From assembly GCA_028873575.1 (NCBI GenBank), contig JAGWHY010000014.1, positions 1 through 32,478 on the forward strand: a DNA stretch of 32,478 nt, written 5' to 3'. Shown here in pieces: positions 1-32,478 of the stretch. Under the pieces are notes generated by a model. The model ran no database searches, had not been told where the DNA came from, and worked only from the letters and a program-made list of their open reading frames with translations. This DNA comes from Acidobacteriota bacterium (GTDB lineage Bacteria > Actinomycetota > Acidimicrobiia > Acidimicrobiales > RAAP-2). Each line of letters starts with the position of its first letter. Within the stretch, counting starts at the first letter, position 1. The position numbers were made by a program, and so were the translations under genes.

Positions 1-744
1 CCGGCGCCGCGCGTGAGCGCGGTCGGCACCGAGATGCTGAACGCCGTCGGGCTCGCGGGTCCGGGCGTCGCCGCCTGGCGGGCGAGCTCGCTTCCGGCGC
101 TACGCGCGCGAGGCGCGCGCGTCGTCGCGTCAATTTGGGGGCGTAGCGTCGACGAGTTTGGCGCGGCGGCGCGGGCCATGCGTGGCGCCGACGTCGTCGC
201 TCTCGAGGTCAACGCGAGTTGTCCAAATCTCGAGGGGCGCGCCACGATGTTCGCCCATTCGCCGGCGATGACGGCCGAGATTGTCGACGCGTCGCGCGCC
301 GCCGAACTGCCGATGTGGGTGAAGTTAAGTCCGAATACGCCCGAACTGCTCGAGGTCGCCGGCGCCGCGTTGGCGGCGGGGGCGAGCGCGCTCGTCCTGG
401 TGAACACGTTGCTCGGTCTCGCGATCGACGTCGAGGCGCGTCGGGCGACGCTCGGTAACGTCGGCGGAGGCGTCAGCGGCCCGGGACTACTCCCGATTTC
501 GTTACGCGCGATCTACGAGTGTCGTGAGGCCTTTCCCGACGCGCCCATCGTCGGGGTCGGCGGCGTGAGTTGTGGTCGTGACGCCGTGGCGATGGCGATG
601 GCCGGCGCCGACGCGGTGGAGGTCGGGTCGGCCACGTTCGCGAATCCACGCGCGCCGTGGATCGTGCAACGCGAGATTCAAGAATGGATGCGTCGCCACG
701 CGGTGGCGTCGTGGCGAGAATTGAGAGGCGTGGCCCATGGATGA
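1..744 (+). CDS. pyrD: Dihydroorotate dehydrogenase, class 1, 5' end missing
   Basis: This enzyme oxidises dihydroorotate to orotate with FMN, step four of pyrimidine synthesis. The reading frame is open from base 1, and the first residues (PAPRVSAVGTEMLNAVGL) already match the family's substrate loop, so the N-terminal part lies outside the window. The catalytic loop reads NASCPN with its cysteine codon at 220-222. It is followed by VKLSPN, an NTLLG..ID segment, GGGVSGP and an FMN-phosphate GVGG motif, as in class 1B enzymes, which normally pair with PyrK. The stop overlaps the pyrF start by 8 bases, so the two are cotranscribed. The family call is firm; the 1B subclass is inferred from these motifs and from PyrK-type relatives. 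Confidence 0.95.
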   Translation, partial: PAPRVSAVGTEMLNAVGLAGPGVAAWRASSLPALRARGARVVASIWGRSVDEFGAAARAMRGADVVALEVNASCPNLEGRATMFAHSPAMTAEIVDASRAAELPMWVKLSPNTPELLEVAGAALAAGASALVLVNTLLGLAIDVEARRATLGNVGGGVSGPGLLPISLRAIYECREAFPDAPIVGVGGVSCGRDAVAMAMAGADAVEVGSATFANPRAPWIVQREIQEWMRRHAVASWRELRGVAHG

Positions 745-1570
745 GACCTTCGGCGAGCGACTACGCGCTCGACTCCTGGACGCCGGACCACTTTGCGTCG
801 GCGTCGATCCGAGTCGAGAAGTGGTGCGCGCCTGGGAGCGTGAGGACACCGTGGAAGGGCTCGAGTACGTTGCGCTGACCACGCTCGAGGCAACCGTGGG
901 CGAAGCGGCCGTGATCAAGTGTCAGGTGGCGTTCTTCGAGCGCTTCGCCTCGCGCGGCTTTCGCGTGCTCGAGCGCGTCATCAGTGAAGCGCACGCGGCC
1001 GGGCTGATCGTGATCGCCGACGCCAAACGCGGCGACGTGGGCTCCACCAACGAGGGCTACGCCCAGGCGTGGCTGGAGGACGAGTCGCCACTGTGCGTCG
1101 ACGCGGTGACGCTCAGTCCGTTTCTCGGGGTTGGCGCGCTCGCGCCCATTTTTCAACGCGCCGACGCGACGAATCGGGGTCTGTTCGTACTGGTGGCCAC
1201 CTCGAACCCGGAGGGGCGAACGCTCCAGAGTGCGCGCTCCGCGCAGCACGAGCGCGTCGAATCGATGGTCTTTCGCGAGGTCGCGGAGCGCAACGCCGAT
1301 CGTGACACGTTGGGTAATTTCGGGGTGGTTCTCGGCGCGACGCGCGAGCGACCGGATTTTGACCTTCGCGCACTCAGGGGCCCCTTTCTCGTGCCCGGCG
1401 TCGGCGCGCAGGGGGCGAACCCCACGGACGTCGCGCGCCTCTTCGAGGGTTGCGTCGAGGGTTCGGTCACGATCAACGTGGCGCGGGCGATTTTGGCGGC
1501 CGGTCCGGAACCGCGCGCGGTGCGCGACGCGCTGCGTCGTTGGCGCGACGAATTACGCGACGTGCTCTAG
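737..1570 (+). CDS. pyrF: Orotidine 5'-phosphate decarboxylase, long type 2 form
   Basis: It decarboxylates OMP to UMP, the last step of de novo pyrimidine synthesis. The 277-residue length and the DAKRGDVGST motif at residues 95-104 (Asp95, Lys97, Asp100 as the catalytic charge network) place it in the longer type 2 group common in actinobacteria rather than the roughly 230-residue E. coli type. VGVDPS near residue 21 and QVAFFERF near 63 are further family blocks, and VPGVGAQG toward the C-terminus is the phosphate-binding loop. The ATG lies inside the end of pyrD, so translation is probably coupled. The next gene begins 32 bases after the stop, behind its own promoter-like hexamer. Confidence 0.95.
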   Translation: MDETFGERLRARLLDAGPLCVGVDPSREVVRAWEREDTVEGLEYVALTTLEATVGEAAVIKCQVAFFERFASRGFRVLERVISEAHAAGLIVIADAKRGDVGSTNEGYAQAWLEDESPLCVDAVTLSPFLGVGALAPIFQRADATNRGLFVLVATSNPEGRTLQSARSAQHERVESMVFREVAERNADRDTLGNFGVVLGATRERPDFDLRALRGPFLVPGVGAQGANPTDVARLFEGCVEGSVTINVARAILAAGPEPRAVRDALRRWRDELRDVL

Positions 1571-1590
1571 CCCTCGTCACAGGGGAGGAG

Positions 1591-1596
1591 TAGTCT
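1591..1596 (+). promoter_or_regulatory. -10 element of mihF, leaderless type
   Basis: TAGTCT fits the actinobacterial TAnnnT -10 and ends 6 bases before the GTG at 1603, which places transcription start at or next to the start codon. A purine-rich stretch (GGGGAGGAG, 1582-1590) lies further upstream and could act as a ribosome site only for read-through mRNA from pyrF. No convincing -35 hexamer is visible. Confidence 0.55.
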
Positions 1597-1602
1597 GACC
1601 TC

Positions 1603-1923
1603 GTGACACCAACGCCGCCATCGCTCTCCCAAGAACAACGGGTGGAAGCATCGCGTTTGGCCGTGGCGAATCGTCGTCGGCGCGCGGAGGTCAAGCGCAT
1701 GGTCAAGACGGGCGAATTGTCGCTCGAAGAGCTCTTCGATTTGGCCGCCAAGGAAGAGTGCGTGGCGCAGATGCGCGCCTACGACCTCATTAGCGCCCTT
1801 CCGGCAATCGGTGAGGTGAAGGCGGAGCGCATTATGAAGTCCGCCGCCATCGCCAAGACGCGTCGTATTCGAGGACTCGGACCCAAACAGCGGGCCCAGC
1901 TCTTTCGCGCTCTTGTGCGCTGA
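1603..1923 (+). CDS. mihF: Actinobacterial integration host factor (mIHF)
   Basis: This small basic nucleoid protein binds and bends DNA; it is unrelated in fold to HU/IHF. At 106 residues it matches the short form of the family. It has a basic N-terminal helix (ANRRRRAEVKRMVKTGE), then the helix-two-turn-helix core LISALPAIGEVKAERIM, and ends with the signature RRIRGLGPKQRAQL. The GTG at 1603 is chosen because it gives the usual N-terminal length and sits 6 bases behind a -10 hexamer. Its position directly before gmk is the standard actinobacterial arrangement, and its stop falls within the first codons of gmk. Confidence 0.93.
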   Translation: MTPTPPSLSQEQRVEASRLAVANRRRRAEVKRMVKTGELSLEELFDLAAKEECVAQMRAYDLISALPAIGEVKAERIMKSAAIAKTRRIRGLGPKQRAQLFRALVR

Positions 1924-2488
1924 GCCTTTATTGGCGGTCCTGATTGGCCCCGGTGGGGTCGGTAAAGGGACGATCGCCCAACGACTCGTCAGGGCGAACG
2001 ACCACCTCTGGCTGAGTCGGAGTTGGACCACGCGCCCACCTCGCGCGAGTGAACGTGGTGACGAGTACGTGTTCGTCGACGCCCCGACCTTTGAGCGCGC
2101 GATTGACGAGGGTCAATTTCTCGAATGGGCCCGGTTCCACGATCACCTCTACGGGACCCCGTTGCCGAACGCCCCCGCCGGGCACGACGTGTTGCTCGAA
2201 ATTGAGGTGCAGGGGGCCGAACAGGTGCGCCGTCGCTACCCTGACGCCGTCGTGATCCTGATCACCCCGCCGAGCGACGCCGACTTAGAAGGGCGCTTGC
2301 GCGCGCGCGGCGACGCTGATGAGCACGTGCAAAAGCGGCTCTCGAGCGCGCCCCACGAAGTGACCCGTGGTCAGGAGTTGGCCGACTACGTCGTGGTGAA
2401 CGACGATCTGGAGCGAGTGACCGGCGAGATCCTCTCTATACTGGAGACGCGGCGCCAGCTACGGCGTTCCCCCTCGTCAAAGGATTGA
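1913..2488 (+). CDS. gmk: Guanylate kinase
   Basis: It phosphorylates GMP to GDP using ATP. The P-loop GPGGVGKGT lies at residues 12-20 if translation begins at TTG 1913. The usual Ser after GP is Gly here. The GMP-binding segment is recognisable as SRSWTTRPPRASERGDEYVFV, followed by FLEWA and LEIEVQGAEQV. The start is uncertain: TTG 1913 overlaps the end of mihF by 11 bases, and a second in-frame TTG at 1931 follows the mihF stop by 7 bases. No ATG or GTG is available near either. The length of 185-191 residues is slightly short for the family. It sits in a tight unit with rpoZ and coaBC. Confidence 0.93.
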   Translation: MCAEPLLAVLIGPGGVGKGTIAQRLVRANDHLWLSRSWTTRPPRASERGDEYVFVDAPTFERAIDEGQFLEWARFHDHLYGTPLPNAPAGHDVLLEIEVQGAEQVRRRYPDAVVILITPPSDADLEGRLRARGDADEHVQKRLSSAPHEVTRGQELADYVVVNDDLERVTGEILSILETRRQLRRSPSSKD

Positions 2489-2491
2489 CCC

Positions 2492-2845
2492 ATGACCGAC
2501 CGCCCGACACTCGTTGACCCGCCCATCGAAACGCTCTTGCACAAGGTCGGCGACTCAAAGTTCACGTTGGTCGCGGTCAGCGCCATTCGCGCGCGTGAGA
2601 TCAACGAGTACTACAACGGTCTCGGATCGGGTCACGGCGCGCTGATTCCGCCGCAGGTCTCGTCGCTGTCGAACAAGTCGCTGTCGTTGGCGATGGAAGA
2701 GTTGTACGAGGGCAAGCTGCAGTTTCACCGCCCGACGGCCGAGGAGATTGAGGCCGAGCGTCTGCAGGCCGAGGCGCAGGAAGAGGCTCGTCTCAGCGAG
2801 ACGAGTGACCTAGACGCCTTTACGGATGCACTCCGCGACGCCTAG
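2492..2845 (+). CDS. rpoZ: RNA polymerase omega subunit
   Basis: Omega helps assemble and stabilise RNA polymerase by binding the beta-prime subunit. The 117-residue product has the conserved early block PPIETLLHKVGDSKFTLVAVSAIRAREINEYY, including the ALR-type helix, and a later KSLSLAMEELYEGKLQF segment typical of actinobacterial omega. The last 35 residues are rich in Glu and Ala and poorly conserved. It starts 3 bases after the gmk stop and its 3' end overlaps coaBC by 20 bases, so it belongs to the mihF-to-priA unit. The gmk-rpoZ-coaBC order is common in actinobacteria and supports the assignment. Confidence 0.92.
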   Translation: MTDRPTLVDPPIETLLHKVGDSKFTLVAVSAIRAREINEYYNGLGSGHGALIPPQVSSLSNKSLSLAMEELYEGKLQFHRPTAEEIEAERLQAEAQEEARLSETSDLDAFTDALRDA

Positions 2846-4055
2846 TTCGCCGCACCGCATTGTTCTAGGAGTTGCCGGCGGCATTGCCGCCTATAAGGCC
2901 GTTGACCTGTTGCGACGGCTTCGCGCGCTCGACTTTCACGTCGCGCCCGTGCTCACCCCCGACGCGACGCGTTTCGTCGGCGCGGTGACGTTCTCGGCGC
3001 TGGGCAGCGAACCGGCGCGTACCTCGCTCTACGGCGACGCGCTCACGCCGATTCCCCATACCTACCTGGCGCAGAACTGCGATTTGATCGTGGTCGCGCC
3101 CGCGACGGCGCACCTCATCGCGCGCTACGCCCACGGTCTCGCCGACGATCTCTTGTGCGCGACGTTGCTCGCCACGCGCGCGCCGGTGTTGCTCTGCCCG
3201 GCGATGCACACCGAAATGTGGGAACAGGCTTCGGTGCAGGAGAACCTCGCGACGCTCCGTCGCCGTGGGGTGCTGGTGCTCGGTCCGGTCACTGGTTCTC
3301 TCGCCGGGGGCGACGAAGGTGCCGGACGAATGGTCGAACCCGGTGAGATCGCCGCGTGCGTCGAGGCCGTCCTGCGCGGCCACCGGGGCCCCCTCAGTGG
3401 ACGCCACGTCGTCGTGAGCGCGGGCGGTACGCGCGAGGCCATTGATCCCGTGCGGGTCATCGCGAATCGTTCCTCGGGTCGCCAGGGTTACGCGATCGCC
3501 ACGGTGGCCGCGAGGCTCGGCGCGCGCGTGACGCTGGTGACGACGGTGGAGCGTCCACTGGCCCTTGACGTTGCCCACGCCGTCGACGTCGTACGCGTGG
3601 AGAGTGCCGAGGAACTCCTCGTCGCGATGACGACGCACCAAGCGGGCGCGGACGCCGTCATCATGGCCGCCGCGGTGGCCGATTTTCGTGTCGTCGCGAG
3701 TGAGCACAAGATCAAACGCGCGCAAGGCGTGCCGACGCTACAACTAGAGCCCACGCCCGACATCCTCGCGGCGCTCGTGGGGGCGCGGTCCCCGGGCCAA
3801 GTCGTGGTGGGTTTCGCCGCCGAGACCTCGAACGTCGAGGCGCACGCGCGCGCGAAGCTCGCGACGAAGGACGTTGATTTACTCGTCGTCAATGACGTCG
3901 GCGCCCCCCACGTGGGCTTTGAACACGAGACTAATGAAGTCATGATCCTCGGACGCGACGGCGAGGCCGAGCGGGTTTCATTGCGCTCGAAAGAAGGGGT
4001 GGCCGAAGTGATCTTGGCTAGGGTGGCTTCATTGTTAACGCAAGGAGCCCCATGA
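2826..4055 (+). CDS. coaBC: Bifunctional phosphopantothenoylcysteine synthetase/decarboxylase
   Basis: It makes 4'-phosphopantetheine for coenzyme A: the CoaB domain adds cysteine to 4'-phosphopantothenate and the FMN-dependent CoaC domain decarboxylates the product. CoaC occupies about residues 10-180, with an N-terminal flavin fold and PAMHTEMW at 125-132. CoaB follows from about 195, with [31 protein letters not shown] and GFAAET. The active-site flap reads [11 protein letters not shown], with Gly161 where the E. coli enzyme has its catalytic Cys. ATG 2826 is the only plausible start and lies inside rpoZ. The stop overlaps metK in ATGA. Confidence 0.95.
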
Positions 4056-5248
4056 GCGACCGCACCCTCTTCACGTCGGAGTCGGTGACCGAAGGCCACC
4101 CCGACAAGATTGCCGATCAGGTCTCCGACGGGGTGCTCGACGCCATCCTGGCCCAGGACCCCCACGCCCGGGTGGCCTGTGAAACCTTGCTCACGACCGG
4201 TCTGTGCGTCGTCGCCGGCGAAATCACGACCAGCGCCATGGTCGACATTGGGGCGATCGCGCGACGCACCATTTTGGACATTGGCTACGACGACGGCGCC
4301 AAGGGCTTTGACGCGAAGAACTGCGCGGTACTGGTCTCGCTCGATCAGCAGAGCCCCGACATCGCCGGTGGCGTGGACGTGGCGCTCGAGCTGCGTGACG
4401 GTTCGGGTGGCGAGGACGCCCTCAACGCGCTCGGCGCGGGGGACCAGGGCATGATGTTCGGCTACGCCTGCAGCGACAACGACGACTTCATGCCGCTACC
4501 CATTTGGCTGGCGCACCGACTGTCGATGCGCCTGGCGCAGGTTCGTCGTTCGGGTGAAGTTCCCTACGTGCGCCCCGACGGCAAGACCCAGGTCACCGTC
4601 GCCTACGAAGGCGGTCGACCAGTCGGGATTGACACCATTTTGATCTCAACCCAACACGAAGACGGCTACGACCACGGCACTATCGCCCACGACGTGATTG
4701 AGCACGTGATTCGTCCCGTGTTACCGAGCGGGCTCGACGCGAGCGGCGCGCGCTTCATCGTGAATCCCTCGGGCAAGTTCGTGCTCGGCGGACCCCACGC
4801 CGACGCGGGCCTCACCGGGCGCAAGATCATCGTCGACACGTACGGCGGGATGGCGCGACACGGCGGTGGCGCCTTCTCGGGTAAGGACCCGAGCAAGGTG
4901 GACCGTTCGGCGGCCTACGCGGCACGTTGGGTCGCGAAGCACGTCGTCGCCTCGGGTGCCGCGCAACGTTGCGAGGTCCAAGTCGCCTACGCGATTGGCG
5001 TCGCGCGTCCCGTGAGCGTCCTGGTGGAAACCTTCGGTACCGAGCGCGTGGACCGCGCGAAGATTGCTAAGGCGGTGGACGCGATCTTCGATCTGCGCCC
5101 CGCCGCCATCATTCGCGACTTGGATCTTCGTCGACCCATCTACCAGCGCACGGCGGCCTACGGGCACTTCGGTCGCTCGGACCAGGGGTTCACGTGGGAG
5201 TTGACGCCTCGTCTCGACGACCTGCGCCGGGAACTGTCGTTGAACTAG
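4052..5248 (+). CDS. metK: S-adenosylmethionine synthetase
   Basis: It forms SAM from methionine and ATP with release of pyrophosphate and phosphate, supplying the cell's methyl donor. The 398-residue length is normal. Signatures are [12 protein letters not shown] (residues 15-26), the methionine/ATP hexapeptide GAGDQG near 128, and the glycine-rich P-loop-like [19 protein letters not shown] near 271. A good Shine-Dalgarno (AAGGAG) lies 6 bases before the ATG, inside the end of coaBC. The stop TAG shares its last base with the likely GTG start of priA. No SAM riboswitch-like structure precedes it; the upstream sequence is coding. Confidence 0.97.
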
Positions 5249-6942
5249 TGGCCGCGCGGGCCGTGCAAGTGGTCACGGAGGTGGCCGCACTCAATCGTCC
5301 TTTCGACTACCTCGTCACCGACGCGACGGCCCAGGTCGCCCTGGGTGATCGCGTGCGCGTCTCGCTGCACCATCGCTCGGTACGCGGCTGGGTGGTGGGC
5401 GAGGCGCCCATCGAACGTGAGCTCAAACCGCTCCTGAAGTGGCTGGGCTACGGACCACCCGCGAACGTGGTCGAACTCGCGCGGTGGGCGGCGTGGCGTT
5501 GGTACGCGCCGTGGTCGCGCTTTCTCGGGACCGCGTCACCCACGCGGGTCGTGACGACGCTGCCGACCGCGCCGGTCAAGGGCCCAATCGCGTCCTCGCG
5601 GCGCGTGGCGCCGGAGGTCGCGTCCGGGGTGGTGACGCTCGCGCCCACGGTCGATCCCATGGACGTGATACTCAGTGCCTACCAGCAGTGCGAACGTCGC
5701 GATGGGTCACTACTCGTGTTGGTGCCCCACGAGGCGTGGGCGCTCCGGCTACGTGAGCGTCTCGCGCGTCGCGGGCTCGCGGTCTGCGACGGTGACGACT
5801 GGGCACGCGTTCGCGCGCAGTGGCCGGTGATCGTCGCGACGCGCGCGGGCGCGATGGCGCCCACACCGCTCGTGGCGGGCGTGGTCGTCCTCGACGCCGA
5901 CGACGAGAGCTATCGGTCCACGTCGGCACCGACCTGGCACGCGGTGGACCTGGTTCGCGAGCGCTGCGCGCGTGACGACGCCCCGTACTGGCTCACCAGT
6001 TTCTTCCCCTCGCCCGCCCTGAGCGTCGCGACCTCGACGGCGTGCGTGGGTGACGCCGGCGACTGGCCACGCGTCGAGGTCGTCGACCGGCGTCAAGGTG
6101 ATCCCCACGACGGCGCCTTAACCCGCGAGGCGGTGCTCGCCGCGCACCGCGCGCTCGCGTCCGACGAACCCGTGGCCGTCGTGGTGATCCTGCAGCGACT
6201 CGGCGCGGGGCGGTTGCTCGCCTGCGCGCACTGCGGTGAATTGGCGCGTTGCGCGCAGTGCGCGCAGGCCGAACAGGACGTTGATGGTCAGTTAGCCTGT
6301 CGTGACCGACACGAGCTGCGCGCGCGATTTTGTCGCGACTGTGGCGCGACGAAGTTTCGCAGTGTGCGCTCGGGCGTCACCACGTTGGCGCGCGACGTGT
6401 CCTTGCAGCTCGGCCAACCGGTGAGCGAAATCACGGCGTCGACGACGGCCGAGCCGTTGGCCCGCGTGGTGGTCGGGACTGAAGCGGTGCTGACGCGGGT
6501 GCGCCGCGCGGGAGTAGTGATCTTCGCGGACTTGGATCAATCCCTCTTGGCGCCGCGCGCCGGGGCACGCCGACAGGCGGTGAGCGCCATCGCGCGCGCG
6601 GGTCGCCTGGTGGGAGCCCGCCGCGCGCCGCGCGGGTCGCTGGTACTCCAGACCCGACGCGCGAACGATCTCGTCGTGGCCTGCGCCGTCGCCGGTGAGT
6701 TCGAACCACTGCGCCGCGAGGAAATTGACGACGCGCGTCTCCTCGGCCTCGCGCCCTTTGGCGCGCGCGCGGACGTGTCGGGTGAGGGCGCGCGGGACTT
6801 CGTGGCCGCGCTGCCCGCGGACGTCGTGGTGCGCGAGCTGGCGTCGGGTTTTACGCTGCGCGCGTCGAGCACCAATCGACTCGCGGAGGTGCTGGCGGCG
6901 ACGCCACGTCCGGCGGCGACGCTACGCGTCGGCGTGGAGTAG
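5248..6942 (+). CDS. priA: PriA-like primosomal protein N', ATPase motifs lost
   Basis: PriA normally restarts stalled replication forks as a zinc-binding superfamily 2 helicase. This 564-residue protein keeps the N-terminal DNA-binding region (VVTEVAALNRPFDYLV...GDRVRVSLHHRSVRGWVVG) and a cysteine-rich zinc region near residues 327-370 (CAHCGELARCAQC, then a lone Cys and CRDCG). It has no Walker A GxxGSGKT, and the usual DEEH is replaced by DADDES. Actinobacterial PriA proteins are known to be degenerate in this way, so it is probably a structural primosome factor, not a helicase. GTG 5248, overlapping the metK stop, gives the expected N-terminus; an in-frame ATG at 5194 would extend into metK. 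Confidence 0.85.
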   Translation: MAARAVQVVTEVAALNRPFDYLVTDATAQVALGDRVRVSLHHRSVRGWVVGEAPIERELKPLLKWLGYGPPANVVELARWAAWRWYAPWSRFLGTASPTRVVTTLPTAPVKGPIASSRRVAPEVASGVVTLAPTVDPMDVILSAYQQCERRDGSLLVLVPHEAWALRLRERLARRGLAVCDGDDWARVRAQWPVIVATRAGAMAPTPLVAGVVVLDADDESYRSTSAPTWHAVDLVRERCARDDAPYWLTSFFPSPALSVATSTACVGDAGDWPRVEVVDRRQGDPHDGALTREAVLAAHRALASDEPVAVVVILQRLGAGRLLACAHCGELARCAQCAQAEQDVDGQLACRDRHELRARFCRDCGATKFRSVRSGVTTLARDVSLQLGQPVSEITASTTAEPLARVVVGTEAVLTRVRRAGVVIFADLDQSLLAPRAGARRQAVSAIARAGRLVGARRAPRGSLVLQTRRANDLVVACAVAGEFEPLRREEIDDARLLGLAPFGARADVSGEGARDFVAALPADVVVRELASGFTLRASSTNRLAEVLAATPRPAATLRVGVE

Positions 6943-6960
6943 GTGTGGCGAAGGCGCCGG

Positions 6961-6966
6961 TAACCT
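6961..6966 (+). promoter_or_regulatory. -10 element of def, leaderless type
   Basis: TAACCT ends 6 bases before the GTG start of def. There is no Shine-Dalgarno between hexamer and start, so a leaderless mRNA is the simplest reading. The short gap after priA (30 bases) holds nothing else. Confidence 0.6.
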
Positions 6967-6972
6967 AGAGCC

Positions 6973-7509
6973 GTGACGTTTCCTATCCGCACCTTTGGTG
7001 ACCCGGTGCTCAATCAAGTCACCACCGACGTCGACAACATTGACGGCAAGATCGCCGCACTCGCGCAGTCCATGATTGAAACCATGTACGAGGCACCGGG
7101 CGTGGGACTCGCGGCGAACCAGGTCGGAATTCAAAAGCGTCTCTTCGTCTACGACGCGGGTGAGGGTGACGGTCCCAAGGTGATCGTGAATCCCCGGATC
7201 GTGGAGACCAGTGGTGAGTGGGTCTACGAAGAGGGCTGCCTGTCGGTCCCCGGGCTGAGTTGGGAAATTACCCGTCCTAACGCTGTTCACCTGCGCGGGT
7301 ACGACCTTGACGGCCACGAGCTCGACCTCGAAGTCGACGAGTTCGAGGGTCGTATCTTTCAACACGAGGTCGACCACCTCGACGGCGTGTTACTCATTGA
7401 GCGACTCAGCGACGAACAGCGTCGCGAGGCGAAGCGCCTGCTTCGTAAGCGCCGGTTACGTTTGAGCGCGGGTGACCCCGACGGGTTTCGTCAACTGTTG
7501 AGCGAGTAG
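6973..7509 (+). CDS. def: Peptide deformylase
   Basis: It removes the formyl group from the initiator methionine of new proteins, acting at the ribosome exit. All three family motifs are present: GVGLAANQ at residues 43-50, EEGCLSVPG at 86-94 and QHEVDHLDG at 130-138. The metal ligands are Cys89, His131 and His135, with Glu132 as catalytic acid/base. The 178-residue length is normal. GTG 6973 puts the conserved IRTFGDPVL block at the N-terminus. It is followed after 3 bases by fmt, whose product adds the formyl group that Def removes. Confidence 0.97.
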   Translation: MTFPIRTFGDPVLNQVTTDVDNIDGKIAALAQSMIETMYEAPGVGLAANQVGIQKRLFVYDAGEGDGPKVIVNPRIVETSGEWVYEEGCLSVPGLSWEITRPNAVHLRGYDLDGHELDLEVDEFEGRIFQHEVDHLDGVLLIERLSDEQRREAKRLLRKRRLRLSAGDPDGFRQLLSE

Positions 7510-7512
7510 CGC

Positions 7513-8397
7513 GTGGAGCTCGCGTTCCTCGGTACGCCCGAGGCGGCGGTGCCCACCTTGGACGCTCTCGTCGACGCCGGCCACGACGTGAACTTGGTGA
7601 TTACTCGTGAAGACAAGCGTCGCGCGCGCGGCGGGGAACTGTCACCGAGTCCCGTGAAACGTCGGGCACTCGAACTCGGACTGCGCGTTTCTCACGATCT
7701 CGACGACGTGCTCGACGGATCGTGCGCACGGGGCGTCGTGGTGGCCTACGGTCGTTTAGTGCCGGCGGCCACGCTCGCGCGCGTGCCGATGCTCAACGTG
7801 CATTTTTCATTGCTGCCGCGCTGGCGTGGCGCGGCACCGGTGGAGCACGCAATCCTCGCCGGGGACGTGGAGACCGGGGTCAACGTGATGACCATGGAAG
7901 AGGGGCTCGACACCGGTCCGGTTCACCTCGAGCGTCGGGTGCGTGTCGGTGAACTCGACGCCGGGGCGCTACGTCACGAACTCTCGCTACTGGGCGCCGG
8001 CGCGATCGTCGAGGTGCTGGCGTCGCCCCAACTCTTGACGAGTCCGCGCCCCCAGGAGGGGGAGGCGACCTACGCGAAGAAGATCACGCGCGCCGACCGT
8101 TTGCTCGACCCGCGCGAAAGCGCCGAGGTCTTTCGACGACGCTGTCGTATCGGGGGTGCCGAGCTGCACCTCGACGATCGGCGCCTGTTCGTGGAGCGCT
8201 CGGCGCTCGCGGACGTCGTACTCGACCCGGGCGTGGCGAGATTCGTCGATGGTGCGCTCGACGTGGGTTGCGCGACGGGCGCCGTTCGTCTGCTCGACGT
8301 GCGCCCCGAGGGAGGCAGATCCATGAAGGCGTCGGACTGGTGGCGGGGGCGACTTCGCGAACGAACGACCGCCACGTGGTCGCCGTCACCGCGCTAG
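7513..8397 (+). CDS. fmt: Methionyl-tRNA formyltransferase
   Basis: It formylates Met-tRNAi from 10-formyltetrahydrofolate for initiation. The catalytic domain shows LAFLGTPE at the start, PSPVK near 45, Asn95 and His97 in NVHFSLLPRWRG, and Asp133 in EEGLDTGP, the expected Asn-His-Asp set. A C-terminal OB-like domain follows (VEVLASP onward), ending in a basic tail. At 294 residues it is slightly shorter than the usual 305-315. The GTG start lies 3 bases after the def stop with no obvious ribosome site, suggesting coupling. In many actinobacteria rsmB follows; here rpe follows instead, behind a new promoter. Confidence 0.96.
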   Translation: MELAFLGTPEAAVPTLDALVDAGHDVNLVITREDKRRARGGELSPSPVKRRALELGLRVSHDLDDVLDGSCARGVVVAYGRLVPAATLARVPMLNVHFSLLPRWRGAAPVEHAILAGDVETGVNVMTMEEGLDTGPVHLERRVRVGELDAGALRHELSLLGAGAIVEVLASPQLLTSPRPQEGEATYAKKITRADRLLDPRESAEVFRRRCRIGGAELHLDDRRLFVERSALADVVLDPGVARFVDGALDVGCATGAVRLLDVRPEGGRSMKASDWWRGRLRERTTATWSPSPR

Positions 8398-8402
8398 GGC
8401 CC

Positions 8403-8408
8403 TAATCT
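8403..8408 (+). promoter_or_regulatory. -10 element of rpe, leaderless type
   Basis: TAATCT, 5 bases after the fmt stop, ends 6 bases before the GTG start of rpe. It likely drives the rpe-rib operon from a leaderless transcript. No FMN-riboswitch-like leader can fit in this gap. Confidence 0.6.
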
Positions 8409-8414
8409 GATGGG

Positions 8415-9110
8415 GTGCTGAGCATCGACGCGGGAACGACGGGCGCGCTGCGCGTCGCGCCCTCAATTCTCGCCGCGGACTTTGGCGCGCTCGCGCGAGC
8501 CGTCGGTGAGGTCGACGCCGAGACCGATTGGTTGCACGTCGACGTCATGGACGGACACTTCGTGCCGAACGTCTCCATTGGTCCGCCGGTCGTGCAGTCC
8601 CTTCGCCCCTACAGCAACAAGTTCTTCGACTGCCATCTGATGATGAGCGAACCCGAGCGCTACCTCGAAGCCTTCGCTAAGTCCGGCGCGAACGGGTGCA
8701 CCGTGCACGTCGAAGTGGGTCACACCGCCGACCTGATTCGTCAGATGCGCGACTTGGGCCTGCGCGTGGGCCTCGCGGCGAATCCCGACGCGCCCTTCGA
8801 GGCCGTGGAGCCGTTTCTCGAGGACATCGACCTGTTGTTGCTGATGACGGTATTTCCTGGTTTTGGGGGACAGTCGTTTATTCCCGACGTCATGGAGAAA
8901 GTGGCGCGAGCCCGTCACGCCATCGACGACGGCGCGCTGGCGCTCGACCTCGAGGTCGACGGTGGCATTGACGAGGTCACTGCCCCGATCGCGACGTCGG
9001 CCGGAGCCAACGTCTTGGTCGCGGGATCGGCCATCTTCGCGAGGGCCAATCCGCTCGAGGCGGCGACGCTGCTGCGTCGCGCCGCCGAGCGCGGTCGTTC
9101 ATGCGACTGA
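8415..9110 (+). CDS. rpe: Ribulose-phosphate 3-epimerase
   Basis: It interconverts ribulose 5-phosphate and xylulose 5-phosphate in the pentose phosphate pathway; ribulose 5-phosphate is also a riboflavin precursor, which fits its place ahead of the rib genes. The TIM-barrel signature is clear: APSILAADF near residue 15, HVDVMDGHFVPN at 41-52 (metal ligands His41 and Asp43), DCHLM with His74, MTVFPGFGGQSF, and LEVDGGI with the catalytic Asp. The length of 231 is a little over the usual 220 because of a short N-terminal leader. GTG 8415 is favoured by the adjacent -10. The 3' end overlaps ribD by 10 bases. Confidence 0.96.
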   Translation: MLSIDAGTTGALRVAPSILAADFGALARAVGEVDAETDWLHVDVMDGHFVPNVSIGPPVVQSLRPYSNKFFDCHLMMSEPERYLEAFAKSGANGCTVHVEVGHTADLIRQMRDLGLRVGLAANPDAPFEAVEPFLEDIDLLLLMTVFPGFGGQSFIPDVMEKVARARHAIDDGALALDLEVDGGIDEVTAPIATSAGANVLVAGSAIFARANPLEAATLLRRAAERGRSCD

Positions 9111-10087
9111 GCGACGAAGAACTCATGGCCATCGCCCTCGCCGAGGGTGCGAAGGCTCGATTGCACGCACCGCCGAACCCTTGGGTCGGGGCGCTGGTGG
9201 TTAACGAGCACGGCGTGGTGATCGCTGAAGGCCACACGCAGGCGCCCGGCGAATCGCACGCCGAAGTCGAGGCGTTACGGCGCGCCGGCGCGCGCGCGCG
9301 AGGCGCGACCTTGGTCGTCACTCTCGAGCCCTGTGACCACCGAGGGCGCACTGGTCCCTGCACGCAGGCGATCATCGACGCGGGCGTGGCGCGGGTGGTG
9401 ATCGCCCTGCGTGACCCTGACGTGCGCGTGCAGGGTCGTGGCGTGCAACACCTGAGAGAGGCGGGCGTTGAGGTCGTGGAGGGCGTCGGCGAGAGTGAGG
9501 TCACGCGACAGCTCGCGGCCTACCTCTGGCATCGGCGCACCCAACGCCCCTACGTCGTGGCCAAAGTGGCGAGCACCCTCGACGGCGTGGTGGCGATGCG
9601 CGACGGTTCGAGTCAGTGGATCACGTCGCTCGACGCGCGCCGCGACGCGCACGTGCTTCGCGCCCAGAGCCAGGCAATCCTGGTGGGGGCCGGCACCGTA
9701 CGCCGCGACAATCCGACCTTGACCGCGCGGCTGGATGACGTCGTTCTCGAACCGCTTCGCGTCGTACTGGGCACCGCGCCCGCGACGGCGAAAGTCCAGC
9801 CCTGTTGGGAGCGCCGCGGCGACCTCGGCCCTATTCTCGACGAACTCGGCGCCGCCGGCGTCGTGCAACTGCTCGTGGAAGGTGGGCCGAGCACGACCAG
9901 CGCGTTCCTGGAGGCGGGGCTCGTCAACTACGTGGTGTGGTACGTGGCGCCCGCCTTCGCCGGCGGCGACGGCACGCGCCCGGCGCTCGCCGATCTTTCA
10001 ACCCCTACGATGGAGGCGCTACGTCGTGGTCGGGTGATGGAAGTTCGTCAAATCGGCGGCGACGTTCGAATTGACGTGGAGGTCTAA
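9101..10087 (+). CDS. ribD: Bifunctional riboflavin deaminase/reductase
   Basis: It performs the second and third steps from GTP to riboflavin. The N-terminal deaminase (about 1-140) has the zinc motif HAE at 53-55 and PCDHRGRTGPC at 77-87, giving ligands His53, Cys78 and Cys87 and catalytic Glu55. The C-terminal reductase (about 148-328) has RPYVVAKVASTLDGVVAM, SSQWITS, ILVGAGTVRRDNP, and a late LLVEGGPSTTSAFLEAGLV. At 328 residues it is somewhat shorter than the usual 350-370, mostly from a trimmed middle of the reductase domain. It overlaps rpe at its start and ribBA by one base at its end. No ribE follows. Confidence 0.95.
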   Translation: MRLSDEELMAIALAEGAKARLHAPPNPWVGALVVNEHGVVIAEGHTQAPGESHAEVEALRRAGARARGATLVVTLEPCDHRGRTGPCTQAIIDAGVARVVIALRDPDVRVQGRGVQHLREAGVEVVEGVGESEVTRQLAAYLWHRRTQRPYVVAKVASTLDGVVAMRDGSSQWITSLDARRDAHVLRAQSQAILVGAGTVRRDNPTLTARLDDVVLEPLRVVLGTAPATAKVQPCWERRGDLGPILDELGAAGVVQLLVEGGPSTTSAFLEAGLVNYVVWYVAPAFAGGDGTRPALADLSTPTMEALRRGRVMEVRQIGGDVRIDVEV

Positions 10088-11307
10088 TGGCGCTGGCATC
10101 GATTGAGCAAGCGATCGAGCAGTTGCGCCGCGGCGGCATGGTCGTCGTGGTTGATGACGAGGATCGCGAGAACGAGGGCGACCTCATCATGGCGGCCGAA
10201 GACGTGACGGCTGAATCGATGGCGTTCTTTTTGGAGCACACGTCGGGGGTCTTTTGCGTGCCCCTGGAAGCCGCCCGCGCCGACGAGCTGGATCTGCCGC
10301 TCATGGTCGTGGCCAATACTGAGGCCCAACGCACCGCCTTCACGGTTACGGTCGACTATCGCCACGGTACGACCACCGGCATCTCGGCCAGTGACCGCGC
10401 CGCCACGATTCGCTCGCTGATCGATCCCTTGACGCGTCCGACGGATCTCAATCGGCCGGGTCACATCTTTCCTTTGCGCTACCGCCCCGGTGGCGTTCTC
10501 AAGCGCGCCGGCCACACCGAGGCGACGGTTGACCTGTGCCGGATGGCCGGGAAGTACCCCTCGGGCGTGCTCTGTGAGATTGTGACCAAGGACAAGTCGG
10601 ACATGGCGCGTCTGCCCGAACTCGAGGTCTTCGCGGCGGAGCACAACCTTCCCCTCGTCTCCATCGCCGACCTGATCCGCTACCGCCGCCACCACGAGAA
10701 GCTGGTGCGGCGCGTGGCCGAGGCGACCCTGCCGACCGAATGGGGTCAGTTCCAGGCTCTGGTCTACGAGTCGGTGTTGGATAACGAGCAGCACATGGCC
10801 CTGGTCTACGGCGACGTCACCGACGCGAAGAACGTGTTAGTGCGCGTGCACTCGGAGTGTTTGACGGGTGACGCGCTCGGGTCGCTGCGTTGTGACTGCG
10901 GGCCGCAGCTGCACACGGCCCTGGCGAAGGTCGCGGCGGAAGGCGCGGGCGTCGTCGTCTATCTGCGCGGTCACGAAGGACGCGGCATTGGCCTCGGACA
11001 CAAGATCCGCGCCTACGCCCTTCAAGAAGACGGTCGCGACACGGTGGAGGCGAATTTGGAACTGGGCCTGCCCGTCGATTCGCGCGAGTACGGCATTGGC
11101 GCGCAGATCCTCGTCGACCTCGGCGTGACGTCGATGCGACTGCTGACGAATAACCCGTCGAAGTACGGAGGACTCGAGGGCTTCGGCCTCAATATTGTGG
11201 AGCGAGTGCCGCTCGAGAGTCGCCCGACGGAGTTCAACATCGACTACCTGCGTACGAAACGTGAGCGCATGGGCCACCTCCTCGAGGGTCTCGATGACGT
11301 CAACTGA
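10087..11307 (+). CDS. ribBA: Bifunctional DHBP synthase / GTP cyclohydrolase II
   Basis: The two domains start both branches of riboflavin synthesis. The N-terminal RibB domain (about 1-200) makes 3,4-dihydroxy-2-butanone 4-phosphate from ribulose 5-phosphate and shows VVVVDDEDRENEGDL, YRHGTTTGISASDRA and GHIFPLRYRPGGVLKRAGHTEATVDL. The RibA domain (about 205-400) opens the GTP ring; its zinc cysteines are Cys258, Cys269 and Cys271 in ECLTGDALGSLRCDC, followed by GHEGRGIGLGHKIRAYALQ and LLTNNPSKY. The 406-residue length is normal, and no key residue is missing. It starts at the ribD stop (TAATG) and overlaps ribH by 14 bases. Confidence 0.97.
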   Translation: MALASIEQAIEQLRRGGMVVVVDDEDRENEGDLIMAAEDVTAESMAFFLEHTSGVFCVPLEAARADELDLPLMVVANTEAQRTAFTVTVDYRHGTTTGISASDRAATIRSLIDPLTRPTDLNRPGHIFPLRYRPGGVLKRAGHTEATVDLCRMAGKYPSGVLCEIVTKDKSDMARLPELEVFAAEHNLPLVSIADLIRYRRHHEKLVRRVAEATLPTEWGQFQALVYESVLDNEQHMALVYGDVTDAKNVLVRVHSECLTGDALGSLRCDCGPQLHTALAKVAAEGAGVVVYLRGHEGRGIGLGHKIRAYALQEDGRDTVEANLELGLPVDSREYGIGAQILVDLGVTSMRLLTNNPSKYGGLEGFGLNIVERVPLESRPTEFNIDYLRTKRERMGHLLEGLDDVN

Positions 11308-11833
11308 GGAAACGCTCTTCGACCCCGTCGTGGCGGACGCGCTCGCGGCACGCGTCGGTGAGCACCAGGTGGGCAAAACCAACGGCGTCGGCAAAAGGAT
11401 TGCGATTGCCTGCGCGCGTTTCAATGGTGGCGTCACCACCCGCCTGCTCGAGGGCGCGCTCGACGCCCTCGACGAGGTGGGCGTCGATCGTCGTGACGTC
11501 ACGGTGGGGTGGGTGCCGGGCGCGTTCGAACTGCCTTTACTAGCCCTGCACTTCGCGGACGGTGAGCGCCCTTACGACGCCGTCATCACTTTCGGCGCCG
11601 TTATTCGTGGCGACACCGGACACTACGAACTCGTCGCCGGCGAATGCGCGCGAGGCGTGCAAGACGTGCAACTCAGCACGCGCGTCCCCGTCGTCTTCGG
11701 TGTCCTCACCACCGACACCGTGGCGCAGGCCCTCGAGCGCTCACGGCCCGACGCGACCAACAAAGGTCGCGAAGCGGTCTTTACCGCGCTCGAGATGATT
11801 GACGTACTGCGACAGGGCCCCGCCGGTTCATGA
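11294..11833 (+). CDS. ribH: 6,7-dimethyl-8-ribityllumazine synthase
   Basis: It condenses the RibA/RibD and RibB products into lumazine, usually as a 60-mer or smaller shell. Recognisable blocks are RIAIACARFNGGVTTRLLEGAL, VGWVPGAFELPLLAL, AVITFGAVIRGDTGHYELV (with the catalytic His) and PVVFGVLTTDTVAQALER followed by NKGREA. The 179-residue length exceeds the usual 155-160 because about 33 residues precede the core. ATG 11294 lies inside ribBA; an in-frame GTG at 11330 would remove part of the extension. The next gene begins at its stop codon (ATGA). Confidence 0.95.
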   Translation: MTSTEETLFDPVVADALAARVGEHQVGKTNGVGKRIAIACARFNGGVTTRLLEGALDALDEVGVDRRDVTVGWVPGAFELPLLALHFADGERPYDAVITFGAVIRGDTGHYELVAGECARGVQDVQLSTRVPVVFGVLTTDTVAQALERSRPDATNKGREAVFTALEMIDVLRQGPAGS

Positions 11834-12039
11834 GTGACCTCGTTGGGGTGGTCGTCGATTTCGACGAACGTCGTGGTGACGGCTGGCTCGCGAGTGATGA
11901 AGGTGAGTCGTTGTACTTTCACTGCGTCGAAATTGCTGACGGCTCGCGACTCATTCCCCTCGGCGCGCGCGTGCGCGCGCGTCGTGGTCCGGGGCGACGA
12001 GGTGTTGACGAAGCCTACGAGGTCGTTCGCGGGAACTAG
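11830..12039 (+). CDS. Small cold-shock-domain-like protein
   Basis: This is a 69-residue single-domain protein. The pattern GVVVDFDERRGDGWLASDEGESLYFHC resembles an OB-fold cold shock domain: RGDGWLAS stands where RNP1 (KGFGFI) would be and LYFHC where RNP2 (VFVHF) would be. It then has PLGARVRARRGPGRRGVDEAYEV. The aromatic nucleic-acid contacts are only partly kept, so RNA or DNA binding is inference. It begins at the ribH stop in ATGA and ends the rpe-rib operon, its TAG overlapping the stop of the gene on the other strand. Small CSD-like genes at this kind of position occur in other actinobacteria, from memory. Confidence 0.75.
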   Translation: MSDLVGVVVDFDERRGDGWLASDEGESLYFHCVEIADGSRLIPLGARVRARRGPGRRGVDEAYEVVRGN

Positions 12040-12052
12040 TTCCGCGCGAACG
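12024..12052. terminator. Candidate bidirectional terminator spanning two overlapping stops
   Basis: An imperfect inverted repeat has 12 paired bases on each side, one bulged base (G12044) and a CTAG loop at 12036-12039. The loop contains both stop codons: TAG 12037-12039 on plus and TAG (complement of 12036-12038) on minus. There is no T-run on either side, so it is not a classic intrinsic terminator; it could still separate the convergent genes or protect 3' ends. Confidence 0.5.
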
Positions 12053-12446
12053 TGATCTGAATATTGCTGTGGCCACCACCCTTGGGTGGAGGGCCAAGCG
12101 CGATGAGCGCGGCGCTGCGCGCCTCGGCCGCTTGCGCGATGGCGGCGTCAAAGACGGTGCGCGCGGCGTAACGATCGGCCGACGTGGTGGCGGTGGCCTT
12201 CGCTAGGTTGAACGCGGCGCGCGCGTTCGCGACGGCGTCTCGAAAGGCGGTCGCGATAGCTTGGCGCTTCAGGACCCACTGTTGAAACTTGGTTCCCGGG
12301 GTCGCGGCGTGCCGGTGGTTCGGCGCGCTCTTTAAAACTCCGAACGCCGACGCGGAGCCCGCGGCTCCGACGACGCCAGCGCCGCTGAGCGCGACGACGA
12401 GGATGCCCCGAGCGAGGGCACTGGGGGTACGTCGGAACTTCTTCAC
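12036..12446 (-). CDS. Small secreted alanine-rich protein, function unknown
   Basis: The 136-residue product starts with a textbook Sec signal peptide: basic MKKFRRTPSALAR, a hydrophobic ILVVALSGAGVVGAAG stretch and a SASA cleavage motif near residue 34. The mature part, about 100 residues, is Ala-rich and probably helical (KRQAIATAFRDAVANARAAFNLAKATATTSADRYAARTVFDAAIAQAAEARSAALIAL), then LGPPPKGGGHS and a short strand-like end. I do not recognise the family. GTG 12446 is chosen over the in-frame ATG 12455 because a -10 (TAAAAT) sits 7 bases before it. It is divergent from a two-component system, which may control it. Confidence 0.75.
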   Translation of the reverse strand: MKKFRRTPSALARGILVVALSGAGVVGAAGSASAFGVLKSAPNHRHAATPGTKFQQWVLKRQAIATAFRDAVANARAAFNLAKATATTSADRYAARTVFDAAIAQAAEARSAALIALGPPPKGGGHSNIQITFARN

Positions 12447-12453
12447 AACGCAC

Positions 12454-12459
12454 ATTTTA
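12454..12459 (-). promoter_or_regulatory. -10 element of the secreted-protein gene, leaderless type
   Basis: On the minus strand TAAAAT ends 7 bases before the GTG at 12446-12444. The ATG at 12455 overlaps this hexamer, which argues that the ATG is not the true start. Confidence 0.55.
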
Positions 12460-12480
12460 GGCGTGCGCCGGTGCGCGGAC

Positions 12481-12502
12481 CTGTGAGAATCCTGAAAGAT
12501 GC
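12481..12502 (+). promoter_or_regulatory. Possible tandem operator for the OmpR-type regulator
   Basis: Two 11-base units, CTGTGAGAATC (12481-12491) and CTGAAAGATGC (12492-12502), agree at 7 of 11 positions and sit in exact 11-base register, the spacing used by OmpR/PhoB-family dimers. They lie between the two divergent promoters. This is a weak, by-eye call. Confidence 0.3.
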
Positions 12503-12556
12503 GCAAAAACGGGGTGCGGCGTCGCTTTGATCGAGAAGCGCCCCGGGCCCGGGCGG

Positions 12557-12578
12557 TACGCTCCTTCCAGCACGGAGG
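12557..12578 (+). promoter_or_regulatory. -10 and ribosome binding site of the response regulator gene
   Basis: TACGCT (12557-12562) fits TAnnnT and is followed by a leader of about 14-20 bases with GGAGG at 12574-12578, 4 bases before the ATG. Unlike most unit heads here, this transcript has a leader and Shine-Dalgarno. A perfect 12-base palindrome of alternating CCC and GGG lies at 12542-12553 just upstream. Confidence 0.5.
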
Positions 12579-12582
12579 CACC

Positions 12583-13269
12583 ATGAGCAAGATCTTGATT
12601 ATTGACGACGAACCAGGCGTGCGGGACCTCCTCGACGACGCCCTGAGTGCCGCCGGTTACGAGACGCAGTGGGCGGCGAATGGGGCGGAGGGTCTCGACC
12701 ACGTTCGGCGCAGTTCTCCCGACCTGTGCATTGTGGATATCAACATGCCCGTGATGAACGGGTACGAGTTTCTCGAAAAGCTCCGGGCCCACGACGAGCG
12801 AACCCCCGTCTTGATGCTGTCGGCGCGCGACGGCAACGAAGACGTCGAACGTGGCCTGCGCTTCGGCGCCGACGACTACGTTCGTAAACCCTTCAGTCTC
12901 GAAGAGTTGCTGTTGCGCGTGGCGGCGATTTTGCGTCGGGCGCACGCCGACGCCGACGGCGACGAGCTCGTGCTCACCTGTGGACCCTTGACGATGAACA
13001 TCGACCGTCACGAGGTCTACGTCGAGGCGGAACTTGTTGAGTTGTCGGCGACGGAGTTTCGACTACTCGAGGTGTTGCTCGAAAATCGCGAGCGCGTGGT
13101 GACGCGCGAGCACCTCCTTCGCGACGTCTGGAATATTGACTTTGATTCCGACACGTCAGTGTTGGACACGTACGTCTCGTACCTACGGCGTAAAATTCAC
13201 CGCGACGCGTACGCCCCCATTACGACCGTTCGTGGGGTGGGCTTCAAATTGGTCGCGCCCACGCCGTGA
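12583..13269 (+). CDS. OmpR/PhoB-family response regulator
   Basis: It is a DNA-binding regulator of 228 residues. The receiver domain (1-120) carries the acidic pocket Asp8-Asp9, phosphoacceptor Asp52 in CIVDINMPVMNG, Ser80 and Lys102 in YVRKPF. The C-terminal winged helix (about 130-226) shows VELSATEFRLLEVLLENRERVVTREHLLRDVW and VLDTYVSYLRRKI, then TTVRGVGFKL. ATG 12583 has a good GGAGG; longer in-frame starts upstream would add non-homologous residues. The stop overlaps the kinase gene (GTGA), so the two form one operon. The signal and regulon are unknown; the divergent secreted-protein gene is a reasonable target. Confidence 0.95.
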   Translation: MSKILIIDDEPGVRDLLDDALSAAGYETQWAANGAEGLDHVRRSSPDLCIVDINMPVMNGYEFLEKLRAHDERTPVLMLSARDGNEDVERGLRFGADDYVRKPFSLEELLLRVAAILRRAHADADGDELVLTCGPLTMNIDRHEVYVEAELVELSATEFRLLEVLLENRERVVTREHLLRDVWNIDFDSDTSVLDTYVSYLRRKIHRDAYAPITTVRGVGFKLVAPTP

Positions 13270-14645
13270 GGCTGACCACACGGCTCACTCTCCTCATTAC
13301 GTCGGTCACGCTGCTCGTCGCGTTGTCGGTCGGCTGGTTCGCCATCGCCATGAGTTCGCGCGCGCAGTACGCCTCCCTGGACGACGCGATCAACGCGGTG
13401 GTCGACAGTGGGCGCGGTAATCACTTGACGGCGTTGACTAACGCGCTCTACTCAATGCAGCAAAATAGTTACGACCTCAACCTTGACGTGATCTTCGCGT
13501 CGGGCGCCGTATCCCAGATCAACACCGCCTCAGTTCCCTTGACGCGACGTCCGACCAAGGCGGACGTGCGAAACTCACTCGCCGCGGTGACGTCGCTCGC
13601 GGACCTGCCCGGCTTTGAGGTGCGCTCGCTCAACGTTGGTGGGGGGGACTACCTGCTCGTGGCCGGGTCGACGTCGAATATCCGTCGACAAAATCAACAT
13701 TTGGCGCTAGGCGTGGGCGGGGCGGCGATCGCCATCGCCCTGATCGGGCTCGTACTCGCGCGACTGGTCATGCGACGCGACCTTCGCTCCATGAATCGAC
13801 TGATCTCCTACGCCGGCCAATTGGCGAGTGGCGCGCCCATTACTCCCGTGCCGTCGGGGGAGGGGAGTCGCGACATTCAAGAGTTGCACGCGGCGTTAAT
13901 CGTGATGGTCGAAGCGTTGAGTGCCCGCATTGACCTCGAGGCCAAGAACGCGCAGACCATGCAGGAGTTCATCGACGACGCGTCGCACGAACTGCGCACG
14001 CCCCTCACGGTGATCAAGGGCTACAACGATCTGCTCTCGTCGCAGTCCGACGCGACCGACGTGCAACGCCGGGCCTTTGAACGCACGCGACGTGAAATCG
14101 CTCGCATGGAGACCCTGGTGCGCGATCTTTTATTGATTGCCGAACTTCGCGAGGCGCCGACGCGCACGGACGAGGTGGTGAATCTCTCGGCGCTGGTCGG
14201 GGCACGGGTGGACGACTTCGCGAGTGATAATCCTCAGCGCCTCGTACGCGTCAAACTTGACGAGGGCCTCCGCGTGCGGGGTAACGAGGACTACCTCTAT
14301 CGATTGGTCAATAACGCGCTCACGAATATCGTGCGTCACACCAACGCCAATGATGAGGTCCTCGTCTCCTTGCGCCGTCGCGCGCACGAAGCCGAACTCG
14401 TAATCGAAGACGCCGGGCCCGGCCTGCCGGTTTACGGTGAGCGCCCTCAGCGATTTCGACGATTCGACGACTCGCGCTCGCGAGAAACGGGGGGGTCGGG
14501 ACTCGGTATGAGCATCATGGCCGACGTCGTTGAATCCATGGGCGGCTCCCTCGTCACCCGTCGCAGCAGCCTCGGCGGACTGGCGGTCGTGATGCGCGTG
14601 CCGCTCGCCGGCGCGTCGAATCAGCCGTTGGCGGCGCGCACGTAG
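13266..14645 (+). CDS. Membrane sensor histidine kinase
   Basis: This is the 459-residue partner kinase of the preceding regulator. It has an N-terminal membrane helix (about 7-30, LTLLITSVTLLVALSVGWFAIAM), a sensor region of about 110 residues outside the membrane with no recognised fold, and a second helix near 147-170 (LALGVGGAAIAIALIGLVLARLVM) leading to a HAMP-like linker. The dimerisation domain has His241 in FIDDASHELRTPLTVIKGY. The ATPase domain has LVNNALTNIVRHT (N box), EDAGPGLP (G1) and GGSGLGMSI (G2). The GTG start overlaps the regulator stop by 4 bases. The last 25 bases overlap the minus-strand gene. Confidence 0.95.
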   Translation: MRLTTRLTLLITSVTLLVALSVGWFAIAMSSRAQYASLDDAINAVVDSGRGNHLTALTNALYSMQQNSYDLNLDVIFASGAVSQINTASVPLTRRPTKADVRNSLAAVTSLADLPGFEVRSLNVGGGDYLLVAGSTSNIRRQNQHLALGVGGAAIAIALIGLVLARLVMRRDLRSMNRLISYAGQLASGAPITPVPSGEGSRDIQELHAALIVMVEALSARIDLEAKNAQTMQEFIDDASHELRTPLTVIKGYNDLLSSQSDATDVQRRAFERTRREIARMETLVRDLLLIAELREAPTRTDEVVNLSALVGARVDDFASDNPQRLVRVKLDEGLRVRGNEDYLYRLVNNALTNIVRHTNANDEVLVSLRRRAHEAELVIEDAGPGLPVYGERPQRFRRFDDSRSRETGGSGLGMSIMADVVESMGGSLVTRRSSLGGLAVVMRVPLAGASNQPLAART

Positions 14646-14917
14646 GCCTGTTGCAACTCAGCGAGCGCGTTGCGGTAGAGGGCAACGTGTTCACCCAGGC
14701 GCGCACCGCCGGCCGCCAGAATCGCGGCCACCGTGTCAATGACGAGTTGCGCCGCCTCGAGTTGCGGGGGCGTGTCGGCGAGGCGTAGCGCGCCTAACTG
14801 CAAGAGAACGAAGAGGTGGTTGGCGAGCACCGTCTCCACGGGTGTCGAACGGAGAAAATCAATCTCCGCGGCCAGATCCGCGTCGGACGGCTCCTGAGAC
14901 TTCGTCGCGTCACTCAC
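14621..14917 (-). CDS. DUF1844-like small protein
   Basis: The 98-residue product reads EIDFLRSTPVETVLANHLFVLLQLGALRLADTPPQLEAAQLVIDTVAAILAAGGARLGEHVALYRNALAELQQAYV, matching by eye the actinobacterial DUF1844 pattern, which often lies beside infC. It is almost all helical and has no signal peptide. The biochemical role is not established. GTG 14917 is chosen because TATTTT ends 6 bases before it and because the protein then begins with a short acidic leader. The adjacent GGAGG (one base before the GTG) is too close for a normal Shine-Dalgarno. It converges on, and overlaps, the kinase gene by 25 bases. Confidence 0.75.
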   Translation of the reverse strand: MSDATKSQEPSDADLAAEIDFLRSTPVETVLANHLFVLLQLGALRLADTPPQLEAAQLVIDTVAAILAAGGARLGEHVALYRNALAELQQAYVRAANG

Positions 14918-14923
14918 GCCTCC

Positions 14924-14929
14924 AAAATA
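14924..14929 (-). promoter_or_regulatory. -10 element of the DUF1844-like gene, leaderless type
   Basis: On the minus strand TATTTT ends 6 bases before GTG 14917. The hexamer stands out as AT-rich in a GC-rich gap. Confidence 0.55.
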
Positions 14930-15070
14930 GACGCTTCGCGTCGTTCGACGGTCGCGCGCGCCCTCGCGCGCTCGCGGGACGCTCCCCGGTGCGGCCCGTA
15001 AAGTTCGCGCGGATTGGGCGGTCCACGGGGGCTGATGCACCCGGGTAAGCCACGACGCGTGACCAACTGC
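14930..15070. other. Divergent intergenic sequence upstream of infC
   Basis: The 298-base gap between the DUF1844-like gene and infC holds the two promoters and the infC leader, annotated separately. In this middle part I see only GC-rich sequence with no credible reading frame, repeat or strong hairpin. Confidence 0.5.
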
Positions 15071-15215
15071 TAACCTAAGTGGGTTGTTCACCGCAAGTGA
15101 GGTCAGTGCTTCTGACTTCCACCCTGCCACTGACGTGCGTCCGGGTCCTAGGTCGTTTGCGCCTCGCTTGCCGTGGCGGCACCCGCAGGGTGCCGTACAG
15201 AGCAAGGAGATAGTT
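15071..15215 (+). promoter_or_regulatory. infC operon promoter and structured 5' leader
   Basis: TAACCT (15071-15076) is a candidate -10, giving a leader of about 130 bases. The leader holds a hairpin at 15099-15119 (8-pair stem with one G-T pair, 5-base loop) and a perfect 8-pair hairpin at 15177-15195 with a GCA loop, closing 8 bases before the Shine-Dalgarno AAGGAG (15204-15209). Neither hairpin is followed by a T-run, so a translational control element is more likely than an attenuator. It does not look like the L20 leader I know from Firmicutes. Confidence 0.45.
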
Positions 15216-15827
15216 ATCGCAACAGTGCCCGGAGACCACCGTGTCAATGATCGCATCCGCGTGGACACCGTCCGATTGATTGACCAAGAAGGCAATCAAC
15301 GAGGGGTCATGGCAACCCGTGAGGCGTTGGCGCTCGCGAGGAGCCTGGATCTCGACTTGGTCGAGATCGCGCCGACCGCGCAGCCGCCGGTCTGTCGCAT
15401 CATGGATTACGGCAAGTTCAAGTTCGACGAAGCGCAAAAGGCGAAAGAGTCACGACGCAAGTCGCTGAACGTCGGCGTCAAGGAGATGAAGTATCGCCCG
15501 AAGATTGGCGCGGGCGACTTCGACACGAAGACGCGCCTGGTGGAAAAGTTCTTGGGCGAAGGTCACAAGGTCAAAGTCACGATCATGTTTCGTGGACGTG
15601 AGTCAGCTCACCCTGAACTAGGGAAGAAGATTCTTGACCGCATTATCGAGCGTCTCGACGAGGTGGCCAAGGTTGAATCGGCCCCCAAGCTCGACGGTCG
15701 CAACATGATTATGGTGCTGGGTCCGGACAAGAAGGTCCGCGCCAAGGGTGCCGAAGGAACGAAGGCGGAAACGCCGTCAGCGGTCGCGGCAGTTGCCGCG
15801 ACTGAAGGAATGATTGAGGAGGGCTGA
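15216..15827 (+). CDS. infC: Translation initiation factor IF-3, ATC start
   Basis: IF3 binds the 30S subunit, prevents premature 50S joining and rejects wrong start codons and tRNAs. The conserved N-terminal domain begins HRVNDRIRVDTVRLIDQEGNQRGVM and continues LDLVEIAPTAQPPVCRIMDYGKFKF; the C-terminal domain has EMKYRPKIGAGDFDTKTR and VKVTIMFRGRE, then an Ala/Lys-rich tail. AAGGAG lies 6 bases before ATC 15216, giving 203 residues. The first GTG (15225) is 15 bases from that site, and the in-frame ATG at 15084 adds 44 non-homologous residues. Rare AUU/AUC/AUA starts are typical of infC and let IF3 repress its own mRNA. Confidence 0.93.
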   Translation: MATVPGDHRVNDRIRVDTVRLIDQEGNQRGVMATREALALARSLDLDLVEIAPTAQPPVCRIMDYGKFKFDEAQKAKESRRKSLNVGVKEMKYRPKIGAGDFDTKTRLVEKFLGEGHKVKVTIMFRGRESAHPELGKKILDRIIERLDEVAKVESAPKLDGRNMIMVLGPDKKVRAKGAEGTKAETPSAVAAVAATEGMIEEG

Positions 15828-15828
15828 A

Positions 15829-16023
15829 ATGCCAAAGATGAAGACAGATTCAGGGGCGAAGAAGCGCGTCAAGATCACGGGTAGTGGTCGGCTGCGTCGC
15901 CGTAAGGCCTTCCGTGGTCACATTATGGAGAAAAAGAGTTCGGTGCGCACCCGTCGACTCGGTAAAGAGGCGGACATCTCGCCCGGTATCGAGAAGAACA
16001 TCAAGCGCATGCTGGGACTGTAG
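15829..16023 (+). CDS. rpmI: 50S ribosomal protein L35
   Basis: This is a 64-residue, strongly basic ribosomal protein. The sequence MPKMKTDSGAKKRVKITGSGRLRRRKAFRGH is diagnostic, and the end (DISPGIEKNIKRMLGL) is also typical. ATG 15829 follows the infC stop by 1 base and has GGAGGG about 6 bases upstream inside infC; a longer in-frame start would only add residues from the infC end. It lies in the universal infC-rpmI-rplT order. Nothing unusual is seen. Confidence 0.98.
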   Translation: MPKMKTDSGAKKRVKITGSGRLRRRKAFRGHIMEKKSSVRTRRLGKEADISPGIEKNIKRMLGL

Positions 16024-16050
16024 AAACGTCGAGAGAGTAAAGGACACATT

Positions 16051-16410
16051 ATGGCTCGTGTAAAGAGAGCGGTAAACGCCAAGAAGCACCACAAGGCCGT
16101 ACTCGAAGAGGCCAAGGGTTACTACGGTGACCGCAGCCGGACCTTTCGCGCCGCGAACCAAGCCGTTCAGCACGCGGGCGTGTACGCCTTTCGTGACCGT
16201 CGCGCACGCAAAGGTGAGATGCGCAAGCTCTGGATTCAGCGCATCAACGCCGCCGCGCGCTTGCACGGCATGAGCTACAGCCGCTTTATCGCGGGTCTGT
16301 CGGCCGCGGGCGTGGAAGTGGACCGTCGCATGCTGGCCGACTTGGCCGTCAACGACGCGGCCGCCTTCGGGGCTTTGGTCGAACAGGCCACGACGGCCCT
16401 CGCGCAGTAG
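16051..16410 (+). CDS. rplT: 50S ribosomal protein L20
   Basis: L20 binds 23S rRNA and is needed early in 50S assembly; in several bacteria it also represses its own operon. The 119-residue product has the classic basic N-terminal helix [39 protein letters not shown] and the globular C-terminal part [37 protein letters not shown] stands 6-7 bases before the ATG. The gap after rpmI is 27 bases. The gene that follows has no normal start codon and may be translated by reinitiation after this stop. Confidence 0.98.
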
Positions 16411-16418
16411 GCACCGCG

Positions 16419-17237
16419 ATCGAGGCGCTGAGCTCGTCGCACCAGCGCGTTCGTCGGCTTCGCCGTCTCTCGACGAAGCGATCGCTGCGCTGGAGCGAAG
16501 GCGTGTGCGTTATTGAGGGTCCTGACCTCGTCGGGGCGGCTCTCGAGCAACGCGTGGAGTTCGAAGCGCTCTACGTCGACGTGGCGCGTCTCGACGCGGC
16601 GATGGAGGAGCTCGTGCGCCGTGCCGCGTCGGCTGGTGTGCGGACCTTCGGGCTGGAATCTGCGGTCTTTCAGCACGTGGCCGACACGAAGGCACCCCAG
16701 GGTGTCCTAGGCGCCGTGCGACTACCGGCCGTCGACCTAGCGTCACTGGTCACGCCGCGTACCCTCCTCGTACTGGTCGACGTGCAGGACCCGGGAAACG
16801 CGGGCACGCTCGTGCGTTCCGCGGACGCGTCGGGCGCGAGCGCGGTGGTCTTTACCCCGCACAGCGTCGACCCTTTTAACCCCAAGACACTGCGCGCGAC
16901 GGCGGGCTCGATCTTCCACGTGCCCATCGTGGTGGCGCCGTTCGACGTCCTGGAGGATTACTGCACCCACCACGGCGTCCAACTCGTGGCGAGCGTGGCG
17001 CGCGGAGGCGCCGACCCCCGCGACGCCAATCTTTCGCGCGCCAGCGCTCTGCTGGTCGGGAACGAGGCGACCGGTCTTTCGCCGGAGATCGAACGTTCGT
17101 GTGACCTCAGGGTCACGGTGCCGATGACCGGTCACGCGGAGTCCCTCAACGCCGGCGTCGCGGGCTCGCTACTCGCCTTCGAAGCCCTCTACCAACGGCG
17201 CGGCGCGGGGCACGACGTTCCACGTTCTAGCCTCTAG
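16419..17237 (+). CDS. TrmH/SpoU-family RNA 2'-O-methyltransferase, non-standard start
   Basis: It is a SAM-dependent 2'-O-ribose methylase of the knotted SPOUT class, probably acting on rRNA or tRNA. The catalytic domain has DVQDPGNAGTLVRSADASGA, LLVGNEATGLSPEI and a final VPMTGHAESLNAGVAGSLLAFEAL. The substrate-binding domain begins SSHQRVRRLRRLSTKRSLRWSEGVCVIEGPDLV. The first standard start, GTG 16503 (GGAG 7 bases before), would cut that block and give 244 residues. Upstream in frame there is no ATG, GTG or TTG for at least 180 bases. ATC 16419 (272 residues, just after the rplT stop) or CTG 16428 (269) restore it. The exact substrate is not known. Confidence 0.82.
   Translation: MEALSSSHQRVRRLRRLSTKRSLRWSEGVCVIEGPDLVGAALEQRVEFEALYVDVARLDAAMEELVRRAASAGVRTFGLESAVFQHVADTKAPQGVLGAVRLPAVDLASLVTPRTLLVLVDVQDPGNAGTLVRSADASGASAVVFTPHSVDPFNPKTLRATAGSIFHVPIVVAPFDVLEDYCTHHGVQLVASVARGGADPRDANLSRASALLVGNEATGLSPEIERSCDLRVTVPMTGHAESLNAGVAGSLLAFEALYQRRGAGHDVPRSSL
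17228..17233 (+). promoter_or_regulatory. -10 element of pheS, leaderless type
   Basis: TAGCCT, inside the last codons of the methyltransferase gene, ends 7 bases before the ATG of pheS. No Shine-Dalgarno is present in between, which favours a leaderless pheST transcript. Confidence 0.5.
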
Positions 17238-17240
17238 GTC

Positions 17241-18311
17241 ATGCCGGACGCTTCCCTGCGCGAACTCGACACCTTCGTGAACGACTCGCTGGCCCTTATC
17301 GAGGGCCTAGCGTCACTCGAGGACCTTCGCGAGGCTGAGGCAAGTTTGACGGGTCGTCGCTCACCTCTAGCCACCTGGCAGCGTTCGCTCGGCGCGCTCG
17401 AGCCCGACGAGCGCCGTAGTGCCGGGGCTCGGTTACAAGAAGCGCGTCGCACGCTTGAAGAGGCCCTCGCTCGTCGCGGCGAGGCGCTGCGCGACGTCGC
17501 ACGTCGAGAAAAACTCGACCGTGACGCGCTCGCGCTGGGTGACGTCGTGGTCGATCAGGTGCTGTGGCCACTTGGCGTGGGCCGAGCGGGTCTCGTCGCG
17601 CGTACGCAACGAGAGCTCGAAGACGTCTTCGTCGCGATGGGTTTCCAGGTCGCCGACGGACCCGAAGTCGAGAGTGACTGGTACAACTTTGAAGCGCTCA
17701 ACATACCCCCGGCCCACCCCGCGCGTGGCATGTGGGACACCTTCTACGTTGATTTAGGCGATCCCGAAACCGTGGTGTTGCGCACGCACACCTCGCCGAC
17801 GCAGATTCACCTCATGGAGGCCGCGGTCGCGAACGCGAGCCTGCCCATTCATTCGGTCATGCCGGGTCGTTGCTACCGGCGAGATACCCCTGACGCCCGC
17901 CACCTCGCCACCTTTCACCAAATTGAGGGGCTCGTCGTTGATCGCGCAATCTCCTTCGCCGACTTGGCGGGAACCATTGAGACCTTCACCCGGGCCTACT
18001 TCGGCGCCGACATTGCGTCGCGCCTGCGCCCGGCCTACTTTCCCTTCACGGAACCGTCCGCGGAGTTCGAAATTACCTGCACGATTTGTCGCGGCGGGGG
18101 CTGTCGTACCTGTTCGGGTACGGGGTGGATTGAGTTGGGGGGCTGTGGCATGTTGGATCCGGCCGTCCTCGAGGCAGTCGGTATCGACGGTGACGAGTGG
18201 AGCGGCTTCGCGTTCGGCTTTGGCATCGATCGTTGCGCGCAGATGCGACACCAAATTGCCGACATGCGCGCGCTTATCGACAACGACGTTCGTTTCCTGA
18301 GGCAGGTCTGA
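17241..18311 (+). CDS. pheS: Phenylalanyl-tRNA synthetase alpha subunit
   Basis: With PheT it forms the alpha2beta2 enzyme that charges tRNA-Phe. The 356-residue subunit has an N-terminal coiled-coil tRNA-binding arm (about 1-95, LEDLREAEASLTGRRSPLATW...) and the class II catalytic core: GFQVADGPEVESDWYNFEALNIPPAHPARGMWDTFY, LRTHTSPTQIHLM, MPGRCYRRDTPDARHLATFHQIEGLVVD (motif 2 region) and GFAFGFGIDRCAQMRHQI (motif 3). A CxxC-x4-CxxC segment (CTICRGGGCRTCSGTGWIELGG) before motif 3 could bind zinc; such a segment occurs in other bacterial PheS proteins. The stop shares one base with pheT. Confidence 0.97.
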   Translation: MPDASLRELDTFVNDSLALIEGLASLEDLREAEASLTGRRSPLATWQRSLGALEPDERRSAGARLQEARRTLEEALARRGEALRDVARREKLDRDALALGDVVVDQVLWPLGVGRAGLVARTQRELEDVFVAMGFQVADGPEVESDWYNFEALNIPPAHPARGMWDTFYVDLGDPETVVLRTHTSPTQIHLMEAAVANASLPIHSVMPGRCYRRDTPDARHLATFHQIEGLVVDRAISFADLAGTIETFTRAYFGADIASRLRPAYFPFTEPSAEFEITCTICRGGGCRTCSGTGWIELGGCGMLDPAVLEAVGIDGDEWSGFAFGFGIDRCAQMRHQIADMRALIDNDVRFLRQV

Positions 18312-20782
18312 TGAAGGTCGCGCGCTCATGGTTGGCGACCTTCGTTGATCTGCCCGAGAGCAACGACGTGTTGCGCGAGACGCTTGACGACCTGGGACTG
18401 GTCGTGGAGGGCGTTGAGGTGGTTGGCGACGGTCTTGACGACGTGGTCGTCGCGCGCGTCGAGTCCATCAGCGCGATTCCTGGAGCGGATCGCGTTCGTC
18501 TGGTCAGCGCGTGGGCCGGTGGCGAACCGCTCGATATTGTCTGCGGCGCGATGAACTTCGCCGTCGGCGACCTCGTGCCACTCGCCCCCGTCGGTGCGGT
18601 GCTGCCCGGAGGGTTTGAAATCGCGCGGCGCACGATGCGCGGCGTGGTCTCCAACGGCATGCTCTGCTCGGGTCGTGAGTTGGGCTTGGGTGACGATCAC
18701 TCCGGACTGCTCATTCTCGATCCTTCGTTGACGCCCGGGGATCACCTCACGAACGCCTTGGGCATTAGCCCGGACGTGATCTTCGATCTTTCGATCGAGG
18801 GGAATCGACCCGACGCGTGGAGCGTGGCTGGGGTCGCGCGCGACCTGGCGACGCGTCTTAATCGACCGTGGCGTGACGTGGCACTGGCGTCCGGTACGTC
18901 ATCCGTTACGACCGCGTCGGTGGCCAACGCCGGGATTGACGACCCTGACCTCTGCGGACGGCTCACGGTTTCGTATCTGCGTGGGGTCCGCGTCGGGCCA
19001 TCGCCGACCTGGGTGACCCGCCGGCTGGAGGGCGCCGGCATGCGGTCAATCAATAACGTGGTCGACGCGTCGAACTTCGTCATGCTCGAGTTGGGCCAAC
19101 CCACGCACCCCTACGACGCGTCGCGCGTCGCGGGACGGACGCTGCGCGCCCGGCGCGCGCGCGAAGGTGAGACGTTGGTGACGCTCGACGGGGTGACGCG
19201 CACGCTCGCGCGCGTCGGCCGGGGCTTGGGCGACACCGGGGAAGATTGCGTCATCGTCGACGGCGACGATCAGGTGTTGGGTCTGGCTGGCATTATGGGG
19301 GGCGCGTCGAGCGAGATCGACGCGTCAACGACGGAGGTTTTGCTCGAAGCGGCGTACTTTGAGCCCATGGCGATTGCGCGATCGTCGAAGCGTCACGGTC
19401 TGCGCTCCGAAGCCTCGTCTCGATTCGAGCGTGGCGTCGACCCGGAGCTCGCGCTGCGCGCGGCGGCTCGCTTCGTGGAGATTTTGCGCGCGTCGGTGCC
19501 GGAGCTGGAGTGGCTAGGCGAACCGCTCGACGTCCGGGGTTCGACGCCCACGCCGTCCAGTGTGGTGGTGCGACGAGGTGACGTGGCGCGTTTGCTCGGC
19601 GAAGAACTCGCCGACGTCGAGGTAACGCGTCTGCTCGAGGGATTGGGATTCGGCGTGCGCGCGGTGACGGAAGGCCTCGAGGTCGTGGCGCCGTCCTCGC
19701 GACCCGACGTACGCGCGGGCGCGAGGGGACGCGCCGACGTGATTGAAGAGATCGCTCGACTCCACGGCTACCGACGTCTGCCTCGGCGCACGCCCACCTG
19801 GCCCCAACCGGGCGGGCTCACGATTCGCCAGCGCGAGCGACGCGTCCTGCGCGACGTGGTGGTTGACCTGGGCGTTCTCGAAGTCTGGACCCCCACACTC
19901 GGCAGTGACGAGGACTTTGATCTGCTTCGCCGCGACCGGCCCCGGGTGCGCGTCACCAATCCGCTCGCGGCGGACGAGTCCGTGCTTCGCGCGACCATGG
20001 TGACGGGCATCTTGTCGGCGTGGGCGAGGAATGTCGAACGCGGTCTCGGTGACGTCGCGTTGGGCGAGTTTGGCGTTGTCTTTCGCCACCCCGACGACGA
20101 GGGCGCGCTCGCGCGTGAGACGCGCGGTGGGGAGGGTGGACGCACGTCGCTGAAACTGCCCTTTGAAAACGAGCGATTGACCGTGGTGCTCGGACGTAGC
20201 GGGGACGACGCTACCCGCGCGCTGCGTCTGTGGTCGTCCATCGCCGGGCGCCTGAATCTCGACGACGTGGTCCTCAACGAGCAGGCGCCGTTGCCACCGG
20301 GTTGGCACCCCACGCGCAGCGCGACGATTGAAGACGCGAGGACGCACGCGGTGCTTGGCTACGTCGGCGAAGCCGACCCCGACCTCGTGGATCACGCGCT
20401 CGGCGGCAACGTGGAGCGGCGCGTCGCGATGCTCGACGTTGACCTCGACGTCCTCTTGGACCCCACCCGCGCGACGCGGCGATCGGAGTTCACGATGATC
20501 CCGAGTCGGTATCCAAGCGCGATGATGGACCTGGCCCTGGTTGCCCCCGACGCGCTGAGCGCGCACGAGCTCGCGCGCGTGTTGCGCGAGGCGAGCCCGC
20601 TGGTCGAAGAGGTACGACTCTTTGACGTCTATCGCGGAGCGGGTCTCGCGAGTGGTTCGCGCAGCCTGGCTTTCGCAATTCGCCTGAGCGCCATCGATCG
20701 AACGTTGAGCGAAGAGGAAGTGACCGAAGCTCGCCAGGCGCTCTTGGACAGCGCCGCCACTCGAGGCGCGGTGTTGCGATAG
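18311..20782 (+). CDS. pheT: Phenylalanyl-tRNA synthetase beta subunit
   Basis: The 823-residue partner of PheS provides tRNA recognition and editing. It has an N-terminal EMAP-type tRNA-binding domain (about 40-150, VVVARVESISAIPGADRVRLVSAW...CGAMNF...SNGMLCSGRELGLGDDHSGLL), the B3/B4 editing module (about 200-390), a B5 domain near 400-480, a catalytic-like core with EEIARLHGYRRLPRRTPTWP, and a C-terminal ferredoxin-fold anticodon-binding domain (about 730-823, SRYPSAMMDLALV...LFDVYRGAGLASGSRSLAFAIRL). ATG 18311 overlaps the pheS stop (TGATG). A longer in-frame start at 18197 lies deep in pheS and has no homology. Confidence 0.97.
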   Translation: MKVARSWLATFVDLPESNDVLRETLDDLGLVVEGVEVVGDGLDDVVVARVESISAIPGADRVRLVSAWAGGEPLDIVCGAMNFAVGDLVPLAPVGAVLPGGFEIARRTMRGVVSNGMLCSGRELGLGDDHSGLLILDPSLTPGDHLTNALGISPDVIFDLSIEGNRPDAWSVAGVARDLATRLNRPWRDVALASGTSSVTTASVANAGIDDPDLCGRLTVSYLRGVRVGPSPTWVTRRLEGAGMRSINNVVDASNFVMLELGQPTHPYDASRVAGRTLRARRAREGETLVTLDGVTRTLARVGRGLGDTGEDCVIVDGDDQVLGLAGIMGGASSEIDASTTEVLLEAAYFEPMAIARSSKRHGLRSEASSRFERGVDPELALRAAARFVEILRASVPELEWLGEPLDVRGSTPTPSSVVVRRGDVARLLGEELADVEVTRLLEGLGFGVRAVTEGLEVVAPSSRPDVRAGARGRADVIEEIARLHGYRRLPRRTPTWPQPGGLTIRQRERRVLRDVVVDLGVLEVWTPTLGSDEDFDLLRRDRPRVRVTNPLAADESVLRATMVTGILSAWARNVERGLGDVALGEFGVVFRHPDDEGALARETRGGEGGRTSLKLPFENERLTVVLGRSGDDATRALRLWSSIAGRLNLDDVVLNEQAPLPPGWHPTRSATIEDARTHAVLGYVGEADPDLVDHALGGNVERRVAMLDVDLDVLLDPTRATRRSEFTMIPSRYPSAMMDLALVAPDALSAHELARVLREASPLVEEVRLFDVYRGAGLASGSRSLAFAIRLSAIDRTLSEEEVTEARQALLDSAATRGAVLR

Positions 20783-20793
20783 GTACCGAAGAC

Positions 20794-21498
20794 GTGATCG
20801 AGTTCGTACCGTGGTCCCCCGAGGGTCGCCACTTCGCGCAGGAGTATCGCGTTCGACTCGGCGACGTGGACGCCCGCGGAATCGTACGCGTGGACGGCAT
20901 CGCGCGTTACCTCCAAGACATCGCCACGGACGACTGGGAAGACACGGGAGTTGAGTCGAGTGACGTCTGGGTTGTTCGACGAACCTCGCTGCGCCTGGTG
21001 CCGGGCGCCCGGTGGCCGACGTATCTCGACGCGATGCGTTTCGAGACGTGGTGCGGTGGGGTGGGCGCCGCGTGGGCCGAACGGCGCACCAACGTCTACG
21101 TCGACGAGGAACTTCGCCTCGAGGCCGTGGCTATTTGGGTGCCGACGGACCACGAAGGGCGTCCGGTGCGCATGCGCCCCAGTTTCTTTGAGGCCTACGG
21201 CGAAGGCGTGAAGGCCCGCAAAGTCTCGGGGCGCGTCGTCACGCCGCCGTTGAGCGCCGACGCGCCTCGTCGACCCTGGCCACTGCGTCGCTCCGACGTG
21301 GACATTGTGGGTCACGTGAACAACGCCGCACTCTGGGAAGCGGTGCACGAAATGGTCCGCGACGAGCATCGATTTATCACGGTGATCCATCACGGATCAG
21401 TCGAGTGGGGCGACGACGTCACGCTCGCCTGGGCCGAGAACCAGTTATGGCTCGTCGTGAACGGCGAAATTCGCGTTTCCGCTACCTACGGGCGCTAG
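20794..21498 (+). CDS. Acyl-ACP thioesterase-like double hotdog protein
   Basis: The 234-residue product has two hotdog repeats. The first is EYRVRLGDVDARGIVRVDGIARYLQDIATDDWEDTG with FETWCGGVGAAWAERRTNVY; the second is RRSDVDIVGHVNNAALWEAVHEMV, close to the HVNN motif of acyl-ACP and acyl-CoA thioesterases. It probably releases fatty acids from ACP or CoA, but chain length and carrier cannot be told. GTG 20794 follows the pheT stop by 11 bases, with only a weak AGG before it, so it may be coupled to pheT. Its last 54 bases overlap the convergent transporter gene. Its place behind pheST has no obvious functional reason. Confidence 0.82.
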   Translation: MIEFVPWSPEGRHFAQEYRVRLGDVDARGIVRVDGIARYLQDIATDDWEDTGVESSDVWVVRRTSLRLVPGARWPTYLDAMRFETWCGGVGAAWAERRTNVYVDEELRLEAVAIWVPTDHEGRPVRMRPSFFEAYGEGVKARKVSGRVVTPPLSADAPRRPWPLRRSDVDIVGHVNNAALWEAVHEMVRDEHRFITVIHHGSVEWGDDVTLAWAENQLWLVVNGEIRVSATYGR

Positions 21499-22368
21499 GT
21501 CCGGCGCCACCGCGACGTTTTTTGCCGCGCTCGTGGCCAGAACGCTGCCGGCCAGAACGAGCGGGAAGCCAATCGTGATCCCTATCGTGAGTGGCTCGTG
21601 CAAGATCGCCACGCCCAGCACCACCGCGATCGCGGTGTTGACGTAGGTCACGACCGTCGCGCGCGACGCGCCCACTTCTTGCACGAGTTCGTAGAAGCAC
21701 AAGAAGGCGCCCGCGGTGCACACCACCGACAGCACCGCGATGCTCGACCACGTCTCGCGGTTCACGTGGGTGGGGAGATGGCTCAGTGCCCAGGGCGACC
21801 ACGCTAGGGCGACGAAGGACGTCGCTCCGGCCACGATCGTGACGCCCGCCACGTCACGCAACTTCGAGGCGAGAATCGCGGGACCAATCGTGTAGCCCAG
21901 GCAGACGAGCAACATCGCCCCGATCCAGGGCAGGGAGCCGTGGCGAACGTCCAACCCGACGAGGGACGCGACGCCCACGGCGCCGATCAGTAGGCCGAGT
22001 AGTCGACGCGGCGAGACCTCTTCGTGGTGTCCGCGGAGGCGTTGACCCACGATGGAGAAGAGGGGCACGCTGCAGATCAACAGGCTGGTGAGTGAACTCG
22101 TGATGTGGCGCTCGGCGCTCGCCATGAAGTACCAGGGAATACCGAACTCGATGACGCCAAAGACGACGATCCACCGCCAGTGCGTGAGCAGGGCGCGCCC
22201 TTGGCCCCGGGCGATGACGAGGGGCCACAGTAAGAGTGCCGCGGGCGCGGTGCGCGCGAAGACCAAGACGCCGGGGTCCAGTTGACGCACCGCGACGCGA
22301 ATTAAGAGATACGGAATGCCCCAGATCACGGCCATGGCGAGAAAGAAGAGCCATCCGCGACGCGACAC
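21445..22368 (-). CDS. EamA/DMT-family membrane transporter
   Basis: It is a 307-residue inner-membrane protein with about ten hydrophobic helices arranged as two repeats of five, each with the EamA pattern: WGIPYLLIRVAVRQLDPGVLVFART in the first and GAFLCFYELVQEVGASRATVVTYVNTAIAVVLGVAILHEPLT in the second. Members export amino acids, nucleotides or drugs; the substrate cannot be read from the sequence. The short C-terminal tail after the last helix is polar and encoded in the region overlapping the thioesterase gene. The GTG start at 22368 lies 7 bases after a -10 hexamer, and the gene is divergent from the arginine operon. Confidence 0.9.
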   Translation of the reverse strand: MSRRGWLFFLAMAVIWGIPYLLIRVAVRQLDPGVLVFARTAPAALLLWPLVIARGQGRALLTHWRWIVVFGVIEFGIPWYFMASAERHITSSLTSLLICSVPLFSIVGQRLRGHHEEVSPRRLLGLLIGAVGVASLVGLDVRHGSLPWIGAMLLVCLGYTIGPAILASKLRDVAGVTIVAGATSFVALAWSPWALSHLPTHVNRETWSSIAVLSVVCTAGAFLCFYELVQEVGASRATVVTYVNTAIAVVLGVAILHEPLTIGITIGFPLVLAGSVLATSAAKNVAVAPDLAPVGSGNANFAVHDEP

Positions 22369-22375
22369 GACGGCC

Positions 22376-22381
22376 AGCCTA
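22376..22381 (-). promoter_or_regulatory. -10 element of the EamA transporter gene, leaderless type
   Basis: On the minus strand TAGGCT ends 7 bases before the GTG at 22368. The hexamer lies about 50 bases from the argC promoter on the other strand. Confidence 0.5.
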
Positions 22382-22418
22382 GTCGTTCGGCAGAAGTTCT
22401 GTACTTTTATTCTTTTTT

Positions 22419-22433
22419 ATGCATAAAATGTCA
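22419..22433 (+). promoter_or_regulatory. ARG-box-like operator overlapping the argC -10
   Basis: ATGCATAAAATGTCA agrees at 12 of 15 positions with the ARG box ATGAATAAAAATTCA known from Bacillus and resembles Streptomyces boxes. It covers the -10 TAAAAT (22424-22429), which ends 6 bases before the argC ATG. ArgR bound here would block RNA polymerase. The argR gene lies in the same operon, so this would be autoregulation. Confidence 0.6.
22424..22429 (+). promoter_or_regulatory. -10 element of the arg operon, leaderless type
   Basis: TAAAAT ends 6 bases before ATG 22436, so the mRNA probably begins at the start codon. The stretch from 22396 to 22430 is markedly AT-rich against its surroundings. 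No TTGACA-like -35 is seen at the usual spacing. Confidence 0.65.
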
Positions 22434-22435
22434 CT

Positions 22436-23446
22436 ATGAAGGTTGGCGTTGTCGGAGCGAGTGGGTACGTCGGGTCGGAGATTCTTCGGCTGGCCGGTGG
22501 GCACCCGGATATGGAGATTGTCGCGGCCACCGGCGAGTCGAACGCGGGCGTGTCGGTCGCCAGCCACGTTCCGGCGCTCGCCGCGCTGTATCCGACCACG
22601 CGCTACCTCGCGGGCACCGAACTGGACCGCGTCGATCTGGACGTGGCGTTTGTCGCCCTCCCGCACGGCAAGAGTCAAGACGTCGTTCCGGGCCTGCTCG
22701 CGCGGGGCGTGACGGTCGTGGACCTCGGCGCTGACTTTCGCTTGCGTGACGCGAGCGACTACCCGACCTGGTACCACGAAGAGCACCGGGCGGCGGACCT
22801 GCTTGCCTCGGCGGTCTACGGACTAGTGGAGCGACACCGTGACGAACTGCGCGGCGCCTCCTTGATCGCGGTGCCGGGTTGTTTCCCTACCGCGACCGCG
22901 TTGGCGCTCGGGCCCTTCGTGGACGCCGGGGTGTTGGAAGAAGGAACGTTGCTCGTGTCGGCGTTGACGGGCGCGTCGGGGGCCGGCCGGGCCACCAGTG
23001 ACCGACTGCACTACTCGCGCTTGGCGGCAAACGCGGAAGCCTACGGATTGGTGAGCCATCGTCACACCGCCGAAATGCAGCAAGAACTGCGGCGTGACGT
23101 GCTCTTTACCCCCCATCTCGTGCCCGTGAGTCGAGGGATGCTCGTCACGGCCTTCGCTTCGGTGTCGACGCTGTCGAGTGACGACGCGTTGGATCTACTT
23201 CGCGCGACCTACCGCGACGATCCCTTCGTCGTGGTCGTCGACGAGCCACCGACGCTGAAAGATCCCCTGGGCAGCAATCTCTGCTTCGTGAGTGCCCGCG
23301 TGGACCCGCGTACCGGAACGTTGATCGCGATGAGCTCGATTGACAACCTCGTGAAGGGTGCCGCCGGCCAGGCGATCCAGGCCTGGAACGTCTCACGGGG
23401 CGTCGACGAGACGCGGGGCTTGGCGCGGGCGGGCGTGACGCCGTGA
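22436..23446 (+). CDS. argC: N-acetyl-gamma-glutamyl-phosphate reductase
   Basis: It reduces N-acetylglutamyl 5-phosphate to the semialdehyde with NADPH, the third step of arginine synthesis. The N-terminal Rossmann fold begins VGVVGASGYVGSEILRL; the catalytic Cys149 lies in VPGCFPTATALAL; later conserved parts are LTGASGAGR, HRHTAEMQQEL, FTPHLVPVSRGML and the end NLVKGAAGQAIQAWN. At 336 residues it is of normal length. It opens a six-gene arginine operon with 1-4 base overlaps throughout. The N-terminal ATG is favoured by the promoter 6 bases upstream. In most actinobacteria argJ follows; here argB follows directly (GTGA). Confidence 0.96.
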   Translation: MKVGVVGASGYVGSEILRLAGGHPDMEIVAATGESNAGVSVASHVPALAALYPTTRYLAGTELDRVDLDVAFVALPHGKSQDVVPGLLARGVTVVDLGADFRLRDASDYPTWYHEEHRAADLLASAVYGLVERHRDELRGASLIAVPGCFPTATALALGPFVDAGVLEEGTLLVSALTGASGAGRATSDRLHYSRLAANAEAYGLVSHRHTAEMQQELRRDVLFTPHLVPVSRGMLVTAFASVSTLSSDDALDLLRATYRDDPFVVVVDEPPTLKDPLGSNLCFVSARVDPRTGTLIAMSSIDNLVKGAAGQAIQAWNVSRGVDETRGLARAGVTP

Positions 23447-24231
23447 ACACGTTGGTCGTCAAATTAGGCGGACACGCGCTCGACCGACTGGACGTCGACG
23501 CGCCCGTCCTTAGTGACTTCGCGAGCGACGTGGGTCACTTACGAGACGAAGGCGTGCACGTCGTCGTGGTTCATGGCGGCGGACCGCAGATCGCCGCGCT
23601 CCTCGAACGTCTCGCCTTACCAAGTACTTTCATCGACGGACTACGAGTCACTGACGACGCGACCATGGAAGCAGTGGCGATGGCTCTTTCGATGGTCAAT
23701 CTCCAGATCGTGGCCACGTTGAACGCGCGAGGCGTCGCGGCGGTTGGCCTGTCGGGGGCGGACGCGGGTCTCTTGCACGCGACACCCTTGGGCGAGTCCT
23801 GGGGACGCGCCGCCGGTGAACCAAGAATTGAGACCGCCGTCGTGGCCAGTTTGCTGCGTGAGGGCTTTACCCCGGTGGTGTCGAGCGTCGGCGTCGACGG
23901 CGCGGGTGGGCTCGTCAACTGCAACGCGGACACAATGGCCGGCGCGTTGGCCGGAGCCCTCGGCACGGAACTGATTCTGCTCAGTGACGTCGATCAAGTA
24001 CGCGCCGATCCCGACGCGGCCGACTCCGCGTTGACGTCGATCACGCGCGACCAGGTGATCGAACTTCTCGCGTCGGGTAGTGCTCGCGACGGCATGAGGC
24101 CCAAACTCACCGCGGCTCTCGACGCGCTCGACGGCGGCGCGCCTCGCGTGCGTTTGGCTAACGGGCGTCGATCCCACGCGCTTTCACAACTACTGACGGG
24201 CGCGCTGGCGTCCACGGAGGTCACCGCGTGA
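23443..24231 (+). CDS. argB: Acetylglutamate kinase, short E. coli-like form
   Basis: It phosphorylates N-acetylglutamate, the second arginine step and the usual feedback point in organisms with the cyclic pathway. The 262-residue protein starts directly at VVKLGGHAL, then VHGGGPQI, DGLRVTDDATMEAV, AAVGLSGADAGL, VVSSVGVDGAGGLVNCNADTMAGALAGALG and LSDVDQV. It lacks the extra N-terminal helix of about 25 residues found in arginine-inhibited hexameric enzymes such as those of Mycobacterium and Corynebacterium, so it is probably not directly inhibited by arginine. GTG 23443 overlaps the argC stop by 4 bases. No argD lies between it and argF. Confidence 0.93.
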   Translation: MNTLVVKLGGHALDRLDVDAPVLSDFASDVGHLRDEGVHVVVVHGGGPQIAALLERLALPSTFIDGLRVTDDATMEAVAMALSMVNLQIVATLNARGVAAVGLSGADAGLLHATPLGESWGRAAGEPRIETAVVASLLREGFTPVVSSVGVDGAGGLVNCNADTMAGALAGALGTELILLSDVDQVRADPDAADSALTSITRDQVIELLASGSARDGMRPKLTAALDALDGGAPRVRLANGRRSHALSQLLTGALASTEVTA

Positions 24232-25148
24232 CACGACACCTGCTGACGATCGACGAGCTGAGCGACGACGACCTGACCGAGCTCTACGCACTCGCGCGAG
24301 CGCCCTTCGACGACGAACTGCTGAAAGGTCAGGGTGTCGCCTTGGTCTTCGAGCGACCGAGTCTGCGTACGCGCGCCTCGAGCGCCACGGCGGTGGCGGA
24401 GTTGGGTGGATTCGCCACTTTCTTTAGCGACGACGAAATCGGCCTCGACCGCCGCGAATCGGCCGAGGACGTCGCGCGCACGCTCAGCGAGATGTACGCC
24501 ATCGCGGCACTGCGACTACGTCGCCACGACGTGTTCGCGCGCATGCGCGCGGCGACCAACGAACGTCTCGCTTTGATCAACCTGCTAAGTAGTGACGCGC
24601 ACCCGACGCAGGCGCTCGCCGACGTGCTGACCTTGGCCGACGAGTTCACGAACGGCAACGTCAACGAGCTCGAGGGTCTTCGCGTCGCGTACGTGGGTGA
24701 CGCGACGAACGTCACGCGCTCACTCGCGGTGGCGCTGACGCGACTCGGGGTGCACGTACGCGTGGGCGCGCCCGCGGGCTACCAGCTGAAAGAAGATGGC
24801 GCGGAGAACCCTTGGACCTTCGCGCGGCGAGGCTCCCTGGAACTTTTCGACAACGCGGTCGAGGCGGTTGACGGCGTGGACGCGATCTACACCGACGCGT
24901 GGGTTTCGATGGGCTTCGAAGACGAGGTCGCCCAACGACGTCTTGATCTTTCGTCGTTTCGCGTCGATGACGCGCTGGTTGCGCACGCGGCCACGCACGC
25001 CGTCGTGCTGCACTGCTTACCGGCACACCGGGGCGACGAAATCTCGGACAACGTCTTGGACTCGCCGCGCAGCCGCGTGTGGCGCCAGGTCTTTCATCGT
25101 CGCAGCGCCATGCGTGCGGCACTTCGTTGGATCAAGGAGGACGCGTGA
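24228..25148 (+). CDS. argF: Ornithine carbamoyltransferase
   Basis: It makes citrulline from ornithine and carbamoyl phosphate. The carbamoyl-phosphate loop is FERPSLRTRASS (a SLRTR variant of STRTR also found in other bacterial OTCases), followed by HPTQALADVLTL, VAYVGDATNVTRSL and DAWVSMG. The ornithine-binding HCLPAHRGDEIS sits near residue 263, with the diagnostic Cys that separates OTCases from aspartate carbamoyltransferases. The 306-residue length is normal. The GTG start overlaps the argB stop by 4 bases and the end overlaps argR by 4 bases. Its ornithine must come from argJ or argE genes outside this cluster. Confidence 0.95.
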   Translation: MTRHLLTIDELSDDDLTELYALARAPFDDELLKGQGVALVFERPSLRTRASSATAVAELGGFATFFSDDEIGLDRRESAEDVARTLSEMYAIAALRLRRHDVFARMRAATNERLALINLLSSDAHPTQALADVLTLADEFTNGNVNELEGLRVAYVGDATNVTRSLAVALTRLGVHVRVGAPAGYQLKEDGAENPWTFARRGSLELFDNAVEAVDGVDAIYTDAWVSMGFEDEVAQRRLDLSSFRVDDALVAHAATHAVVLHCLPAHRGDEISDNVLDSPRSRVWRQVFHRRSAMRAALRWIKEDA

Positions 25149-25636
25149 CGAAAACGCAACGCCAACATCGCATTAGTGAACTGCTGGAACACGAGGTCAT
25201 TTCGACCGCCGCGCAGGTGGTGAATCGCCTACAGTCCGAGGGCGTGAGCGCCACGCAAGCAACGGTGACGCGCGACCTCCAAGAACTCGGCACGATCAAG
25301 GTTCGTGATGAACACGGCGCGCGTCGAATCGTGCTGGCGGCGTCGCCCAAGTTGGCGCCGGCCCCCTTAGATCACCTGCGACGGATGATGGGCGAGTGGG
25401 TGATCTCCGTGGAAAGTTCTGGCAATCTCGTCGTCGTGCGCACCCCACCGGGTTGCGCGCACGTCGTCGCCTCCGCGTTGGACCGCAGTGCACTCGAGGG
25501 GGTGCTCGGTAGCGTCGCCGGAGACGACACAATTCTCGTGATCGCGACGGAAGCTCGCGGTGGCGCGGCGTTGTCGAAGGAGTTCCGGGATCTTTCCGGA
25601 CTGGGTGAATTAAACGAAGTAAGGAGCGATCGATAA
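25145..25636 (+). CDS. argR: Arginine repressor ArgR
   Basis: It is a hexameric arginine-dependent repressor of 163 residues. The winged-helix domain (about 1-72) reads RQHRISELLEHEVISTAAQVVNRLQSEGVSATQATVTRDLQELGTIKVRDEHG. The C-terminal arginine-binding/oligomerisation domain (about 88-155) has NLVVVRTPPGCAHVVASALDR and GSVAGDDTILVIATEARGGAAL, keeping the Asp pair that contacts arginine. GTG 25145 overlaps the argF stop; GGAGG 4 bases upstream serves it. An in-frame ATG at 25079 would add 22 residues from argF and is not supported. It probably binds the site over the argC -10, so it represses its own operon. Confidence 0.95.
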   Translation: MTKTQRQHRISELLEHEVISTAAQVVNRLQSEGVSATQATVTRDLQELGTIKVRDEHGARRIVLAASPKLAPAPLDHLRRMMGEWVISVESSGNLVVVRTPPGCAHVVASALDRSALEGVLGSVAGDDTILVIATEARGGAALSKEFRDLSGLGELNEVRSDR

Positions 25637-26859
25637 TGGCGAAGCGAGTGGTACTGGCGTACAGCGGTGGACTCGACACCTCGGTGGCGGTGCGCTGGAT
25701 GATCGAAGAGTGGGGCGTGGAGGTCGTGTGCGTACTCGTCGACGTAGGTCAAGACGTCGAGAGTTCGGAGAGTTTCGAGGACATTCGGGCGCGGGCCCTG
25801 GCCGCGGGCGCGCTCGAGTGCGTGCTGGTCGACGCCAAGACGGAGATGGCCGAGGAGTTCTGCGCGCGCGCCATCGCGGCGAACGCGCTCTACGAGTCGA
25901 AGTACCCCTTGGTGTCGGCGCTGTCACGCCCCGTCATCGTTCGACACCTGGTGGACCAGGCGCGACGCTTTGGGGCGCAGGCCGTCGCGCACGGCTGTAC
26001 GGGCAAGGGCAACGACCAAGTCCGCTTCGAAGTGGGCACGCACGCCCTGGCCCCCGACCTCGAGGTCCTCGCGCCGGCGCGTAACTGGGGCATGACGCGA
26101 GCCGATTCCGTCGACTACGCCCGAAAGTGGGATATTCCCATTAAGGCGACCAAGGAGAAGATCTACTCGATCGACGAGAACCTTTGGGGTCGCGCGATTG
26201 AGTGTGGCGCTATCGAGGACCCGTGGGCAGCGCCTCCCGAGGAGCCGTACACCTTGACCCGGGTCGTGGACACGGCGCCGGTGGAGGTCACGGTTCGTTT
26301 CGAAAGCGGCGTTCCCGTCGCGCTCGACGGCGAGGCACTGCCACTGGCCGCGCTCATCGCCCGACTCAACGGCGTCGCGGGCGCCACGGGGTACGGACGG
26401 CTCGACATGGTGGAGAACCGTCGCGTCGGCATCAAGAGCCGTGAGGTCTACGAGTGTCCGGCAGCCCTGGCGTTGATCGCGGCCCACCGCGACCTCGAGG
26501 ACCTGGTGCTCGAGCGCGACGTGCATCACGAAAAGGCCCGTCTGGAACCGCGTTGGTCGGAGCTGGTCTACGACGGCATGTGGTTTTCGCCGCTGAAAGA
26601 GGCGCTCGACGCGTTCATGGATGAGACGCAGCGTCACGTCACCGGCGAGGTGCGACTGCGCTTCGAGGCACCGGGACTACTACGGATCGTTGGTCGACGC
26701 AGCCCCAAGGCGTTGTACGACTACGGTCTCGCGACGTACGACGCCGAGGACACCTTTCGTCACGCGGACTCCGAGGGCTTCGTACGCATCTACGGACTCG
26801 GCGTGCAAACGTGGGCGGCGCGACAGGGGGCGAAGAACGCGACCCCACCCCAGTCGTGA
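25636..26859 (+). CDS. argG: Argininosuccinate synthase
   Basis: It joins citrulline and aspartate using ATP. The N-type ATP pyrophosphatase motif is SGGLDTSVAV at residues 10-19. Further family blocks are ARALAAGALECVLVDAK, YPLVSALSRPVI, AHGCTGKGNDQVRFE, IKATKEKIYSIDENLWGR and LDMVENRRVGIKSREVYE. The 407-residue length is usual. The ATG shares one base with the argR stop (TAATG), with AAGGAG about 10 bases upstream. The end overlaps argH in GTGA. No substitution in a known key residue is seen. Confidence 0.97.
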   Translation: MAKRVVLAYSGGLDTSVAVRWMIEEWGVEVVCVLVDVGQDVESSESFEDIRARALAAGALECVLVDAKTEMAEEFCARAIAANALYESKYPLVSALSRPVIVRHLVDQARRFGAQAVAHGCTGKGNDQVRFEVGTHALAPDLEVLAPARNWGMTRADSVDYARKWDIPIKATKEKIYSIDENLWGRAIECGAIEDPWAAPPEEPYTLTRVVDTAPVEVTVRFESGVPVALDGEALPLAALIARLNGVAGATGYGRLDMVENRRVGIKSREVYECPAALALIAAHRDLEDLVLERDVHHEKARLEPRWSELVYDGMWFSPLKEALDAFMDETQRHVTGEVRLRFEAPGLLRIVGRRSPKALYDYGLATYDAEDTFRHADSEGFVRIYGLGVQTWAARQGAKNATPPQS

Positions 26860-28244
26860 CGCTCTGGGGAGGTCGGTTCAGCACGTCGATGGACGAGAGT
26901 CTGTGGGCGATGTCGGAGAGCTACTCGTTCGACGCCGCGCTCTACGCCCACGACATCGCCGGCTCGATTGCCCACGTCCGTGGGCTCCAGGTCGCCGGAC
27001 TGCTCAGTGAAGAGGAGGCGACGACCCTCGTCGCGACGCTCGAGGTGATCCGCGCGGAGTTCGAGCAAGGTCGTTTCGAGCGTCTCGGGAGCGACGAAGA
27101 CGTCCACATGGCAATAGAACGGCGCGCGACCGAGTTGGCGGGACCCTTGGGCGCGCGCATGCACACGGCGCGTAGCCGCAACGATCAGGTCGCCACGACG
27201 CTACGACTCTTTACTCGTGACGCACTGCGCGAGATCGCCCACGCCACCTTGGGGCTGGTCGATCAGTTGGTGGCGGTGGGGGACCGCTACGCGTCAGCCG
27301 TGTTGCCGGGCTACACGCATCTCCAGCGCGCCCAGCCGGTGCTGCTCAGCCACCACGTGCAAGCGCACGCTTTCGCCCTACTGCGCGACGTCGATCGACT
27401 CGCCGACGCGCGTGAGAGGGCCAACGTGTCACCCCTCGGCGCCGGAGCGTTGGCCGGCACGTCGCTGCCGATTCGCCCCGCGTACACCGCCGAACTCCTT
27501 GGCTTTCGCGAGAGCTTCGCGAACTCGATGGACGCCGTGGCTGATCGTGACTTTGTCGCCGAGGCACTCTTTGACGTGGCGCTGCTCGGCGTGCACCTCT
27601 CGCGCCTCGGCGAGGAGTTGGTGCTCTGGACGAGTAGTGAGTTTGGTTTCGCCACGTTAGGTGACGCCTTTACGACGGGGTCATCCATGTTGCCCCAGAA
27701 GAAGAACAGCGACGTCGCCGAGCTCGCGCGTGGCAAGGCCGGCCGCTTCGTCGGCAACTTGACGTCGCTGCTCGTGACCTTGAAGGGACTGCCTCTGTCC
27801 TACAACCGTGATCTCCAAGAAGACAAGGAACCGCTCTTCGATTCGGTACGCCAAATTCTGCTGGTGCTCAACGCGTTGAGCGGCGCCTACAGTTCACTCG
27901 TCGTCAACGAAGTCGTCAGCGCCCACGCGGCGGACGACGATCTACTCGTCGCCATTGACGTGGCCGAAGCGCTCGTCGCGCAGGGCGAACCCTTTCGCGT
28001 GGCGCACGAGCGCGTGGGGCGTTTGGTGGGTCAGGCCGTCGCCGAAGGCACCTCTCTGCGCGAGGTCGTCGGCGCCAGCGAGGAGGTGGCGCACCTCACG
28101 CATCTGTTCGAGCCCGGGGCGTCCCTGCGTCAACGCCGTTCACCCGGCGCCTCGGGACCCGAGGCCGCGCCGGAACAGCGTCGTCGACTCGACGAAGCTC
28201 GAGCCCATCTGGGTGCTCGATTCGCCGTCGTGTCACAGCCCTAA
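26856..28244 (+). CDS. argH: Argininosuccinate lyase
   Basis: It cleaves argininosuccinate to arginine and fumarate, ending the pathway. The N-terminus TLWGGRFSTSMDESLWAMSESYSFD is typical, followed by EDVHMAIERR, HTARSRNDQVATTLRL, GYTHLQRAQPV and SPLGAGALAGTSLP. The superfamily signature loop at residues 275-286 reads GSSMLPQKKNSD; the usual Pro after KKN is Ser here. GTG 26856 gives the standard N-terminus and overlaps the argG stop; a longer in-frame start at 26811 adds 15 unrelated residues. At 462 residues the length is normal. It is the last arginine gene in the window. Confidence 0.96.
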   Translation: MTLWGGRFSTSMDESLWAMSESYSFDAALYAHDIAGSIAHVRGLQVAGLLSEEEATTLVATLEVIRAEFEQGRFERLGSDEDVHMAIERRATELAGPLGARMHTARSRNDQVATTLRLFTRDALREIAHATLGLVDQLVAVGDRYASAVLPGYTHLQRAQPVLLSHHVQAHAFALLRDVDRLADARERANVSPLGAGALAGTSLPIRPAYTAELLGFRESFANSMDAVADRDFVAEALFDVALLGVHLSRLGEELVLWTSSEFGFATLGDAFTTGSSMLPQKKNSDVAELARGKAGRFVGNLTSLLVTLKGLPLSYNRDLQEDKEPLFDSVRQILLVLNALSGAYSSLVVNEVVSAHAADDDLLVAIDVAEALVAQGEPFRVAHERVGRLVGQAVAEGTSLREVVGASEEVAHLTHLFEPGASLRQRRSPGASGPEAAPEQRRRLDEARAHLGARFAVVSQP

Positions 28245-28285
28245 TTCAGACTGCGGGCGTGTCGAAACTCACTACGCAACCGCCG

Positions 28286-28291
28286 TACTGT
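28286..28291 (+). promoter_or_regulatory. Possible -10 element of the nuclease-helicase gene
   Basis: TACTGT ends 8 bases before ATG 28300, slightly further than at the other unit heads. With no Shine-Dalgarno in the gap, a leaderless or near-leaderless mRNA is possible. I see no terminator hairpin for argH in the 55-base gap. Confidence 0.4.
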
Positions 28292-28299
28292 GAAGTCCA

Positions 28300-31200
28300 A
28301 TGAGCGAACGTCTTCTCACGCCGTCCAAGATCACCTCGTGGTTGGGCTGTGCGCACTCGCTCACCTTGACCAATGAGGTCACGTCGGGCGCGTTGACCAT
28401 CGCGCCGAACACGTTGAGTGACCTAGCCGAAGTACTCGTCGAAAAGGGAGCGCAGCACGAGCGCGCGTGCCTCGAAGAGTACGAGGCCGCCGGTCGCCAC
28501 GTCTACGAAGTTCCGGGACGCAACGCCGACGAGTCCTTCGAAGAATGGGTCGCGCGCGTCGGGAATCCCTTCGATCGCGACGTGGACGTCATCTACCAAA
28601 TGCCCTTCATCCACGACGGCATTCGCGGCATTGCCGACTTCTTGGTCCGCGTTGAGAGCCCGGAAGACGGCTTCGCGCACTTCGAGCCGGTCGACGCCAA
28701 ACTAACGAGGACCAAAGCAAAGCCGGGCCACGTACTGCAGTTGTGCTTTTACGCGGAGGCGATTGGGGCGCTGCTCGGGCGACCACCCAAGCGAATGCAC
28801 CTGTGGCTGGGCTCGGGCACGACGCAGGGTCTACTCGTCGAGGAGTTTCTGCCGTACTGGCGACGGTTGCGCCTGCAGCTGCAAGACCTTCTCGACGACA
28901 CGTCAACGGCGAGCCCGACGCGTCCGACCCTGTGTGACACGTGTGAGTACTGCGAGTACTTCACGCACTGTGAGTCGCAGTGGCGGCGAGAAGACTCGTT
29001 GACGTTCGTCGCCAATTCCCGCGCCGAAGAGCGCGAGCGACTCGAAGCGGCGGGGGTGCGCACGATGGTGGCGTTGTCGCGACGCCGTGAGCCGGTCGAA
29101 CGACTTCACGACGAGAAGTTGGCGCGGCTCGTTCGTCAAGCTGACTTGCAAATCGCGTCGCGCGCGCGCCCCGAGGCGCCACCGCTCTTTGAACTGATTG
29201 AGCCCTCGGACGACCCGATCTACGGCCGGGGATTTGAATTACTGCCTGAACCGGACGTCGGGGACGTCTTTTTCGACTTCGAAGGCGACCCGTTCTGGAC
29301 GCCCCAAAACGAACTGATGTTTCTCGCGGGGCTCTACTACGTCAACGAGGGTGGCGCGTGGGTGTACGACGAGCGTTGGGCCCATTCGCTGCACGACCAG
29401 CAGGTCATGATTCGCGGTCTGATGGAGTTCTTTCGCGATCGGCGTGAACGCTACCCCCGAATGCACGTGTACCACTACAACCACACGGAACGTTCCACGA
29501 TTGAACGTCTGATGAACGACGGTGACGACGCCAACCTCTTCGCCTCGCTGAACGAAACCGGGCTGTTCGTCGACCTCTTCGTCGTGGCGCGCAACGCCGT
29601 GCGGGTGGGCACTGAGTCCTACGGCCTCAAACACCTTGAGCACTTGGTGAGCTTCCACCGCGAAGCCGGTATCGAGCAAGGCGCCGGCGCGGTCGTCGAG
29701 TACGAGCAGTGGTTAAAGACGCCGCGTGAAGAGATTCTTCGCGACATCGCGCGGTACAACCGCGACGACGTCGCTTCCACTCGGGCGCTGAGGGACTGGT
29801 TAGTCGAACAGCGCCCTTTGGGACTCGCGTGGCGGGCGGCGTTCATCACTAACGAGGTCTACGAATTCGACACCGACGAATTGGTCGAAGGTTTGCACGA
29901 GTTCGACGTCGACACGCCGGAGTACCTGCTCGGTGATCTCTTGAACTACTGGCGCCGCGAACGTTCGGCCGACATGACGCCACGCTTTATGACCCTGGAC
30001 GGAGACGGCCTTGACCTGTTCTCCAACCCCGAGTACCTGGTCGGGCTGAGCGCCGTCCGTGTCGAAGAGCCCCAGGGCCGCGAACGCAATCGGGCGCTCG
30101 TGCTGACCTACCCCGAGCAGCCCGTTGACGCGAAGTTTTTTCCCCCGAATCAAAAGGTCGCGTTCTCCTCCGCGGATCAGGCCCACGGACTTGCCTCGGT
30201 ACGACGGTTCGACGTCGACCGCCGCGAATTGGTTCTCGTGTGGGGGGCGTTTCAGGAGGAAGTGGGGGCCGTTCCGCGCAACTTGACGTACTACGAAGAC
30301 TTCATGCCCGGGCACAAGCTCTCCGTGCTGAAAGATCTCGCGCGTCAGGTGCTGGACCCCGTGACTCACGGGGAGCCGAGTCGCCTCTCGCTAGCCCTGC
30401 TCGCGGCCGAGCGACCACGTTTCGTGGACGACGCCGGTCCGCCGGGGGGCGTCTTCAACGATGACCTCGAGCAGATCTACGGCTGGGTGACGCGCCTCGA
30501 CGAGAGTTTCGTCGCCTTTCAAGGTCCGCCGGGAACGGGGAAGACCTACAGCGGCTCGCACGTTATTCATCGGCTACTCAAGGCGGGCCTGCGCGTCGGC
30601 GTCGTGTCGACCGGCAATCTCGCGATTGATCACCTCATGAGCGCCACGCGCGACGTCTTCGAAAAAAACGGTGATCTGGATCAATTGCGTGCGCTGCGCT
30701 GGCGGTCGACCAACGACCTCACGTTGGATTTCGCGACCTACTCGAATAAGGCGCAGATCTTGTCAACGGGCGATCACAATTTGATCGGCGGGACGTCGTG
30801 GTTGTGGTCGCGCGCGGAGCTGCGTCAACGACCCGTCGACGTACTGGTGGTTGACGAGGCCGGTCAGCTCTCCCTCGCCGACGCGGTCGCCGCCTCGAAC
30901 GGCGCGCGCAATATGTTGCTCCTCGGAGACCCGCTGCAACTCGCGCAGGTCGCCAAGGCCGTGCACCCCAACGGTTCCGGAGCGAGCGTGCTCGAGCACT
31001 TGCTCGGTGAGCACGCCACGATTCCCGCGAGTGAGGGTGTTTTCATGTCCGTCACGCGACGGATGCATCCCGACGTCTGTCGATTCATCTCGAATCAGAT
31101 CTACGAGGGCCGGTTGACCAGCCACGAATCCTGCGCGCGTCAGGGGACCGCACTGGGCACGGGGCTTCGCTGGTTGCGCGCCACGCACGAAGGGCGCGCC

Positions 31201-31653
31201 ACCGAGTCGCCGGAGGAGGCCACGCTCGTTAGTTCGAAGATTGCCTCGATGATCGGACGACCGTGGACGAATCAAGAGGGCGTCGAAGCCCCGTTGCGAC
31301 CCCAGGATTTCATGGTCGTCGCGCCCTACAACGACCAAGTTCGCCTTCTTCGTGAGGAACTCGAAGCGACGGGTCTGCGTGGGGTGCAGGTGGGGACGGT
31401 CGACAAGTTCCAGGGTCGCGAAGCCCCGGTGGTCTTCTTCACGATGACCACGTCGTCGGCGCTCGACATGCCGCGCGGACCCGAGTTCCTATTTTCCCGG
31501 AATCGCTTGAACGTGGCGGTGAGTCGTGCCCGATGCCTGGCCTATTTGGTTTGCACCGAAGAGCTTTTGAACTCGCGCGCGAGCGACCTCGAAGGTATGC
31601 GTTTGATCTCCACGCTGTGCGCCTTTGAGGAGTACGCGAGGGCGAGTGCGTAA
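28300..31653 (+). CDS. TM0106-type RecB/Cas4-like nuclease fused to SF1 helicase
   Basis: The 1117-residue protein has three parts. Residues 1-230 resemble a RecB/Cas4 nuclease: a Cys17 early, GAQHERACLEEYEAAG, a candidate PD-(D/E)xK core (RGIADFLVR...FEPVDAKL, then QLCFYAEAIGALLG) and a cluster Cys212, 215, 218, 224, together likely an iron-sulfur cluster. Residues 320-510 form an RNase H-like exonuclease fold, with Asp326, Glu328 and Asp330 in FFDFEGDPFW and a final YNRDDVASTRALRDWL. Residues 720-1110 are a DNA2/UPF1-type helicase: Walker A GPPGTGKT (742-749), DEAGQ with Asp852-Glu853, GDPLQLAQV, TRRMHPD, VDKFQGREAPVV and NVAVSRAR. A role in DNA repair or end processing is inference. Confidence 0.85.
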   Translation: MSERLLTPSKITSWLGCAHSLTLTNEVTSGALTIAPNTLSDLAEVLVEKGAQHERACLEEYEAAGRHVYEVPGRNADESFEEWVARVGNPFDRDVDVIYQMPFIHDGIRGIADFLVRVESPEDGFAHFEPVDAKLTRTKAKPGHVLQLCFYAEAIGALLGRPPKRMHLWLGSGTTQGLLVEEFLPYWRRLRLQLQDLLDDTSTASPTRPTLCDTCEYCEYFTHCESQWRREDSLTFVANSRAEERERLEAAGVRTMVALSRRREPVERLHDEKLARLVRQADLQIASRARPEAPPLFELIEPSDDPIYGRGFELLPEPDVGDVFFDFEGDPFWTPQNELMFLAGLYYVNEGGAWVYDERWAHSLHDQQVMIRGLMEFFRDRRERYPRMHVYHYNHTERSTIERLMNDGDDANLFASLNETGLFVDLFVVARNAVRVGTESYGLKHLEHLVSFHREAGIEQGAGAVVEYEQWLKTPREEILRDIARYNRDDVASTRALRDWLVEQRPLGLAWRAAFITNEVYEFDTDELVEGLHEFDVDTPEYLLGDLLNYWRRERSADMTPRFMTLDGDGLDLFSNPEYLVGLSAVRVEEPQGRERNRALVLTYPEQPVDAKFFPPNQKVAFSSADQAHGLASVRRFDVDRRELVLVWGAFQEEVGAVPRNLTYYEDFMPGHKLSVLKDLARQVLDPVTHGEPSRLSLALLAAERPRFVDDAGPPGGVFNDDLEQIYGWVTRLDESFVAFQGPPGTGKTYSGSHVIHRLLKAGLRVGVVSTGNLAIDHLMSATRDVFEKNGDLDQLRALRWRSTNDLTLDFATYSNKAQILSTGDHNLIGGTSWLWSRAELRQRPVDVLVVDEAGQLSLADAVAASNGARNMLLLGDPLQLAQVAKAVHPNGSGASVLEHLLGEHATIPASEGVFMSVTRRMHPDVCRFISNQIYEGRLTSHESCARQGTALGTGLRWLRATHEGRATESPEEATLVSSKIASMIGRPWTNQEGVEAPLRPQDFMVVAPYNDQVRLLREELEATGLRGVQVGTVDKFQGREAPVVFFTMTTSSALDMPRGPEFLFSRNRLNVAVSRARCLAYLVCTEELLNSRASDLEGMRLISTLCAFEEYARASA

Positions 31654-31664
31654 TTTTTAGTGCG

Positions 31665-31684
31665 AAATGCCATCGGTGGCATTT
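31665..31684. terminator. Hairpin after the nuclease-helicase gene
   Basis: Eight perfect pairs (AAATGCCA / TGGCATTT) enclose a TCGG loop, starting 12 bases after the stop codon. A short T-run precedes it and only three T's end the stem, so termination would be weak. It lies just upstream of the rrn promoter hexamer and may insulate it. Confidence 0.4.
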
Positions 31685-31692
31685 GGCGCTGC

Positions 31693-31763
31693 TATAGTGA
31701 ATAACCCACCGGCAGAGACGGCGGCCAGGACGATTTGTGTCCGGCAGACCGCGCTGTTAGAGT
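31693..31763 (+). promoter_or_regulatory. Candidate rrn promoters
   Basis: TATAGT at 31693-31698 is a near-consensus -10 without a good -35. A second candidate is TTGTGT (31735-31740), a 17-base spacer, and TAGAGT (31758-31763). Tandem promoters are common ahead of actinobacterial rRNA operons. The assignment is by eye. Confidence 0.45.
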
Positions 31764-32046
31764 GGTATTCCCTCACCGGGGCAACCTGGTGGCGGACTTC
31801 GGGAAGAAATTCCCGAGGGTGTACTACGCACCTCCGAGCTTGCTCGTGTGTGTTGTCGCTCCTTGAAAACGGAAGAACGAGAGCCAAAAGCCAGTACGGG
31901 CGACGATGAACCTCTCTAAAGGTTCGCGTCGGTCGTCAAAAATTGCAGTAGGCAACGAGGCCACCCCGTGGTACTCGTTGTTGTCAGATGGAACTTAGAG
32001 TCGTCCATCTGGCTCTCTGATTACGAGGGAACTTCGGTTCTCAAAG
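31764..32046 (+). promoter_or_regulatory. Structured rRNA operon leader with boxA
   Basis: This stretch has no credible gene. It holds at least seven hairpins: 31774-31791 (7 pairs, GCAA loop), 31797-31818 (9 pairs, GAAA loop), 31835-31846 (CTTG loop), 31901-31931 (5 plus 6 pairs), 31953-31980 (7 pairs plus an inner stem), 31985-32011 (7 pairs) and 32027-32042 (6 pairs, TTCG loop). A boxA-like antitermination site lies at 31856-31870. Some of the later stems may form part of the 16S processing stalk. Confidence 0.6.
31856..31870 (+). promoter_or_regulatory. boxA antitermination site
   Basis: TCGCTCCTTGAAAAC closely matches rrn boxA sequences (Bacillus TGCTCTTTGAAAACT). Such sites bind NusB-S10 and let RNA polymerase read through the rRNA operon. 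It sits about 180 bases before 16S, directly after three tetraloop hairpins. Confidence 0.65.

Positions 32047-32478
<432 letters not shown>

What the first reader, a model, noticed from the sequence alone, without database searches (positions are those of the whole stretch)
16408..16505. Methyltransferase gene after rplT has no ATG/GTG/TTG at its conserved N-terminus
The frame encodes SSHQRVRRLRRLSTKRSLRWSEG, matching the start of TrmH-family proteins, but no standard start occurs in frame for at least 180 bases before GTG 16503. ATC 16419 (8 bases after the rplT stop) and CTG 16428 would restore the domain. If ATC is used, both infC and the last gene of its operon would depend on an IF3-discriminated start, so IF3 level could tune this rRNA/tRNA methylase. 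That link is speculative.
Basis: partly seen in the sequence, partly recalled or inferred. Interest (0 to 1): 0.6.

Follow-up and report, generated by a model that had tools for sequence, protein, structure and literature searches.

The report
rRNA methylase gene with non-standard start
A gene for a ribosomal-RNA methylase next to the ribosomal protein gene rplT appears to begin with the weak codon ATC (CTG in many relatives) instead of a normal start codon, which probably keeps its output low and may tie it to initiation factor IF3, as is known for a few other bacterial genes.

Summary
The methylase frame has no ATG/GTG/TTG from 16218 to GTG 16503, and starting there would remove a strand, two helices and an invariant Glu. 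It is not a sequencing error. In the genus (96 of 99 genomes read) the two codons at the gene's beginning are most often CTG-ATC/ATT (40 of 96); 80 of 96 have only CTG and/or ATC/ATT there, 12 have GTG or TTG, none ATG, 4 none of these. Where no NTG precedes it (window: GCG-ATC), ATC/ATT stands in 26 of 33. In other genera of the family 57 of 59 junctions have CTG overlapping the rplT stop (CTGA), 52 without a standard start nearby. Gene spacing changes frame between species, against readthrough or frameshifting. Of 19 window frames compared, only this one and infC lack a standard start. Most likely ribosomes ending rplT reinitiate weakly at ATC 16419, holding an RlmR/YsgA-like 23S rRNA methylase below ribosomal-protein level. 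IF3 repression is plausible (known for infC and Streptomyces sigR) but untested. pheS follows after 3 nt, so the gene is not last. CTG 16428 is rejected.

The parts
15204..15209 (+). AAGGAG, Shine-Dalgarno of infC
   Evidence: sequence; anti-SD duplex energy upstream of infC averages -8.1 kcal/mol in 84 genus loci
15216..15827 (+). infC (IF3), ATC start
   Evidence: Pfam IF3_N/IF3_C, TIGR00168; ATC in 84 of 84 genus loci measured
15829..16023 (+). rpmI (L35), ATG start
   Evidence: ATG in 86 of 89 genus loci measured; name by position and sequence, not by a family search
16051..16410 (+). rplT (L20), stop TAG 16408-16410
   Evidence: ATG start in 90 of 91 genus loci measured; name by position and sequence, not by a family search
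16406..16411 (+). AGTAGG, weak Shine-Dalgarno-like word, 7 nt before ATC
   Evidence: sequence; anti-SD energy -3.4 kcal/mol
16419..16421 (+). ATC, proposed start codon
   Evidence: ATC/ATT in 71 of 96 genus genomes and in 26 of the 33 without NTG one codon earlier
16419..17237 (+). SpoU/TrmH-class RNA 2'-O-methyltransferase, RlmR/YsgA-like
   Evidence: PF00588 + PF22435; best folds RlmR 9h1k and YsgA 7qiu
16428..16430 (+). CTG, rejected alternative start
   Evidence: not conserved: CTC in nearest relative
16503..16505 (+). GTG, rejected start (would remove 28 residues)
17241..18311 (+). pheS, ATG start, 3 nt downstream
   Evidence: PF01409; ATG in 54 of 54 genus loci measured

Best explanation
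The methylase is translated from ATC 16419. Ribosomes finish rplT at TAG 16408-16410 and a small fraction reinitiate 8 nt downstream at ATC with fMet-tRNA, helped by a weak AGTAGG. The older start in the order is probably CTG, usually overlapping the rplT stop (CTGA). In this genus the rplT stop lies further upstream, giving TAG-spacer-CTG-ATC; in the window's lineage and several others CTG is absent and ATC serves. The weak start is most simply a fixed attenuator that keeps a low-demand rRNA-modifying enzyme well below the ribosomal proteins made from the same cluster. Because ATC and CTG are codons that IF3 discriminates against, output should also rise when IF3 is scarce. Shown by sequence: the anatomy, the conservation and the absence of standard alternatives. 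Inferred: initiation at ATC, reinitiation, co-transcription, low output, IF3 sensitivity, direction of change.
For: Genus, 96 genomes read out of 99: codon -8 (counted from the conserved His) is CTG in 54, TTG 5, GTG 4; codon -7 is ATC in 65, ATT 6, GTG 3; ATG in neither. Ninety-two of 96 have NTG at -8 or ATC/ATT/GTG at -7. Of 33 without NTG at -8, 26 have ATC/ATT and 3 GTG at -7. Codon -9, just upstream, has no codon above 14 of 96 and 28 kinds, so constraint begins at -8/-7. The distance from rplT stop to the ATC column is 2, 5, 6, 7, 8, 9, 11, 12 or 13, in all three frames. Start class changes at least 16 times on a tree of 94 genus proteins, and no tip has ATG. Other genera of the family: 57 of 59 junctions with adjacent rplT are CTGA in the right frame, 52 with no standard start near. 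SD words lie 3-11 nt before CTG in 55 of 82 CTGA loci against a mean of 6% (maximum 17%) at shifted positions. Local control: of 19 window reading frames compared with up to 19 neighbourhoods, 15 have a conserved NTG at a plausible start and two more have NTG a few codons off register; only infC and the methylase lack one. Structure and Glu27 argue against GTG 16503. One normal initiator tRNA (CAU) was seen, and no other initiator-like tRNA among 32 distinct tRNA genes examined, of 42 in the genome.
Against: No expression or N-terminal data for this organism. Reported CUG efficiency in E. coli is only 0.86% of AUG (passage of PMC11497404), and a CUG toeprint in Caulobacter dnaA proved unused in vivo (passages of PMC8443254). 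Four related genomes (G062, G048, G043, G060) have neither NTG at -8 nor ATC/ATT/GTG at -7, so the pattern is not universal. The tree-based independent-pairs test for 'ATC kept when CTG is lost' is not significant (5 usable pairs, median p = 1), and the plain Fisher test gives p = 0.079. Much of the CTGA pattern may reflect rplT: the base before TGA is C in 83 of 84 overlap junctions, but also in 49 of 56 rpmI, 42 of 71 infC and 13 of 16 non-overlapping rplT stops (17 of 98 for the methylase's own stop). The SD enrichment could partly reflect the RplT C-terminal sequence. Five of the 57 CTGA junctions have a standard codon a little downstream. The window's SD is weak (-3.4 kcal/mol).
Confidence: 0.75

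Rival explanations
1. The protein starts at GTG 16503 and is 28 residues shorter.
For: It is the first standard start in the frame, so a gene caller restricted to ATG/GTG/TTG would choose it.
Against: Removes strand 2-4, helices 9-19 and 24-27 and invariant Glu27; cuts 20 positions of PF22435; NTG at this column in only 21% of 19 relatives.
Confidence: 0.04
2. Translation starts at CTG 16428 (codon 4).
For: CTG in the window; TTG (38) or CTG (28) in this column of 96 genus genomes.
Against: The column is CTC, TTA, CTA, ATC, GTC or TGG in 30 of 96, including CTC in the nearest relative; an ordinary Leu codon explains this.
Confidence: 0.08
3. Stop readthrough or frameshifting makes an RplT-methylase fusion.
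For: In many genus members rplT and the methylase share a frame across TAG (TAG at codon -11 in 54 and at -10 in 15 of 96); the overlap or gap is short.
Against: The spacing changes frame between relatives (2 to 13 nt, all three frames); in the window the two genes are in different frames. No slippery-site search was made.
Confidence: 0.04
4. The weak start is an IF3-controlled switch selected to couple rRNA methylation to IF3 level, paired with infC.
For: infC and this gene are the only two of 19 window frames compared without a standard start; infC is ATC in the genus and ATA or ATC in other genera of the family where it could be read; IF3 represses the GTC start of sigR in Streptomyces (passages of PMC5472188).
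Against: Twelve of 96 genus genomes and at least 16 of 45 sampled genomes of other families in the order have standard starts in this gene, so such control is dispensable; a fixed attenuator explains the same data; no physiological data.
Confidence: 0.2

Closest known systems
infC (IF3) with ATT/ATC/ATA start and autoregulation
   Same: Non-standard start in the same gene cluster; ATC in the window for both genes
   Different: infC has a strong SD (mean -8.1 kcal/mol) and stays ATC in the genus; the methylase has a weaker SD, sits next to the rplT stop and changes between CTG, ATC, TTG and GTG
Streptomyces sigR, GTC start repressed by IF3 (PMC5472188, passages read)
   Same: Conserved non-standard start in an actinobacterium, misplaced by gene callers
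   Different: sigR has an extensive SD (AGGAGGTG) and shown IF3 repression; the first is not met and the second not tested here
Staphylococcus aureus ccpN (AUA) and cvfC1 (AUU) (PMC13009471, passages read)
   Same: Conserved weak starts that lower output (about 10% of AUG in poor medium, up to 30% for ccpN in rich medium)
   Different: Those carry extended SD pairing; here the constant feature is closeness to an upstream stop, and CTG is the commonest codon
RlmR (Thermus) and YsgA (Bacillus) 23S rRNA methyltransferases
   Same: Closest solved folds, TM-score about 0.8, 29-33% identity
   Different: Target nucleotide of the window enzyme is not tested

Membership tests
Genes with a conserved non-standard start codon | No ATG/GTG/TTG at the conserved N-terminus | tested here: met
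Genes with a conserved non-standard start codon | The non-standard codon is kept across species | tested here: met
   Only CTG and/or ATC/ATT at the two columns in 80 of 96 genus genomes; CTGA in 57 of 59 junctions of other genera. Met for the class of weak codons; ATC itself is not universal
Genes with a conserved non-standard start codon | Initiation at that codon shown by profiling, peptides or mutation | not testable with these tools
   no expression data for these organisms
IF3-repressed starts (infC, sigR) | Output changes with IF3 level or IF3 fidelity mutants | not testable with these tools
   inference from codon class only
IF3-repressed starts (infC, sigR) | Strong or extended SD supporting the weak codon | tested here: not met
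   window -3.4 kcal/mol, genus mean -5.0, against infC -8.1
Translationally coupled gene pair | Start within a few nt of the upstream stop, kept across relatives | tested here: met
Translationally coupled gene pair | Downstream output depends on translation of the upstream gene | not testable with these tools
   needs a reporter
RlmR/YsgA-like SpoU methyltransferase | SpoU catalytic domain plus MRM3-like N-terminal domain | tested here: met
   folds
RlmB, TsnR/NshR or TrmH equivalogs | Score above the curated NCBIfam cut-off | tested here: not met
   all below cut-off, e.g. TIGR00186 100 bits against 160, NF000477 65 against 425

The most novel reading that the evidence does not exclude
In Actinomycetota the rRNA methylase behind rplT is held for long evolutionary times on near-cognate start codons (CTG, ATC, perhaps ACG) that replace one another, seldom become standard in the window's family and are ATG in none of 96 genomes of the genus, because its synthesis is set by IF3-sensitive reinitiation after rplT, making infC and an rRNA-modifying gene of the same cluster co-regulated through initiation fidelity.
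Probability: 0.25. Interest if true: 0.75.

Novelty: new variant of a known kind. Interest (0 to 1): 0.6.

Why it matters
CUG is reported as 0.024% of bacterial start codons (passage of PMC11497404). A conserved CTG/ATC start over a whole family and part of an order would mean that gene callers limited to ATG/GTG/TTG miss or truncate the same enzyme in many genomes, and would add an rRNA modification enzyme to the short list of genes whose output can be set by initiation fidelity. It also gives a natural series of start-codon states (CTG, CTG-ATC, ATC, TTG, GTG) for studying how start codons evolve.

Tried and rejected
CTG 16428, GTG 16503, readthrough or frameshift fusion, and sequencing error were each considered and rejected (see rivals; the arrangement recurs in independent assemblies). 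A special initiator tRNA was looked for in 32 distinct tRNA genes of the 42 in the genome and not found. The idea that C before TGA in rplT proves selection for CTG was weakened by controls: C is also common before TGA in rpmI, infC and non-overlapping rplT. The independent-pairs test gave no support for exchange of CTG and ATC, and Fisher's test was p = 0.079. The anti-SD energy control for the CTGA set was unusable (a control mean of +64, distorted by positions without a duplex) and is not cited. The conserved-boundary screen (33 frames) flagged many frames because alignments run on into overlapping genes; it was replaced, which took 20 of those 33 (plus-strand frames with 14 or more relatives; one, 24983-25624, was not located, leaving 19; a minus-strand gene at 21448-22413 and frames with few relatives were left out). 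Literature: ten searches listed no paper that I recognised as being on the start of this gene; only open-access PubMed Central is held and only listings and passages were read. Two of these returned no papers at all.

Rows dropped: G054 and G098 (only paralogue-like hits, not fetched) and G008 (contig ends inside the gene); G039 and G086 were too short for the tree. L018 (G021) starts 3 nt before the ATC column. G007 and G082 carry in-frame stops in the gene but were kept in counts. Of 73 genomes of other genera of the family drawn, regions of 60 were fetched. Of the genomes searched, 45 of 114 of other families in the order and 15 of 89 of other orders in the class were fetched, chosen mostly one per family among the better matches, so those proportions are a sample.

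Full report
OBSERVATION. The methylase frame after rplT is open from 16218 and its first standard start codon is GTG 16503. ATC 16419 lies 8 bases after the rplT stop TAG 16408-16410, CTG at 16428. The protein is a SpoU/TrmH-class RNA 2'-O-methyltransferase: PF00588 and PF22435, and its closest solved folds are RlmR of Thermus (9h1k, 9muj) and YsgA of Bacillus (7qiu), TM about 0.8 (sequence search). NCBIfam equivalogs RlmB, TsnR/NshR and TrmH are all below their cut-offs. A start at GTG 16503 would remove strand 2-4 and helices 9-19 and 24-27 of a confident model and Glu27, invariant in 28 aligned sequences. So the coding region must begin well upstream of GTG 16503.

CLOSE RELATIVES. The window lies in a 1.8 Mb draft genome, 95 contigs. 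Named relatives in a second collection are mostly uncultured Acidimicrobiales/Acidimicrobiaceae by their titles. Of 99 genomes of the genus searched, 96 could be read at the junction. Counting codons from the conserved His, codon -8 is CTG in 54, TTG in 5, GTG in 4 and something else in 33; codon -7 is ATC in 65, ATT in 6, GTG in 3. No genome has ATG in either column. CTG followed by ATC/ATT is the commonest pair, 40 of 96. The window has GCG-ATC, its nearest relative (86% identical) GCG-ATC, the next (66%) ACG-ATT. Of the 33 without NTG at -8, 25 have ATC, 1 ATT, 3 GTG and 4 (G062, G048, G043, G060) none of these. Among the 54 with CTG, codon -7 is CTC, CTA, CCC, AAC, ACC, AGT, ACT or CGC in 14. 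The codon upstream, -9, shows 28 kinds with none above 14 of 96, so constraint begins at these two codons.

SPACING. The distance from the rplT stop to the ATC column is 2, 5, 6, 7, 8, 9, 11, 12 or 13 nt in different genus members, so the two genes stand in different relative frames in different species. In 69 of 96 an in-frame TAG stands at codon -11 (54) or -10 (15), leaving no room for an upstream start. Both facts argue against readthrough, frameshifting or a start inside rplT as the general solution.

TREE. On a quick tree of 94 genus proteins plus 6 others, presence of NTG at -8 changes at least 14 times, ATC/ATT/GTG at -7 at least 9 times, and start class 16 times. Support is moderate and one outgroup row falls among the genus by long-branch joining. 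The formal tests of exchange between CTG and ATC are not significant (Fisher p = 0.079). The pattern is suggestive, not proven statistically.

WIDER GROUPS. In other genera of the family, 59 of 60 fetched loci had adjacent rplT; 57 of 59 have CTG overlapping the rplT TGA in the methylase frame (CTGA), 52 of them with no standard start near and 5 with one a few codons downstream. In other families of the order, 24 of 45 sampled genomes have CTGA in frame (18 with no standard start near, 6 with one), 16 have a standard start and no overlap, and 5 have neither; of those 5, G181, G239, G206 and G210 carry an in-frame CTG without overlap. In other orders of the class, 9 of 15 sampled had adjacent rplT: 5 with a standard start and no overlap, 1 with TTGA, 2 with CTGA (one of them with a standard start near), 1 with neither. 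Elsewhere in the phylum, of 30 loci of the family around G451, 27 have some standard start within 150 nt upstream or just inside the compared region; L353, L372 and L373 have none and a CTGA in frame, and L346 and L347 have CTGA with a GTG further inside. In the family around G425, L333, L377, L378 and L381, of 14 loci that reach the N-terminus, have CTGA and no standard start. CTG is therefore likely the older state in the order, and ATC a derived state in part of the window's genus; this direction is inferred from distribution, not from ancestral reconstruction.

CONTROLS. In genus loci where the alignment reached the start, rpmI starts with ATG in 86 of 89, rplT in 90 of 91, pheS in 54 of 54, infC with ATC in 84 of 84. 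infC is ATC or ATA in the other genera of the family where the start could be read by eye (one locus, L215, aligned out of register). Of 19 window reading frames compared with up to 19 neighbourhoods, 15 have a conserved NTG at a plausible start. The two doubtful ones have NTG a few codons off register: 19 of 19 relatives for the gene at 11830, and 8 of 14 for that at 6973, where the other six align only further inside or lack the start (by eye). Only infC and the methylase lack one, so this neighbourhood does not use odd starts freely. SD words (GGAG, GAGG, AGGA) lie 3-11 nt before CTG in 55 of 82 CTGA loci, 32 at exactly 7 nt, against a mean of 6% and maximum of 17% at shifted positions in rplT. 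Against this, C before TGA is a wider habit of these operons: 83 of 84 overlap junctions, but also 49 of 56 rpmI, 42 of 71 infC and 13 of 16 non-overlapping rplT stops. CTGA alone therefore does not prove selection for CTG; the stronger evidence is that CTG stands in 54 of 96 genus genomes where the rplT stop no longer overlaps it, and that GTG or TTG stands in the same column in nine others. In the window's genus the SD is weak (mean -5.0, window -3.4, infC -8.1 kcal/mol).

MECHANISM. I conclude that translation starts at ATC 16419 by reinitiation after rplT, as an attenuator (0.75). IF3 sensitivity follows from the codon class: IF3 represses non-standard starts, infC is ATC in Streptomyces and IF3 autoregulates, and IF3 represses the GTC start of sigR (passages of PMC5472188). 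S. aureus ccpN and cvfC1 show conserved AUA/AUU starts lowering output, there with extended SD pairing (passages of PMC13009471). PMC11497404 (passages) quotes CUG as 0.024% of bacterial starts and 0.86% as efficient as AUG. PMC10158994 (passages) reports that IF3 favours stronger codon-anticodon pairs. PMC8443254 (passages) is a caution: a CUG toeprint in Caulobacter dnaA was not used in vivo. No special initiator tRNA was found among 32 of 42 tRNA genes.

The methylase is not the last gene: pheS begins 3 nt after it and pheT follows. CTG 16428 is not conserved. Whether the genes share one transcript was not tested.

NOVELTY. Conserved weak starts and IF3-repressed starts are known. What I did not find in the listings of ten searches of open-access papers is this gene, a CTG/ATC start conserved over a family and part of an order, or such turnover among weak starts next to an upstream stop. 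I file it as a new variant of a known kind.

Noticed in passing
L153, L160, L161, L163 (G062, G048, G043, G060): A clade of the genus has neither NTG nor ATC/ATT/GTG at the two start columns; after the rplT stop comes GCGACGCACCCGGTCGACATCGGC (variant in G060). Its start is unexplained; ACG, GTC or ATC are candidates. Two of the four have an in-frame GTG 70 codons upstream inside rplT.
   Followed up: partly
L342, L383, L379, L384 (family of G425, elsewhere in the phylum): No standard start near the N-terminus; an ACG stands 0-3 nt after the rplT stop in all four, possibly an ACG start.
   Followed up: no
L321, L322, L325, L344: A short reading frame beginning ATGGGGTTCGC lies at or just after the rplT stop, before the methylase.
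   Followed up: no
infC of other genera in the family, e.g. L181, L195: infC start is ATA in many genera and ATC in others.
   Followed up: partly
G007 and G082 (L162, L151): In-frame stops within the methylase gene of two draft genomes, assembly error or decay.
   Followed up: no
G000:C87:40299-40856 (L002): A second, distant methylase of the same class (34% identical) in the window's genome.
   Followed up: no
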